From assembly GCA_003249095.1 (NCBI GenBank), contig QBMS01000002.1:6711-70710 (forward strand): a DNA stretch of 64,000 nt, read 5' to 3'. The first letter of the stretch is position 1. Every line of letters starts with the position of its first letter. Below the pieces are notes generated by a model that ran no database searches, was not told the origin of the DNA, and worked only from the letters and a program-made list of their open reading frames with translations. Source of the DNA: Snowella sp. (GTDB taxonomy: Bacteria > Cyanobacteriota > Cyanobacteriia > Cyanobacteriales > Microcystaceae). Below are positions 1 to 64,000 of this stretch, one piece after another. The position numbers were made by a program, and so were the translations under genes.

Positions 1-1155
1 GATGAGAAAATTCTGCAAAAAGCGGCCAAGCTCAATCAAAAAAACGGTAAATTTGCCAAGATTGCTAAAGTTGGGGGCGTAGTAGCGGCGGGATTTCTGG
101 GATTATCGGGGTTGATTTGGTTTGTGAATTTGCCCTATCCCATGATTCGTCGTCCTGTGGCGGGGATTGCGCCGATGTTGCTTCTGCCCAGTTACCTCAG
201 TATGGATCGAAATTATCGAGAAGCGATCGCCCATGTGGAACAAGCGGATCAATTGGTGAATCAGGCCACCAGTGCGGCGGACATTGGGCTAGGGGCAGAA
301 AAAGTCAAACTGGCTCAAGAAAACCTCGATCAACTTCCTGTCTGGTTCCTGGGCTATGAACCCGTGAGGATGTGTCACTTTATGGGCTGTTCCTGGAATT
401 TTACCTTTGATGAATTTAGTCGAGCGCGGGCGCAGGTAGGACGGATGAATGCGCGAATTTTTCAGGAAAATAATGCCCTGACCCAATTACAAACGGCAGA
501 AACCGATCTCCAAAAGGCCAAACAAGCTTACCAAACGGCAACCAATGTTTCTCAACAACAAAACGCGATCGCCGATTGGCAGACGGCCTTAGATCAATTA
601 ACCGTATTACCCAGAGAAACCCTAGCAGGAACAACGGGAGCAACGAAATACCGCAACTATGAACGGGATTTTAACCGAGTTGTTGGGTCAGTGGCAGGAA
701 GTAATCAAACCCAAACCATGATTGCCGCCGCCCAACAGTTTGCGGCCTTAGCGACTCAAAATAGTCAAAAATCAGCCTATACCGTGACCGAATGGCAACA
801 AATTGAAACTCTTTGGTCTAATGCCATCGATCGCCTCCAAAAAGTCGATTCCACCGATCCCGATTATTTAGCGGCTCAGTCCTATTTAGCCGACTATACC
901 CAAAAATTGGGGGTCGTGAAAACTCGTCTGGAAACCGAAGAAAAATCTACTCTTGCGATCGCCGAAGCCAAACGACAGACCCAGGAGTTAATCAGTTCTT
1001 TGCCCTCTAAACCCAATCCCGATGAACGTAACCGATTAATCAGCCGTTTGCAGGGAATTATTGACCAATTAAAACAAGTTCAACCCAATACAACCGTTTA
1101 CGCCGAAGCTCAAACTTTATTAAAACAAGCTCAGTCCAAATTATCCCAACTCTAG
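1..1155 (+). CDS. Conserved cyanobacterial membrane-anchored hypothetical protein, 5'-truncated by the window edge
   Basis: Frame is open from base 1 (DEKILQKAAKLNQKNGKFAKIAK..) through the listed ORF to the stop at 1155; N-terminal hydrophobic segment then coiled-coil-like region. Confidence 0.7.
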   Translation, partial: DEKILQKAAKLNQKNGKFAKIAKVGGVVAAGFLGLSGLIWFVNLPYPMIRRPVAGIAPMLLLPSYLSMDRNYREAIAHVEQADQLVNQATSAADIGLGAEKVKLAQENLDQLPVWFLGYEPVRMCHFMGCSWNFTFDEFSRARAQVGRMNARIFQENNALTQLQTAETDLQKAKQAYQTATNVSQQQNAIADWQTALDQLTVLPRETLAGTTGATKYRNYERDFNRVVGSVAGSNQTQTMIAAAQQFAALATQNSQKSAYTVTEWQQIETLWSNAIDRLQKVDSTDPDYLAAQSYLADYTQKLGVVKTRLETEEKSTLAIAEAKRQTQELISSLPSKPNPDERNRLISRLQGIIDQLKQVQPNTTVYAEAQTLLKQAQSKLSQL

Positions 1156-1191
1156 AGTTAGGGAAGAGTTTTTGGGACGGAACAAGTTAAG

Positions 1192-2610
1192 CTAATTGAT
1201 TTTAGAAGGTTTGCGATCGCCGATAGGAGTAGAAGACGGTTTTAAGTAGGGCTGGGCTAAAAAGACAGGTGTAGAGTTTTTTTCAAGAGAAATAGAAGGG
1301 GAAGTGGGACTTTCTGAATTAACAGGAGTAACGGCTAAAACCTGCGCTTGAAAAGTTGCTAAACGTTGTTGAACATCAATTTGATACTTTAATTGAGAGG
1401 AAGCCGTTTCTAATACCTGGGTTGCATAAACTTGTTTCTCTAAACTTTCTGTCGAAGAAACTAAGCTGCCTAAACCATCGACTAATTTTCGTAAATTATT
1501 CCTAAAAGCAGGATCGCCCGTCAATTGTTCTACGTCAGCCGTAATTTTTTGAGCATTTTCAAAAGTTGCCCTAGCGGAATCCAGGGTTTGTTGAATTGTT
1601 AATAAAATCATTGGATTATTGAGATTTTCGGAAATTTTTCGCAAATTTTCAGAAGTTTCTTTGGCGTTAGTCATTAATACATCAATATTTTTCCCTAATT
1701 GCGCGGTATTAACCGCATCTAATCCCGTATTTAATTGCTGAACCGAGGTTTCTAAATTTTGACTTAATGCTTGAATTTCTTGGCTGGTATTTTGAATACT
1801 GCCCAAGGTACTAGCGACCTGACCCCGATTTTCGTTAACGATCGCATTGAGATTACCCATCAATTTTGAGGATTCAGCTAAGGTTTTAGCAAGGGTTGCC
1901 TGATTCATCAGAACCACTCGATTGAGGCTTTGGGTCAACTGGCCCGCATTATCCGCCGCTCCCGCGATCGCCGCAGTTGTTCGAGAAACGCCACTAATTT
2001 GATAACGGGCTGTTTTAGAGAGTAAAGCAATTTCATCGCTCATTTTGCCGATACGAAGGGCGGCTTGGGCTGCATTACGCACCGTGCTATCAATATTACC
2101 GACGAAAGCAGGATCGCTATAAACATTACTCAGTTTTGTCAAACTATTGACCAATTGAGAACCCGCTTCTCCCGTGAGTCGGTCATTTTCACAGATAATT
2201 TGTTTTTGCGATTGACATTCTTTGCTATTAGGCGCGATCGCGAGGGCCGCTTCTGATAACTTTTCCTGGGGAATAATATCAATCGAAGCCTCACCAATTA
2301 ACCCATAACGACTAATCTGGACAGTGGAAGCCCTGGGAATCCGTACCGATTTAGAAACAATATCAATCACCGCTTTAACGCCGTTACTGCCTGGTAATAA
2401 ACCCGTCACCTTGCCAATACTGACTCCCCGAAAACGCACAGGGCCGCCAACTTGTAATCCACTGGCATCTTCAAATTCTACGAAAATTTGATAACTTTCC
2501 TTGCCAAATCCTCCCCCGCGTAACCAAACGGCCACCATCCCTAAAACCACCAACCCCAGTAGGGCAAATAGTCCTACCGATCCTTCCCGAACAGTTCGTG
2601 GTCGTAGCAT
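1192..2610 (-). CDS. MlaD/MCE-family ABC transporter substrate-binding protein
   Basis: N-terminal TM then 'YQIFVEFEDASGLQVGGPVRFRGVSIGKVTGL' typical of an MCE domain; long helical C-terminus. Confidence 0.88.
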   Translation of the reverse strand: MLRPRTVREGSVGLFALLGLVVLGMVAVWLRGGGFGKESYQIFVEFEDASGLQVGGPVRFRGVSIGKVTGLLPGSNGVKAVIDIVSKSVRIPRASTVQISRYGLIGEASIDIIPQEKLSEAALAIAPNSKECQSQKQIICENDRLTGEAGSQLVNSLTKLSNVYSDPAFVGNIDSTVRNAAQAALRIGKMSDEIALLSKTARYQISGVSRTTAAIAGAADNAGQLTQSLNRVVLMNQATLAKTLAESSKLMGNLNAIVNENRGQVASTLGSIQNTSQEIQALSQNLETSVQQLNTGLDAVNTAQLGKNIDVLMTNAKETSENLRKISENLNNPMILLTIQQTLDSARATFENAQKITADVEQLTGDPAFRNNLRKLVDGLGSLVSSTESLEKQVYATQVLETASSQLKYQIDVQQRLATFQAQVLAVTPVNSESPTSPSISLEKNSTPVFLAQPYLKPSSTPIGDRKPSKIN

Positions 2611-2717
2611 AATGATTCCTCATTCTGAATAGAAATACAGAAAAACTTCGAGAACTAGCATGATTTTTCCCGAAGTTTGCATCCCATTACATCAATTATA
2701 TTTTCTGAACTTTAGAA

Positions 2718-3014
2718 CTAATGACGGTTACGATTTTGGCCACGGCCACCACCAGAGGATCGAGAAGAATTCTCCCGTTCCCTAGCTTTGTTGACTTTTA
2801 ATTGTCTGCCCATCCATTCAGCTTCGTCTAGGGTAGAGATGGCCGTATCTTCCTGTTCAGGGGTTTCCATTTCCACAAAAGCAAAACCTCTTTTTCGCTT
2901 GGTTTCTTTGTCTAGGGGAAAGTAAATTCTGATCACTTTTCCATATTCGGAGAAAGCCTCGGATAGGTCTTCTTCAGTAACTTCAAAGGGCAGGTTGCCC
3001 ACAAAAATTGACAT
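2718..3014 (-). CDS. RRM-type RNA-binding protein with Gly/Arg-rich tail (cyanobacterial Rbp)
   Basis: RNP motifs 'IFVGNLPFEVTEEDL' and 'KRGFAFVEM'; tail 'SSGGGRGQNRNRH'. Confidence 0.93.
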   Translation of the reverse strand: MSIFVGNLPFEVTEEDLSEAFSEYGKVIRIYFPLDKETKRKRGFAFVEMETPEQEDTAISTLDEAEWMGRQLKVNKARERENSSRSSGGGRGQNRNRH

Positions 3015-3160
3015 GATCTTTCTTAATGGGGAATCGACGTGCAGAGAAAATTAGCTGTCGGGGAGAAGCCTGCCCGTAATTGAAAAACAAACTTATTCAC
3101 CTTTTTTAATATCTCGGACACTTTTTCACCAATCATTTTACCATACCTATAAAAGAAAGT

Positions 3161-3210
3161 AGCTGAGTTTTAGGAGACCTTTAAGGACGATTATCTCCTA
3201 TTCCTCAGCT
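3161..3210 (-). promoter_or_regulatory. Long interrupted hairpin between desA-like gene and rbp (terminator or 5'UTR element)
   Basis: AGCTGAG(3161-3167)/CTCAGCT(3204-3210) and TAGGAGA(3171-3177)/TCTCCTA(3194-3200), separated by a symmetric 3x3 internal loop. Confidence 0.6.
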
Positions 3211-3257
3211 TTTAGGTTTATGAACCTAATCCGTCTTTAGTTTACTGAAAAAAATGG

Positions 3258-4298
3258 CTATTTTTCGACAGATTCAAAGGTTTGATAGGCAAGTTCGGGA
3301 TGATAGAGATGGCAGCGATCGCTGATTTCTTTCATTAATGCCCAGGAAAATGTCCGTTGCTGTAAATAGGGGCCATAATTTTCTTTTAAGCTGGCATGGG
3401 CTTTGCGGAGATTATAGGAAGGAATGGCCACCGAAATGTGGTGGGGAATGTGAACATTAATATCGTGACAGAGAACTTCGACCCAACGAGGATAATCGCA
3501 ATGCACCGTTCCTGTGAGTTGGGCTTCTCCTGCTTTCCACTGATCGGCGGGTTTGAATTTAATTTCAGGAACCGTGTGGTGAACAATGGTAAAAGTACTC
3601 ATCCAGAAGTGATAGACCAACCAGGGCATGAGCCAAAATTTGACAAAGCCCCAAACACCAGTCGTAATAATCAATGTGGGAAACACAATAGCCCCAAAAA
3701 CCACTACCGTCGTGATCGACGTAATGACTTTCTGGCGATCGCGATCGGCAAAATTAGATAGCTTGAAGTGTAATAATGCCCAATGAAAAATTGAACCAAT
3801 CCACCACAAACGTCCCCGAATGGCGCGATAAAAAGCCCGAACAACAGGATGAGTTTGAGCATAAGCTTCAGGAGTCAAAGGATCCCAAGCATTATCAACT
3901 TCTAGCTTATTCGTGTGGAGATGGTGATAGTCGTGAAGAAGCCGCCAACAATGGAAGGGATAAATTAAGGGCAAGAAAGCAATATGACCCACCAAATCAT
4001 TGACCCAACGACGTTTCGCAAAGGAACGATGGCCACAATCATGGCCAATAACGAACCAACCCGTCAAAGCGGTTCCTGTAAAAATCCAGGTGAGAGGTAA
4101 ACAATACCAAGGCAGGTAAATAATACCGAGATAACCGATAATTGCCGTCACCACACTCAAGGCAACAAATGACCAAGCCTTAACTGGATTTTTCTCAAAA
4201 CAGTCACTTGGAAGACCTTTAATAATATCTTTGAGTTGAATATCGGCAATTTCGGACTCTTTCAACCCGTCGGCGAACTTTTCTGTCGTTGCAGTCAT
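3258..4298 (-). CDS. desA: Fatty acid desaturase (DesA-type, probable acyl-lipid delta-12)
   Basis: Histidine boxes 'GHDCGHRSF', 'HDYHHLHTN' and 'HIPHH'; 346 aa. Confidence 0.87.
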
Positions 4299-4941
4299 GA
4301 ATTGGATCTAATCTCCACAAGAGGATAACCAAACCTATGACAAGTCCACTCCCGAAAACTGTTCCTTCTTAGCGTACCAAGCCAGCAAAAGTGCTGATCC
4401 GCTACCCATTAGTCTGAATTTCTGAGTGAATTGTCAAAAGGATTAAAAATAATTTACAAACCTTAATAGTTATACCACGACAACGGTGCTTTCTTGCTGT
4501 AATGTTGGGTTGCTCCGACCTGAACTCCCATCAACTAGTTAGTCGTCATCGACTTTACCGTTGGAGAATTTTCCTTACGGAACCATTCGTCACTCAGTCA
4601 GAAAATTTGCAATTTTTTTTAATGCTTGCTCTCCCTAAGTGCGTAGGTAGAGGGCTGTCATGGACTCATAAGGGGTCAATCTTCTTAAGTGCGTAAGTAG
4701 TTGGTTCTCGCCTGCCATGAAATGTAAGGAAAAACAGACATCTTGCTCGTCAACAGACATGATTTTCGTTAGTCTATCCAAAGCTTTATTCTGATCATTT
4801 ACTTGCCAACCATCAGCCAATCTTGCTAAAAGCTTATGCTGTAAAGGTTGTAGGAGATATTTCCATCATCACCCAAGCCCTAAAACATCCTTGAAAAATG
4901 TTCGCAAAAGTGGCTCTGTTTTTTTCAAATAAATAAAAGTA

Positions 4942-5029
4942 CTTTAAAATCTCTTTAAAAATTCTTTAAAATTGCTTTAAAGATATTTTAAAAATTCTTT
5001 AAATACACTTTAAAAACTCTTTAAAAAAA
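4942..5029. repeat. Eight-copy 11-bp phased (C/T)TTTAAA array
   Basis: TTTAAA starts at 4943, 4954, 4965, 4976, 4987, 4998, 5009 and 5020, exactly 11 bp apart; seven of eight preceded by C. Confidence 0.92.
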
Positions 5030-5138
5030 ATGAGATCTTTTATCGTGATATCAGTTGAGCGAGTTATCGATAAGGGGGTTAAGCCTTTGTTTATAAGGAT
5101 TGAGTATATTTTTGGCATTTGAAAAGTATTATGGAGTC

Positions 5139-5173
5139 AAGATTTTTTAAAAGATTTTAATTTAAAAAATCTT
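5139..5173. repeat. 13-bp perfect inverted repeat with 9-nt spacer
   Basis: AAGATTTTTTAAA (5139-5151) and TTTAAAAAATCTT (5161-5173). Confidence 0.9.
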
Positions 5174-5414
5174 AAATTCTTCTTTACAAAGTCCTTGCAT
5201 TCAATTTCATTCTCCGTTATTGTACTGAGTGACTTGTATGGTTTGATACCGATATCCACATACAAAGTTCTCAGTACCCTTTAAACACTTAAGACTCAAC
5301 CTAGTTACGTTTAGAGTCAACTGCCCTCACCAGTGTCAGTGCTGATGCAATGTAAAAAATTTGAATCCTCTTATTTTCGAGTTTATAGATTAAGTTAGTT
5401 CATTCGCACGATTA

Positions 5415-6350
5415 ATGTTTTTGAGGTTCTTTATGTCTTGTTTTTCTCTAAATTCTAACTCAATTGTTCCAGCGAAGCTCCTTGCAACGGCAGGAATTTT
5501 GGCAACGGTTATTCAAGTTCTACCTGCTCAAGCAGCGAGTCTCAATTGGCAAACGGTTAAGGATAGTTCTTCTGCTTTTGCGGGTACGTTGGGCGCATCA
5601 AACACTATCAGTGTTAGCGGAGGAGGAACTGTTAATCTGGAATTGGGAACAATCACGGATATCAACAATGCCACACGAACATTAGGAACAGGTTCTCAGT
5701 TCGCCCTTGGCCCGAATGGCGCGCCTACACCCAGTATTGACCCCCTGTTAAATGGAACATTGCCAAATACTTCCCCCTCCCTCTATCTCCAACAGGATTC
5801 TGGTGCTGTCGCCAATGCGGTCTATGCAGGTTTTAAGTTCAACAATCCAGGCGGAGTAAGTGGATTAACCTTTACCCTGTTTGATATTGATAAGTCGAAT
5901 AATTCGTTAACGAGTAATAGCTGGCAAGACCGAGTAATTGTCCGAGGTTTATTCAATGGAGTGGCAGTTTTACCCACAACAGTTTCCGCCGTCAGTACTT
6001 TTGTTAGTGCTTCCACTGGGAACATCAGCATTAATGGAGTAGGTACGGGCTATGCGGAGGCCAATATCAGTGGAGCAACGGTTTTAGATGGGACTAAATC
6101 TGTAGATAATAGTTTATCGAATGATGGAAATGTGACGATTTCTTTTGCTGGGCCTGTCGATCAGCTTTATATTGACTTTACTCAAGCTCCAGGGGCAACT
6201 GGTTCTAACCCTGGTAGTCATGGTATCGGTATTGGCAATATGACCTATCAAGCTGTCCCCGAACCTCTGACCGTTTTAGGAGCGGCAACCGCGATCGCCT
6301 TTGGTACTGCTTTCAAACGACGCTCTACTCAATCAAAGAACAAAGAGTAG
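5415..6350 (+). CDS. PEP-CTERM sorting-domain secreted protein
   Basis: Signal peptide ending '..VLPAQAA'; C-terminus 'VPEPLTVLGAATAIAFGTAFKRRS' (VPEP + TM + basic tail). Confidence 0.9.
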   Translation: MFLRFFMSCFSLNSNSIVPAKLLATAGILATVIQVLPAQAASLNWQTVKDSSSAFAGTLGASNTISVSGGGTVNLELGTITDINNATRTLGTGSQFALGPNGAPTPSIDPLLNGTLPNTSPSLYLQQDSGAVANAVYAGFKFNNPGGVSGLTFTLFDIDKSNNSLTSNSWQDRVIVRGLFNGVAVLPTTVSAVSTFVSASTGNISINGVGTGYAEANISGATVLDGTKSVDNSLSNDGNVTISFAGPVDQLYIDFTQAPGATGSNPGSHGIGIGNMTYQAVPEPLTVLGAATAIAFGTAFKRRSTQSKNKE

Positions 6351-6360
6351 TGATTTAAGG

Positions 6361-7119
6361 TTAATTTTTGCGGGAAGACGAAAAAAACTTTTGTTTTAGA
6401 ATCAGAAATAAAAAAGGCAAATCATCAACCAAATAACGTTTCCACAGTCGCTTCGGTTCCATTGCCAAGCGATACAACCACTCTATCCCCATTGCACTCA
6501 CCCACTTAGGTGAACGGGATAGACAGCCCGCCTCAAAATCAATGGTTGCACCAATGGAGAGAAAAATTTTAATATTAGGCAAATAGGATTTGTACTTAAA
6601 AATCCATTTTTCCTGTTTCGGAGCGCCCACCCCAACCGCTAGAACCGTTGCCCCTGAAGAGCGTATTTTTTCAACAATCATTTGACATTCTGCTTCATTT
6701 TTTTCAAACCCAAAGGAAGGAGAGTAGGCTTCTACCACAATCTCTCGCCCGATTTTTCGATTAATATTAATTTGGGCTTGGTGAGCCACACCTTCTTTTC
6801 CCCCTAAAAGAAATATTGTAACCGCCTGATTATCTCTATTGTATTGACAAAAAGCAGGAAACAAATCCGAACCCGAAATTTTTTCTCGTATGGGCTGCCC
6901 TAAAAAATAAGAAGCATATTGAACAATTTTGCTATCACAAACGGCATAATCGGCATTTTTATAAACTTCTCGAAAATCTGCTTCCTTTTGTAAGCGCATT
7001 AAATGATCCACATTAGGAGTGACCACTGTACCACCATAGATATTGAGTTTCTCTAATAATTCAATCATGGATAGATTATGTATCGTGATACCCAGAATGA
7101 CGACACTATGCTGATTCAT
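6361..7119 (-). CDS. WecG/TagA/CpsF family glycosyltransferase
   Basis: 'TPNVDHLMRLQKEADFREVYKNADYAVCDS..', 'GVGAPKQEKWI' and 'SIGATIDFEAG' motifs; start set at internal ATG (MNQHSVVILG); longer ORF begins at 7206. Confidence 0.88.
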   Translation of the reverse strand: MNQHSVVILGITIHNLSMIELLEKLNIYGGTVVTPNVDHLMRLQKEADFREVYKNADYAVCDSKIVQYASYFLGQPIREKISGSDLFPAFCQYNRDNQAVTIFLLGGKEGVAHQAQININRKIGREIVVEAYSPSFGFEKNEAECQMIVEKIRSSGATVLAVGVGAPKQEKWIFKYKSYLPNIKIFLSIGATIDFEAGCLSRSPKWVSAMGIEWLYRLAMEPKRLWKRYLVDDLPFLFLILKQKFFSSSRKN

Positions 7120-7309
7120 AGCAATTCCTTTTATCGTGAAATTTTCAGAAGGTGAAAATAACAAGATTAAAAAGTTTATTGAAAGGAGTTTATTAGAAAG
7201 AATCAAAAAGAGATTAAAAAAGATTTTAAACTGGCATAAAATTTATAGTAAATATCTTAGCATCTTTTTCCTATTTTTAAAGCGATAAAAAAAGGAACTA
7301 TGTTCGGAT

Positions 7310-8383
7310 TTAAAATAGTTGCCAATCGTCTGATTTTAACCGTTTTAATCGTTCTAGGCGGTGATTGAAATAAAAGGGATCTAGACGACTATAATTGTGC
7401 ATTTGCATGGTGGTTAAACAAATTGCCCAAGACCAAATATAGGCTGTCTGGGTAAAAGCTTGGAGGCTGGATAGTTCAAGCTCACTTAGGGTTTCAACGG
7501 TTTGATATCCCTCTAAAAATGCGTCCCTGACCTTGCGGCTTAAACCTGATTGCAAAGAAACCTGTAGAAATTTTCCAATATCAAAGGCTCGCCAGCCATA
7601 GCCGCATTGATCAAAATCAAATAATGTTACTTGATTATCTTCGGTAAAATGCACATTTCCACTGTGAGGATCGCCCCAACAGATTCCCCAGTAGGGTTCT
7701 TCCATTGGTAATTGGTTGATTTGATGCTTGATCTGCGCGATCGCATCCTTGAGATAATGTAACTCACAGGTCTTGTGGTGTAAAAAAGGCGTAATTTTTT
7801 CTAGGGATTCATCCAAAAGATGATTGGGGGTGAGGGGTTGACGCTGGACAAAGGACTTAAATTTGCGGCCCTTTTGATGAAGTTGGGCAACGGTCTGACC
7901 CAGTAAAAAACTCTGGGTGAGATTCAAGTCTCCCATCGGCACCGCCCCTGGCGCAAAGGGAAATAGGGCGGCGTAACGCTTGCCTTCGGGGGCATGAATT
8001 TCTACACAAAGCTGATTGGCTTTTGTTTTCAGGGGAACAGAAATTGGTAGAGAATGGTCTCCTAAAAAAGTCAGTAAACTCAGTTCAAAATGAATATCCG
8101 ACTGACTACGCCAATGGTGATGGGAAATTCTCAGGATATAGTGTTGGGTCAGCGTTTCCACGAGGTAAACATCACTCAGCCCCCGATGCCAAAATCGACA
8201 ATCATTGGTCACCTTAATTTCGTAATGTTCTTCTACTAGAGAACAGAGGGCTTGGGTTGCTAAGGTTGAATAGACGACGGGAAATAAATCCTGTTGAGAT
8301 CCTGGGGCATGGTGATCTTTTTTGGGCGATGCAATCTGTTGAGAATCTTTAGATACTAAGGATAGGTCTCTGAGGAGTTGCAT
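7310..8383 (-). CDS. Aminoglycoside phosphotransferase (APH)-family kinase
   Basis: 'GICWGDPHSGNVHFTEDNQVTLFDFDQCGYGWRAFDIGKFL' catalytic HxDxxxxN / DFD-like motifs. Confidence 0.83.
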   Translation of the reverse strand: MQLLRDLSLVSKDSQQIASPKKDHHAPGSQQDLFPVVYSTLATQALCSLVEEHYEIKVTNDCRFWHRGLSDVYLVETLTQHYILRISHHHWRSQSDIHFELSLLTFLGDHSLPISVPLKTKANQLCVEIHAPEGKRYAALFPFAPGAVPMGDLNLTQSFLLGQTVAQLHQKGRKFKSFVQRQPLTPNHLLDESLEKITPFLHHKTCELHYLKDAIAQIKHQINQLPMEEPYWGICWGDPHSGNVHFTEDNQVTLFDFDQCGYGWRAFDIGKFLQVSLQSGLSRKVRDAFLEGYQTVETLSELELSSLQAFTQTAYIWSWAICLTTMQMHNYSRLDPFYFNHRLERLKRLKSDDWQLF

Positions 8384-8674
8384 AAATTGGTTCCTCTTGT
8401 TTAAGATGTTTCTGGTGAGTTATGTTAAATGTTTTTAATAAAGTTAAGGATAGTCAATATTTAGGTTTTATTCAGCGATTTAAAAATAATAAATAAAGTT
8501 TTATCAATGGTATTGAGTAGATAGTGTCCGATAATTCACCCATGATAGGTTACGTTTAACGAAAAATCCCCATTCCTAGTCCCTAATCTAGGCTCATTGG
8601 GGTCATCACTCCGTATCCTAAGTTACACTTCTTTGACTTTCCTTTATGATTAAGCTGAAGACTGGTTCTGAGGA

Positions 8675-10441
8675 GTGAATATTACAGTGACAAAAACAAT
8701 TATCAATAGTCAATTTGGCAGGGTTTATTCTATTCTTTGGGCCTGGGGACTCCTACCCTTAGTCGTGACGGGCTGTCAATCTCCCTCCGTTAGTCCTCCT
8801 CCTCAACAAGCCGCGATCGCGAATTCCCAAACGTTAAAACTACTCTCCTGGCAAGCTCCGACCATTCTTAATCCCCATCTCTCTACAGGATTTAAGGATG
8901 CAGAAGCCAGTCGGATTACCTTAGAACCCTTGGCGACTTTCGATAAAAAGGGTCAATTAGTTCCCTTTCTCGCGGCTGAGATTCCTTCTCTGACCAATGG
9001 CGGCCTGAGTAAGGATGGTAAATCTGTGACATGGAAGCTCAAAAAAGGGGTTAAATGGTCGGATGGTCAGCCTTTTACGGCCAAAGATGTGGTGTTTACC
9101 TACCAATTTATTACTAACCCTAAAGTGGGTTCGACTAGTGCGGGCAGTTACGAAGCGGTTAAACAAGTGGAAGCCCTAGATGACCATAGGGTAAAAATTA
9201 GTTTTAAAACACCTACTCCTGCTTGGTTTCTGCCCTTTGTTGGCAGTGAGGGCATGATTTTACCCAGTCATTTATTTGCTTCCTATAATGGTGAAAATGC
9301 AAGACAGGCTCCTAATAATTTAATGGCGATCGGGACAGGCCCCTACAAAGTTGTTCTCTTTAAGCCAGGGGATATCGTCGTTTATGAGCCGAATTCTAAT
9401 TTCCGAGAATCTAATCCATTAGGATTTAAAAAAATTGAGTTAAAAGGAGGAGGAGATGCGACATCGGCGGCACGGGCTGTATTGCAAACAGGGGATGCGG
9501 ATTATGGATTTAATTTACAGGTTGAAGCTCCGATTTTAAAAGAATTGGAAGCGGCGGGAAAAGGAAAAGTGGTGGCAAATTTGGGATCGTTGAGTGAGCG
9601 CATTACCTTAAATTTGACCGATCCGAATCAAGTGACCGAACAAGGTGAGCGGTCTAGTTTACAATTCCCCCATCCCTTTCTTCAGGATAAAAAAGTTCGA
9701 GAAGCTTTTGCTTTAGCGGTAGATCGAACGGCGATCGCTGAACAACTGTATGGCATAACGGGAAAGGCAACGGCCAATATTTTGCTCTTGCCCCAGGAAT
9801 ATTACTCACCCAATACGAAATACGAATTTAATCTGAAAAAAGCGGCTAATTTATTGGATGAAGCGGGTTGGAAGGATAGTAATAATGATGGAATTCGGGA
9901 TAAAAATGGGGTAGCAATGAAAGTTGTTTATCAAACAAGTGTTAATCCTCTGCGCCAGAAAACACAGCAGGTGGTGAAACAGGGATTGCAATCTATCGGC
10001 ATTAATGTAGAGCTAAAAAGTATTGATGCCAGTATCTTTTTTTCCAGCGATCCAGCTAATACGGATACGGTAGAACGCTTTAGTGCAGATTTACAAATGT
10101 TTACTACTGGAAACTCTAATCCCGATCCCAGTAAGTCCATGCAGGGGTTTACCTGTACGGCAATTCCGACTAAAGCGAATAATTGGACTGGCGATAATTA
10201 CGGACGTTATTGTAATCCTGAATTCGATAAACTTTGGCAAAAATCCCAACAGGAATTAGACCCGAAAAAACGACAACAATTATTTATTGCGATGAATGAT
10301 ATGATTATTAATAATTTTATTGTGATTCCCTTAGTACATCGTGCGGATGTAGTCGGTGTGGGGAATACTTTAATGGGAGTTGATCTCACGCCCTGGGACA
10401 GAAATACCTGGAATATTAAGGATTGGAAACGGGGCAGTTAA
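8675..10441 (+). CDS. Peptide/oligopeptide ABC transporter substrate-binding lipoprotein (SBP_bac_5)
   Basis: Lipobox 'VVTGC'; 'VTWKLKKGVKWSDGQPFTAKDVVFTYQF' family signature; start could be the GTG at 8675 or 8687. Confidence 0.9.
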   Translation: MNITVTKTIINSQFGRVYSILWAWGLLPLVVTGCQSPSVSPPPQQAAIANSQTLKLLSWQAPTILNPHLSTGFKDAEASRITLEPLATFDKKGQLVPFLAAEIPSLTNGGLSKDGKSVTWKLKKGVKWSDGQPFTAKDVVFTYQFITNPKVGSTSAGSYEAVKQVEALDDHRVKISFKTPTPAWFLPFVGSEGMILPSHLFASYNGENARQAPNNLMAIGTGPYKVVLFKPGDIVVYEPNSNFRESNPLGFKKIELKGGGDATSAARAVLQTGDADYGFNLQVEAPILKELEAAGKGKVVANLGSLSERITLNLTDPNQVTEQGERSSLQFPHPFLQDKKVREAFALAVDRTAIAEQLYGITGKATANILLLPQEYYSPNTKYEFNLKKAANLLDEAGWKDSNNDGIRDKNGVAMKVVYQTSVNPLRQKTQQVVKQGLQSIGINVELKSIDASIFFSSDPANTDTVERFSADLQMFTTGNSNPDPSKSMQGFTCTAIPTKANNWTGDNYGRYCNPEFDKLWQKSQQELDPKKRQQLFIAMNDMIINNFIVIPLVHRADVVGVGNTLMGVDLTPWDRNTWNIKDWKRGS

Positions 10442-10462
10442 AAGGGTTACTTTTAGGCGGAA

Positions 10463-10560
10463 GTTTTGGGTGCAAGTGCAAGTTTTTGGTGCAACTACAA
10501 GTTTTGGGCGCAAGTAACAAGTTTTAGGCGCAAGTAACAAGTTTTGGGCGCAAGCCTTGC
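10463..10560. repeat. Five tandem 19-20-bp units (GTTTTgGGCGCAAGTaaCAA) ending in a GC-rich hairpin
   Basis: Units at 10463, 10482, 10501, 10521 and 10541; last unit continues into GGGCGCAAGCCTTGCGCCC. Confidence 0.85.
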
Positions 10561-10589
10561 GCCCCTACTGAAATTTATCGCTGTAGTGA

Positions 10590-11189
10590 CTATTTAATAT
10601 CGTTTTTCTGCTTGATTTCATTCCTTGGTAAGGACACATCTATATTTATACCTCGGTCATAGATAACCAGATCCCATTGACCCGAACGATTAGTTTCAAA
10701 GGAAATAAAACGACCATTGCCGCTAATACTGGGACGACGCACTTCTCCTGGCAAATTTTGGGTAATATTCTTGGCTTCAAAGGTTTGTCGGTCATAAAAC
10801 CAAATATCGGATTTTCCCGATTGCTCAGAAACATACACCAGATAACGTCCATCGGCACTGATATCGGGTTGATCTTGAAAATTATTGGGTTGATTGACTC
10901 CAGGTAAGGGAACGACACGACGGTCAACCAGGTCGTAAAGCCAGATTCCCCGTTGTCTGCCGCGATCGGAGGCAAACACTAAATAACGACCATCATAGGA
11001 AAGACGGGAATTTTCTTCATTTCTGGTAGTATTCAGAGAAGATCCAAGATCCTGGGGGAGTGGTGCAATAAAACCCGTTTCTTGACAACTCTCTAAACCC
11101 ATGACTAAGGCGATCGCAACGAATAACGCCATTCCCTGGATGAGTCCAAACGGTTTCCTAAAATTATTTAATTTAGGATAAGACTTCAT
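10590..11189 (-). CDS. TolB/WD40-like beta-propeller lipoprotein
   Basis: Repeats 'RLSYDGRYLVFASDRGRQRGIWLYDL', 'DISADGRYLVYVSEQSGKSDIWFYD' and 'SISGNGRFISFETNRSGQWDLVIYD'; start set at MKSYPKLNNF. Confidence 0.82.
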   Translation of the reverse strand: MKSYPKLNNFRKPFGLIQGMALFVAIALVMGLESCQETGFIAPLPQDLGSSLNTTRNEENSRLSYDGRYLVFASDRGRQRGIWLYDLVDRRVVPLPGVNQPNNFQDQPDISADGRYLVYVSEQSGKSDIWFYDRQTFEAKNITQNLPGEVRRPSISGNGRFISFETNRSGQWDLVIYDRGINIDVSLPRNEIKQKNDIK

Positions 11190-11463
11190 GGGAATTAGTC
11201 GTCTGAACAGGGAGAGGCAGGACGCAACAATTGACATCATTTAAACAGACTTTTCCCCACTGCAAACCCCAACGGACTAACTCTACTCGATTATCAGTTT
11301 TGGTTTTAGTCAGAATATGGCTAATGTGATTATCAACCGTTCGTTTACTAATTTCTAGCTTTTCAGAAATTTCTAAATTGGTCAATCCGATGGCAACTAA
11401 TTCTAGAATTTCGATTTCACGTCCCGACAGAGAAACGGGGACTTGGGATTTGCTGCTCATCAT
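11173..11463 (-). CDS. Small LuxR/GerE-type HTH regulator, PedR-like
   Basis: 'LSGREIEILELVAIGLTNLEISEKLEISKRTVDNHISHIL' GerE HTH, no receiver domain, Cys-containing C-terminus. Confidence 0.85.
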   Translation of the reverse strand: MMSSKSQVPVSLSGREIEILELVAIGLTNLEISEKLEISKRTVDNHISHILTKTKTDNRVELVRWGLQWGKVCLNDVNCCVLPLPVQTTNSHEVLS

Positions 11464-11533
11464 AGGTCTACCTGCGAGTATATATACTTATTTTTATTCT
11501 AGAAGATAGAGGTAAGAAGAGTATATGGGTTTT

Positions 11534-12775
11534 CTAAATTTGAGCAATGTTGTTGGAATTTGACGAACAACAGAATTTCTCGACACAACGCACAAAAATT
11601 TCTACTCCCGTTGCGAGAACGGTTTCATCAAAATCAAAACGGGGATGGTGATGGGGATAGTGTAAGCCGAAATTCGCATTGGCAGACCCCAAAAAGAAAT
11701 AACAGCCTGGAACTTCTTTCAGGAAAAAGGACATATCTTCGCCGCCCATTGTATGACACTCTGGCACAACTCCCGCAGGGGTTTCGACGACTTCTAGGGC
11801 AACAGAACGCACGAGATCGGTTATTTGAGCATCGTTGATGACAGGAGGGTATAACTGCCAATAATCCAATTCGTAGGTCGCGCCGTGAGCCTGGCAAATG
11901 CCACGAATAATGGTTTCTAGCCGTTCGGGAAAATAGCCGTCAAAACAGGGGTTAAAGTAACGAACCGTGCCGCTCATCCTAGCACTATCGGCAATCACAT
12001 TTCGGGCGGTTCCTGCGTGTAGTTCTCCAATGGTGACAACGGCAGAATCCAGGGGATTCACATTGCGAGCGACAATCGTTTGGAGGGCATTGACGATCTG
12101 GGAACTCACTACCACTGAGTCAACGGTTTGATGAGGCATGGCTCCATGACCACCCCGACCGAAAATTTTACATTCAAAATAATCCGACGCAGCCATTAAT
12201 GCTCCCGTCCGCACGCCGACCGTTCCAATGGGTAAATTATTCCAGAGGTGCAAACCAATAATGGCATCCACGTCAGGATTTTTGAGGACTCCTTCCTCAA
12301 TCATGGGCTTTGCTCCCCCTGGCCCTTCTTCTGCGGGTTGAAAAATAATTTTGACCGTTCCCTCAAAGTCCTCTCGATGTTGCGATAAATAACAGGCTGT
12401 CCCTAACGCGATCGCGGTATGACCGTCGTGACCACAGGCGTGCATAATGCCTGGATGTTGAGAGCAATAGGAAACCTCATTTTCTTCCTGAATCGGTAAG
12501 GCATCCATATCTGCCCTAATGGCGAGGACAGGGCCAGAGCGGGAACCTTTAATTGTGGCGACAATCCCTGTTTTGGCGATGCCCGTTTGATGTTCAATAC
12601 CCATTTCCGTCAATTTCTCAGCAAGGAAAGCTGAGGTTAATTGTTCCTGAAAAGCTAACTCTGGGTGTTGGTGAATTTGTCGCCGCCATTGCACGATTTG
12701 AGGCTGGAGTGCGCGGACGGCTAACCGAACAGAAGAGGAACTAAGAGAAGAGAAATGGGGCAGGGTGGAAATCAT
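11534..12775 (-). CDS. M20 family amidohydrolase / peptidase
   Basis: 'RADMDALPIQEENEVSYCSQHPGIMHACGHDGHTAIALG' and 'FQPAEEGPGGAKPMIEEG'. Confidence 0.93.
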   Translation of the reverse strand: MISTLPHFSSLSSSSVRLAVRALQPQIVQWRRQIHQHPELAFQEQLTSAFLAEKLTEMGIEHQTGIAKTGIVATIKGSRSGPVLAIRADMDALPIQEENEVSYCSQHPGIMHACGHDGHTAIALGTACYLSQHREDFEGTVKIIFQPAEEGPGGAKPMIEEGVLKNPDVDAIIGLHLWNNLPIGTVGVRTGALMAASDYFECKIFGRGGHGAMPHQTVDSVVVSSQIVNALQTIVARNVNPLDSAVVTIGELHAGTARNVIADSARMSGTVRYFNPCFDGYFPERLETIIRGICQAHGATYELDYWQLYPPVINDAQITDLVRSVALEVVETPAGVVPECHTMGGEDMSFFLKEVPGCYFFLGSANANFGLHYPHHHPRFDFDETVLATGVEIFVRCVEKFCCSSNSNNIAQI

Positions 12776-12939
12776 AGAGGAGGAGAAATCGCAAGTTGCT
12801 TTCGGAATGGGGAAGAAGTTATTAGAAATATCATTATTTATCTTTAAATTATAGCAGATCCTTTCAGACTATCGCGAATACCGACTTCTGTTGGGAAATA
12901 CTTGGAGAAACAAGAAATTCATTTAAAAACTTTCTGAAA

Positions 12940-15900
12940 TCATTTTTCCGTTATTTCCAGTTGGCTAGAAGCAGACCGTCCAAATTCCTCTGGAGCGTAT
13001 TGGAGATGCACCTCTGTGCCTGGCCAATCAAATAAGCCAGGCGTAACCGATCGCACTAAATAATGGAGGGTATAAACTCCCGCTTCTAAATGATCTCCGT
13101 AGGCCGATACACGATCGCGATGAATTTGTTGATAATTAATTTCCCAACTATCGGGTTGAGATTGAAAATAGGTCGGAGCCGTTTGAAAACTGGTATCAAT
13201 GGCTTCCAATCCTGCGGGCAAGGGATCATTAATTACCAAATGATCAATGGGATGATCGGTGATAATTTCTAACTCCAGATCGAATACCTGACCTGGGGGA
13301 ATGGAGAAAGGTTTATTATCAGCAACTAATCCTTGTTCAGCGAGTATTTTAGTTGCATTGGCAGGATGGACATAGCGTGTAATTCGTAGCCCGTTTAATT
13401 GTCCAGGTTGATTGCCTGGTAAACGATAACGATAGGCCGCTAGATAATGAAGGATTCCCATACCTGATTTTTTTAGGGTTAACTGATGATTGCCCTTGGG
13501 TAATTGGGGCGTAGCAAGGGTAAGATTTTCAGTGAATTTTTCTGTTCCCTTAAATTGAGATTTTAGTAATAGCTTACGGTCTAATTCTACCGAAGCTTGA
13601 AAATTACTAGGCTTGTCTTCCAACTGACTATAATCTACTAAAGCCATTAACGCTTGAGCATTATCATAACTATTTTGCCAGAGGCCATCCCGTCGCAGGG
13701 AAAGTAAACCTTTTAGGAAACGATCAATCTCTTCTAAGGGTTGTTTTTGGATAATAAATAATTGTAGAGCCTGGGATTGGTTTGTCGTAGCAGAATTAAA
13801 CCAACGCCAACCCTGGGGAAGATTGGTATTAATCACGGCATTACGACCCGTTTCATAGATAGATTGTTGAATTTTTTGGGTTAATTGTTGGGCTTCTGTT
13901 TGCCAATTCGGAAATTGACTGAGATAACGGGCTAATTGAATTTGGTTTGTTAAATCGAAGGAGTCTTTTTGTTCATAAAGACTGGATAGAAAATCTTCTC
14001 GTGTTTCACCTAATTGGGATAAAGCTTGTAATGCCTGTAAACGAACTTGATTTTTACAAAGAGCCGTATCGCAAAGCCCAGAGATGCTAGGATTCGTGAT
14101 GATTTTGGCTAAATATTTTTTCAGATTATTCAACATGACAGGATTTACTTCAAAGCCTGCTGCTTTCACTTGCGCTAGACTCATGGCGGCATAGGGCGTG
14201 ATAAATAAATCAGATTTTTTAGCATCGGGATAACTGGCAAATCCACCATCTTCTTGTTGTAATTTTGCCAACTCTAGCAAGGATTTTTCAATTACTTTTT
14301 CTAAATCAAATTGGGTTTGAATCTGGGGATATTTTTGGGATAATATTTCTAAATTTGCGGCGATAATCAACTGACTGGCTATCGGCTCCAAAAAAGGTAA
14401 TTCCTCATTATTGAAGACTTTTTTAGCGGGAACAATTATCTCAGGAATTAAGCTACTGGCTAAATTAATTTCTAAACCACCAACATCGGCGATCGCGTTT
14501 TGATCAATATTTAGGGGAATCGTCACGCGATTAGGGGTTGTTCCCGTTGTCACTATTTGTTCCGTTATCGCTAAATCTTCAACCTTGAGGGGAACTTCAA
14601 AGCTATCCATTTCTTGATTTAATTGGCTAGAAAACTGTACCGTTCCCCTTCCAACCTGTTTCGCAATTATCGGAAAACGATAGGCTTGGGTTCCTGAATT
14701 TGCAGAGATTTCCAAGGTCGATTTTTCGGCAAACTTTAAATTTTGATTTAACGAACTGGTAATCTTTAATGTCCCCGTTTCTCTCTGAGTATTCGTGACC
14801 GATAAACCACCTAGAAAGCGATCGCCGAGTCGGGCAAATTGGGGTAAAAGGGGATTCGTCACTAGGGGTTTAGTGGTCACAAACGTGCTTTCACCATTCC
14901 CAAAATGCCAGTTTCCATCAGTCGCCACAGCCATCACCCGCCAACTCGTCAGATCATCGGGCAGGGTAAAATTAACGCTTGCTTGACCCTGGGCATCGGT
15001 GAGGACGGAGCCATCGTAATAGGCGATCGCTTGAAAATCCCGACGAATCTGGGTACTGCCAATCCCCGTAGAAGTTCCGCCCCCATAGCCCCAGCCTTTT
15101 TCCAAGGGAGAAGCCATCGGCGTTAAAATCACCTGGGGACGATTATCCGCAAGACGGGTAGAAATATCCTGATCCGCATAGACAGTTTTGACTAAATCTG
15201 GGGGACGATAACCCGTTAACTGCAATACGGCATCATTAACAACCATGACGCTCACCTGTCCCTGTACGGGTTGCCCTTGCAAATTCGTTAAATTGAGGGT
15301 TAGATTTTGAGTATTTTTCGGTTGTAACTCGTTTTTTTGTGGTGTAATTTTAACCTTTAAGTATTGATCTTCTAGATTCAAATTAAAGGGAGCAAACCCA
15401 ATTTTAACTAACTTATCTACGGAACCTGTTTCTGTTTCGTTGAGAGGTTTACCCTGTCTCACCAATACGGCTTCCACTGCGGCATTGGGTAACATTTCTG
15501 GTGTAATTTGAAACTGAATTTTTGGGGCATTTCCTTTTACTTTTTGCAATGTACTATAAATCGTATTATGGCGCACGACGGCAAAATATAATTCCGCTTC
15601 AGGATAGGGCGATTGAATCAACGCTGTTGCGGTTTCCCCCACTTTATAATGCTTTTTATCTAACTCAATACTTAAACGATTATTTCCATAGCGATCGCCC
15701 CAACTGACGGCATTATTTCCTGTCACCCAAACTTGTAAATCCGTTGCAGTTAACTCATTTTTAGCATTAACAAAATTGGCTTGAATGCGGTAGGAACCAC
15801 CATCGGGAGGCGTTAAGTTAATCGTCTGAGCTTCGGTACTAGAGTTAATTTCTTGTTCGGCAACTTTTTGGTATTGAATTTGATGACGAGCCGTTGCACT

Positions 15901-18669
15901 TCCTTCCTCTAATTGAGTCACACTACTATAATCAATTTTTTGTAATTCTACTCGAATTTTTTCGCCAGCAATAACTTTTCCATCGGGATCAGTCACAACG
16001 ATTTTAATCGGAAATCCTTGCCCAGCATTGGCCACAAAATCACTTTTTAACCCAATTAAACGATTGTCGGGAAAAGCGGTAAAGGTTTGGGTATTAGCAA
16101 CCGAAAGATTAGAGACATCTTTGACTTGGGCTTCCACTCGATATTGCATCGGGTAGGGCAAATCCTGAGCAACGGCGATCAATTGACTATTGTTACCCGT
16201 CGTATCTAAAACTGCGCTTCCTTGTAACACTTCATTGGGAACCTGGGGAGTTTCTTCTGGCCAAAACCACTGGCGACCAAAGGAAAATTCTTCCCAATTT
16301 TTGGGGATAAAATCAACCTTTTGACGAGTCACAAAATAATCCACTTTACCTGCTTGGACGGGCGCGCCAAAGAGATATTTACTGTCCGTTTTAGCAGTTA
16401 TCTTTTCACCCAGCAGAGCAAATTTTTTATCTAAACTTAAATCCACTTTAAAATTAGGGGGCTTAAATTCAGCGACTCGGAACTCTCCCTCAATTTCTGC
16501 GCCTGTTTCTGCTTTCGCATGGAGAGAATAATAGCCTAATGGTTGATTTTTTTCTAAGGGAATAGAGAAGGAAAACGTGCCAAAATCATTGCTGATCTCT
16601 GTCCCTAGATCCTTTGTTTTGCCATTGGGATCAATTAACTTAATTTGATAGGGCGTTGTTTTATCCTGGGTTAAAACACCATTTTTTAAATAATAAGCGG
16701 TTCCTGTAAACCAAGCTTTTTCTCCTGGTTGATAGAGTTGGCGATCGGAAAAAATTACGCCCCTAGATTGGGTTTTGTTTTCATCCCAATTGGCATCAAT
16801 GCCATACTCATAGGCTCCACTATATTCATCCGTGCGGGTGAAGGCCCAATCCTCATTTTCTCGGACAATCACCAATAATTTGGGAGCCGTTTTTTTAATT
16901 AAACAATTTTGCCAAACTTGCCCTTCTATTTTCGCAGTTCCCGTGTGATCTGTTTTCGTTACAGCACAGGTTTGAGTAGGATTTTTCGTTTTAGCTTCTA
17001 ATAGAGAAGGGTAAATTTCAACGCGGGCATTGGGAACCACAGAACCATCATTGAGATGATTCACTCTGACCAACCCTGATTCGGGAAACCATTGGGCAAA
17101 TACCCCTAAATTGGTTAATTGAACTAATCCATAAAATTCTGATTCTCGCCAAGCTTTTTTATTATTATCCGTATATTGATTGGTTTTAGCTTTAATGCCG
17201 TAGGCAATCATTCCTGTTGCTTTACCTAATTTTTCCTTGAGGGGAATAATATTATCAATGGTTTTATTTTTAGTTTCTTTGGCTGTAAAAGTTTGCCAAT
17301 TTTTTGCGCTCGGTAATAGGTCTTTGTTATTATTCTGGGAAAAGGCTGAATCGGTGAAAATTAAATCCGTTGGCTCGACCACTTTATAGGCGGCTTGATA
17401 CTGAGAATTCGGCAAATTAACGGTGGAAATATTCAGTCTTAGATTGAGATCTTTAGGAAAAATGTTTAAGCCCGTTGGAGCCCAAATATCGGGAGAAATA
17501 TCACCCGTTTGGTAATTGAGGGTAATCGGTTTTTCGAGGGTTTGTCCAAATTGATCTTTTAATTTTTCGTCGATCGCGATCGCGTAGTTCGTATTGGGTT
17601 CTAATGCCCAGGGATTGAGGCTGATATAATTATCCCCGTCATAGACTCTGACCACTTTGATCCCTTTTTTGGGGGGCGGATCAATCTTAATAGAGTCTAA
17701 AGCGGAACTGGCAACTAAACCATTATTAAATTTGAATTGGGGACTCCCTTGCACAAAACGACCGTAGGCTCCCCCCGCATCAGGCATTCCATAGGGTTCA
17801 ATTTTTTCAAACGCTAACGGTGAATAGGTAAAGACTTCCGTTGAATAGGCGATCGCTGAGGGTAGATTGCCATTAATGGAGCGTAAATCTTTATTAATTT
17901 TTAATTGATAATTTGTCGCTTTTTTTAAGGGATATTTAGGTTTAATGGTGTAGGTTTTAGATAGTAAAGAAGGGTCAAATTTTTCGTCAGGAGTATCAGG
18001 ATTAAGGGTATTTTTTTCGGTTTTTAAGTTGATATCTAGAGGAATACTTTGGGTTTGATCCTGGGGAATCAGTTTTAAATTTTCTCGCAAAGAATCCAGA
18101 TCCAATTCTACGTTAGATTTAAACTCAAGGGTCGGATTAATATCAATGGGTTCGGGTTGACTATCGGGTTCTTTTTGACTACGGGGTAATTCGCTTAATT
18201 GAATGTTTTCTGTGCTAAATGTCCAGGCTAAATCTTCTTTGAGTTGATGGTTTTTTAAATCTGCTAATCCTGCCTTGAGGGTGACTTGTAAACGAGTGGC
18301 TTTGGGAATAGCTTTATCTGCTTGGAATCCGATCATTTTAGGGGTTAGAAATCGAAATTTGCCAGGTAAAACGGGGTAAACTTCAAATTTCTCTAAAAGT
18401 TGCTGTTGTTGGGGACTCGCGATCGCCTCTAGGGGAATCAGGGGTTCTTTAAAACGAATCCGAATTTGGGCTAGGGGTTGACTTTCTCCCAAAGGACTAA
18501 TTTGCTCTATCCAGTCGGGCAATTCAGGTGCAGGCAAGGATTCAACGAAAGCAGGGCCGTTGGGAGCAAAGGGCAAATGTAAGAAACGACAAGCACTCAG
18601 GCTCACTACAAAACACACCAATAAAAATACTAATTTGCCCCAGCGTCTCATTTTTCTGTTAGTTGTCAT
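12940..18669 (-). CDS. Alpha-2-macroglobulin family lipoprotein (bacterial A2M-like), lacking a canonical thioester motif
   Basis: Lipobox 'VSLSAC'; MG-domain and A2M features ('GVIFSDRQLYQPGEKAWFTGTAY', 'LPDDLTSWRVMAVATDG'); start moved to ATG at 18669. Confidence 0.88.
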   Translation of the reverse strand: MTTNRKMRRWGKLVFLLVCFVVSLSACRFLHLPFAPNGPAFVESLPAPELPDWIEQISPLGESQPLAQIRIRFKEPLIPLEAIASPQQQQLLEKFEVYPVLPGKFRFLTPKMIGFQADKAIPKATRLQVTLKAGLADLKNHQLKEDLAWTFSTENIQLSELPRSQKEPDSQPEPIDINPTLEFKSNVELDLDSLRENLKLIPQDQTQSIPLDINLKTEKNTLNPDTPDEKFDPSLLSKTYTIKPKYPLKKATNYQLKINKDLRSINGNLPSAIAYSTEVFTYSPLAFEKIEPYGMPDAGGAYGRFVQGSPQFKFNNGLVASSALDSIKIDPPPKKGIKVVRVYDGDNYISLNPWALEPNTNYAIAIDEKLKDQFGQTLEKPITLNYQTGDISPDIWAPTGLNIFPKDLNLRLNISTVNLPNSQYQAAYKVVEPTDLIFTDSAFSQNNNKDLLPSAKNWQTFTAKETKNKTIDNIIPLKEKLGKATGMIAYGIKAKTNQYTDNNKKAWRESEFYGLVQLTNLGVFAQWFPESGLVRVNHLNDGSVVPNARVEIYPSLLEAKTKNPTQTCAVTKTDHTGTAKIEGQVWQNCLIKKTAPKLLVIVRENEDWAFTRTDEYSGAYEYGIDANWDENKTQSRGVIFSDRQLYQPGEKAWFTGTAYYLKNGVLTQDKTTPYQIKLIDPNGKTKDLGTEISNDFGTFSFSIPLEKNQPLGYYSLHAKAETGAEIEGEFRVAEFKPPNFKVDLSLDKKFALLGEKITAKTDSKYLFGAPVQAGKVDYFVTRQKVDFIPKNWEEFSFGRQWFWPEETPQVPNEVLQGSAVLDTTGNNSQLIAVAQDLPYPMQYRVEAQVKDVSNLSVANTQTFTAFPDNRLIGLKSDFVANAGQGFPIKIVVTDPDGKVIAGEKIRVELQKIDYSSVTQLEEGSATARHQIQYQKVAEQEINSSTEAQTINLTPPDGGSYRIQANFVNAKNELTATDLQVWVTGNNAVSWGDRYGNNRLSIELDKKHYKVGETATALIQSPYPEAELYFAVVRHNTIYSTLQKVKGNAPKIQFQITPEMLPNAAVEAVLVRQGKPLNETETGSVDKLVKIGFAPFNLNLEDQYLKVKITPQKNELQPKNTQNLTLNLTNLQGQPVQGQVSVMVVNDAVLQLTGYRPPDLVKTVYADQDISTRLADNRPQVILTPMASPLEKGWGYGGGTSTGIGSTQIRRDFQAIAYYDGSVLTDAQGQASVNFTLPDDLTSWRVMAVATDGNWHFGNGESTFVTTKPLVTNPLLPQFARLGDRFLGGLSVTNTQRETGTLKITSSLNQNLKFAEKSTLEISANSGTQAYRFPIIAKQVGRGTVQFSSQLNQEMDSFEVPLKVEDLAITEQIVTTGTTPNRVTIPLNIDQNAIADVGGLEINLASSLIPEIIVPAKKVFNNEELPFLEPIASQLIIAANLEILSQKYPQIQTQFDLEKVIEKSLLELAKLQQEDGGFASYPDAKKSDLFITPYAAMSLAQVKAAGFEVNPVMLNNLKKYLAKIITNPSISGLCDTALCKNQVRLQALQALSQLGETREDFLSSLYEQKDSFDLTNQIQLARYLSQFPNWQTEAQQLTQKIQQSIYETGRNAVINTNLPQGWRWFNSATTNQSQALQLFIIQKQPLEEIDRFLKGLLSLRRDGLWQNSYDNAQALMALVDYSQLEDKPSNFQASVELDRKLLLKSQFKGTEKFTENLTLATPQLPKGNHQLTLKKSGMGILHYLAAYRYRLPGNQPGQLNGLRITRYVHPANATKILAEQGLVADNKPFSIPPGQVFDLELEIITDHPIDHLVINDPLPAGLEAIDTSFQTAPTYFQSQPDSWEINYQQIHRDRVSAYGDHLEAGVYTLHYLVRSVTPGLFDWPGTEVHLQYAPEEFGRSASSQLEITEK

Positions 18670-18902
18670 GGCCGAATTCCCAATGCTCTGCTTCCTTCTT
18701 AACTCAGGACTAGAGGGGAGATGACGCTCTTGTACAATTCTTAATTTTTTTCTCCTTACGTCTTCTCCCGACAATTTTAGGCATACCAACCCCATTTTTT
18801 TGGAAATTTAAGCGGCGATCGCGACAAATATTCCAGGAAAAGAGTTTTTTTAGACAGATAAAAAAAGGTTTATCAGTTTGTTTTAACCCAATTTGCGATA
18901 CC

Positions 18903-19637
18903 TTATAAAGAAGCTTTCTTCGGACGAGGAATCTCAAAAATATAACCCTTCCCCCGAATCGTTTGAATATAATTTCCTTCAGGTTCTCCAATTTTTCGGC
19001 GAATTTGACCAATATGAACATCGACTTTGCGTTCAGCTTTAACATCATCGACCGTTCCCCACACCGCCGAAATAAGTTCCATACGCCCCCATATTTTGCC
19101 AGGATGGGTCACCAAAAAATACAATAATTCAAACTCTAATTGGGTTAGGGGGACTGATTCATTCTCGATTACCACTTCATTACGGTCTACATTAAACTCT
19201 AAACGACCAAAATTGATAGGAGTTTCGGGAATGGAAGGGGGAATTTCCATTGCAGATTGTCGCTTAATTAAGGCCCCAATTTTTGCTTTTAAAACTTCAA
19301 GATTGAAGGGCTTCGTTAAATAATCATCCGCTCCTTGTTCAAATCCTTCTAAAACGTAATTGGTATCGGATAAAGAGGTGAGCATCAAAATAATGGTTTG
19401 AGGATTCCGCATTTCCTTACAAAGATTAAATCCACTATCGTCGGGTAAATTAACGTCTAAAATGACGAGATCGGGATGAAATTCTTTAAAGAGATGTCTT
19501 GCTGTTTTAGCATCTTCCGCCGTCTCAACTTGGTAGTCATTAAAACTCAAAAAACGAAACACCAGATTACGAATCGCGGGGTCATCGTCCACAACTAAAA
19601 TTTTATTTTGAAGATTCTGAGGAGAATTAAGGGTCAT
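18903..19637 (-). CDS. OmpR-family response regulator transcription factor
   Basis: Receiver 'KILVVDDDPAIRNLV..LVILDVNLPDDSGF..LTKPF' plus winged-helix 'VDVHIGQIRRKIGEPEGNYIQTIRGKGYIF'. Confidence 0.94.
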   Translation of the reverse strand: MTLNSPQNLQNKILVVDDDPAIRNLVFRFLSFNDYQVETAEDAKTARHLFKEFHPDLVILDVNLPDDSGFNLCKEMRNPQTIILMLTSLSDTNYVLEGFEQGADDYLTKPFNLEVLKAKIGALIKRQSAMEIPPSIPETPINFGRLEFNVDRNEVVIENESVPLTQLEFELLYFLVTHPGKIWGRMELISAVWGTVDDVKAERKVDVHIGQIRRKIGEPEGNYIQTIRGKGYIFEIPRPKKASL

Positions 19638-19720
19638 GGTTATAGGTTAAAAGTAAATCGAAAAACCTATCGTGAAATAATGATAGTCGATTTAGGATTT
19701 TTAGAAAATGATTAATTGAG

Positions 19721-21175
19721 ATGAATCAACAACAAGCTAGTCCAATTACTGAGATTTTACGAAAACTAATTATTCAACCAGATGTACCTTTCTATGCACC
19801 TGGACATAAGCGTGGCCAAGGAGTCTCTAAGATATTATCAGATTTATTAGGAAAAAAAACATTCCAAACAGATTTACCCGAACTTCCTGAATTGGATAAT
19901 TTATTCGCGCCCTCTGGGGTCATTCAAGTGGCCCAGACCTTGGCGGCGGAGCTTTGGGGGGCTTCTCAGACTTGGTTTTTGGTAAATGGGACAAGCTGTG
20001 GGGTGATTGCCGCAATTTTGGCGACCTGTGGGGCAGTTGATAAAATTATTCTGCCGCGCAATAGTCATCAGTCAGCGATCGCGGGTTTGATTTTATCCGG
20101 GGCGATGCCGATTTTCATTGAACCTGTTTATGATGCCCAATGGGATTTAGCCTACGGAATCACGCCAGAAGCCCTAGAACGAACCTTGCAAGCTCATCCT
20201 GATGCTAAGGCGGTGATGTTACTCTATCCCACCTATCACGGGGTTGGGGCCGATATTCAGGCGATCGCCGAAATTAGCCATCGTTATAATATTCCCCTCA
20301 TCGTCGATGAAGCTCACGGAGCGCACTTTCATTTTCATCCCGATTTGCCCCCCTCAGCGATGGAAGCAGGGGCAGATATTACGATCCAATCTACCCATAA
20401 AACCCTGGGAGCTTTGAGCCAAGCATCCATGTTGCACCTGCAAGGGTCACGGGTGAATCCCCAACGCATGACGAAAGCCCTTTCCCTGGTTCAATCCACG
20501 AGTCCCAGTTATCTGTTATTAGCTTCTCTAGATGGCGCGAGACACCAGATGGCCCTAGAGGGCAACGCATTATTGACCCAAACCATCGATTTAGCCCAAA
20601 TTGCCCGACAAAAACTGGCACAAATTCCTGGTGTAAAGATTTTAAATTTTGCTGAACCCCAACCAGGCTTTCGTTGGTTTGACCCCACTCGTTTAACCAT
20701 TGATGTGAGCCAATGGGGATTAACGGGCTTTGAGGTTGATGAAATATTACGGGATGAATGGGGGGTCACTGCGGAACTGCCGACGTTACGACAACTGAGT
20801 TTTATTATCAGTCTGGGCAATTCCCAGGAAGATATTGAGGCTTTAGCTCAAGCTTTTAGGGTTTTATCTGATCGTTACCCGATTTCAGAAACGAATATCC
20901 TCAAAATTCCTCCCATTCCTCCTTCCCATTTTGCTCTGTCTCCCAGGGACGCTTTTTTTGCGATGACAGAAACCGTGAAGATTGAAAACGCGATCGCCCG
21001 TATTAGTGCCGAATTAATTTGTCCCTATCCGCCTGGGATTCCTCTGTTGATTCCAGGAGAAATGATTACGGAAGAAGCCTTGGATTATCTGCAAAAAGTT
21101 CAGAACTTAGGCGGAATGATCAGTGGTTGTAGTGATTCGAGTTTGAAAACTTTTCAGGTTATTGCTAATAAATAA
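19721..21175 (+). CDS. Orn/Lys/Arg decarboxylase family protein (PLP fold type I)
   Basis: 'FYAPGHKRGQG', 'FLVNGTSCGV', 'IVDEAHGAHFHFH', 'TIQSTHKTLGALSQ'. Confidence 0.93.
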   Translation: MNQQQASPITEILRKLIIQPDVPFYAPGHKRGQGVSKILSDLLGKKTFQTDLPELPELDNLFAPSGVIQVAQTLAAELWGASQTWFLVNGTSCGVIAAILATCGAVDKIILPRNSHQSAIAGLILSGAMPIFIEPVYDAQWDLAYGITPEALERTLQAHPDAKAVMLLYPTYHGVGADIQAIAEISHRYNIPLIVDEAHGAHFHFHPDLPPSAMEAGADITIQSTHKTLGALSQASMLHLQGSRVNPQRMTKALSLVQSTSPSYLLLASLDGARHQMALEGNALLTQTIDLAQIARQKLAQIPGVKILNFAEPQPGFRWFDPTRLTIDVSQWGLTGFEVDEILRDEWGVTAELPTLRQLSFIISLGNSQEDIEALAQAFRVLSDRYPISETNILKIPPIPPSHFALSPRDAFFAMTETVKIENAIARISAELICPYPPGIPLLIPGEMITEEALDYLQKVQNLGGMISGCSDSSLKTFQVIANK

Positions 21176-21186
21176 AGTGAGCTTTT

Positions 21187-22089
21187 TTAACTCGGAAAAT
21201 GAAGTTTTAAAGAACCTTGATCTCCATCTAGTTCTGCCCAACAACCCACAGGCAAGGCCGCATTTTCCCCATCATGCCCAAAGCCTAATCCCGAAACCAC
21301 AGGCAAACCCAAATCTCCCAGGCGATCGCGGAGAACTTCCTCTACTGTCCAACTATTACTGCCGACGGGAGCCTCACATCGACTGAAACGACCCAGGGCA
21401 ATTCCTTTAACTTGCTTGAACGCACCGCATAATCGCCAATGGGTCAACATCCGATCAATCCGATAGGGGGCTTCGGTGACATCTTCTAGGGCCAAAATCG
21501 CGCCCTTTAAATCGGGTTGTAAAGGCGTTTCCAGCAAATGGGTTGCAACTGTTAAATTGGCGGGGAATAATTTTCCTGATACCACACCGCCGCCCCAACC
21601 TTGCCCCATCAAAGGCTTGAGACCGCGACCTTCTAGGGCATCAAAAAGCCTCTGCTGTGACGAGGCGGGTTCCTCGGCCAAGGTTGTCAAAACAGGGCCA
21701 TGAATGCTAGAAATCCCTACGGTGGCCAAACTCCAAAGCAATCCCGTAATATCGGAAAAACCGATCAACCATTTGGGGGATTCTAGGGGCCACTGCCATT
21801 GCTCCAATAATCTCGCGCTACCATAGCCCCCCCTGGTGCAAAGAATCGCCTTACACTCAGGATTTTTCCAAGCTTCTAAGAGAGCATGGCGGCGTTGTTC
21901 ATCCGTTCCTGCTAAATAACCTTCTTTTTGATCCCAATGGAAGCCTAATTCCACTCGATAACCCCGCGATCGCCAAACGTCCATACCTTTTTCTAGGGCA
22001 TCAAATTCCCTCAATGCGCCACTGGTGGAAATGACGGTAACGAGATCGCCCTGTTGGAGAAAAGGGGGGAAAGAAATCGGTGCGGACAT
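21187..22089 (-). CDS. LD-carboxypeptidase (S66 family)
   Basis: 'CKAILCTRGGYGSARLLE', 'LIGFSDITGLLWSL', 'GAILALEDVTEAPYRIDRML'. Confidence 0.92.
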   Translation of the reverse strand: MSAPISFPPFLQQGDLVTVISTSGALREFDALEKGMDVWRSRGYRVELGFHWDQKEGYLAGTDEQRRHALLEAWKNPECKAILCTRGGYGSARLLEQWQWPLESPKWLIGFSDITGLLWSLATVGISSIHGPVLTTLAEEPASSQQRLFDALEGRGLKPLMGQGWGGGVVSGKLFPANLTVATHLLETPLQPDLKGAILALEDVTEAPYRIDRMLTHWRLCGAFKQVKGIALGRFSRCEAPVGSNSWTVEEVLRDRLGDLGLPVVSGLGFGHDGENAALPVGCWAELDGDQGSLKLHFPS

Positions 22090-22094
22090 AGGCT

Positions 22095-22388
22095 TTATGC
22101 TCCGAGGCGTTGACAGATAAATTCGCCTAAATTTTCTTCGGTAAAGGGTTGACGAATTCCATTTTTGAGTATGGTAACTTGATTGCGGCAGTTATAGAGA
22201 ACTGAATCCTGTTTTTGTCGATCCCTACTCAGACTTACGCGATATTCCCAGGGATATTTAGCACTGCGCTTGATTTTTTCAATACAAATTACTTCCTCCT
22301 TGACCGTGCGACAGGTTGCTGCTTGAACAGGAAAGGCGATCGCCCAGAAGCAGAAAATTAGGAGTAAAATAGTGAAAAATTGTCTCAT
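22095..22388 (-). CDS. Small secreted conserved hypothetical protein
   Basis: Signal peptide 'ILLLIFCFWAIAFPVQA' and a 97-aa ORF with conserved-looking Cys residues. Confidence 0.6.
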   Translation of the reverse strand: MRQFFTILLLIFCFWAIAFPVQAATCRTVKEEVICIEKIKRSAKYPWEYRVSLSRDRQKQDSVLYNCRNQVTILKNGIRQPFTEENLGEFICQRLGA

Positions 22389-22440
22389 CTCAGCCTTATT
22401 CCCAAGCTCATCCTAGTTTAAAATAAACCATAATTTTGTC

Positions 22441-23043
22441 ATGAAAACGGATAATTTTGAAAAAGAAAACTTAGGCTGGCGGTTACAACAATTACAACAA
22501 CGTTTGGGGGAATGGTGGGAATTACAATGGAGTAAATTTTTCAAGCCTCCCAATCTAGATCTTCCCGATTATCAACCGCCCGATTTTTGGGATACCTGGT
22601 TAAAAAATAGTCTAACGTTTATCTTTTTTGCTTTTATTTTTTGGATGATTTGGCGATCGCGTAAAACGTTGCTTCGTTATTTTGCTCAACTCAAAAATCT
22701 TAATCCCCAATCCGAACCTGAAACGCCGATTTATTCTGTCTCCTATTGGGTGACGCGATCGCGACATTTTCAATCTTCAGGAGATTATTACCAAGCTTGT
22801 CGTTGTTTATATTTGGCGATGTTACAACAATTACATGAAAAAGGCTGGATTATCCATCAAGCCAGTCGAACCGATGAAGAATATCGACTGTTAATTTTAG
22901 ATCTCGCCCAGCCCGATCCCTACGAAAGATTATTCATTATTCACCAAGAATTATGTTTCGGAAAAAGGATTGCTTCTGCCCAATTAGTCCTAGATTGTGA
23001 ACGGGCTTTTCAAAAAATTCTACCGACGGATTCTAGTTTCTAA
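22441..23043 (+). CDS. DUF4129-like membrane protein
   Basis: TM followed by 'ARCLYLAMLQQLHEKG'-like C-terminal helical domain. Confidence 0.65.
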   Translation: MKTDNFEKENLGWRLQQLQQRLGEWWELQWSKFFKPPNLDLPDYQPPDFWDTWLKNSLTFIFFAFIFWMIWRSRKTLLRYFAQLKNLNPQSEPETPIYSVSYWVTRSRHFQSSGDYYQACRCLYLAMLQQLHEKGWIIHQASRTDEEYRLLILDLAQPDPYERLFIIHQELCFGKRIASAQLVLDCERAFQKILPTDSSF

Positions 23044-24017
23044 AGCATCGACAACTCACCAATCACTTCCAATCGAGTGTAATTACTGAGGGTCATAAAC
23101 TGCTCGGACAAAATTTCTGCCACACTGGGTTGAAGCCAGCCCATTTGCTGTAATAAATGAATGGCCGCCGCGTATTTAGACCGTTTGGAACCATCTAAGG
23201 CTTTGATGGCTAATCCCATTCCTTCTCCCACACGGGCAATACATTGAATGCCCTCGGCTCCCGATTTACTGACCAATTCCCCTTCCGTTAAACGCATTAG
23301 CTCCGTATCAAAGGAACCTTCTGCTGCGACTAAACGAGGATAGTAGGTCATGGCCCGAATAACCCGTTCTAGGTCTAAATGATTCCCAGAGGCTAATTGG
23401 GCATACAAATGGGCCATTTGTCCGAGTTGCATAAAATAGGTCGGCGCACCACAGTCATCATGGGCGCAAATCAGTTCGTCCCCAGGCATTCCCAACAATT
23501 CAGCTACTTTAGTTAAAATCAATTGTTGAACGGGATGGGACGATCGCAGATAGGTATTCAGTGGCCATTTGCGTTGCTGACAAACGGCCAACATTCCCGC
23601 GTGTTTTCCTGAACAATTATGTTGGAGGGTGTTCTGTTTTCCTGAAGGAATGGGACATTGTAAAGCCGTCGGGTCAATATCCGCACGCCAAAGGACATTG
23701 AAAACCTGTCTTGCCTGTTCGGTGGTTCCGTGATGGGAGCTACAGATAATCGCTAGATCCTTGTCCGTTAGGCCAAATCGCTCTAGGGTTCCCGTACTGG
23801 TAACGGCAAAAGCTTGAAAGGGCTTGAGAGATGAGCGAATAAAAGCGGCGGTTTCGGAACTGCCTGCAACGGATAAAACCCGGCCACGGTCATCGCAAAC
23901 GGTCGCTTCAACATGATGAACGGATTCAACAATGCCTTCCCGTAATAGGTGGATTTCAATATTCGGGGCTTGGGTTCGTTTGCCTCTGCTCATGCGTCTT
24001 TCTTGGTTAAATTTCAA
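23040..24017 (-). CDS. Asparaginase (COG4448-type)
   Basis: 'AFIRSSLKPFQAF', 'CSSHHGTTEQARQV', 'LQHNCSGKHAGMLA', 'HDDCGAPTYFM'. Confidence 0.9.
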   Translation of the reverse strand: MKFNQERRMSRGKRTQAPNIEIHLLREGIVESVHHVEATVCDDRGRVLSVAGSSETAAFIRSSLKPFQAFAVTSTGTLERFGLTDKDLAIICSSHHGTTEQARQVFNVLWRADIDPTALQCPIPSGKQNTLQHNCSGKHAGMLAVCQQRKWPLNTYLRSSHPVQQLILTKVAELLGMPGDELICAHDDCGAPTYFMQLGQMAHLYAQLASGNHLDLERVIRAMTYYPRLVAAEGSFDTELMRLTEGELVSKSGAEGIQCIARVGEGMGLAIKALDGSKRSKYAAAIHLLQQMGWLQPSVAEILSEQFMTLSNYTRLEVIGELSML

Positions 24018-24079
24018 GTTTTAGAGGTTAAATAAGCTGAATCTTTTTAATATTCGTTCAGGGAGTGGCGATTTTACGG

Positions 24080-24583
24080 TTAGAGAGCCAACCAAATGAG
24101 ACCATCCAGACTGAGCAATCCCACCAACAGAAAAGCAGTTGTTTTGAGACGTTGCAAAATGGGATTAACCTGATAGGCAACAATAAGCCGATCGCGGGTC
24201 AGAATTTCAGGAGGTTTTTTCCAGACCTGACCATCGTACCAGCCCGATTCTTCATAGATCACCTTGTCGGCCTGTAGGCGATCGCGAATATAGTACCAGC
24301 CTAGCAGAATTCGGCTCAAAACTAACGCCAGCAACAGCATTGCCCCCAAGCCACTCGCGAGAACGAAAAATACTGGTTTTTTCATCGGAGAAAAACTGGC
24401 CGCCGCGATCGGAGCAATCAATAACGCACCGAGCAAAAGCACTCCCAATAATTTACGGACATACAGCCAAAAATCTAGGGTTGCCCAACAACAAAGCCAG
24501 GATTCTTTCAGTATTTCATATTCATTAACGGGCTGTTGTTCTAGGGGAACGGGGCAATAGGTCGGTGAAGATTCTTGCATCAT
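24080..24583 (-). CDS. CGLD27 family membrane protein (DUF1230-like)
   Basis: 'CPVPLEQQPVNEYEILKESWL', 'RDRLIVAYQVNPILQRLK', 'YEESGWYDGQVWKKP'; start set at internal ATG. Confidence 0.82.
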   Translation of the reverse strand: MMQESSPTYCPVPLEQQPVNEYEILKESWLCCWATLDFWLYVRKLLGVLLLGALLIAPIAAASFSPMKKPVFFVLASGLGAMLLLALVLSRILLGWYYIRDRLQADKVIYEESGWYDGQVWKKPPEILTRDRLIVAYQVNPILQRLKTTAFLLVGLLSLDGLIWLAL

Positions 24584-24672
24584 GATAATTTTTTTTAACA
24601 AGTTTGAAGTCGCCAAGGATAGATCACCCAAAATTGCTTGTTCTTCATCTATTTCCTCACGATTACTGATAA

Positions 24673-25107
24673 TTAATGAGTTTTCTGAGGATCTAGATCT
24701 TCCAGGGAAATTCTTTCTGCATGGCTCCAAAAAGCTTCTAAATTATAAAACGATCGCTCTGTGGGCATAAAAATATGGACAATCACGTTGCCATAATCCT
24801 GAAGAATCCAAGATCCGTCATCTTTCCCCGAAGGCTGTCTCGGTTTTCTATCGTAATCTTTTTCTGCCTTTTCTTCGATGCTACCCGCGATCGCCCTTAC
24901 CTGAGCCCGCGAAAAACCAGAGACAATCACAAAATAATCAGCTAAATAGGAAACATCCGTCACTTTTAGAACCACGATATCTTCAGCTTTACGGTCATCG
25001 GCGGCCTGGGTAATCGCCCAAACAAAATGATCTAAAGAAGAGTCTTTTTCCGAAAGGGCAACGGTCGAAGGGGTAGGGGAAACACTCAACAACGAAGGAT
25101 CGGTCAT
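24673..25107 (-). CDS. rsfS: Ribosomal silencing factor RsfS
   Basis: 'DIVVLKVTDVSYLADYFVIVSGFSRAQVRAIAGSI' and 'GSWILQDYGNVIVHIFMPTERSFYNLEAFW'. Confidence 0.94.
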   Translation of the reverse strand: MTDPSLLSVSPTPSTVALSEKDSSLDHFVWAITQAADDRKAEDIVVLKVTDVSYLADYFVIVSGFSRAQVRAIAGSIEEKAEKDYDRKPRQPSGKDDGSWILQDYGNVIVHIFMPTERSFYNLEAFWSHAERISLEDLDPQKTH

Positions 25108-25582
25108 GAAATTTTTGAATTCCTCTCTGGTTTATTTAATTCATTGTAACGCCCAATTTCAAGTAAGGATCGCACAGGGATGAATCCTTAATTAGCGTTC
25201 TAAGGCGATCCTTCTAGTGTTAACTTAACTGCTAATCCTCGTTTTAACTCTTTTGAGCTTGATATTTTTTGAATAAACTCTTCTAAAAGCTTAATTTGTC
25301 TTTTTTCTCTCTTTTTTACTTTTCGTTATGCCGCCTATCTCCCCTTCTTTATTCAGAAGAAAAATGGATCTGCCATGAAATATTCTAACTGTTCTAAACT
25401 TCATTTAATTCGATATGATTAAAACCGTTCATCATAAAGCTTACAGAGACAAAAAACTTGGAAAAACATAGATGGTCAAATGTATTGATACCATATTGAC
25501 CTTAATTACCTCCACTTAATTATCAATCCATCAAGATCTTTGTAAAAAAAGGTTTTCAGTCTTTTTACGTAGGTAATTTATT

Positions 25583-26596
25583 TTGCATAAACACTTAAAA
25601 ATAATAATCAGAAAAATAATCAAAAGAGTAAACCGCTACTTTGCTCATATTGTCTCCTTACCTGCACAAATTGTCTGGGGATTAACCAAATCTAACTATA
25701 TTGACAAACGATTCTTTCTGCCTCGCTATTATCGGGCGATCGCCTTACATCAATCCCAGTTACCTCTTCTAGAATGGCAAGACCAACAGATCGTTAATGC
25801 TTTAGAAAGTGAGGGGATTTATATGACTTCCGTAGAATCACTGAATCTTCCCAATAGTGTGGAATTTATGAAAGTGGCTCAAAAAATGACGGAACTCTTA
25901 CAGGAGAATACGAAGCATCTTTTCCAACGTTTTCCATCGGAAAAAATTCATGAAGTTCATGCGACAGAAAAACAAGTTATTGATCATATTGACATTATTG
26001 CCTGGAGTCTCAATCAGCGATTGATCAATATTATCGAAGCCTATCTAAAGCTACCCGTCGCCTATGATGGCCCTGCTTGTTTTTTAAGTGTCAATAATGG
26101 TGAGGAGTACGGGGCAAGAGCGTGGCATCGAGACCGCGAAGATCGACGAATGATTAAAGTTTGTGTTTATCTGAATGATGTCGATGAAGAAGGTGGGCCT
26201 GTGCAGTGTCTCAAACCCCGATTCAATGATTATGTTTGCGCCGCCATTAAGCATCGCTATCGTTCGGTTTATCAAGCAGAAATGGATTCTTTGTATTTAC
26301 CTGAATTCGGCGATGCACTAGTGAGTTGTGTGGGAAAAATCGGTACCGTTATTCTGCTAGATACTGCCCGTTTTTATCATCGTGGGAAAGCGCCGATGGA
26401 TTCTGATAGAAAAGCCATATTTTTTTCCTATTTCAGTCGTAGCCCTTGGCATCCTTTTTTCTGTCAAAGATTTCCGTTACCTCTGAGGGAGGTTGCAGAT
26501 CGGCTTCCAGAACTGAGTCAGCAACAATGGGAATCAATAGACTGGAGAAAAAAGTTGCCTCAAGCGGTGAGATGGATTCCCAAAAGTCTGATTTAA
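25583..26596 (+). CDS. Phytanoyl-CoA-dioxygenase-like Fe(II)/2OG-dependent oxygenase
   Basis: 'RAWHRDREDRRMIKVCVYLNDVDEEGGPVQ' (HxD) and distal 'FYHRGKAPMDSDRKAIFFSYFSRSPW' (H..R); TTG start. Confidence 0.6.
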   Translation: MHKHLKIIIRKIIKRVNRYFAHIVSLPAQIVWGLTKSNYIDKRFFLPRYYRAIALHQSQLPLLEWQDQQIVNALESEGIYMTSVESLNLPNSVEFMKVAQKMTELLQENTKHLFQRFPSEKIHEVHATEKQVIDHIDIIAWSLNQRLINIIEAYLKLPVAYDGPACFLSVNNGEEYGARAWHRDREDRRMIKVCVYLNDVDEEGGPVQCLKPRFNDYVCAAIKHRYRSVYQAEMDSLYLPEFGDALVSCVGKIGTVILLDTARFYHRGKAPMDSDRKAIFFSYFSRSPWHPFFCQRFPLPLREVADRLPELSQQQWESIDWRKKLPQAVRWIPKSLI

Positions 26597-26624
26597 GGAG
26601 CAGAATTGTTTAAAAACCGTCAGA

Positions 26625-26724
26625 TAAGCTGTCACAAATTTAGATTGCATTAATTCTGTTGAAAGTCTTGTAACAAGGGGCTTAATCCCCTTGCCTGTAT
26701 GTATTTTGGATAATTAACAGCTTA
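26625..26724. mobile_element. MITE-like dispersed repeat, copy 1 (~100 bp)
   Basis: Ends TAAGCTGT (26625-26632) and ACAGCTTA (26717-26724), central palindrome CAAGGGGCTTAATCCCCTTG; matches the copy at 58426-58527. Confidence 0.72.
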
Positions 26725-26757
26725 GAATTAATAATTGGTTCAGCTTCTCTAGTCTCT

Positions 26758-27384
26758 TTAATCCCTAGCAATGCCTAAAAAGTTGACCTGGGGAACCCGT
26801 AGGCGTATGACTAATCGGCGATCGGGTTCTTGTCCCTGACTTTCGGTTTCAAGATCGGGATCTTTTTGTAAAAAAGAATGGATCTGACGACGTTCAGCCG
26901 CCGAGAGAGCAGGAATTTCTACAGGAAAGCCACTCGCTTTTACTTTGCTGGAAAACTCTTGGGTTAAAGCCAGTAGTTCCAACTGTCGTCGCGATCGATA
27001 ACCTGCTAATTCGATAATGTAAGTTGGTTGATTGTCGGATTCGATTCCTAAATGTAATAGGGTGTTGGCCAGATATTGAATTGCATCAATATTTCTGCCA
27101 TTTTCCCCAATAAAGGTTTGAATCTGTTCGGGACTTAAGGGCGTTTCATCAATAATTAACCAGATTCCTGCTGACATCTCAGTGGCATCTTTTTCTTCTA
27201 CACTGACCTGGGTAGAGATTCCCATTAAGGACAATAATTTCTCTAGCCAAGCTTTTCCACGTTGGATATTTTGATCCATGACCATCTTATTTAAAGTTAA
27301 CAATCGCTTCTGGGGAGATTCTCTTTCAACAGGGGGAAATTCAGGTAATTTATTCAGATAAAATAACCCTGAAATCCACTCCAA
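26758..27384 (-). CDS. khpB: KhpB/Jag family RNA-binding protein (KH-R3H)
   Basis: 'LIGENGRNIDAIQYLANTLLH'-like KH and 'LSAAERRQIHSFLQKDPDLETESQGQEPDRRLVIR' R3H; next to yidC. Confidence 0.88.
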   Translation of the reverse strand: MEWISGLFYLNKLPEFPPVERESPQKRLLTLNKMVMDQNIQRGKAWLEKLLSLMGISTQVSVEEKDATEMSAGIWLIIDETPLSPEQIQTFIGENGRNIDAIQYLANTLLHLGIESDNQPTYIIELAGYRSRRQLELLALTQEFSSKVKASGFPVEIPALSAAERRQIHSFLQKDPDLETESQGQEPDRRLVIRLRVPQVNFLGIARD

Positions 27385-27416
27385 TAAAGCCTGTGCTTAA
27401 ACCTCTTAGAGGGCAA

Positions 27417-27437
27417 GGACATAAGTCGATTATGTCC
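27417..27437. repeat. GGACATAA hairpin repeat, copy 1
   Basis: GGACATAA-gtcga-TTATGTCC followed by CTAC; related to 42543-42567. Confidence 0.75.
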
Positions 27438-27474
27438 CTACAAACAGAGAGAGTTGCTCATTATTCCCCATTTC

Positions 27475-28623
27475 TTAAGAGGTTTTTTCTTTCTTCTTAC
27501 CTTTTTTCTCAAAGGGTAAAACTTCCCGTACTTCAGAGGCTTTGGCTTGTTCATCGACGATTTTTTGCAGATTTTCAGGCAGGGGTTCCCGCATTAAAAT
27601 CACGGTTTGTATGGTCTGGAAAACATTGGCCAAAACAATGTACATCAAAACTCCCGATGGTAGGGGAAAAAAGAGGAACATTCCACTAAACAGGACAGGG
27701 GTAATTTTATTAATACTTTGCTGCTGTTGGGCGGCGGCATTGGGGGTTCCACCAGAGGCTCCTGAGAGTTCTTGGTTGACGTAGATGCTAATGCCAAAAA
27801 AGACAATCATTCCCAGCACGTCCCAGTTCACTTCGCCATTTTCTCCTGTTACGCCGACTTGACCGAGGGCTTTGATAAAGAGAAAGCCTGTTTTGGCGGC
27901 TAGACCTGGAATTGTGGCTTGGACAGTGGCTTCTCCTGGCGCGATCGCCTCAATGGTTCCATCGGGATTAACTTTAACGCGGTCTTCCCCTTTGGTGACG
28001 GTAAAAGTTGGTTGGATATTTTTTTCGTCTGCCGTTGCAAATAATTGAGCGATAGATTTTCCTTCGACGGTTTGTAATTCGATTTTAGCCTTGTCCCCTG
28101 TTGCTAAGGAATTACCGCCTGGGAGAAAAGCGGCGATCGGGTAATGAATCCCATCATTAACGTAAATATTTTGAGGCTTGGTGGCATAGGTCTGGGGAAT
28201 GACCCTTTCGATCTGTTCCTTGGGCAAAACCTGTAGATCTACGGTGTAGTTAATATCTGAAAACGGCGATCCTCGTAAGGTGGCGAAAAGAGCAAATAGA
28301 ATCGGCATCTGGAGTAACAGGGGTAAACATCCTGCCAGAGGATTGCCAAATTCCTGCATGATTTTGGCCATTTCTTCCTGTTGTTTGGCGGGATCATCCT
28401 TGTAGCGGCGTTGAACTTCTTCTTGCCGTTCCTTCATCAGGGGTTGGGTAATCCGCATTTTGCGCATATTGCGAATCTGACCTGCACTCAAGGGATATAG
28501 TCCCAAGCGTATCACTAGGGTCAGGGCCACAATGGCAAATCCATAACTCGGCACAATTCCGTAGAAAAAATCTAGGATTGGCAGCATGACATTGGTCGAG
28601 ATAAATCCGATACCGAAATCCAT
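27475..28623 (-). CDS. yidC: Membrane protein insertase YidC
   Basis: '[38 protein letters not shown]' and '[20 protein letters not shown]'; Ig-like insert; KKKEKTS tail. Confidence 0.96.
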
Positions 28624-28733
28624 TCGCTTAACTCTCAGCCTTTTAGTTGATATGAAAGGTCGTCTCTGTATGAATATACTGAAACATTGGACAGTTTTAA
28701 TCTTTTGGTTGAGTCACCAGGGATTAAAAATTT

Positions 28734-29132
28734 TTATTTATTATTCAGAATCGCTTCTAGGGGGCGGCCTGTTTTAGCGGCAACCCTTTCACCCATATAG
28801 TCATAAATTTCTCGGAATTTCGGTACAGCCCGCATTTCCAGACGACTTTTATCATTCAGCGTGATCACAATATCTCCCCAAATACCGATACCGCGAGGGA
28901 CTTTGACGAGTTTACTGATTTCACCATAGACAATATCGGTGCGATCGCGCCCCATCCAACCCCCTGTGACCGAAATACGGCGATCGGTAATCTTGTAACG
29001 GAGCCAAATGGCACGGACAACGGCGGCAATGGTCAGGGGAAGACAAATAACGGTAAACCCCAGCAGAATATTGATAATTAAATCCCCAATATGGGGGCCG
29101 CCTTCGTAATAGGTCGTTTCTCTAATACCCAT
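28734..29132 (-). CDS. PH domain-containing membrane protein
   Basis: '[47 protein letters not shown]' bacterial PH domain. Confidence 0.85.
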
Positions 29133-29478
29133 GAGTCGCAATCTCAGCTTTGTTAAATAACTGCTTTAATTCTCGCAAAAAATGTTCATATTTGCACACA
29201 ATTCCACTGGGTAATACCACGATGATAATGTTCCATCCTGGACAGCAATCTGGTAAAAGTGCCTGAATAGCGGCCCGAATCTGCCGTTTAATTCGATTCC
29301 GAACGACTGCCTTTTTACTGACTTTCTGGCTAACAGCAATACCGAAGCGACTGACTGAAAGGCTGGAATCCCTTAAAACACGAAGCATCAAATGAGACTC
29401 CCGATAGCGTTTACCCTGCTGATAAACGGACTGAAAATCTTTCCAATGCTTGAGTCGAATAGCTTTCGGTAATCCCAC
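29122..29478 (-). CDS. rnpA: Ribonuclease P protein component
   Basis: '[26 protein letters not shown]' signature; directly downstream of rpmH; GTG start. Confidence 0.94.
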
Positions 29479-29529
29479 CCTTAACCTACGTCCGATGATT
29501 TCGCTGATGGACGGCCCTATCCCCTCTTT

Positions 29530-29667
29530 TTAGAGAGAAAGTTGATGCCGTCCTTTACTGCGTCTGGCTTGGATCACTTTGCGCCCGTTAACAGTACGCA
29601 TCCGAGCGCGGAATCCTGATGTTCTTTTTTGTTTACGGTTTGTTCCTTCTAAAGTGCGCTTAGTCAT
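29530..29667 (-). CDS. rpmH: 50S ribosomal protein L34
   Basis: Manual translation [45 protein letters not shown] (45 aa); below the ORF-track length cutoff. Confidence 0.97.
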
Positions 29668-29727
29668 GATCGGCTTCCTTCATAAAATACACAGTCTATC
29701 ATGGTAGCATCAAACGGCTTGGGAAAT

Positions 29728-30276
29728 TTAGCGATTGATACTAATAATCCAGGTTCCAATATACATTCGCACGGGAATATCCCCCGAAGCCATTGCGTCA
29801 GCGACAAAGTAATAGGTTCCAAAGTTGGGATTGGTAACATTAGAAAAAACAATCTCTACCTTGGTTTTGGGGTCAATGGGTTCTGCTAGATCAATTTCTA
29901 GAAAACGGCTTTCTTTGTCCCAGATCACAGGGTTTTTGAGGGGGATTACCCGATCTTTAACCCGTACTTCTATTTGATCCGTTTTAAATTGACCATCAAA
30001 GTTAGCGGGGTAGGAAATAAAAAATTTGCTTGCGCCTTGGGTTAATTGTTTGGGCGAAATGTAAAGTTTATAGCGATCGCGTTGATAGGGCGCGCCACCA
30101 AACTGGAGATAATAATCCAGAATGTCTTTGCGTTCTACACCGCTAAAAATGGTTAAACCTGAATTTGAGCCTGCCAAGGTTAACGTGGGTGCTGCTGCAA
30201 TTAAACAACCCGAAACGGCTAAAAGCGTGAGTAAACCTTGGGGAGATAATTTGATTTTTTTTTGAAAATTAATCAT
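29728..30276 (-). CDS. DUF2808 family secreted protein
   Basis: Signal peptide and 'YKLYISPKQLTQGASKFFISYPANFDGQF', 'GTYYFVADAMASGDIPVRMYIGTWIISI'. Confidence 0.8.
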   Translation of the reverse strand: MINFQKKIKLSPQGLLTLLAVSGCLIAAAPTLTLAGSNSGLTIFSGVERKDILDYYLQFGGAPYQRDRYKLYISPKQLTQGASKFFISYPANFDGQFKTDQIEVRVKDRVIPLKNPVIWDKESRFLEIDLAEPIDPKTKVEIVFSNVTNPNFGTYYFVADAMASGDIPVRMYIGTWIISINR

Positions 30277-30443
30277 TTTTTTGCCTAAACTTCAAAGGAT
30301 TTTACTAAGATTTCTTCAACATTTTCACCCTAACATGGGTGATTGGATTTCTTGAGATGACCCTAACCAGCCTCAAAAGTGTCTGTTGATCAGCGATAAA
30401 TTTTATTTTAAATAATCAACGGGGTAATTGAACTCAGAACGGC

Positions 30444-30992
30444 CTACGCTAATTGGGAAATCAAGGCGACTTCAATTTTATTTTCGTCGGTTTGTTCTAG
30501 ATCGACTCGAATATCGGGGCCAAAAAACTTTTCGATTTTCTCTTGTTTTTCTTGCCAAGTTTCTAGGGAAATAAAAGGCGATTTAAAGGTCAGGGAGAGA
30601 GCATAATGGTCGGCGATCGCGCTTTCTTTAATACTCACTAATACGGGTCTTTCTTCATCGGTTGGACTCAAACCCAAACGTTCTAGGGCATCATCTAGAT
30701 GAGCTTCCTGTCCGTAACGGTAGCGAGTGACATCCTTACGAATTTGATTTTGGGTCGGAGTGGCCAGTTTTTCACGGAGTTTCAAGATTGCGTCGGAGGT
30801 CGGTTGACTAAAGGGAATGGGTTTTAATTCAGCCGCCTTGAGAGCCAAACCTCCTAAGAGCAAGGGAATTCCGTAGAAAAAACCTGCTAAATTCAAAGTC
30901 GCATAATCAAGGGCATAGGCCACAAAACCAACGACCGTCAAGATACTACCAACGGTTAATCCCACCAAAGCCAAGGAAATTTTACGGAGCAT
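30444..30992 (-). CDS. DUF2854 family membrane protein
   Basis: Two N-terminal TM segments; 'LALVGLTVGSILTVVGFVAYALDYATLNLAGFFYGIPLLLGGLALKAAELKPIPF'. Confidence 0.8.
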   Translation of the reverse strand: MLRKISLALVGLTVGSILTVVGFVAYALDYATLNLAGFFYGIPLLLGGLALKAAELKPIPFSQPTSDAILKLREKLATPTQNQIRKDVTRYRYGQEAHLDDALERLGLSPTDEERPVLVSIKESAIADHYALSLTFKSPFISLETWQEKQEKIEKFFGPDIRVDLEQTDENKIEVALISQLA

Positions 30993-31171
30993 TTTTCTTC
31001 AAAGGATAACATTTAGTCTTTATTATCCTATGAAGATGGGGCAAATTGTAACGACTTGTAAACAGAAGGGATGGGACAGAACTAAATCCTTTAGTACAAC
31101 TCGTGAATGATTGGAGTAGTTTAGATAGGCTAGAGATAACCCATCGATCGCGCTCAAAAACGAGGAATTTT

Positions 31172-31774
31172 ATGACCAGCCTGCTCGTCCAAAGCCCCTC
31201 CGTTCCCTTAACCATCCATTTTCCTTGGATAACCTCCATGACGGTTCAGGAATTTTATGAATTTTGTTTAGCCAATCGGGATTTGCGAATTGAACGTAAC
31301 GCCAATGGAGAAGTAATTATTATGCCCCCCGCTTTTTCGGATACAGGGAATCGAAATTTCAATATTGCGGTGCAACTAGGCAGTTGGGCTGATCAGGATG
31401 GTACAGGGTTGGGATTTGACTCTAGTGCGGGTTTTACCTTGCCCAATGGTGCAACGCGATCGCCTGATGCGAGTTGGATTCGATTGGAACGCTGGAATAC
31501 CCTAACTGATGATCAAAAAGCGTCTTTCGCGCCGATTTGTCCCGATTTCGTGATTGAGTTACGCTCCTCTAGCGATACTCTGGGCAGTTTGCAGGAAAAA
31601 ATGCAGGAATATTTGAGTAGTGGAATTTCCTTGGGCTGGTTGATTGATCGCAAAAATCGTCAAGTTTATGTCTATCGCCCTCATCAAGAGGTAGAAATTT
31701 TGAATAATCCTGAAACGGTCAAGGGTGATCCTGAATTACCAGGGTTTGGATTACAAATGGCGAAAATTTGGTAA
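31172..31774 (+). CDS. Uma2 family endonuclease
   Basis: 'FYEFCLANRDLRIERNANGEVIIMPPAFSDTGNRNFNI', 'SPDASWI', 'PDFVIELRS'; PD-(D/E)XK-like; start at internal ATG. Confidence 0.9.
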   Translation: MTSLLVQSPSVPLTIHFPWITSMTVQEFYEFCLANRDLRIERNANGEVIIMPPAFSDTGNRNFNIAVQLGSWADQDGTGLGFDSSAGFTLPNGATRSPDASWIRLERWNTLTDDQKASFAPICPDFVIELRSSSDTLGSLQEKMQEYLSSGISLGWLIDRKNRQVYVYRPHQEVEILNNPETVKGDPELPGFGLQMAKIW

Positions 31775-31794
31775 GGCGATCTGTTAAAAATCCG

Positions 31795-32400
31795 TTAAAA
31801 ACGGGGTAAAATATCTTCTAAACAGAGTTGTAGATTAGGAAATAACGGGGAGAAAATATTGGATTTTAAACGATATTGAGTTTGTTGATACTCTTCTCCC
31901 ATTAATTCGCAGACCGTAAAAGTTGGTTGTTTCGGTTTACCAATAAAAGCTACTCCCCCTAACCCCCGATAATCTACAATCCAATATTCAGGAATGCCTA
32001 AAAAAGCATATTCTTCGACTTTTCTGGCATAATCCGTTTCCCAATTCGTACTAACCACTTCTACCACTAATTTAATAGACTTTCCTTGGGTAATGATGGG
32101 TTCCTTGTGCCAAAGCGGTTCATTGCTTAAGATGCTTTCGTCTAAAACGATCAAATCGGGACGACGAGCGGTCGCAAGCTCAGAAAAAGGACGAATTAAA
32201 CAGGTACGAGGCATAAACCAGGACTGCTTACTTTGCAGCAACATCGTACCGATATAGGCCGCCAATTTACCGCTAACGGTTTCGTGATAACCTGTGGGTT
32301 CCATATCAACTAATTCTCCATCGGCCAATTCATACTGAGGAGAATCTGCATATTCCTCTAAAAATTCTTGTAGGGTAATTACTTTAGATGCTGTCAACAT
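31795..32400 (-). CDS. Uma2 family endonuclease
   Basis: 'YELADGELVDMEPTGYHETVSGKLAAYI', 'RRPDLIVLDE', 'KLVVEVVSTNWETDYARKVEEYAFLGIPEYWIVD'. Confidence 0.92.
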   Translation of the reverse strand: MLTASKVITLQEFLEEYADSPQYELADGELVDMEPTGYHETVSGKLAAYIGTMLLQSKQSWFMPRTCLIRPFSELATARRPDLIVLDESILSNEPLWHKEPIITQGKSIKLVVEVVSTNWETDYARKVEEYAFLGIPEYWIVDYRGLGGVAFIGKPKQPTFTVCELMGEEYQQTQYRLKSNIFSPLFPNLQLCLEDILPRF

Positions 32401-32509
32401 GAGATATTACCAACTATTAATCACACTAGAATTATTGTAACCTCTGCTTTTGAGTCGGCGATCGCGGGCTATCCCAGTACATCGAGTAATTCTCAGGAAA
32501 CCGCGATAA

Positions 32510-33889
<1,380 letters not shown>

Positions 33890-33902
33890 TTTTTTAGTTA
33901 TC

Positions 33903-33930
33903 GGGTGGGTTTTGGCTCACCCTTTTTATT
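33903..33930 (+). terminator. Intrinsic terminator-like hairpin after eno
   Basis: GGGTG...CACCC followed by TTTTTATTTTTT directly after the enolase stop. Confidence 0.6.
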
Positions 33931-33983
33931 TTTTACACAACCAAATTATCGGTAACTTAACTCATATATTTCCTAGAAAGCTT

Positions 33984-34511
33984 ATGCCTTTGTCCCAAGA
34001 AGACGCATATCAGAAAGTGTTAGAGATTTATGAAAAGATTGATCGTAAGAGTCAAAATTATGGTTGTTTAGTCAATTGGTACGAAGGTGTTTCTTGGCAC
34101 TATGGAATTAATCTGAAAGAAAATTTAATTTTTGATACAGGTGGATTTTCTATTTTTGAAAGGAACCCAAAGGAATTTTTTCTTGTTCCAAATGTTCAAA
34201 TATACTCCCCAAATCAAACGATTGAACGCTTATGTTATGCACTAATTTGTTTTAGGGAATGGGATTATGGTTTGCTTGGATGGAATTGTGAACATATAGC
34301 TCGTCTTGTTGCAAGCGATTCTCCTGTATCCTATGAAATCAAAAAACTACCTTTTCCTATTCCTCAACTGAATCATGATGGTTGGCATCCGAACGCCAAA
34401 GAAATTCTTAATAATTTTATTAATCAAAATCCTAATTTAATAAATGAAATATTTTTTGCTTACAGTCAGAAGTCTCTCGATGATAAAGAGCGTGTTGAAT
34501 GGCTTCAGTAA
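33984..34511 (+). CDS. LRAT-like (NlpC/P60 superfamily) protein
   Basis: 'VSWHYGINLKENLIFDTG' with downstream 'LLGWNCEHIARLVAS' (H..NCEH-type layout); start at ATG 33984. Confidence 0.65.
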   Translation: MPLSQEDAYQKVLEIYEKIDRKSQNYGCLVNWYEGVSWHYGINLKENLIFDTGGFSIFERNPKEFFLVPNVQIYSPNQTIERLCYALICFREWDYGLLGWNCEHIARLVASDSPVSYEIKKLPFPIPQLNHDGWHPNAKEILNNFINQNPNLINEIFFAYSQKSLDDKERVEWLQ

Positions 34512-34594
34512 GAAATAATAATCATTATTAAACTGAATTAATCATGATAAGCTACCAAGGAAATTTTTAAACCTTTGTTATGGAAAACTAAAAA

Positions 34595-35332
34595 ATGCGA
34601 TCGCGACTAGAATCCTTAGATAACATTATTGCCGTTGTTTTAGCAGGAGGCTTTGGCACTCGAATAAAACACCTGTTGCCCGATGTTCCCAAGCCCATGG
34701 CCGAAGTTGCGGAAAAACCCTTTTTAGGTTGGGTGTTAACCTATCTCCAACGACAAGGCATACAAAAAGCCTTACTTTCAACAGGTTATTTAGCTGAAAT
34801 TATCGAACAATACGCCCAAACTCAGCCCATTCCTGACTTAAATTTACAATGCTATCCCGAAACCAGTCCTCTCGGAACGGCGGGAGGTTTTCTTAATTCA
34901 GTCAAAGAATCCCAAGAGAATCCTAACGCTTGGCTCATTCTCAACGGCGATTCCCTGATTGTCACTGACTTAGCTCCTTTGAATCAATATCTGGAAGATG
35001 AAAGCGTTGATGGCGTAATTTTAGGCGTTTCCGTCCCAGATACCTCGCGTTTTGGCTCTTTAGTTTATGATGAACAGAAGACACTTTTACAGTTTGCCGA
35101 GAAGCAATCAGGGAAGGGAGTCATCAATGGCGGCGTTTATTTATTACGAAATAAATTAGTCCAGCAATTTCCAACGAACTTTCCCCTTAGCTTTGAATAC
35201 GATATTTTTCCCTCGTTACTCCAGCAACAAATCTGTTTAAAAGTTCATCCCGTGACCGCTCCATTTTTAGACATTGGCACACCCGATTCTTTAGCCCAAG
35301 CAGAATCTTTTATTCGGCAATATTTTCTCTAA
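34595..35332 (+). CDS. Sugar nucleotidyltransferase (HddC-like)
   Basis: 'VVLAGGFGTRIKHLLPDVPKPMAEVAEKPFLGWVLTYLQRQGI'; adjacent to a GHMP kinase. Confidence 0.88.
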   Translation: MRSRLESLDNIIAVVLAGGFGTRIKHLLPDVPKPMAEVAEKPFLGWVLTYLQRQGIQKALLSTGYLAEIIEQYAQTQPIPDLNLQCYPETSPLGTAGGFLNSVKESQENPNAWLILNGDSLIVTDLAPLNQYLEDESVDGVILGVSVPDTSRFGSLVYDEQKTLLQFAEKQSGKGVINGGVYLLRNKLVQQFPTNFPLSFEYDIFPSLLQQQICLKVHPVTAPFLDIGTPDSLAQAESFIRQYFL

Positions 35333-35347
35333 TTATTGAATTAATTT

Positions 35348-36328
35348 ATGCTCATTTCTCGCGCACCAGTCAGAATTAGTTTTTTCGGAGGGGGAACGGA
35401 TTATCCAGAATATTTTTTACAACATGGCGGCTCTGTTTTAGCAACAGCCATTGATAAATTTTCCTACGTTACGGCAAGTCCATTTTTAAGCCATTTGTTT
35501 GATTATTCCGTTCGGGTTTCTTATCGAAAAGTAGAGCTAGTTAAAACAATTTCAGAGATGGAACATCGGGTTTTTCGAGAATGTTTAAAATTCTGTGAGT
35601 TAGACAAAGATATTGAGTTACATAATGTGGCAGATTTACCTGCTTTTACGGGCTTAGGGTCTTCTTCAGCTTTTACTGTTTCCCTTCTGCACGCCTTACA
35701 TTCTTTTAAAGGGGAATTTGTCCGTCCCATTGATTTAGCCTATGAAGCAATCTATGTCGAACGGCATTTAGTTCAAGATAAAGTCGGTTGTCAGGATCAA
35801 TTAATGGCGGCGGTCGGGGGATTTAATGTAGTGGAATTTCGCACGGAAGAGGATATTATGGTGAATCGGGTGCCCATCTCTCCGGATCGCCTAGCCGAAT
35901 TTGAAGCCCATATTTTTATCGTTTTTACAGGGATTAAACGAAAGGCGGCAAATGTGGTAGAGAAACAATTAAAAAGAGTTGGTGATAATACGGAAATCCT
36001 CAAAGAAATGCGAAAAATGGTTGATAAGGGTTGGGATATTTTAACCAGTAATCAATCCTTAACCGCCTTTGGTGAATTATTGCATCAAGCTTGGCTGGCG
36101 AAACGCAGTTTAGATACAGGCATTTCTAATGCAGAAATTGATGAAATTTATCGATTAGGTATCGATGCGGGCGCATTAGGGGGAAAATTACTCGGTGCAG
36201 GTGCGGGCGGATTTATGCTATTTTTTGCCCCACCAGAGGTTCATTCCCAATTACAATCTGTATTTATCAACCATCAGATTTTGTCCGTAAAAATTAATGC
36301 CCCTGGCTCTCAAATTATTTTTTCTTAA
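35348..36328 (+). CDS. GHMP kinase, D-glycero-D-manno-heptose 7-phosphate kinase-like (HddA-like)
   Basis: 'APVRISFFGGGTDYPEYF', 'LPAFTGLGSSSAFTVSLLHAL', 'GGKLLGAGAGGFMLFF'. Confidence 0.9.
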   Translation: MLISRAPVRISFFGGGTDYPEYFLQHGGSVLATAIDKFSYVTASPFLSHLFDYSVRVSYRKVELVKTISEMEHRVFRECLKFCELDKDIELHNVADLPAFTGLGSSSAFTVSLLHALHSFKGEFVRPIDLAYEAIYVERHLVQDKVGCQDQLMAAVGGFNVVEFRTEEDIMVNRVPISPDRLAEFEAHIFIVFTGIKRKAANVVEKQLKRVGDNTEILKEMRKMVDKGWDILTSNQSLTAFGELLHQAWLAKRSLDTGISNAEIDEIYRLGIDAGALGGKLLGAGAGGFMLFFAPPEVHSQLQSVFINHQILSVKINAPGSQIIFS

Positions 36329-36336
36329 TAACATCT

Positions 36337-37212
36337 ATGACTACCGTTAAACTGCCCTTTGTGCGATCGCTCCGTCCCAGTTTATCCCTACGATTAATGT
36401 TTATCGGATTGGGAATGACGGGAATTTTTATTGTGATTGCCTTTTTTGCTCCTCTATTTCAGGCGATTGGGCTGTTACAAGATCCGACTGATTTATTAAA
36501 TAATTTACCCTTAGAAGCACCGAGTCTGAGCCATTGGTTTGGGACGAATGTGCGGGGATATGATGTTTTTTCTCGTACTTTATTTGGAACCCAGGCGGCA
36601 TTACAGGTTGTAATTTTAGCCACTTCTCTTTCGGTTTTTATTGGGGTTCCCCTGGGAATGATTAGTGGTTATTTGGGCGGTAAAGTCGATAAAATCCTGC
36701 TATTTATCATGGATACGATCTACACCCTACCAGGGCTTTTGTTATCGATTACGCTCGCCTTTATTTTGGGTAGGGGAATTTTAAACGTCGCGATCGCTGT
36801 CAGCATTGCCTACATTCCCCAATACTATCGATTAGTCCGCAACCATACCACCAGCGTTAAAACAGAACTCTTTATCGAAGCAGCCAGGGCAATGGGAGCT
36901 AGTCCCAATCGAGTATTATCCCATTATCTTTTTGCCAACGTCATTCAAAGTGTTCCTGTGCTTTTTACCCTCAACGCCGCCGATGCGATCCTAGTATTAG
37001 GCGGTTTAGGCTTTTTGGGTTTAGGTTTACCCCAGGAAATTGCCGAATGGGGACACGATCTCAAAGAAGCTCTAGCAGACCTTTCGACAGGCATTTGGTG
37101 GACGACCCTTTTTCCTGGGCTTGCTCTGACCACAATGGTGGTGGGCCTATCCTTTATCGGAGAAGGACTAGGAGAAATCATTAATCCGCGATCGCGCCAG
37201 AAAAAATCCTAA
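36337..37212 (+). CDS. ABC transporter permease (DppC/OppC-like)
   Basis: 'LIIGTN'-like 'HWFGTNVRGYDVFSRTLFGTQAAL', 'EAARAMGASPNRVLSHYLFANV', 'GLGFLGLGLPQEIAEWG'. Confidence 0.93.
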   Translation: MTTVKLPFVRSLRPSLSLRLMFIGLGMTGIFIVIAFFAPLFQAIGLLQDPTDLLNNLPLEAPSLSHWFGTNVRGYDVFSRTLFGTQAALQVVILATSLSVFIGVPLGMISGYLGGKVDKILLFIMDTIYTLPGLLLSITLAFILGRGILNVAIAVSIAYIPQYYRLVRNHTTSVKTELFIEAARAMGASPNRVLSHYLFANVIQSVPVLFTLNAADAILVLGGLGFLGLGLPQEIAEWGHDLKEALADLSTGIWWTTLFPGLALTTMVVGLSFIGEGLGEIINPRSRQKKS

Positions 37213-37356
37213 CGAACTTCTTTGAAATAATTGATGATTACACTCATCATTAGTCCATTAAAAATTCTGACAAATTACCGAGAATTTAGTGGTAAAATCA
37301 ATCATCAGTGATAGTTCCGAGATTTTCGAGCTTAGAAAATACTTCCAACGATTGTA

Positions 37357-37478
37357 ATACCAAATTAAACAGAGAATATTGTATTAATTGCTCTCCTCAT
37401 CTTCGACTTCCCCCCTTATCAAGGGGGGCTAGGGGGGATTTAATTGATACTTAATCTGTACTTCAATTAAGTTGGTAT
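37357..37478. mobile_element. MITE-like element
   Basis: Ends ATACCAAATTAA (37357-37368) / TTAAGTTGGTAT (37467-37478), 11/12 inverted match; internal CCCCCCTTATCAAGGGGGG hairpin at 37410-37428. Confidence 0.6.
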
Positions 37479-37508
37479 AGTCCTAATTTTTCTTTTTCAA
37501 TTATTACC

Positions 37509-38459
37509 ATGACAACCAGACAACCCAAATTAATTATTCACGGTGGAGCAAGTTCCCTAGAGCATAAAGGCGGCTTGGAATCAGTCCGTCAATCCCTTCA
37601 TCAGATCGTTGCCGAAGTTTATGACCTCTTACTCCAGGGAAGTCCTGCCATTGATGCCGTCATTCGGGGTTGTCAATTATTGGAAGATGAACCGAGATTT
37701 AATGCAGGAACAGGTTCGGTGGTGCAATCCGATGGACAAGTCCGCATGAGTGCTTCTTTAATGGATGGAGAAAGCCAAAACTTTAGTGGTGTTATTAATG
37801 TTTCTAGGGTTAAAAATCCGATCCATTTAGCCCAATTTTTACAACAAGAAACAGACCGCATTCTATCAGGTTCTGGCGCGGTAGATTTAGCCAGGGAAAT
37901 GCAGATTCCTCCCTACGACCCCCTCACGGATTTTCGTATTCAAGAATGGATGGAAGAACGTCGGGAAAATTTTCAAAATAAAAATAGAATGGCCCGCCTC
38001 ATTGCCCAGGATGATCCAGACAGTTCAGCCCGAAGAGGAACCATTGGCGTAGTTGCCCTAGACCAACAGGGTAGAATTGTGGCGGGAACTTCTACGGGTG
38101 GGAAAGGTTTAGAGCGGATCTCTCGGGTCAGTGATTCAGCCATGCCTGCGGGAAATTATGCCACCAAGCAAGCAGGAGTGAGTTGCACAGGAGTCGGAGA
38201 AGATATTATTAACGAGTGTCTAGCCGCCAAAATTGTGATTCGTGTGACAGATGGGTTGTCCCTTCCCCAGGCGATGGAAAAGTCTATGCAGGAAGCGAAA
38301 AATCATAACGGTGATCTAGCCGCCATTTCCTTGGATCATTCGGGCGCGATCGCCTGGGGCAAAACCTGTCCTATTTTACTGGGGGCCTACCACACAGGCG
38401 AAAAGATCGGAGATACATTGGAATGGGGTGAGGAGGAGTTGATGGGTTATATCGCGTAA
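37509..38459 (+). CDS. Isoaspartyl peptidase / L-asparaginase (Ntn hydrolase)
   Basis: 'IHGGASS', 'FNAGTGSVVQSDGQVRMSASLMDG', nucleophile context 'RRGTIGVVALDQQG', 'AGTSTGG'. Confidence 0.94.
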   Translation: MTTRQPKLIIHGGASSLEHKGGLESVRQSLHQIVAEVYDLLLQGSPAIDAVIRGCQLLEDEPRFNAGTGSVVQSDGQVRMSASLMDGESQNFSGVINVSRVKNPIHLAQFLQQETDRILSGSGAVDLAREMQIPPYDPLTDFRIQEWMEERRENFQNKNRMARLIAQDDPDSSARRGTIGVVALDQQGRIVAGTSTGGKGLERISRVSDSAMPAGNYATKQAGVSCTGVGEDIINECLAAKIVIRVTDGLSLPQAMEKSMQEAKNHNGDLAAISLDHSGAIAWGKTCPILLGAYHTGEKIGDTLEWGEEELMGYIA

Positions 38460-38472
38460 TTTTAGAAAAAAC

Positions 38473-38793
38473 CTAATAACCGACCGTTAGTAGTTGGGGC
38501 AATAGGGAAGATAGCAATTGTAAAGCCAAAATAGCTAAAATAGGTGAAAAATCCATACCACCCAAAGGAGGAATAATCGAGCGAAAAATGTTGAGGTAGG
38601 GGTCAGTGATGGGGCTTAAAACGGACATCGCACTATTGGCCCACTCAGCTGTCTGGAACCAAGAGAGCAGAATTCTGATGAAAATCAACAATAAATAGAT
38701 ATTGATGAAATTAAGGACGGTTTGTACGACTAATCCAGCAGCTTCCATAGTGATAAACTCTTTCTTTGTAGTTAGGACAATTTTTCTTCTCAT
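38473..38793 (-). CDS. YggT family membrane protein
   Basis: '[16 protein letters not shown]', '[36 protein letters not shown]'. Confidence 0.92.
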
Positions 38794-38808
38794 TTTATAC
38801 TAAAAGTT

Positions 38809-39699
38809 ATGAATATTAAAATCCGTCGCAGACCGCCTAATGCTCCCGTCAATGTGGAGTCTCTTCGTTATCAGATTAAGCACCCCGAAGCCGAACCCCG
38901 ACATATTTTGGAAGAAATCGTTTGGCAAAAGGAATCAGAAGTTGAAAAAAGACGAGAGTTGACTCCTCTCCTAGAATTACAAAAGGCAGTCAAAGACAGT
39001 CAACCCCCCCGTGATTTTTTGGGCGCGTTAAAAAATAGTGTTCGTCAACCCGCTTTGATTGCAGAAATTAAAAAAGCGTCCCCTAGTAAGGGAGTGATTT
39101 GTGAAAATTTTAATCCTGCTAAAATTGCTCAGGCTTACGAAAAAGGTGGTGCTAACTGTCTCTCGGTTTTGACGGATGAAAAGTTTTTTCAGGGCAGTTT
39201 TGAAAATTTAGCGATCGCCCGTCGTTCCGTAGATTTACCTCTGCTTTGTAAGGAATTTATTATCTATCCCTACCAAATTTATTTAGCCCGATCCAAGGGA
39301 GCCGATGCGGTTTTATTAATTGCGGCAATTCTAGAAGATAAAGATTTACAATATTTTCTCAAAATCATTAATTTATTGGGAATGACCGCTCTGATTGAGG
39401 TTCATACTTTAGCTGAATTAGACCGAGTGTTGGCCTTAAAAGGCGTAACCCTCATTGGCATTAATAACCGCAATCTAGAGAATTTTACCGTTGATTTAAA
39501 CACCACGACTGAATTACTCAACGCCCGCAAAGATATCTTAAAGGAACGAAATATTTTAATTGTCAGTGAATCGGGAATTCATACTCCCCAGGATTTAGCC
39601 ACTGTCCGAGACGCGGGAGTAAACGCCATCTTAGTCGGTGAATCCCTAGTAAAACAAGCTGATCCGACCCAGGCGATCGCGGATTTGTTTGGCGAGTAA
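38809..39699 (+). CDS. trpC: Indole-3-glycerol phosphate synthase
   Basis: '[15 protein letters not shown]', '[17 protein letters not shown]', '[15 protein letters not shown]', 'ILVGESLVK'. Confidence 0.97.
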
Positions 39700-39794
39700 T
39701 CTCTAGCGATTCAATGTTAATATTAGGGGTTGATCTAGGGAAAAATACCTGACTTTGATATCATCAGTGCAACGCAACCAACGGGAGGATCTAC

Positions 39795-40946
39795 GTGGAC
39801 AATAAGCAAATGTTAATGATTCCTGGGCCAACCCCAGTTCCAGAAAAAGTTTTACTGGCAATGGCCAAACATCCCATTGGCCATCGCAGTGGGGATTTTA
39901 GTAAAATTATCGCCGAATTAACTGCCAATCTCAAATGGCTCCACCAAACCCAGAATGATGTCTTGATGCTCACCGCCAGTGGTACGGGGGCGATGGAAGC
40001 AGGAATTATTAATTTCCTCAGCCCAGGCGATCGCGTTTTGGTCGGGAACAATGGTAAATTTGGCGAGCGTTGGGGCAAAGTCAGTAAAGCCTTTGGATTA
40101 GTGGTAGAAGAAATTACCGCAGAATGGGGAAAAGCCTTAGATCCTGAAGAATTTCGTGCCAAACTTACCGCAGATACAGAAAAAACAATCAAAGCGGTCA
40201 TTTTAACCCATTCAGAAACCTCTACGGGCGTTTTAAATGATCTCGCTGCCATTAATCAAGCCGTCAAAGAACATGGAGAGGCTCTGATTATTGTCGATGC
40301 TGTCACCAGCTTGGGCGCGGTTTCCATTCCCATTGACGAATTGGGTCTAGATGTGGTCGGCTCTGGTTCCCAAAAAGGATACATGATTCCTCCTGGTTTA
40401 GCCTTTGTTTCGGTCAGTGCGAAAGCATGGAAAGCCTATGAATCGGCAAAATGTCCTCGTTTTTACTTAGATTTGAAAAAATACAAAAAAGCCACCGACG
40501 AAGATAGCTCACCTTTTACGCCCCCAATTAATTTGATGTACGGTCTGCAAGCCGCTCTCCAAATGATGCAAGCTGAAGGTCTAGAGAATATCTTTGCCCG
40601 TCATCAACGCCATACGGAAGCAACTCGTGCGGCCATGAAAGCCTTAGGATTACCCCTATTTGCGCCTGATAATGCGGCTAGTCCTGCGATTACGGCGGTG
40701 GCTCCCCTCACAGTAGATGCGGAACAAATTCGTTCTACCATGCGGAAAAAATTTGATGTGGCTTTAGCGGGGGGTCAAGATCACCTCAAAGGCAAAATCT
40801 TCCGTATTGGCCATCTGGGCTTTGTTTGCGATCGAGATATTCTCAGTTGTGTGGGGGCGTTGGAATCGACCCTACAAAGTTTAGGTTACAGCGACGTTCA
40901 ACCTGGAGCAGGGATCGCGGCGGCGGCTAAAGTGTTTGCAAATTAA
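39795..40946 (+). CDS. Alanine-glyoxylate / serine-pyruvate type class V aminotransferase
   Basis: 'MIPGPTPVPEKVLLAMAKHPIGHRSGDF', 'VDAVTSLGAVSIPIDELGLDVVGSGSQKGYMIPPGL'. Confidence 0.95.
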   Translation: MDNKQMLMIPGPTPVPEKVLLAMAKHPIGHRSGDFSKIIAELTANLKWLHQTQNDVLMLTASGTGAMEAGIINFLSPGDRVLVGNNGKFGERWGKVSKAFGLVVEEITAEWGKALDPEEFRAKLTADTEKTIKAVILTHSETSTGVLNDLAAINQAVKEHGEALIIVDAVTSLGAVSIPIDELGLDVVGSGSQKGYMIPPGLAFVSVSAKAWKAYESAKCPRFYLDLKKYKKATDEDSSPFTPPINLMYGLQAALQMMQAEGLENIFARHQRHTEATRAAMKALGLPLFAPDNAASPAITAVAPLTVDAEQIRSTMRKKFDVALAGGQDHLKGKIFRIGHLGFVCDRDILSCVGALESTLQSLGYSDVQPGAGIAAAAKVFAN

Positions 40947-40971
40947 AGTGTGGATGTAACCATCTAGGAGA

Positions 40972-41005
40972 TCCCCCCAAAAGTTGCTCAAGGGGGGAAT
41001 TTTTG
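40972..41005 (+). terminator. Intrinsic terminator-like hairpin after the aminotransferase gene
   Basis: TCCCCCC(AAAAGTTGCTCAA)GGGGGGA followed by a T-run. Confidence 0.6.
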
Positions 41006-41032
41006 TTATGGGATCTGCTCTCCTATGATGCT

Positions 41033-41472
41033 ATGCGTACTGACACGATCTTTTATCAATTATTCCTAACCTTTAACTCTCTTTTATTTGAATTATTGGG
41101 AGAACTTGTTGACGATGCGGTTCATTACCAATTTATCTCTTAGTGACCCGCGATATTATAGATTTATTGGAGACGGTTTTGGTTTCTAAATTTGCCCAAT
41201 TAAGCCGAGAGGAGATTCAAGCGATGTTTTTACTGAGTGATATTAAACAAACACGAGTCTATCAAGAGGCCAGACAGGAAGGTGAACAGGCGGGAGAAGT
41301 TCGCTTAGTTCTGCGTCTATTGTCTAAGCGGTTTGGGAAGATTAGCGATCACCGTATTCAAGTGATTAATCGTTTGACGCTTGAGCAGTTGGATAATTTG
41401 GGGGAAGCTCTACTCGATTTTGGTGAGCTTGCGGATTTGGATAATTGGCTGGGGTTTCGGATTGGGGAATAG
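41033..41472 (+). pseudogene. Internally deleted Rpn/DUF2887-DUF4351-type (PD-(D/E)XK) gene remnant
   Basis: N-terminal piece MRTDTIFYQLFLTFNSLLFELLGELVDDAVHYQFIS* (41033-41143), then C-terminal piece 41143-41472 '..DIIDLLETVLVSKFAQLSREEIQAMF..RLLSKRFGKISDHRIQVINRLTLEQLDNLGEALLDF'; the middle is missing. Confidence 0.75.
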
Positions 41473-41476
41473 GTTG

Positions 41477-41509
41477 CGATCGCGTTCTAATTTTTCAAGT
41501 TGCGATCGC
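41477..41509. repeat. 33-bp direct repeat, left copy, flanking the TA cassette
   Basis: cgatcgcgttctaatttttcaagttgcgatcgc; 30/33 identity with 42426-42458. Confidence 0.9.
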
Positions 41510-41710
41510 GGTTTCTAGGGAAATTTTAAGGTTTGTGTTCGTGGAAATTGTATAGTTAAGTTTTTCAAAACCAATAACTTCGCCTTGTTGATTTTTCATT
41601 AAAATAACCTCGTCTCCTGTTTCTTCACAGAGATATTCTGAGGAGCGATCGCCGAACCAAACGGTTAGAGTATTGCCCATTGGATCATAATAAACGTTTA
41701 TTTCTGCCAT
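41495..41710 (-). CDS. DUF2283 family protein
   Basis: 71 aa 'INVYYDPMGNTLTVWFGDRSSEYLCEETGDEVILMKNQQGEVIGFEKLNY'. Confidence 0.85.
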   Translation of the reverse strand: MAEINVYYDPMGNTLTVWFGDRSSEYLCEETGDEVILMKNQQGEVIGFEKLNYTISTNTNLKISLETAIAT

Positions 41711-41720
41711 AAAATTTTAC

Positions 41721-42068
41721 CTAGATTTTATATCCTAAAGTAAACAGGACAATATTCTCCAAATTTGCGATTACCTCTGATTCCAACTTGCCTAATTTTT
41801 TGATTAATCGAGTTTTATCAAGGACACGAATTTGATGACAAAGTGCAACAGAGTCTTGATTTAAGCCACCTTGACCTTTAAGAATTATTAAACAGGTTGG
41901 TAAGGTTGCCCTTCGTAGGTTGGTTGTGAAAGGAATGGTGATAATGGTTGTCGTAAATTTAGATAATGTGCTGTCTTGAAAAATAATGATTGGTCGAGTT
42001 CCTGCTTGTTCTGATCCTTGAGTCGGATCGAGGTTAGCTAACCAAATTTCTCCCCTTTCTATTTTCAT
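41721..42068 (-). CDS. MazF/PemK-like type II toxin
   Basis: 'KIERGEIWLANLDPTQGSEQAGTRPIIIFQDSTL', 'VALCHQIRVLDKTRLIKKLGKL'. Confidence 0.92.
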   Translation of the reverse strand: MKIERGEIWLANLDPTQGSEQAGTRPIIIFQDSTLSKFTTTIITIPFTTNLRRATLPTCLIILKGQGGLNQDSVALCHQIRVLDKTRLIKKLGKLESEVIANLENIVLFTLGYKI

Positions 42069-42304
42069 AATTTATCCTCATTCTCTAAGGATTTTGTGTA
42101 TTCAGAAATTCCTATTTCGGCGAGTTCTCGATCTTCGTCAGCAAATTCTTGGTAGAGGTTAGCAAATTGGCTAAGATCAGGAGTCGATTTTGATAGTTTT
42201 GATTGAAATTTAAGGAAAGCGATAAAGTCAGCAATTTGTTTTAATTGTTCATCATCAAGATGATCTATGTCTTGTTTTAGGGTTTCTTTTGTGATAGTTT
42301 GCAT
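42065..42304 (-). CDS. Cognate antitoxin (DUF2281-like small protein)
   Basis: 79 aa, overlaps the toxin start by 4 bp; acidic C-terminal half. Confidence 0.75.
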   Translation of the reverse strand: MQTITKETLKQDIDHLDDEQLKQIADFIAFLKFQSKLSKSTPDLSQFANLYQEFADEDRELAEIGISEYTKSLENEDKL

Positions 42305-42425
42305 TAGATTTTTCCTTTTGAGTTTAACGGTTTTTAGGATTAAATGGGCTTTTAGTCTTCACCTAAAATCATGGCTTCAACTTCCTGTTTTGCTTGTTCT
42401 AATAATAGAACCGAATGCAAGTTAA

Positions 42426-42458
42426 CGATCGCATTCTACTTTTTTAAGTTGCGATCGC
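42426..42458. repeat. 33-bp direct repeat, right copy
   Basis: cgatcgcattctacttttttaagttgcgatcgc; pairs with 41477-41509. Confidence 0.9.
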
Positions 42459-42493
42459 TGATTAATAATTGAAAACGATCGCAACCAAATTCT

Positions 42494-42567
42494 GTAGGGA
42501 TTTAACACTGTTAAATCCTTTGTTTCTGTCACATAAGTAAAAGGACATAATGGTATTATGTCCCTAC
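42494..42567. repeat. Compound hairpin element with GTAGGGA/TCCCTAC ends
   Basis: Two 9-bp stems with 3-nt loops, GGATTTAAC-act-GTTAAATCC (42498-42518) and GGACATAAT-ggt-ATTATGTCC (42543-42563), inside 7-bp inverted ends. Confidence 0.75.
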
Positions 42568-45500
42568 GAGGAAGGGTGTGTTGAAATGGCTTTTTCAATC
42601 ATGTTTACTGCTTCGTTGATGCCTGTTAGTTGGGGGCAACGCTGGAGCAGATGAGCGATTTCCATAACATAACGCAATAAACCAACGGGCGGTTTTTCTT
42701 GATTCAGGATTTGTTGCAGAGTGGTGAGTCCTGATGCAATTTCTCCCAGAGCGATCATATAGAGTGTGCGATAAAGTCGGGCAGGTTGTGCATATTCTGG
42801 ATAGAGTTTTAAGCCTGCTTGCCAATTAGTTTTTGCTTCTTCCAGATTGCCTTGTAATGCTTTAAAAATTCCAAAACTTAAAATGGCCTTTCCATCGTAT
42901 GAATTAATTTTGATCGCGGTCAAAAGGACTTGTTCTGCTTCAATTAAGTTATTTTGTAAGAGATAAAGCAAGCCCAGATGACGATAAGTACCAGAAGATA
43001 AAGGATTGAGTTCAATGGCAGTATTAAAAGCGTTAATAGCATCCTCCCATTGTTCACGGCTACGATATAAACAACCTAAATTATTGTAGGCTATGCTATA
43101 TTTTGGATCGAGTTTGATCGCTTGATGATAATTTTCAATTGCCACATCCTCTTCTCCTAAATAATCATAAACCATTCCTAACTGTTTATAGTTACTATAA
43201 TCAAACTGACCTTTTGGATCGACATTAATTCCAGTTTGATAAGCAGAAATGGCTTCTTGATATTTCCCTAAATCTTGATAAGTTGCTCCTAATTCTTGCC
43301 AATTAAAAATAGAATAAATATTATATTCTTTTCCTATTTCTTCAATACGATTATTTAATGTTTCAACTGCTTCTAGATAGCGCCCTGATTCACGGAAAGC
43401 TCGACCCAATTGATTGTAAAAGAATTGAATTTTTGGCTCTTTTGCTATCCACTGCTGATAACAAGAAATAGCTTCATCAAATCGTTTAAGTTCAAAATAG
43501 GATTCTCCAAAACCAAATTTAGAAATCAAAGGTAGATCAGACTGTGAAAGATAAACAGAAATTGCCTTTTCATATTGATTTTGTTCATAATAAACATCAC
43601 CAATATTTTCAATATTGATAATCACACTAATATTACTTAAGTGAGAAAGTTTAATTTCTGCAATACCTTGAGCAATATTTGTTTTTATTTCTGAGTTATT
43701 ATGTTTAATGGCAACATTTTCTAACCAGATCATCACTTCAGCATTCTTCTGCCAATATTTAGTAATCGTTTTAGCAATAATTTTTGTATTTTCACTTATT
43801 TCTAAAGCTAATTTTAAACTATCTAACAATCGATCTGAAACCCCTTTAAGATCAACTTCCAGATCAACTTCTGCTAAACATTCTGCCGCCAAAACTAGAG
43901 CATTAATTTCCTTTGTTTCTGTATAAATATCAATTAAATAATCAATCACATCTCCCACAAACTCTTTCAAGTTTCCCGCAATTAAACGCAAAACCTCATG
44001 CCAATTTTTATCTTGCCAATGTTGGCCGAAAACCTGTTGTTTTAACTCCTCAATTTCCAATCCACCTTCTTTTCCTCGCTTATTAAAGCGTTCCACAAAA
44101 GCCATTGCACAAAAATATCCCAAAAACGTCCGATGAACAAAGCCGTAATAATCTTTGCCCAATTGACAGAGAATAAAATCCCGTTTTTGCAACTGTTCAA
44201 TAATTTTTCCTGCAATAGTTCCTGATTTATTTCCCCGCAAACGATTAAAGTAATAATCAGCGATTTCTTCTTCTAAATCGTCTCGATGAATAATATTTCC
44301 CCCTAACCCTTTTTCGCTGGCTTGCATCCGATAGGCAATTTGTCGCAACATTCCTTGTTTAGCGCGTAAATCCACATCATCTAGAGTTAAATCCATCTTT
44401 TTATACTCGATTTCCCATTGGTATAACAGGACATTAGTGGATTCTTCATAGAGATCAATGCGGCGGCGAGGTAGTTCCTTATAGCGGTTGAGAATTGCCA
44501 TCATTGTTAACAGCAAAGGATTACCCGCTAACTGGCGAATTGCAGGCGAATCATTAATCGCGCTTTGAAGGCGTTTTTGGGTTTCTTGACGATCCTGAAG
44601 CGACTCATCGGGTAAAGCCAGGGAATGCCAACGTTTATTAAACTCTCGAATCTGGCTATTATCAAAATCTTCTAGATTAAAATGCTGAAATTCTGCCTTT
44701 TCCAAATCTTCTGGATCATAACCAATACGGCGAGAAGTCACAATAATTTTAGTCTGGGGATATTTATTACTAAAGGCATGAATTTCCCTAATCACACGCC
44801 CGCGCAAATCATTATTAAAAATCTCATCCAAACCATCAAACATCACCAAAGCCTTACCCGACTTTAACTGTTCATCTAACTTGATTTGGTTTAACTCACA
44901 AATTTTCCGCTTGCCTTCATGGAAAAAAGCTAAAAAATCTCTGGGCCGATTTTCATCTTTGGCATACTCTCGTAATTCAATTAATAAGGGCAACATTTCC
45001 GTCGGATTTTCTGCCCAATCGAGAGCTAAATATTGCAATAACGTGGATTTACCCGATCCTGGATCACCAACAAAAACAAGATAGGAATAATCAGGATCAG
45101 CAATCACCTCTAAAACAGATCGAGACGACTTTGTTTGTTGAGTTTGCTCAAGCACTAAAAGCCCTTGTTCTTGTAACTTTTCCTGAGTTTCCTTCGGATA
45201 TTTATCCAGAGAAGATGGTAAACCTTTCCGAACGGTTTGCGGAATAAAAATCTTCCATAATTTCACCTCATAGGACTTATGACGATAGGTTGAATCTAAC
45301 TTTCCTAACTTGAGATGCCGATAGGTTTCCTGAATACTTTCTCGATAACGCTGTAAGTCATAATCAGGAATAATTCCCGCAATCTGTTTGGTATTTTCAT
45401 CAATTTCTCCCGTTTTCTTGGCTGTAAATAAATCTTTTAAGTCTTGAGATTCGCCAATAATATTCTCAACTCGCTTTAAATATAGACGGCTGATTCTTTT

Positions 45501-45929
45501 CCAATCAAAGTCATCGGGAAAAGCTTTCAAGCCCAACTTGTTCCATTGCGGCGATAACTCCGTCAAGTCTAAACTCTGACAACCAGGTTCAAAAGCTTTC
45601 CCCAAATATTGTTTAACGGATTTTTCACCGATAAATTTTATTAAGGGCTGGTTATAGGCTTCAATCTCCTGTTTACTGACCTCTTCCGCTTCTAATTCCT
45701 GTTGCACAAGAAAAAGAAATTGAGTATAGGCTTGCCCCATTGCCTTAGCGAGTTCCTTTTGCTTAAATCGCTCAACGCCAGACTTCAGAGAATCCTTAAA
45801 AAAGTCCTTAACAAAGTCTTTCCCCGCTTCCTGCGCCAAATCGCCTAATTGATCGGCCAGAAACTCTAAAACGGGCTTAAAGGCAAAACCCGAAATTTGC
45901 TGTACTCCCCAAAGTGCTAACCATCCCAT
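42564..45929 (-). CDS. NACHT-domain STAND NTPase with C-terminal TPR repeats
   Basis: Walker A 'FVGDPGSGKSTLLQYLA', Walker B 'KALVMFDGLDEI', 'IIVTSRRIGY', 'GNPLLLTMMAIL', 'FVHRTFLGYFCAMAF'; TPRs such as 'VAIENYHQAIKLDPKYSIAYNNLGCLYRSREQWEDAINAFNTAIELNP'. Confidence 0.93.
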   Translation of the reverse strand: MGWLALWGVQQISGFAFKPVLEFLADQLGDLAQEAGKDFVKDFFKDSLKSGVERFKQKELAKAMGQAYTQFLFLVQQELEAEEVSKQEIEAYNQPLIKFIGEKSVKQYLGKAFEPGCQSLDLTELSPQWNKLGLKAFPDDFDWKRISRLYLKRVENIIGESQDLKDLFTAKKTGEIDENTKQIAGIIPDYDLQRYRESIQETYRHLKLGKLDSTYRHKSYEVKLWKIFIPQTVRKGLPSSLDKYPKETQEKLQEQGLLVLEQTQQTKSSRSVLEVIADPDYSYLVFVGDPGSGKSTLLQYLALDWAENPTEMLPLLIELREYAKDENRPRDFLAFFHEGKRKICELNQIKLDEQLKSGKALVMFDGLDEIFNNDLRGRVIREIHAFSNKYPQTKIIVTSRRIGYDPEDLEKAEFQHFNLEDFDNSQIREFNKRWHSLALPDESLQDRQETQKRLQSAINDSPAIRQLAGNPLLLTMMAILNRYKELPRRRIDLYEESTNVLLYQWEIEYKKMDLTLDDVDLRAKQGMLRQIAYRMQASEKGLGGNIIHRDDLEEEIADYYFNRLRGNKSGTIAGKIIEQLQKRDFILCQLGKDYYGFVHRTFLGYFCAMAFVERFNKRGKEGGLEIEELKQQVFGQHWQDKNWHEVLRLIAGNLKEFVGDVIDYLIDIYTETKEINALVLAAECLAEVDLEVDLKGVSDRLLDSLKLALEISENTKIIAKTITKYWQKNAEVMIWLENVAIKHNNSEIKTNIAQGIAEIKLSHLSNISVIINIENIGDVYYEQNQYEKAISVYLSQSDLPLISKFGFGESYFELKRFDEAISCYQQWIAKEPKIQFFYNQLGRAFRESGRYLEAVETLNNRIEEIGKEYNIYSIFNWQELGATYQDLGKYQEAISAYQTGINVDPKGQFDYSNYKQLGMVYDYLGEEDVAIENYHQAIKLDPKYSIAYNNLGCLYRSREQWEDAINAFNTAIELNPLSSGTYRHLGLLYLLQNNLIEAEQVLLTAIKINSYDGKAILSFGIFKALQGNLEEAKTNWQAGLKLYPEYAQPARLYRTLYMIALGEIASGLTTLQQILNQEKPPVGLLRYVMEIAHLLQRCPQLTGINEAVNMIEKAISTHPSS

Positions 45930-46294
45930 AGAATTACTTGATAATCTTCTATTTCATAGTAATAAATATTGACTATGATAAAGTTAATTTAGCCAAAATA
46001 ACATTATCGTTAACTGACACATATTATAGCAACACGGCAATAGTTGGGTTGAAATTATACTATTTCTGTAAATTTATAAATTAAATCATTTAGACAGAAA
46101 TGACGGGATAAAGTTAAACAATTTCTTAGATAGCGATCGCATTCACCCACAACAAACAGCGATCATCACCTTGCTACTGCAATTTAAAACAGCGATCGCG
46201 TTTAGAAGGAAAAAAATAGGCGATCGCAGGATTTCATGAAAAAATAGACGAAGTTGTTTTATAACTTATCAAAAGATTGATAAAAAATTTCTAA

Positions 46295-47335
46295 ATGCAA
46301 CGTAAACCCTTTTCCGACACAACCGTAACCCTCGCTCATGGCAGTGGCGGCAGAGCCATGCGTCATCTCATTGATGCTATTTTTATTGAAACCTTTAATA
46401 ATTCCCTGTTGGCTCCCCTCGAAGATCAAGCGCGTTTAGATTTAGCCAGTTTAACTTCCCTCGGCGATCGCCTGGCATTGACGACCGATTCCTACGTGGT
46501 TGATCCGCTCTTTTTTCCTGGGAGTGATATTGGAGCCTTGGCAGTCAATGGGACAGTGAATGATTTAGCCGTTAGTGGTGCAATTCCTCTGTATTTAACC
46601 TGTAGCGTCATTTTAGAAGAAGGCTTGCCCATCGAAACCTTGCGAAAAGTCGCTAGAAGTATGCAAGCGGCGGCAATGCAAGCAGGGGTACAAATCGTGA
46701 CAGGAGATACTAAGGTTGTGCCACGAGGAGCGGCGGATAAATTATTTATTAATACAGCAGGAATTGGGGTTATTCGGGAAAATATCTCCCCTGAAGCGAA
46801 AAATATTCAGCCTGATGATGTGATTTTAATTAATGGTTATTTAGGTAATCATGGAGCCGCCATTTTTGTGGCACGGGAAGATTTGGCCATGACGACGACG
46901 ATTGAGAGCGATTGTCAACCCTTAAACGGTTTAATCGAGGCGATTTTGCAAGTTTGTCCAGAGGTGCGGGCTATGCGGGATGCCACTCGTGGAGGATTGG
47001 CGACGGTCTTAAATGAATTTGCCCAGAGTGCAGGGGTCGGAATTCGCATTCAGGAAGACGTTTTGCCGATTCAAGAGGAAGTGGCGGGTTTATGTGAATT
47101 ATTAGGATTAGATCCCCTTTATCTCGCTAATGAGGGAAAATTAGTGGTCGTTGTTCCGCGATCGCGAGCAAAAATTGTGTTACAAACCATGCAAAATCAT
47201 CCTTTAGGAAAAGAAAGTCAGATGATTGGAGAAGCGATCGCCCATCCCCCTGGCATTGTTTTACTGAAAACCGCCTTTGGCACAGAACGAATTTTAGATA
47301 TGCTCTCTGGGGATCAACTACCCCGAATTTGTTGA
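46295..47335 (+). CDS. hypE: Hydrogenase expression/formation protein HypE
   Basis: 'VTLAHGSGGRAMRHLIDAIF', 'DSYVVDPLFFPGSDIGALAVNGTVNDLAVSGA', C-terminal '..LPRIC'. Confidence 0.96.
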   Translation: MQRKPFSDTTVTLAHGSGGRAMRHLIDAIFIETFNNSLLAPLEDQARLDLASLTSLGDRLALTTDSYVVDPLFFPGSDIGALAVNGTVNDLAVSGAIPLYLTCSVILEEGLPIETLRKVARSMQAAAMQAGVQIVTGDTKVVPRGAADKLFINTAGIGVIRENISPEAKNIQPDDVILINGYLGNHGAAIFVAREDLAMTTTIESDCQPLNGLIEAILQVCPEVRAMRDATRGGLATVLNEFAQSAGVGIRIQEDVLPIQEEVAGLCELLGLDPLYLANEGKLVVVVPRSRAKIVLQTMQNHPLGKESQMIGEAIAHPPGIVLLKTAFGTERILDMLSGDQLPRIC

Positions 47336-47780
47336 GTAAGAATAGGGGGTTCAACTTCTTTACTATTTTCAATAAACTGGACTTAATGATAATAACCGAC
47401 GACAGAATAGGACTTTGAGATAGGGGGAAATCAAGCGATCGCTCAATGAAAAAGATAACGGGAAAAGTCAGATCACCCTAGCGGCGATCGGGGTCATCTC
47501 GTGAGCAATTTCTTACCCTGAGGGGATTCATCATCTTCTAAAATCGCCTAACCCATCATCGCTAATCCTGAAAGCTACTCCTGAAACAATGCCTAACCAT
47601 CGCTTTGTCATTAGTAAAGTTATTTTTCGAGGATTGGAGAAATTGATAGACAATGGCAACAGAATAACTTGTAAATATTCTAATTTTATCTTAATATCAG
47701 TGTAATTAGATATAAATAATTTATCTCAATTTAAAAGTACTAGCCAAATTTACAATGCTTTTCTTCCAATTAAAATTTTT

Positions 47781-49118
47781 ATGAATACACTTCCAGAAAT
47801 TATTGCGATTCTAGTCTTTATCAGTGTGATTACAATCATTATCTTTGAGTGGCTAGATATTACAGTAGCAGGATTATTAGGGGCATTAATTTTAGTTTTT
47901 TTCCATGTGATGACCCTATCAGAAGCGATCGGTTATATCAGTAAAAGTCATGGAACTCTAGCACTTTTTTTAGGGGTAATGATTTTAGTTAGAACCTTTG
48001 AACCCACTAAAGTTTTTGATTATCTCGCCGCTAAAATGGTATTTTGGGCTAAGGGAAGTGGCAAGTTATTGTTATTAGGAATTGTCGGGATTACGACTCC
48101 CATTTGTGCTTTTTTACCCAATGCCACAACGGTAATGTTACTCGCTCCCCTAATCCCTCCGATCGCGGCAGATATTGGTGTTGATTTTGTTCCTTTATTA
48201 ATCCTCATGGTTTTTGTTGCCAACAGTGCAGGATTATTAACCCTCGTCGGTGATCCCGCTACATTCATTGTGGGAAGTTCTATTAATATTAGTTTTTTAG
48301 ATTATTTAAAAAAATTAAGTCTAGGGGGAGCTTTAGCAATTGTTGTTATTGTGGCGTTATTACCAATTCTTTTTAAACCTATTTGGAATACCCAATTTGA
48401 ACATTTAGAAGATTTGCCCCATCCTAAAATTAATCATCCTTTTGCCCTAACATTAGGAGCAATTATTGTTGTTTTAGTTTTAATTTTTTTTATTATTGGT
48501 GAATCTTTTCCCATTCCCATTGCACCTGCCTCTGTTGCTCTATTGGGAGGGACTTTAGCGTTATTATTGGCACACAAAACCAAAATTGATACCGTCCCTA
48601 ATATTTTACGAGATGTGGATTGGAGTACCTTACTATTTTTTATGTCTATCTTTGTTTTAATCGGAGGCTTAGAAAAAACAGGTGTCATTAATGATCTTTC
48701 GGGAGTTTTAGCTTTAATTCTAGGAAAAAATATTTTGTTCGGTTCCTTGAGCTTACTATTTGTCATTGGGCTACTGTCAAGTTTAGTGCCTAATATTCCC
48801 TTAGTCGTGGCAATGGTTCCCCTATTACAGCAATATTTAGTAACGGTTGAGTTGCTTCCCGCCGAAGTGATGAATCCCGATTTTACAGGACAATTTCCTG
48901 CTGAAGTATTACCCCTATTTTATGCCATGATGTATGGTGCCACCTTGGGCGGTAATGGAACTCTAGTCGGAGCCTCTTCTAACATTGTTGCGGCGGGCAT
49001 TTCGGAACAACATGGTAAAAGAATTGATTTTCGGACTTTTTTGCATTATGGTTTTCCCGTGATGATTGCGCAGTTATTCGCTAGTGCGATTTATCTCACG
49101 GTATTTTTTGTTTTTTAG
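47781..49118 (+). CDS. SLC13/ArsB-NhaD superfamily (ion transporter) permease
   Basis: ~11 TM; 'FLPNATTVMLLAPLIPPIA', 'GDPATFIVGSS', 'GATLGGNGTLVGASSNIV'. Confidence 0.92.
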   Translation: MNTLPEIIAILVFISVITIIIFEWLDITVAGLLGALILVFFHVMTLSEAIGYISKSHGTLALFLGVMILVRTFEPTKVFDYLAAKMVFWAKGSGKLLLLGIVGITTPICAFLPNATTVMLLAPLIPPIAADIGVDFVPLLILMVFVANSAGLLTLVGDPATFIVGSSINISFLDYLKKLSLGGALAIVVIVALLPILFKPIWNTQFEHLEDLPHPKINHPFALTLGAIIVVLVLIFFIIGESFPIPIAPASVALLGGTLALLLAHKTKIDTVPNILRDVDWSTLLFFMSIFVLIGGLEKTGVINDLSGVLALILGKNILFGSLSLLFVIGLLSSLVPNIPLVVAMVPLLQQYLVTVELLPAEVMNPDFTGQFPAEVLPLFYAMMYGATLGGNGTLVGASSNIVAAGISEQHGKRIDFRTFLHYGFPVMIAQLFASAIYLTVFFVF

Positions 49119-49190
49119 GAGACAATTCATCCTCGATTTTTGGTGATAGTAACTCTTGAATTGCATTTAAAATATTGTTATCCTAAACTT

Positions 49191-50525
49191 ATGAGTGAAC
49201 TATCTATTCGTCCTGCTAAAATTAATGCTGTTGTTCCCGAATCCATTGCTGAGGAATTGGGGTTTGAACCTGGGGATGCGATCGCCTCTATTAACGGCAT
49301 GAAACCGAGGGATTTAATCGACTATCAATTTCTATGTGCCGATGAATATTTAGAACTAGAAGTCATTGACACCAAGGGAAAACTCCATAAAGTTGAAATC
49401 GAAAAAGATTATGATGAAGACTTGGGATTAAGTTTTGAAAATGCTTTATTTGATGGTCTCATTCAATGTAATAATCATTGTCCCTTTTGTTTTATTGACC
49501 AACAACCTCCAGGAAAACGAGAGAGTTTATATTTCAAGGATGATGATTATCGCCTCAGTTTTCTCTATGGAAGTTATTTAACCCTTACAAATTTAAACCA
49601 AAAGGAATGGCAACGCATCGAACAAATGCGGCTATCTCCCCTCTATGTTTCCGTCCATGCCACAGAACCCGATATTCGCATTCGACTGCTCAAAAATCAG
49701 CGTGCAGGTCAACTCTTAGACCAATTAAACTGGTTCAAAGAAAGACGCTTACAAATCCATGCCCAGGTCGTTGTTTGTCCAGGGATTAACGATGATATTC
49801 ATTTAGAAAGAACCCTTTTAGAATTGGCAAAATTTCATCAAGGACAAATTCCTACCGTTATTTCTGCCGCTGTTGTTCCCGTTGGTTTAACCCGTTTTCG
49901 ACCCGCAGAAGATGAATTAATTCCTGTTAGTCGAGAGAAAGCCTTAGAAGTGATTGAGCAAGTACAAAAATTACAACTTAAATTCCAGAAAAAATTTAAG
50001 AGTCATTTTGCCTGGTTAGCCGATGAATGGTTTCTGATTGCTCAAACTAAATTGCCCCCCGAATCCCATTACGAAGATTATCCCCAAATCGGCAATGGTG
50101 TCGGATCAATTCGTCAATTTATTAAACATTTTTTAAATTTAGCCCAGCAGTTACTCCCCCAAAAAATTGATCAACCGAAACATTTTACTTGGGTTGTGGG
50201 TAATGCGGTAGAAAAAGCCTTTGAACCCTTAGTTAAGCAATTAAATCAAGTCGAAAATTTAACGATTACTCTTGCTCCTCTACGAAGTGATTATTGGGGA
50301 CAGGAAATTACTGTAACAGGCTTATTAACGGGACAAGATTTAATCGATGGTTTACAAAATAAAGATTTAGGAGAAGGAATTTTATTACCTTCTTTGATGC
50401 TGAAGCATGATGATACTAAATTTTTGGATGATTTAACACTCGAAGATGTTGCCCAAGCCCTTAAAACTCCTATTTTCCCAGTTAAAGATGTGGAAGAATT
50501 AATGAATTATTGTATTGACATTTAA
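49191..50525 (+). CDS. TIGR03279/DUF512-type protein with N-terminal PDZ-like and radical-SAM-like CxxxCPFCF motif
   Basis: 'ELGFEPGDAIASINGMKPRDLIDYQFLC', 'IQCNNHCPFCFIDQQPPGKRESLYFKDDDYRLSFLYGSYLTLTN'. Confidence 0.92.
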   Translation: MSELSIRPAKINAVVPESIAEELGFEPGDAIASINGMKPRDLIDYQFLCADEYLELEVIDTKGKLHKVEIEKDYDEDLGLSFENALFDGLIQCNNHCPFCFIDQQPPGKRESLYFKDDDYRLSFLYGSYLTLTNLNQKEWQRIEQMRLSPLYVSVHATEPDIRIRLLKNQRAGQLLDQLNWFKERRLQIHAQVVVCPGINDDIHLERTLLELAKFHQGQIPTVISAAVVPVGLTRFRPAEDELIPVSREKALEVIEQVQKLQLKFQKKFKSHFAWLADEWFLIAQTKLPPESHYEDYPQIGNGVGSIRQFIKHFLNLAQQLLPQKIDQPKHFTWVVGNAVEKAFEPLVKQLNQVENLTITLAPLRSDYWGQEITVTGLLTGQDLIDGLQNKDLGEGILLPSLMLKHDDTKFLDDLTLEDVAQALKTPIFPVKDVEELMNYCIDI

Positions 50526-50540
50526 ATTCATCGCTAAACA

Positions 50541-51458
50541 ATGGTTACTATTATTTATTCCGAGCAATTTTTAAATCATAAAACAGGTTCATTTCATCCT
50601 GAATCTCCTGCCCGCCTAACAGCAATCGTTAACGCTTTGCATCAAGCTCCCTGGCAGAATCAACTCCATTGGCAATTACCAAACAGCGATCGCAATCCCT
50701 TACCCTTTATCCAAAAACTCCACACTCAAACCTATATTGATCGAGTCAAAGCGATCGCCGAAAAAGGGGGAGGAGCCTTAGATATGGACACGCCGATTTC
50801 CGCCGAGAGTTATAAAATCGCTCTATTAGCGGTTAATGGGTGGTTAGACGGCATTGATCGAGTTTTAGCGACCAATAATCCCGCCTTTGTCCTCGCTCGC
50901 CCCCCTGGTCACCATGCCGTTAGCAATACGGGGATGGGATTTTGTTTGTTTTCTAATGCCGCGATCGCTGCCCATTATGCCCTTGAGCAACCTGAGATTA
51001 ACCGAGTCGCCATTGTCGATTGGGATGTGCATCATGGCAATGGAACGGAGCTATTGGTCGAAAATAACCCCCATATCGCCTATTGTTCCCTCCATCAATT
51101 TCCTTGTTATCCAGGCACAGGTCGAGAAAGCGATCGGGGTCACTATAATAATGTGTTAAATATTCCGATGAAAGCAGGTAGTTCCCTAGAACAATATCAA
51201 CCTGTATTTGTTGAAAAAGTGATGCCATTTTTAGACCATTTTAAACCCGATTTATTAATTGTGAGTGCGGGTTATGATGCTAATAGGGATGATCCTTTAG
51301 CTGATATGAATTTACAACCTTCAGATTATGGTATTTTTACTAAGGATTTATTAACCCTTACTCGTCGAATCGTTTTTGGTTTAGAAGGCGGTTATGATCT
51401 CGAAAGTCTAGGAAAATCGGTACTAGAAACAATTGGAGCCTGTCTCAATTTAGATTGA
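50541..51458 (+). CDS. Histone deacetylase family protein (acetoin-utilisation/HDAC-like)
   Basis: 'FVLARPPGHHAVSNTGMGFCLFSNAAIAA', 'RVAIVDWDVHHGNGT', 'SAGYDANRDDPLADM', 'LEGGYDLESL'. Confidence 0.96.
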   Translation: MVTIIYSEQFLNHKTGSFHPESPARLTAIVNALHQAPWQNQLHWQLPNSDRNPLPFIQKLHTQTYIDRVKAIAEKGGGALDMDTPISAESYKIALLAVNGWLDGIDRVLATNNPAFVLARPPGHHAVSNTGMGFCLFSNAAIAAHYALEQPEINRVAIVDWDVHHGNGTELLVENNPHIAYCSLHQFPCYPGTGRESDRGHYNNVLNIPMKAGSSLEQYQPVFVEKVMPFLDHFKPDLLIVSAGYDANRDDPLADMNLQPSDYGIFTKDLLTLTRRIVFGLEGGYDLESLGKSVLETIGACLNLD

Positions 51459-51540
51459 AAATTAACGCAATAGTTAATCGCTACAATTTTGATTTAATAG
51501 CTAGTTTATAAAATGAAAAAACTTAATAATTGATATTTCT

Positions 51541-51840
51541 CTAGCAATTTTCTGCGCTACTATTCCACCCCATAAACCTATTCCCAATCCGAAAGACGAT
51601 CGCATTAGCCAACCCTAATTCCTGAGCAACATCCGCTAAGGACTGGGCTTCCATTTGTACCACTGATACCAGGTAAGGACATTTGGCAAAATCCAAACAG
51701 AGGACAGTCGAACAATCCCAAGGCTCACGAAATACCCGACAATCAGACGGCAACCAGGTCACCAGGTGGCGATACCGACTAATGACCGCTTTCTCCAATT
51801 CCGCGCTAGTACAATCAAAGGAACGGTGTTGATTACTCAT
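51541..51840 (-). CDS. Conserved cyanobacterial hypothetical protein
   Basis: ORF of about 100 aa 'VISRYRHLVTWLPSDCRVFREPWDCSTVLCLDF..'; start at MSNQHRSF. Confidence 0.6.
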   Translation of the reverse strand: MSNQHRSFDCTSAELEKAVISRYRHLVTWLPSDCRVFREPWDCSTVLCLDFAKCPYLVSVVQMEAQSLADVAQELGLANAIVFRIGNRFMGWNSSAENC

Positions 51841-51981
51841 AAATTCCTCACCTGTTGGCACTTTCTTTGTGGGTATTCCCTATTCAAAGGTAGCACTGAA
51901 AAAGAGTTTCTCGACAGATCTGGAACTGGCTGTTAGCTTTTCTTAAAATAGTCAGCAATTGTTGACGCGATCGCGAAAAAA

Positions 51982-52311
51982 TTAAGCAACAGTTTCTAAA
52001 GAAGCCAAGGGATCGGGAATTGATGCAGAAGGCGCTTCAAATTCTCCTGTTAAAACGTACTCAAGGCGGAGTTTTAACCAGACAATAAACTGTTTACTGG
52101 TAGAAATGATCGCCACAGGTTGCTCAGGGCTTTTCGCCTTAAGATCTTTCATTTCAGGTGCTTCTAGGAAAGCGGGCTGTTTGACTTGCCAAAAATCAAT
52201 TTCTTTCTTCTGTTCAGCGTAATTTCTGATCCGTTCTTTGAGAACTTCTTTTTCTAGAGCTTCTTCTAACAAGAATTTTTCGCTGGCTAAAAGGTAATAA
52301 TAGGTCGTCAT
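51982..52311 (-). CDS. ycf54: Ycf54 family protein (Mg-protoporphyrin IX monomethyl ester cyclase accessory)
   Basis: 'TTYYYLLASEKFLLEEALEKEVLKERIRNY', 'FLEAPEMKDLKAK', 'KQFIVWLKLRLEYVLTGEFEAPS'. Confidence 0.93.
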   Translation of the reverse strand: MTTYYYLLASEKFLLEEALEKEVLKERIRNYAEQKKEIDFWQVKQPAFLEAPEMKDLKAKSPEQPVAIISTSKQFIVWLKLRLEYVLTGEFEAPSASIPDPLASLETVA

Positions 52312-52372
52312 CGGTAAATGTGGGGATTGAATTTAATAACTCTCTTTAGTTTTAAATTACCATGATTTGGGG

Positions 52373-53095
52373 TTAAACCTGTCCCCTGATGGCTAATTTC
52401 ATTTCGCGTACAGCCCGCTCCATGCCGACTAAAACGGCTCGACTAATGATGGTATGGCCAATATTGAGTTCTTCCATGCCAGGCAACCCCGCGACGGGAT
52501 AAACATTCCAGTAGGTTAGACCATGCCCTGCATTGACCCGCAATCCTAAGCTGAGGGCCTTTTCACAGCCGAGTTTAAGCAATTCTAATTCTTTTGCTTG
52601 TAAAGTCCCATTGGGCGCGTCGGCATATTTGCCCGTGTGGAGTTCGATAAATTTTGCTTGGGTTTTAGCAGAAGCTTCTAGTTGGGAGTTTTCGGCATCA
52701 ATAAACAAACTAACAGGAATCTCGGCCGATTGCAGTTGATCGACTACCCGACAAAGATAATCCAGGTTTCCCACAATATCTAAGCCTCCTTCTGTGGTGA
52801 CTTCCTGTCGTTTTTCGGGAACCAGGGTCACATAGTCGGGTTTAATGTCTAAGGCGATCGCGACCATTTCCTGAGTGGCGGCCATTTCGAGGTTTAGATG
52901 AGTCCGAACGGTTTGCCGAAGGAGACGGACATCTCTTTCTTGAATATGACGACGATCTTCCCGTAAATGGACTGTAATGCCGTCTGCGCCCCCTAATTCT
53001 GCTAAAACTGCCGCCGCGATGGGATCGGGTTCTACGGTTTGTCGCGCTTGGCGAAGGGTTGCAACATGATCAATGTTGACTCCAAGGGTCAGCAA
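52373..53095 (-). CDS. pdxJ: Pyridoxine 5'-phosphate synthase
   Basis: '[26 protein letters not shown]', '[14 protein letters not shown]', '[11 protein letters not shown]', '[11 protein letters not shown]'. Confidence 0.98.
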
Positions 53096-53363
53096 GGGGT
53101 TTGTCTCCTGTTTTTTGATGAGGTTCGAGATTTAAGTTTCTATTATACGCTGAGTCTTTTTCTTCAATCACACTTTATTGCGATCGCCACGTTGAGCAAA
53201 CTCTTCTTTGCTATATTTGGGTTGTCGGATTGGCATTATTTTGTCCTCTGTTTAGCTATCCTCCATTCATTATTCTAGAGGAGTGATCGCTCTTGTCAAT
53301 TATCCATAATGAAACCGCGATCGCCTTGATCCGATATAATGATGAAAATACTATCAACGAGTC

Positions 53364-53609
53364 TTGACTATGCAGATTAGTGAAGAAATTAAAATCAAAG
53401 TTAGTCTTAACGTTGCTCAAGCCTATCAAAAAGCGACGGATCGCCAAAAATCATCTTTATCAACTCTAATTAGCATTTTTTTGAGAGAGGATGTTAACGA
53501 GGAAGTTGATTTTCTTGGTAAATTAATGGATGAAATTAGTGATAGGGCAGTTGCTAGGGGTTTAACACCAGAGATTTTGGAGACAATTCTGAATGAAAAA
53601 GCCCCCTAA
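53364..53609 (+). CDS. Putative antitoxin of PIN-type TA pair
   Basis: 81-aa protein overlapping the start of the PIN gene by 17 bp. Confidence 0.7.
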   Translation: MTMQISEEIKIKVSLNVAQAYQKATDRQKSSLSTLISIFLREDVNEEVDFLGKLMDEISDRAVARGLTPEILETILNEKAP

Positions 53610-54006
53610 CTATGTGTTGGATACCAATATTATCGTTAGTGCTTTATTGTTTAAAAATAGTCAACCTCGACGGGCATTGGACAAGGCAAGGCATCAAGGA
53701 ACTGTTTTGATGTCGGAGTCTATCTGGCAGGAAATAATAGAGGTTTTAACAAGACCAAAGTTCGAGCGTTATGTCTCTTCAATTGAAAGAGATTTATTTA
53801 TTACTTGGTTAGGTGAGTTAGTTCGTTTTGTTGAAATTAGTAAAACAGTTAATGTTTGTCGAGATGCGAGGGATGATAAATTTTTGGAGTTGGCGGTTAA
53901 TGGTGATGCCGAGTTAATCGTGAGCGGAGATCAAGATTTATTAATTTTGAATCCGTTTCTTGGAATTTCTATTGTGACGGCTAGAGAATTCTGTGGGGTG
54001 GAATAA
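53593..54006 (+). CDS. PIN-domain putative toxin (COG1569-like)
   Basis: 'YVLDTNIIVSALLFKNSQPRRALDKA', 'CRDARDDKFLELAVNGDAELIVSGDQDLL'. Confidence 0.92.
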   Translation: MKKPPNYVLDTNIIVSALLFKNSQPRRALDKARHQGTVLMSESIWQEIIEVLTRPKFERYVSSIERDLFITWLGELVRFVEISKTVNVCRDARDDKFLELAVNGDAELIVSGDQDLLILNPFLGISIVTAREFCGVE

Positions 54007-54285
54007 GTTAACTTTGCTTCCATTTTTTAGCTTCAAGTAAACTCGCAATGGCAATATTTGTGCTAAAAGATTTGTACTAAAAGTTTACCACAACAAAAGA
54101 TCGCCCTTTTCAATCACAAATAGATCTCGCTTTCTCAAAAATTCGGTAGGTTGGGTTAAGGAAAGCAACTTAACACAATCGAAATGCTCATTTTACCCTT
54201 AGAATGTTGGGTTTCCTGTTATTAAATTTGTTATTAAATTAACCGACAAGAGGGGCGATGGCAATTCAGCCACCGCCTTTAGGTG

Positions 54286-55080
54286 TTAATCGTTTACAGA
54301 TTGGAAGCCTCTCTCAGTAAACTCAGTCAGATACGACATCATCCATTCATCAATGGGATTAAATAAAAGTAGCACTTCAATTCCTTCGTTGCGAAACTTT
54401 TCTACATTTTGGCAACTCTTCGCAGCATCATAACTATCAGCAGTGATAAAGTAGATATTCTTTTGCCCATCTGCCATTCGGGAGATGTACTCCTCCAAAG
54501 AGACGTTCTGTATATTGCTATCAGTATAGGTCGAAGCAAAACGCAACAGTTGAGCAATCCTCTCTTGATTTATTCTATCTTCTGCTATTCCTTCTTTTAA
54601 AATCTGGCCAAACGCTTCCCACAACTGTTGATACTTCTCTTTATCATCGCTCGCCAGTAGTGATAACATCTTTAAAACACGCTTGCTACAAGCATTACGC
54701 ACATTCTCTGATATACGACTATCTTGAAGAATTTCACGAGAAATATTCAAGGGGAAATCGGCAGAGTCGATCAACCCACACACAAAGCGCAAGTAGTTAG
54801 GCATTAAAAACGCAGCATTATCCATGATAAATTCGTGCTGTATATAGAGCCTAAGTCCGTGTTTACAGTCCCGATCCCATAAATCAGAAGTTGCGCATGA
54901 TGGAATATACAATAAAGAAATATACTCATTTTTCCCTTCAACATAATTATGACTCCACAATATCGGGTCACTGGAATTGCTGGAAATTTGTTGATAGAAT
55001 TCTTTGTACTCTTCATCTGTGATGTCACTATTACGACGAGTCCACATTAATTCCGATCTCATTGATGTTCTCCTTACCAT
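54286..55080 (-). pseudogene. htpG: HtpG (Hsp90) middle-domain fragment, truncated at both ends
   Basis: '[12 protein letters not shown]', '[14 protein letters not shown]', '[28 protein letters not shown]', '[14 protein letters not shown]'; no N-terminal ATPase, no complete C-terminal dimerisation domain. Confidence 0.85.
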
Positions 55081-55357
55081 AAATGGTGTTGAAAAGTTTG
55101 TAATTGCCGAAATATCTAACCATTGATTATCGCTCTTCTATCAATCATGGAAAACCGTTACCTTGTTTAAACGCTAGATTCCTTTCAGGGTAAGTATTCA
55201 AGTGGCTAGTAACTAACAGAAACTCAAATTCTGAGTTTTTATCAGAAAAGGGGTTAGTGATCGCTTATTCATCAAGGCATTCAGGGTTGGGATTTAAAGA
55301 AAACAATCCATCTCTGATAGAAGAGCGTTATATAGCAAATGTGTTTTCTAATATTTT

Positions 55358-55903
55358 TTAATCAAAAAGATCGGCTTCTTTAAAGCATTTTCCTGCTTGA
55401 TCTTTTGCCGATAAAATCGGTTCACCTTTTAATTGCCAATCCACACCCAGATCAGGATCATTCCACAAAATCACTCGGTCGTATTGGGGCGCGTAATAAT
55501 TGGTTGTTTTATACAAAAATTCAGCAGAATCAGACAAAACGACAAATCCGTGAGCAAAGCCCTCAGGAATCCAAAATTGACGCTTATTTTCTGCACTCAG
55601 AAGACAACTCGCCCATTGTCCAAAGGTGGGAGAACTGCGACGAATATCAACCGCTATATCTAAAACTTCTCCTGAGACCGCTCGGACTAATTTTCCCTGG
55701 GGTTCTTGGATTTGGTAATGTAAACCCCGTAGCACATTTCTGAGAGATAAAGAATGATTATCCTGAACAAACTTGGGGGAAATTCCTGTTTTTTCAGCAA
55801 AGGATTTTTCATTATAGCTTTCAAAAAAAAAGCCGCGATCGTCACCAAAAATACGGGGTTCTAGGATTAAAACATCAGGAATGTGGGTGGGAATAACGTT
55901 CAT
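55358..55903 (-). CDS. rfbC: dTDP-4-dehydrorhamnose 3,5-epimerase
   Basis: 'VLILEPRIFGDDRGFFFESYNEKSF', 'FVQDNHSLSLRNVLRGLHYQ', 'GFAHGFVVLSDSAEFLYKTTNYY'. Confidence 0.97.
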   Translation of the reverse strand: MNVIPTHIPDVLILEPRIFGDDRGFFFESYNEKSFAEKTGISPKFVQDNHSLSLRNVLRGLHYQIQEPQGKLVRAVSGEVLDIAVDIRRSSPTFGQWASCLLSAENKRQFWIPEGFAHGFVVLSDSAEFLYKTTNYYAPQYDRVILWNDPDLGVDWQLKGEPILSAKDQAGKCFKEADLFD

Positions 55904-55954
55904 TTTTTCGAGGAAATTAGGATTTTTTAAGATAATTGTTGATGATGGAGAATT

Positions 55955-56599
55955 TTAAACCGTTAAAGAAACAAATCCTTCCAAAGCTTCCCAACCTAAA
56001 CCCCGTCGAACGAGGCTCGGTTCTTGACCCGTCAGATCAAGAATGGTAGAAGTTTCAAAACCAGGATCATTTTCATCATCTACAATAATGTCAATTAATT
56101 TGTCGAAAATGTCAAATAATTTTGCCTTATCAAGACTTGCAAAATCATCCTGATCGGCTAGGTGAGCAGATGTTGAAATAATAGGGTTTTCTAAGGTTTT
56201 TAATAATGCTTGGGAAACGGGATGATCGGGAACCCTAATTCCTGTGGTTTTACGCTTGGGACTCATTACCAATTTGGGGACTAATTTGGTCGTTGGTAAT
56301 AAAAAAGTATAGGGGCCAGGAATCAGACGTTTCATAATGCGATAGGCTTGATCACTCACTGTCGCGTATTCGGAAATATTGGACAGAGAAGAACAAAGGA
56401 ACGTCAACGGTTTATCATTGGATAATTGCTTTAATTGTCTGACCCGTTGTACCGCAGATTTATCGTTTAAATCGCAGCCGATCGCGTAAACGGTATCGGT
56501 AGGATAAAGCATCACAGCCCCTCTATGAAGTGCCTCACAAATGGTGTTGACGCTTCGTTGTTGGGGATTATAGGGATTGAGAGTATATAGAGTAGCCAT
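55955..56599 (-). CDS. L-threonylcarbamoyladenylate synthase (Sua5/YciO/YrdC family)
   Basis: 'MLYPTDTVYAIGCDLNDKSAVQRVRQLKQ', 'KPLTFLC', 'GPYTFLLPTT', 'TTGIRVPDHP'. Confidence 0.94.
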   Translation of the reverse strand: MATLYTLNPYNPQQRSVNTICEALHRGAVMLYPTDTVYAIGCDLNDKSAVQRVRQLKQLSNDKPLTFLCSSLSNISEYATVSDQAYRIMKRLIPGPYTFLLPTTKLVPKLVMSPKRKTTGIRVPDHPVSQALLKTLENPIISTSAHLADQDDFASLDKAKLFDIFDKLIDIIVDDENDPGFETSTILDLTGQEPSLVRRGLGWEALEGFVSLTV

Positions 56600-56600
56600 A

Positions 56601-57854
56601 ATGACCAAGATAGCGTATTTTGATTGTCCTACAGGAATTTCAGGGGATATGTGTTTGGGAGCCTTGGTGGATGCGGGGGTCAGGATAGAATACCTGATTG
56701 AGCAACTGCAAGGGTTAGGTCTGGGGCCAGAATATCGGCTTTGGCAAGAAACGGTTCATCGCCAAGGTCAGGCGGCCACGAAAATTTATGTGGATTTGTT
56801 GCAAGAAAAGTCCGATCATCATCACCATTCTGCTCGACATTTGCCTGAAATTGAGCAAATTATTCAAACAGCTAAACTGCCCGATCGCGTTAAGGATTGG
56901 AGTTTACAGATTTTTCAAAAACTCGCGATCGCCGAAGGCTTGGTTCATGGCATTACTCCCGAACAAGTCCATTTTCATGAAGTCGGGGCGACGGATGCGA
57001 TCGTGGATATTGTGGGAACCTGTTTGGGATTGGATTATTTAGGCATTGAAAAAATTTACGGCTCGGCCTTACCGACAGGGGGCGGAACGGTTTGGGCGGC
57101 TCATGGGCGTTTGTCTGTGCCTGTTCCCGCCGTTTTAAAGTTATGGGAATCGCGCCAAGTTCCTGTCTATCACAATGGCATTGACAAGGAATTGGTCACT
57201 CCCACAGGAGCGGCAATTTTAGTCACGTTAGCCGAATCCTTTGGCCCGCCGCCCCAGTTGCAATTACAAAAAATGGGATTAGGAGCAGGGAGTCAAGAGT
57301 TGCCTACGGCTAATATTTTACGGCTTTGGTTGGGAGAATTAGTGCGTCATGAGGCTAAAATTCCTGCCTTTGCCCAATCGGAAAAAATTGCAGTGTTGGA
57401 AACTCAGGTAGATGATCTCAATCCTCAAGTTATCGGGTATCTCTTTGAGGTTTTATTGAAAGCGGGGGCGATCGATGTGTTTACTCAGCCTGTAGGCATG
57501 AAAAAATCTCGTCCAGGCATTTTATTAACGGTTTTATGTCATCTTGATGCGATCGCGGCTTGTCAAGAAGTCATTTTTCGGGAAACCAGCACTTTGGGAA
57601 TTCGTTATTCGATTCAGGATAGGGCTATTCTCAAGCGAGAAATACAGATGGTGAAAACGCCCTACGGAGAAGTTCGGGTGAAAATTGCCTATACCGAAAA
57701 TCTCGATCCTCAAAATATTCTCAATATTCAACCCGAATATGAAGATTGTGTTGAGTTAGCCCAAAAAACAGGCCATTCTTTACAAACAATTCAACAAAGT
57801 GCGATCACGCAGTGCCGCTCTGCGATCACGACATGGCATAAAACTAGGCTTTAA
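56601..57854 (+). CDS. larC: Nickel pincer cofactor biosynthesis protein LarC
   Basis: 'IAYFDCPTGISGDMCLGALVDAGV', 'VHFHEVGATDAIVDIVG', 'LETQVDDLNPQVIGYLFEVLLKAGAIDVFTQPVGMKKSRPG'. Confidence 0.95.
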   Translation: MTKIAYFDCPTGISGDMCLGALVDAGVRIEYLIEQLQGLGLGPEYRLWQETVHRQGQAATKIYVDLLQEKSDHHHHSARHLPEIEQIIQTAKLPDRVKDWSLQIFQKLAIAEGLVHGITPEQVHFHEVGATDAIVDIVGTCLGLDYLGIEKIYGSALPTGGGTVWAAHGRLSVPVPAVLKLWESRQVPVYHNGIDKELVTPTGAAILVTLAESFGPPPQLQLQKMGLGAGSQELPTANILRLWLGELVRHEAKIPAFAQSEKIAVLETQVDDLNPQVIGYLFEVLLKAGAIDVFTQPVGMKKSRPGILLTVLCHLDAIAACQEVIFRETSTLGIRYSIQDRAILKREIQMVKTPYGEVRVKIAYTENLDPQNILNIQPEYEDCVELAQKTGHSLQTIQQSAITQCRSAITTWHKTRL

Positions 57855-58030
57855 TCTAGGAATAGTCATTAAACTTAATCAATGATAAAAATGTAGTTTT
57901 TTTTGCTAAAATATCAGTTAGAATTTAGATAAAATATTCCAACTAAATGAATTGTTCTTAACAGCAATTTCAAAATGTTAAGAATATTTACATTTAATTA
58001 ACCAGTTTTTTTAATACAAGAGATAAAATC

Positions 58031-58366
58031 ATGAGTTTTCTCAGTAAACTGTTCGGAAAAGAAGAAGAAACAAAAGCAGCAGAAGCAGGCCCAGTTGCCG
58101 TTCAAGCAGTTGCTCAAGCTCAATCTATCCCCGCTCACAAAGTCGGTTTAGATGGAAATTTTGATGAAAGTGGTCTAGCCAAACGGGTTGCCAAAGCCTT
58201 AGATGATGCAGATATTTCTGATCATGTTGGTCTTTGGGTTGCCCAATCCGAGAGTACCGTTGTTCTACGCTATAACGAAGATGCAGAAAGCATTTTAGAA
58301 CAGGCTAAAACCGTTGCGGGAAATGTGGAAGGGGCAACAGGTGTTACAGCAGAGCCAAATACCTAG
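58031..58366 (+). CDS. Small conserved hypothetical protein
   Basis: 111-aa ORF with good codon usage and an ATG about 9 nt after a purine-rich AAGAGAT. Confidence 0.6.
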   Translation: MSFLSKLFGKEEETKAAEAGPVAVQAVAQAQSIPAHKVGLDGNFDESGLAKRVAKALDDADISDHVGLWVAQSESTVVLRYNEDAESILEQAKTVAGNVEGATGVTAEPNT

Positions 58367-58425
58367 ATCTTTGACCTAAAATGTCAATTTAATCAGAGAG
58401 ATTGTCGAGATTCTAAGCATGGAAA

Positions 58426-58527
58426 TAAGCTGTGAAGAATCTCAATTGCATCATCACAAATTCTAATGTTTTTTAACAAGGGGCTTAAGCCCCTTGCCTA
58501 TATAAATTTTGGACTACGAACAGCTTA
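58426..58527. mobile_element. MITE-like dispersed repeat, copy 2 (~102 bp)
   Basis: TAAGCTGT (58426-58433) / ACAGCTTA (58520-58527); perfect central CAAGGGGCTTAAGCCCCTTG. Confidence 0.72.
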
Positions 58528-58539
58528 GTTTGGCGATCG

Positions 58540-61500
58540 CTATTCATCAATAATTGCGTTTCTATCTAATAACAGTAAATTCCGCAATTGATCCGTATCC
58601 AGTTCCGTTAACCAATTTTCTCCTGCATCAACGGTTTGCTCTGCGAGTTGCTTTTTGCTCTCAATCATGTCATTGATTTTTTCTTCTAACGTACCAGTAC
58701 AGACAAATTTGTGGACTTGGACATTGCGTTTTTGACCAATGCGAAAAGCCCGATCCGTTGCTTGATTTTCCACCGCAGGATTCCACCAACGGTCAATATG
58801 AAAAACATGATTTGCTCTGGTTAAATTTAAACCCGTTCCCCCTGCTTTGAGAGAGAGAATAAAAATCTTGGGTGCGTCGGGATCATTTTGAAAACGATCA
58901 ATCATGACCTGTCGGGCTTGGCGAGAAGTTCCTCCATGTAAAAATAGAACTTCTTGGTTAAAGTACTGACTCAAATAGGGTTTGAGTAAATGTCCCCATT
59001 CAGCAAATTGGGTAAAAATTAAAGCGCGATCGCTTTCGACAATGACCTCTTCTAGCATCTCCTGTAATCGTAATAACTTACCTGAAAGAGCCGCATTTTC
59101 TAATAACTTTTCTTTTAAATATTGGGAGGGATGATTACAAATTTGTTTTAATTTTACTAATAATCCTAAAACTAAACCATGACGTTGAATTCCTGTTGAA
59201 TCTTCAATTTTTGCTAGGGATTGTTCCACTAAAGCTTCATACAGATTTGCCTGTTCTAAGGAAAGTCCACAGAAGACCGTCATTTCTTGTTTTTCGGGTA
59301 AATCTTGAATAATACTCGTATCCGTTTTTAAACGACGCAGAATAAAAGGACGCACCAACGATCGCAACACTTGTAATGATTGGCGATCGCCGAATTTTTC
59401 GATAGGAGCCGCAAAACGTTTTTGGAAAAAAGCTTGAGTTCCCAGAAAATTGGGATTGAGAAAATCTAAAATAGCCCAGAGTTCCGATAATCGATTTTCC
59501 ACAGGTGTTCCTGTTAGCGCAATCCGAAAACCTGATTTAAGTTGACGAACCGCTTGGGCTTGCTTTGATTGGGGATTTTTAATATTTTGCGCTTCGTCTA
59601 AAACAATACCCTGCCAATCAATTTTTTCAAGGGTTTTACTATCGCGATAAAGCAAGGCATAACTGGTTAAAATCAGATTTTTATGTTGAATCGTTTTAGT
59701 AAAATCTGTTCCTTTACTCCGTTTATCCCCATGATGAATATGAACGGATAAACTGGGTGCAAATTTTTTAACTTCATGTTCCCAATTATTAATAACCGAT
59801 GTTGGGCAGGCAATTAATACGGGTTTGCTTAACATCGATTCTGATTTTAAATGGAGCATAAAAGCCAACAGTTGAGGTGTTTTTCCCAGCCCCATATCAT
59901 CGGCTAAACAAGAACCCAATCCCCATTTTTCTAGAAAAGCTAACCAACCCACACCCCGCGCTTGATAGGGTCGTAGAGTTCCCTTAAAACCTGATGGATT
60001 TTCGATGGGTTGAATCGCTTGATTATCTGTAATATTATGAATAAATTCTTGTAATACTCCCGATGCTTCAAAGTTGACAACGGGTAATTTTGCGAGGGTT
60101 TGATTTTCCCCAATACTAATTCTCAGGGCATCCTCAACGGATAAACTCAGGGGTTCATTGGATTTATTTAAAATACTTTGGGCCGCACGGACATCGGCGG
60201 GTTGGAGGGTAATCCATTCTCCATTAATTTCCACTAACGGAGATTTTTGATCGAGTAATTGTTTAAAGTCTTTTTCCGAAATAACGCGATCGCCGATAAT
60301 TAATTGTAAATTGTATTGAACAAGGGAGTTTAAGCTCAATCTTTCCCCTTTTTTGGGTGTAACTTTTCCTTGAATTTGTAATCCTAAGCGTTTTGTTTCG
60401 CCGCCACTGGTCAAACTGGGCGGTACGATCACACCTAGCCCATTATCCTGTAATTGCCAGGCAGAAGCTTTAATAAATTCATAAACTTGAATTGAATCCA
60501 GGCTGCAATAACTCGGTTGAGATTCTTCTAAACTGGTCGCAATAGGAGCATACAGCCGAGACGCTAATCCTAATCCTTTTAATAGGGTTTCTTGGGGCTG
60601 TTCAATGACCCAATTTTCCCAAATTAATTGTTCATTCTGTTGTTGCCAAATGGCATTGGCATTAACCCAAAAACTAGCATTATCTAACGCTTGTAAAACA
60701 TAATTTAATCGCCAATGAGTATTTCCTGAAAGGATCTCTTCTTGATTGGGTGGCTCTAGGACAAAACAAACTCGAAATTGATGTTTACCTAGTTGTTGAT
60801 TGTCGGGACCCACTAGATAATCTTGAATGGGTAATTGCCAATTATTGAGAGCCGCAACTATTTTTTGAATTTGATTATTTTCTCCAGTGATTAAGGTTTT
60901 AGGATCGGTTAGACTGTGTAACCAAGTTTGTAGGGGTGTTTCTTTAATGAGATTTAAAGTGGGACTTTTTGTAATAAGTTGAGCATTCACCATTGCTTGC
61001 AGAAAAGACAAAATAATTTTCTGGGCTAATAGAAGAAAATCGGGATGATTATTGTGTTCAGAAAGTTGCCCATAACTCCAACAAACAGGCGGCATTAATT
61101 GACTGAATTTAGCGAGACGAGTTTGATCCAAGGTGCTATCAATGAGGGGATACCAACAGGCTTGATTCCTTGACGGGGTGACTTGAATACCAGGTAAAAA
61201 CTTGCGACGAACAATTAAATCCAAACTCCAACGATAGAGATGGCTAAAAAACTGTAAATCATTGCCGAAAAGACTTTTTTGGTCTAAACCCAAAGAGACG
61301 TTTTTAAAAAATTCACCTGTCGCCAAAGCATCGAGGCGAATCCCCTGAACTTGCCAAGGCTGGAGACTCAGACTCGTCGGCTTCAATTCGCGGCTATCTT
61401 GCCCCGACAGTAAGGGATAGGTGACTTTTTTGATGGTTTGGCTCGGTAGGGTGATAGTTTCTGTTTGCCAAAGGGAATCGAAATCGGGTGGAATTTTTCC

Positions 61501-61689
61501 TGTCAATTCCTTTAAGCAAGCTTTCAAGCTCTCTTTGTCCAAATTGAAGGGATGGGGACGAATTTCTGACTCGGCTTCGGGTTCGATCGCTTCACCCAGA
61601 TCACGCCAAGCTTCTGCCCAAATCCATAAATAACCGACGGATTCGCCTTGAATAATCCAACTACCGTGTAATGTTGCCATGAATTTCAA
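58540..61689 (-). CDS. SNF2-family DEAD/DEAH-box helicase
   Basis: 'LADDMGLGKTPQLLAF', 'VLDEAQNIKNPQSKQ', 'ALTGTPVENRLSELW', 'LSLKAGGTGLNLTRANHVFHIDRWWNPAVENQATDRAFRIGQ'. Confidence 0.97.
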   Translation of the reverse strand: MKFMATLHGSWIIQGESVGYLWIWAEAWRDLGEAIEPEAESEIRPHPFNLDKESLKACLKELTGKIPPDFDSLWQTETITLPSQTIKKVTYPLLSGQDSRELKPTSLSLQPWQVQGIRLDALATGEFFKNVSLGLDQKSLFGNDLQFFSHLYRWSLDLIVRRKFLPGIQVTPSRNQACWYPLIDSTLDQTRLAKFSQLMPPVCWSYGQLSEHNNHPDFLLLAQKIILSFLQAMVNAQLITKSPTLNLIKETPLQTWLHSLTDPKTLITGENNQIQKIVAALNNWQLPIQDYLVGPDNQQLGKHQFRVCFVLEPPNQEEILSGNTHWRLNYVLQALDNASFWVNANAIWQQQNEQLIWENWVIEQPQETLLKGLGLASRLYAPIATSLEESQPSYCSLDSIQVYEFIKASAWQLQDNGLGVIVPPSLTSGGETKRLGLQIQGKVTPKKGERLSLNSLVQYNLQLIIGDRVISEKDFKQLLDQKSPLVEINGEWITLQPADVRAAQSILNKSNEPLSLSVEDALRISIGENQTLAKLPVVNFEASGVLQEFIHNITDNQAIQPIENPSGFKGTLRPYQARGVGWLAFLEKWGLGSCLADDMGLGKTPQLLAFMLHLKSESMLSKPVLIACPTSVINNWEHEVKKFAPSLSVHIHHGDKRSKGTDFTKTIQHKNLILTSYALLYRDSKTLEKIDWQGIVLDEAQNIKNPQSKQAQAVRQLKSGFRIALTGTPVENRLSELWAILDFLNPNFLGTQAFFQKRFAAPIEKFGDRQSLQVLRSLVRPFILRRLKTDTSIIQDLPEKQEMTVFCGLSLEQANLYEALVEQSLAKIEDSTGIQRHGLVLGLLVKLKQICNHPSQYLKEKLLENAALSGKLLRLQEMLEEVIVESDRALIFTQFAEWGHLLKPYLSQYFNQEVLFLHGGTSRQARQVMIDRFQNDPDAPKIFILSLKAGGTGLNLTRANHVFHIDRWWNPAVENQATDRAFRIGQKRNVQVHKFVCTGTLEEKINDMIESKKQLAEQTVDAGENWLTELDTDQLRNLLLLDRNAIIDE

Positions 61690-61854
61690 TTCCGCAAAAA
61701 ATTAATGACCATTACGGTTAGCGGTGTTTTGCTGGGTAATGGCGACTCCCCTGCCGATGTTCAAAATCTGAGAGAAGTTTTTAGTATCATCCATTGTAGT
61801 TGACGATTTGCTTGTTAAATAGAAATGGGGTTTGCATTAATTGCGGTTTGGATT

Positions 61855-62316
61855 ATGATTTCTCGTTTTTGGCGTGTTTGTTTACTACTGGTGTTGGTGG
61901 TCTTTTTGGCGGCTTGTCAGGCGACGGAGGCTCCTTTGGAGTTTGCCCCTGATGGAAAGATTGTCGAAAGTGCGATCGCTCTGCAATTAGGGCGTACCCA
62001 GGCCCGTCTGAGTGAACAGTTAAAGGCGACGTTACCCAAGCTAGAAATTAAGCAAATTCAGGTGAAAACTCTAGAACCGATTGTGATTAGTGAGTTACCT
62101 GCCTATCATCTTCAGGGAACCTATAATGTGACGTTGACTCTGCCCCGCCAAACGGTGACTCAGAAAAAGAATGCGTTTGAGATTTATTTACAGCGTCAGA
62201 GTGAGGGCAAAACCTGGCGATTGTTGCAACGAGAGGTGAAGGATGGGCAAGCGGGGGAAACGCAATGGTCGAGTTATTTGATTGAATCGGATATCGAATC
62301 GAATTTGGGGGAGTAA
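61855..62316 (+). CDS. Putative lipoprotein of unknown function
   Basis: Lipobox 'VVFLAACQATEAP' after hydrophobic leader; start at ATG 61855. Confidence 0.7.
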   Translation: MISRFWRVCLLLVLVVFLAACQATEAPLEFAPDGKIVESAIALQLGRTQARLSEQLKATLPKLEIKQIQVKTLEPIVISELPAYHLQGTYNVTLTLPRQTVTQKKNAFEIYLQRQSEGKTWRLLQREVKDGQAGETQWSSYLIESDIESNLGE

Positions 62317-62457
62317 ACTGAAATTCTTGGCGTTATGATGTGATCGCATTTTTGTTTTTAAATGAATGATTAAATCGGTGGTTCAAACAGATTGCTATCG
62401 TCCCACAGAAAGTTAGTTTGTATTAGTTTTTAATAAAAATCATTGACATAAATTGTT

Positions 62458-64000
62458 TTAATTTGATTCGTTAAGATTGCGCGTGCTAAGAGGAGCCATC
62501 AGGACAAATTGATATTGACCTTTCTGCGGTTGTACCTGTACAAAATCGCCTGTTGTTGGGGTAGGAATACGATCGCCGCTTGGTAAAAATTGAATATCTC
62601 CCGTCACGCCCTTACCCTTAAAATCCTGACGGCGCAAAACCTGAGCAATCCCGTTACGGGTCGGGTTAATGGATAAAGCGGTGGCGATCGCGACGGTTGC
62701 ATCGTAGGACAAAACCGTACGCCAATTGCGGGTAATGCCCCATTTTTTCGCCAGTTCTTGACTAAAAGCATCAGACTGATCTTTGTACCAAGGCACTACT
62801 AAGACTAAGCCATTAACGGCTTGTCCTTCCGTTAACGTTAATCCCGTGAGTAGGGTACTGCTTCCAAAAAGTGTTAAGCGACCTTGATTCGCTTTGGCCA
62901 TTTCCAAGGCTTTTTCAATGCGATCAACGTGGGGAGCTAAAAGGAGAGTATCTATGCCCTGACTAATAATTTCATTAATTTTTTGATCCGCCTTAAATTG
63001 AGGATCGGAAAAGTTACAGGGAATATTAATATAAGAAATTTTTTCATCAATTAATTTAGAAGCAACTCTGGTGGCAAAGGAAGCATTATCAACCGCTTGT
63101 CCATCAAAACAGCTTGCAACCCTCGCTTTTGGGGTCGTTTTAACAATATAATTTGCCAATTTATCGGTTAGGGAACTGAGGGGAACCATCCGAAAAATAC
63201 GATCTCCCAAAGTAATTAGGCGATCAGAAAAAGAGGTAGGACTTAACATCACAAGACCCCCTTTTTGATAAATCGGAGCCGCCGCCACACTAGCATCGGA
63301 AGCATTATGACCAATCACGGCTTGGATGGCAGTCTCTTTAACAAAATGTTTAGCAATTTCTTGGGCGATCGCTGGATTATTGTCATCATTAGCAATTTCA
63401 ATCACTAAAGATCGCCTATCTTTGCCCATTTTTTGAGTATTTAATTTATCTTGAAAAATTGCAATTCCTCTCAAGATTTCTGCGGCAATTTCCTTACTAA
63501 TCCCGATAGGAACACTAACTCCAATACGATCATAATTTTCCTGCATTAAAGCACGGGCATTGTTTAAATAAATGACCGTTTCAGGATCATTTTTTTCCTG
63601 TTTTAGTGATTGACTAAAATAATGGATCGCGCTTTCATAATCTTGCCTTTTAAAAGCTTTTGTTCCTTGTATTTTAGCCGTATTATTTTGAGAAGTCATT
63701 AATACTTCTTCTCCCATACTTAAACGGTGTTCTAAAGCGTTAGGAGGATTCAGGGATTTCCATAACAAACCACTTCCTAAACTGATGATTGCCAATAAAA
63801 GGATTAAAATGGGCGATCGCTGCTGTTTAATTCTGTCCCAGATCGTCGGGGTAGAAATTGGGGGAGGAGTTGGGGGAAATTTTAAAGGCTGTGTTTCAGG
63901 ATTTTGCAATAAAATGGGCAACCAGGAAACACAGGGAGAATTGCGTTCCATGCTGGTTAAATAATGACGAGTATTGGCCAGAGCGTCTTCGAGAATAGAC
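62458..64000 (-). CDS. Membrane-anchored periplasmic-binding-protein-like (branched-chain amino acid receptor family) protein, 5'-truncated by the window
   Basis: 'AVIGHNASDASVAAAPIYQKGGLVMLSPTSFSDRL', 'LTEGQAVNGLVLVVPWY'; frame stays open past the ATG at 63951 to the window edge. Confidence 0.85.
   Translation of the reverse strand, partial: SILEDALANTRHYLTSMERNSPCVSWLPILLQNPETQPLKFPPTPPPISTPTIWDRIKQQRSPILILLLAIISLGSGLLWKSLNPPNALEHRLSMGEEVLMTSQNNTAKIQGTKAFKRQDYESAIHYFSQSLKQEKNDPETVIYLNNARALMQENYDRIGVSVPIGISKEIAAEILRGIAIFQDKLNTQKMGKDRRSLVIEIANDDNNPAIAQEIAKHFVKETAIQAVIGHNASDASVAAAPIYQKGGLVMLSPTSFSDRLITLGDRIFRMVPLSSLTDKLANYIVKTTPKARVASCFDGQAVDNASFATRVASKLIDEKISYINIPCNFSDPQFKADQKINEIISQGIDTLLLAPHVDRIEKALEMAKANQGRLTLFGSSTLLTGLTLTEGQAVNGLVLVVPWYKDQSDAFSQELAKKWGITRNWRTVLSYDATVAIATALSINPTRNGIAQVLRRQDFKGKGVTGDIQFLPSGDRIPTPTTGDFVQVQPQKGQYQFVLMAPLSTRNLNESN

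Follow-up and report, generated by a model that had tools for sequence, protein, structure and literature searches.

The 64,000-nucleotide stretch of Snowella sp. DNA analyzed here (the window) carries eight 11-bp units of the form (C/T)TTTAAA-N4 at positions 4942–5029 of the plus strand; pattern searches and shuffled sequences identify this array as a real, rare, and non-random element. Our best reading, to which we assign about even chances, is an unusually long multi-site operator array for a putative regulator of cell-surface genes.

An array with an invariant core and free spacers

TTTAAA begins at 4943, 4954, 4965, 4976, 4987, 4998, 5009, and 5020, in exact 11-bp steps, and the intervening 4-nt spacers (atct, aatt, attg, gata, aatt, taca, aact, aaaa) match those listed in the sequence-only reading that first described the array. 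The base preceding TTTAAA is C in seven of the eight units and T in one. The same reading had held that the core is invariant while the spacers vary, and the counts bear this out: TTTAAA shows 0 differences in 48 positions vs. 12 in 32 for the spacers. With the first base included, the seven core columns of the window array contain 1/56 differences vs. 12/32 in the four spacer columns (Fisher p = 1.1e-5). A three-unit pattern allowing up to two mismatches matched seven times, vs. 0.10 expected. Dinucleotide shuffling of the 1.1-kb intergenic region (5,000 trials) gave 11-bp chains of two units at most, and shuffling of the surrounding 120 bp, which are very AT-rich, gave three at most (20,000 trials); the real chain is eight.

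The main rival to an operator, unlikely in our estimation but deserving serious weight, is an AT-rich minisatellite without function, in which slippage within intergenic DNA multiplied an 11-bp unit whose copies then partly decayed. Neutral decay should spread differences evenly across the unit, whereas those in the window array concentrate in the spacers.

Genomic setting of the array

The array lies within a divergent intergenic region of ~1.1 kb (4299–5414), bounded by a DesA-like fatty-acid desaturase gene on the minus strand (3258–4298; PF00487) and a PEP-CTERM sorting-domain protein gene on the plus strand (5415–6350, starting at 5415 or 5433; TIGR04155, 44.4 bits), the presumed target; the list of open reading frames and the two domain matches confirm this arrangement, which had been proposed from the sequence. 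The PEP-CTERM gene probably uses a sigma70 promoter, TTGCAT-N17-TATTGT, at 5195–5223 (plus strand). This assignment comes from comparison by eye with G004, which has the closest orthologue recovered (64% identity) and carries the counterpart TTGCAT-N17-TAATAT upstream of it; the window element scores under the threshold of a consensus scan. Because ~170 bp separate the array from the likely −35 element downstream of it, an earlier suggestion that it acts as an upstream promoter element is unsupported in the sense of a classical UP element, and the distance is also far for a classical operator. The upstream region of the G004 orthologue has no array, just two TTTAAA hexamers 14 bp apart, an absence that favors the minisatellite and counts against the operator reading. 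Comparison of the array region with Rfam returned no family over threshold, and an RNA element was rejected on this basis.

Related arrays in the same genome

The 4.6-Mb genome was searched with a three-unit CTTTAAA pattern (≤3/21 mismatches), and background was drawn from a 400-kb sample together with pattern searches of the genome. Seven array loci were recovered, plus two weak sites: the window array (C160) and six more of the same type in shorter rows (C44, C48, C70, C165, C166, and C217), so that the window array is not an isolated oddity. No four-unit window in the 400-kb sample exceeded 20/28 at 11-bp spacing; the arrays score 24–28.

Three of these arrays (C44, C48, and C160) each lie upstream of a different PEP-CTERM gene (p ~3e-6, a post hoc value that assumes ~20 PEP-CTERM genes in the genome). 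The C48 array, with three units, lies ~500 bp upstream of its gene, and the C48 and C160 proteins have little in common except the sorting tail. The C166 and C217 arrays are found ~45 bp upstream of two paralogous genes (50% identity) for proteins of 60–76 aa (L123:3340–3570 and L122:3287–3469, the latter on the minus strand); their N-termini are signal-peptide-like, and the one of the two scanned had no Pfam match. C70 precedes the gene for a 179-aa secreted-looking protein that is probably exported, and C165 is found at the 5′ end of an ORF of 966 aa adjoining a W_rich_C gene. This proximity to exported-protein genes is consistent with an operator and counts against a functionless repeat. 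The minisatellite explanation, in turn, draws support from C165, which consists of five near-perfect copies and fits a plain repeat, and from C44, which includes a duplicated 22-bp unit.

Pooling the arrays other than that of the window gave 13/246 core vs. 42/164 spacer differences (p = 5e-9), a comparison biased by the choice of units on their core match; the same bias applies to the count of C at position 1 in 36/39 pooled units. Position 7 is A in 34/39.

Two features of these loci argue against the operator reading: the distance from array to start codon varies from about 45 to 500 bp, and orientation is mixed, with four arrays running CTTTAAA toward the gene and the others away from it. 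Arrays aside, the upstream regions show no clear homology except for a 15-bp sequence, CATATACTTAAGTAA, shared by C44 and C48 and located just before the start codon of these two array-bearing PEP-CTERM genes (L105 about 1800; L106 about 850). A frameshift or stop seems to interrupt the gene downstream of the C44 array (L105:776–1723, minus strand). An array is lacking upstream of most PEP-CTERM genes in the genome—a further point against the operator reading—and PEP-CTERM loci fetched from relatives fell below the array threshold; a general PEP-CTERM upstream signature is rejected on these grounds.

Arrays in other genomes

At least four exact units were found in 3 of 391 genomes of the order. 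Across 84,980 species, a search for four C-first units returned 18 stretches, most of them simple repeats whose spacers do not vary. These sporadic tandem repeats in unrelated taxa, several of which fit a plain repeat, speak for a minisatellite. One of the three genomes of the order (G256), from another family, carries the C70 array and ~85 bp downstream of it at 93% identity, without the gene. The shared segment of array and leader (L131:1501–1640) spans 129 bp, and it possibly reached G256 by horizontal transfer.

In another genus of the same family, two genomes (G019 and G303) share an orthologous pilin-like gene with a four-unit array ~500 bp upstream. Over the 540-bp upstream region, conservation between these genomes is highest at the array (82% in 60 bp, vs. 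56% overall and up to 65% in windows at the CRP-type site). Their upstream neighbors differ, indicating that the array is tied to the pilin-like gene. In a third species (G030), exactly 11 bp of this array, or one unit, is missing. Conservation above the surroundings is a footprint-type pattern that speaks for an operator and against a minisatellite; the whole-unit difference also fits an operator, but slippage would predict it as well. The sequence-only reading had proposed conservation in relatives as a check, and the outcome is divided: no array precedes the nearest orthologue found for the PEP-CTERM gene in the window, yet arrays of the same type do occur in a few related genomes.

The upstream region of the pilin-like gene also carries a CRP-type site, TGTGATCCAGATCACA, the same sequence that PMC2633013 gives for slr0442 of PCC 6803; on the basis of this identity, the gene is probably slr0442-like. 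No CRP-type site was found near the arrays of the Snowella genome, and such a site was rejected as a partner of the array. A short array-like stretch with 11-bp spacing was observed in G283 (L181:1517–1617), ~50–100 bp upstream of a gene for a CRP-family transcription factor.

Comparison with known operators

Direct repeats of ~11 bp with a conserved half-site and variable linker, as found here, are typical of OmpR/PhoB-family operators, and we infer this family of regulators from the array layout. In the window array, a directional core of ~7 bp and a variable 4 bp follow one another head-to-tail at exactly 11 bp. Among them, the ArcA operators of E. coli contain 2–5 direct repeats, mostly 11 bp and sometimes 22 bp apart center to center (PMC3798270); they differ in repeat sequence, in organism, and in number, with eight in the window array. 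The PmrA box pairs TTAA hexamers (CTTAAG/XTTAAT) 5 bp apart, giving the same 11-bp pitch with head-to-tail binding (PMC3973317), but it has only two half-sites and a different consensus.

The closest cyanobacterial counterpart is the Pho box bound by SphR/PhoB, built of 8+3 bp repeats with a TTAA core: at least three head-to-tail repeats at an 11-bp pitch with variable linkers (PMC1906773, PMC11126600). Were the array a variant of this box, an explanation we judge quite improbable, its gene would belong to the phosphate-starvation regulon. Beyond the shared pitch and core, TTTAAA does appear in some of the Pho boxes predicted for other species (PMC1906773), and an exported RTX protein cluster is under PhoB in Synechocystis (PMC11126600). 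However, the Pho box consensus CTTAACCT (YTTAAYYW), in 2–4 repeats, does not describe the eight (C/T)TTTAAA units, whose position 7 is predominantly A where Pho boxes have a pyrimidine. In the Snowella genome itself, the pst promoters have repeats of the CTTAACC(A/G) type, the standard Pho box form, which disfavors an SphR Pho box.

CarH operators also consist of direct repeats of 11 bp, three or four in tandem (PMC9304148), and the array could in principle serve a CarH/MerR-type regulator. The CarH repeat is TnnACA, though, with a C that the TTTAAA core lacks, and these operators overlap the −35 or −10 element (PMC9304148); with the pitch alike and the sequence not, we consider such a regulator highly improbable.

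Structure ALTERNATIVES: curvature, flexibility, and periodicity

Helically phased curved DNA, another of the original suggestions, found no support: the predicted bend of the array is 39 degrees vs. a shuffle mean of 38.5 (sd 20), and TTTAAA is TpA-centered. The wedge model used was checked on A4T4 (132 degrees) vs. T4A4 (9 degrees), which it separates. Since the modeled bend does not exceed that of shuffled sequence, intrinsically curved, phased A-tract DNA is rejected at the level of this model.

TpA steps are flexible, and the array may instead act through DNA mechanics, as a flexible, easily unwound, or supercoil-responsive element without a dedicated protein. An 11-bp period of AT-rich motifs, including class A flexible patterns, is known from bacterial and cyanobacterial DNA (PMC4132750, PMC1242344), and the present genome shows the usual 11-bp AT periodicity. 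That periodicity is genome-wide and loose, whereas the array is local, strict, intergenic, and TpA-centered; in cyanobacteria TpA contributes least, and strongly periodic species are so mainly in coding sequence (PMC4132750). Because the strict TTTAAA arrays lie far outside the 400-kb background, genome-wide periodicity is rejected as the whole explanation. A structural role, moreover, needs no invariant TTTAAA preceded by C, and together with the unremarkable predicted bend this leaves a purely mechanical element improbable.

A candidate operator for surface-protein genes

Among the functions first suggested for the array, a cooperative protein-binding array is the best supported, by evidence that is indirect: the constraint on core and phase in several arrays, their rarity and exported-protein neighbors, the footprint at a related locus, and the match to known operator layouts. 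The protein would be a transcription factor that recognizes direct repeats of 11 bp; the likeliest candidate is a response regulator of the OmpR/PhoB family, but not SphR. One DNA-binding domain would occupy each (C/T)TTTAAA half-site, with neighboring domains helically in register and touching head-to-tail, so that the eight half-sites could act cooperatively and give dose-sensitive occupancy. Occupancy may in turn control the PEP-CTERM surface-protein gene and possibly the divergent desaturase gene too. Response-regulator control of PEP-CTERM genes has a precedent in Desulfovibrio (PMC3333781). A broader proposal, which we offer as speculative and rather unlikely, is a cyanobacterial surface-gene regulon comprising PEP-CTERM, small exported, and pilin-like proteins, in which one putative regulator assembles on long 11-bp arrays, and the evolution of their length by entire 11-bp units would serve to tune the dose.

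In Nostoc, motility and biofilm formation depend on the exosortase (PMC12188702), yet the control of PEP-CTERM/exosortase surface proteins in cyanobacteria is poorly characterized. Should the array prove to be an operator, it would offer bait for the regulator. It would also provide an eight-site example, beyond the 2–5 repeats of ArcA, for studying how repeat number sets cooperativity.

Two other repeats were observed in the window. An imperfect 16-bp direct repeat (CTAAGTGCGTAGGTAG / TTAAGTGCGTAAGTAG, ~50 bp apart) occurs at 4634–4700, in the intergenic region of the array itself, and a tandem 20-mer, AAGTTTTGGGCGCAAGTAAC, is present in 4.8 copies at 10461–10554, directly after a peptide-binding-protein-like gene.
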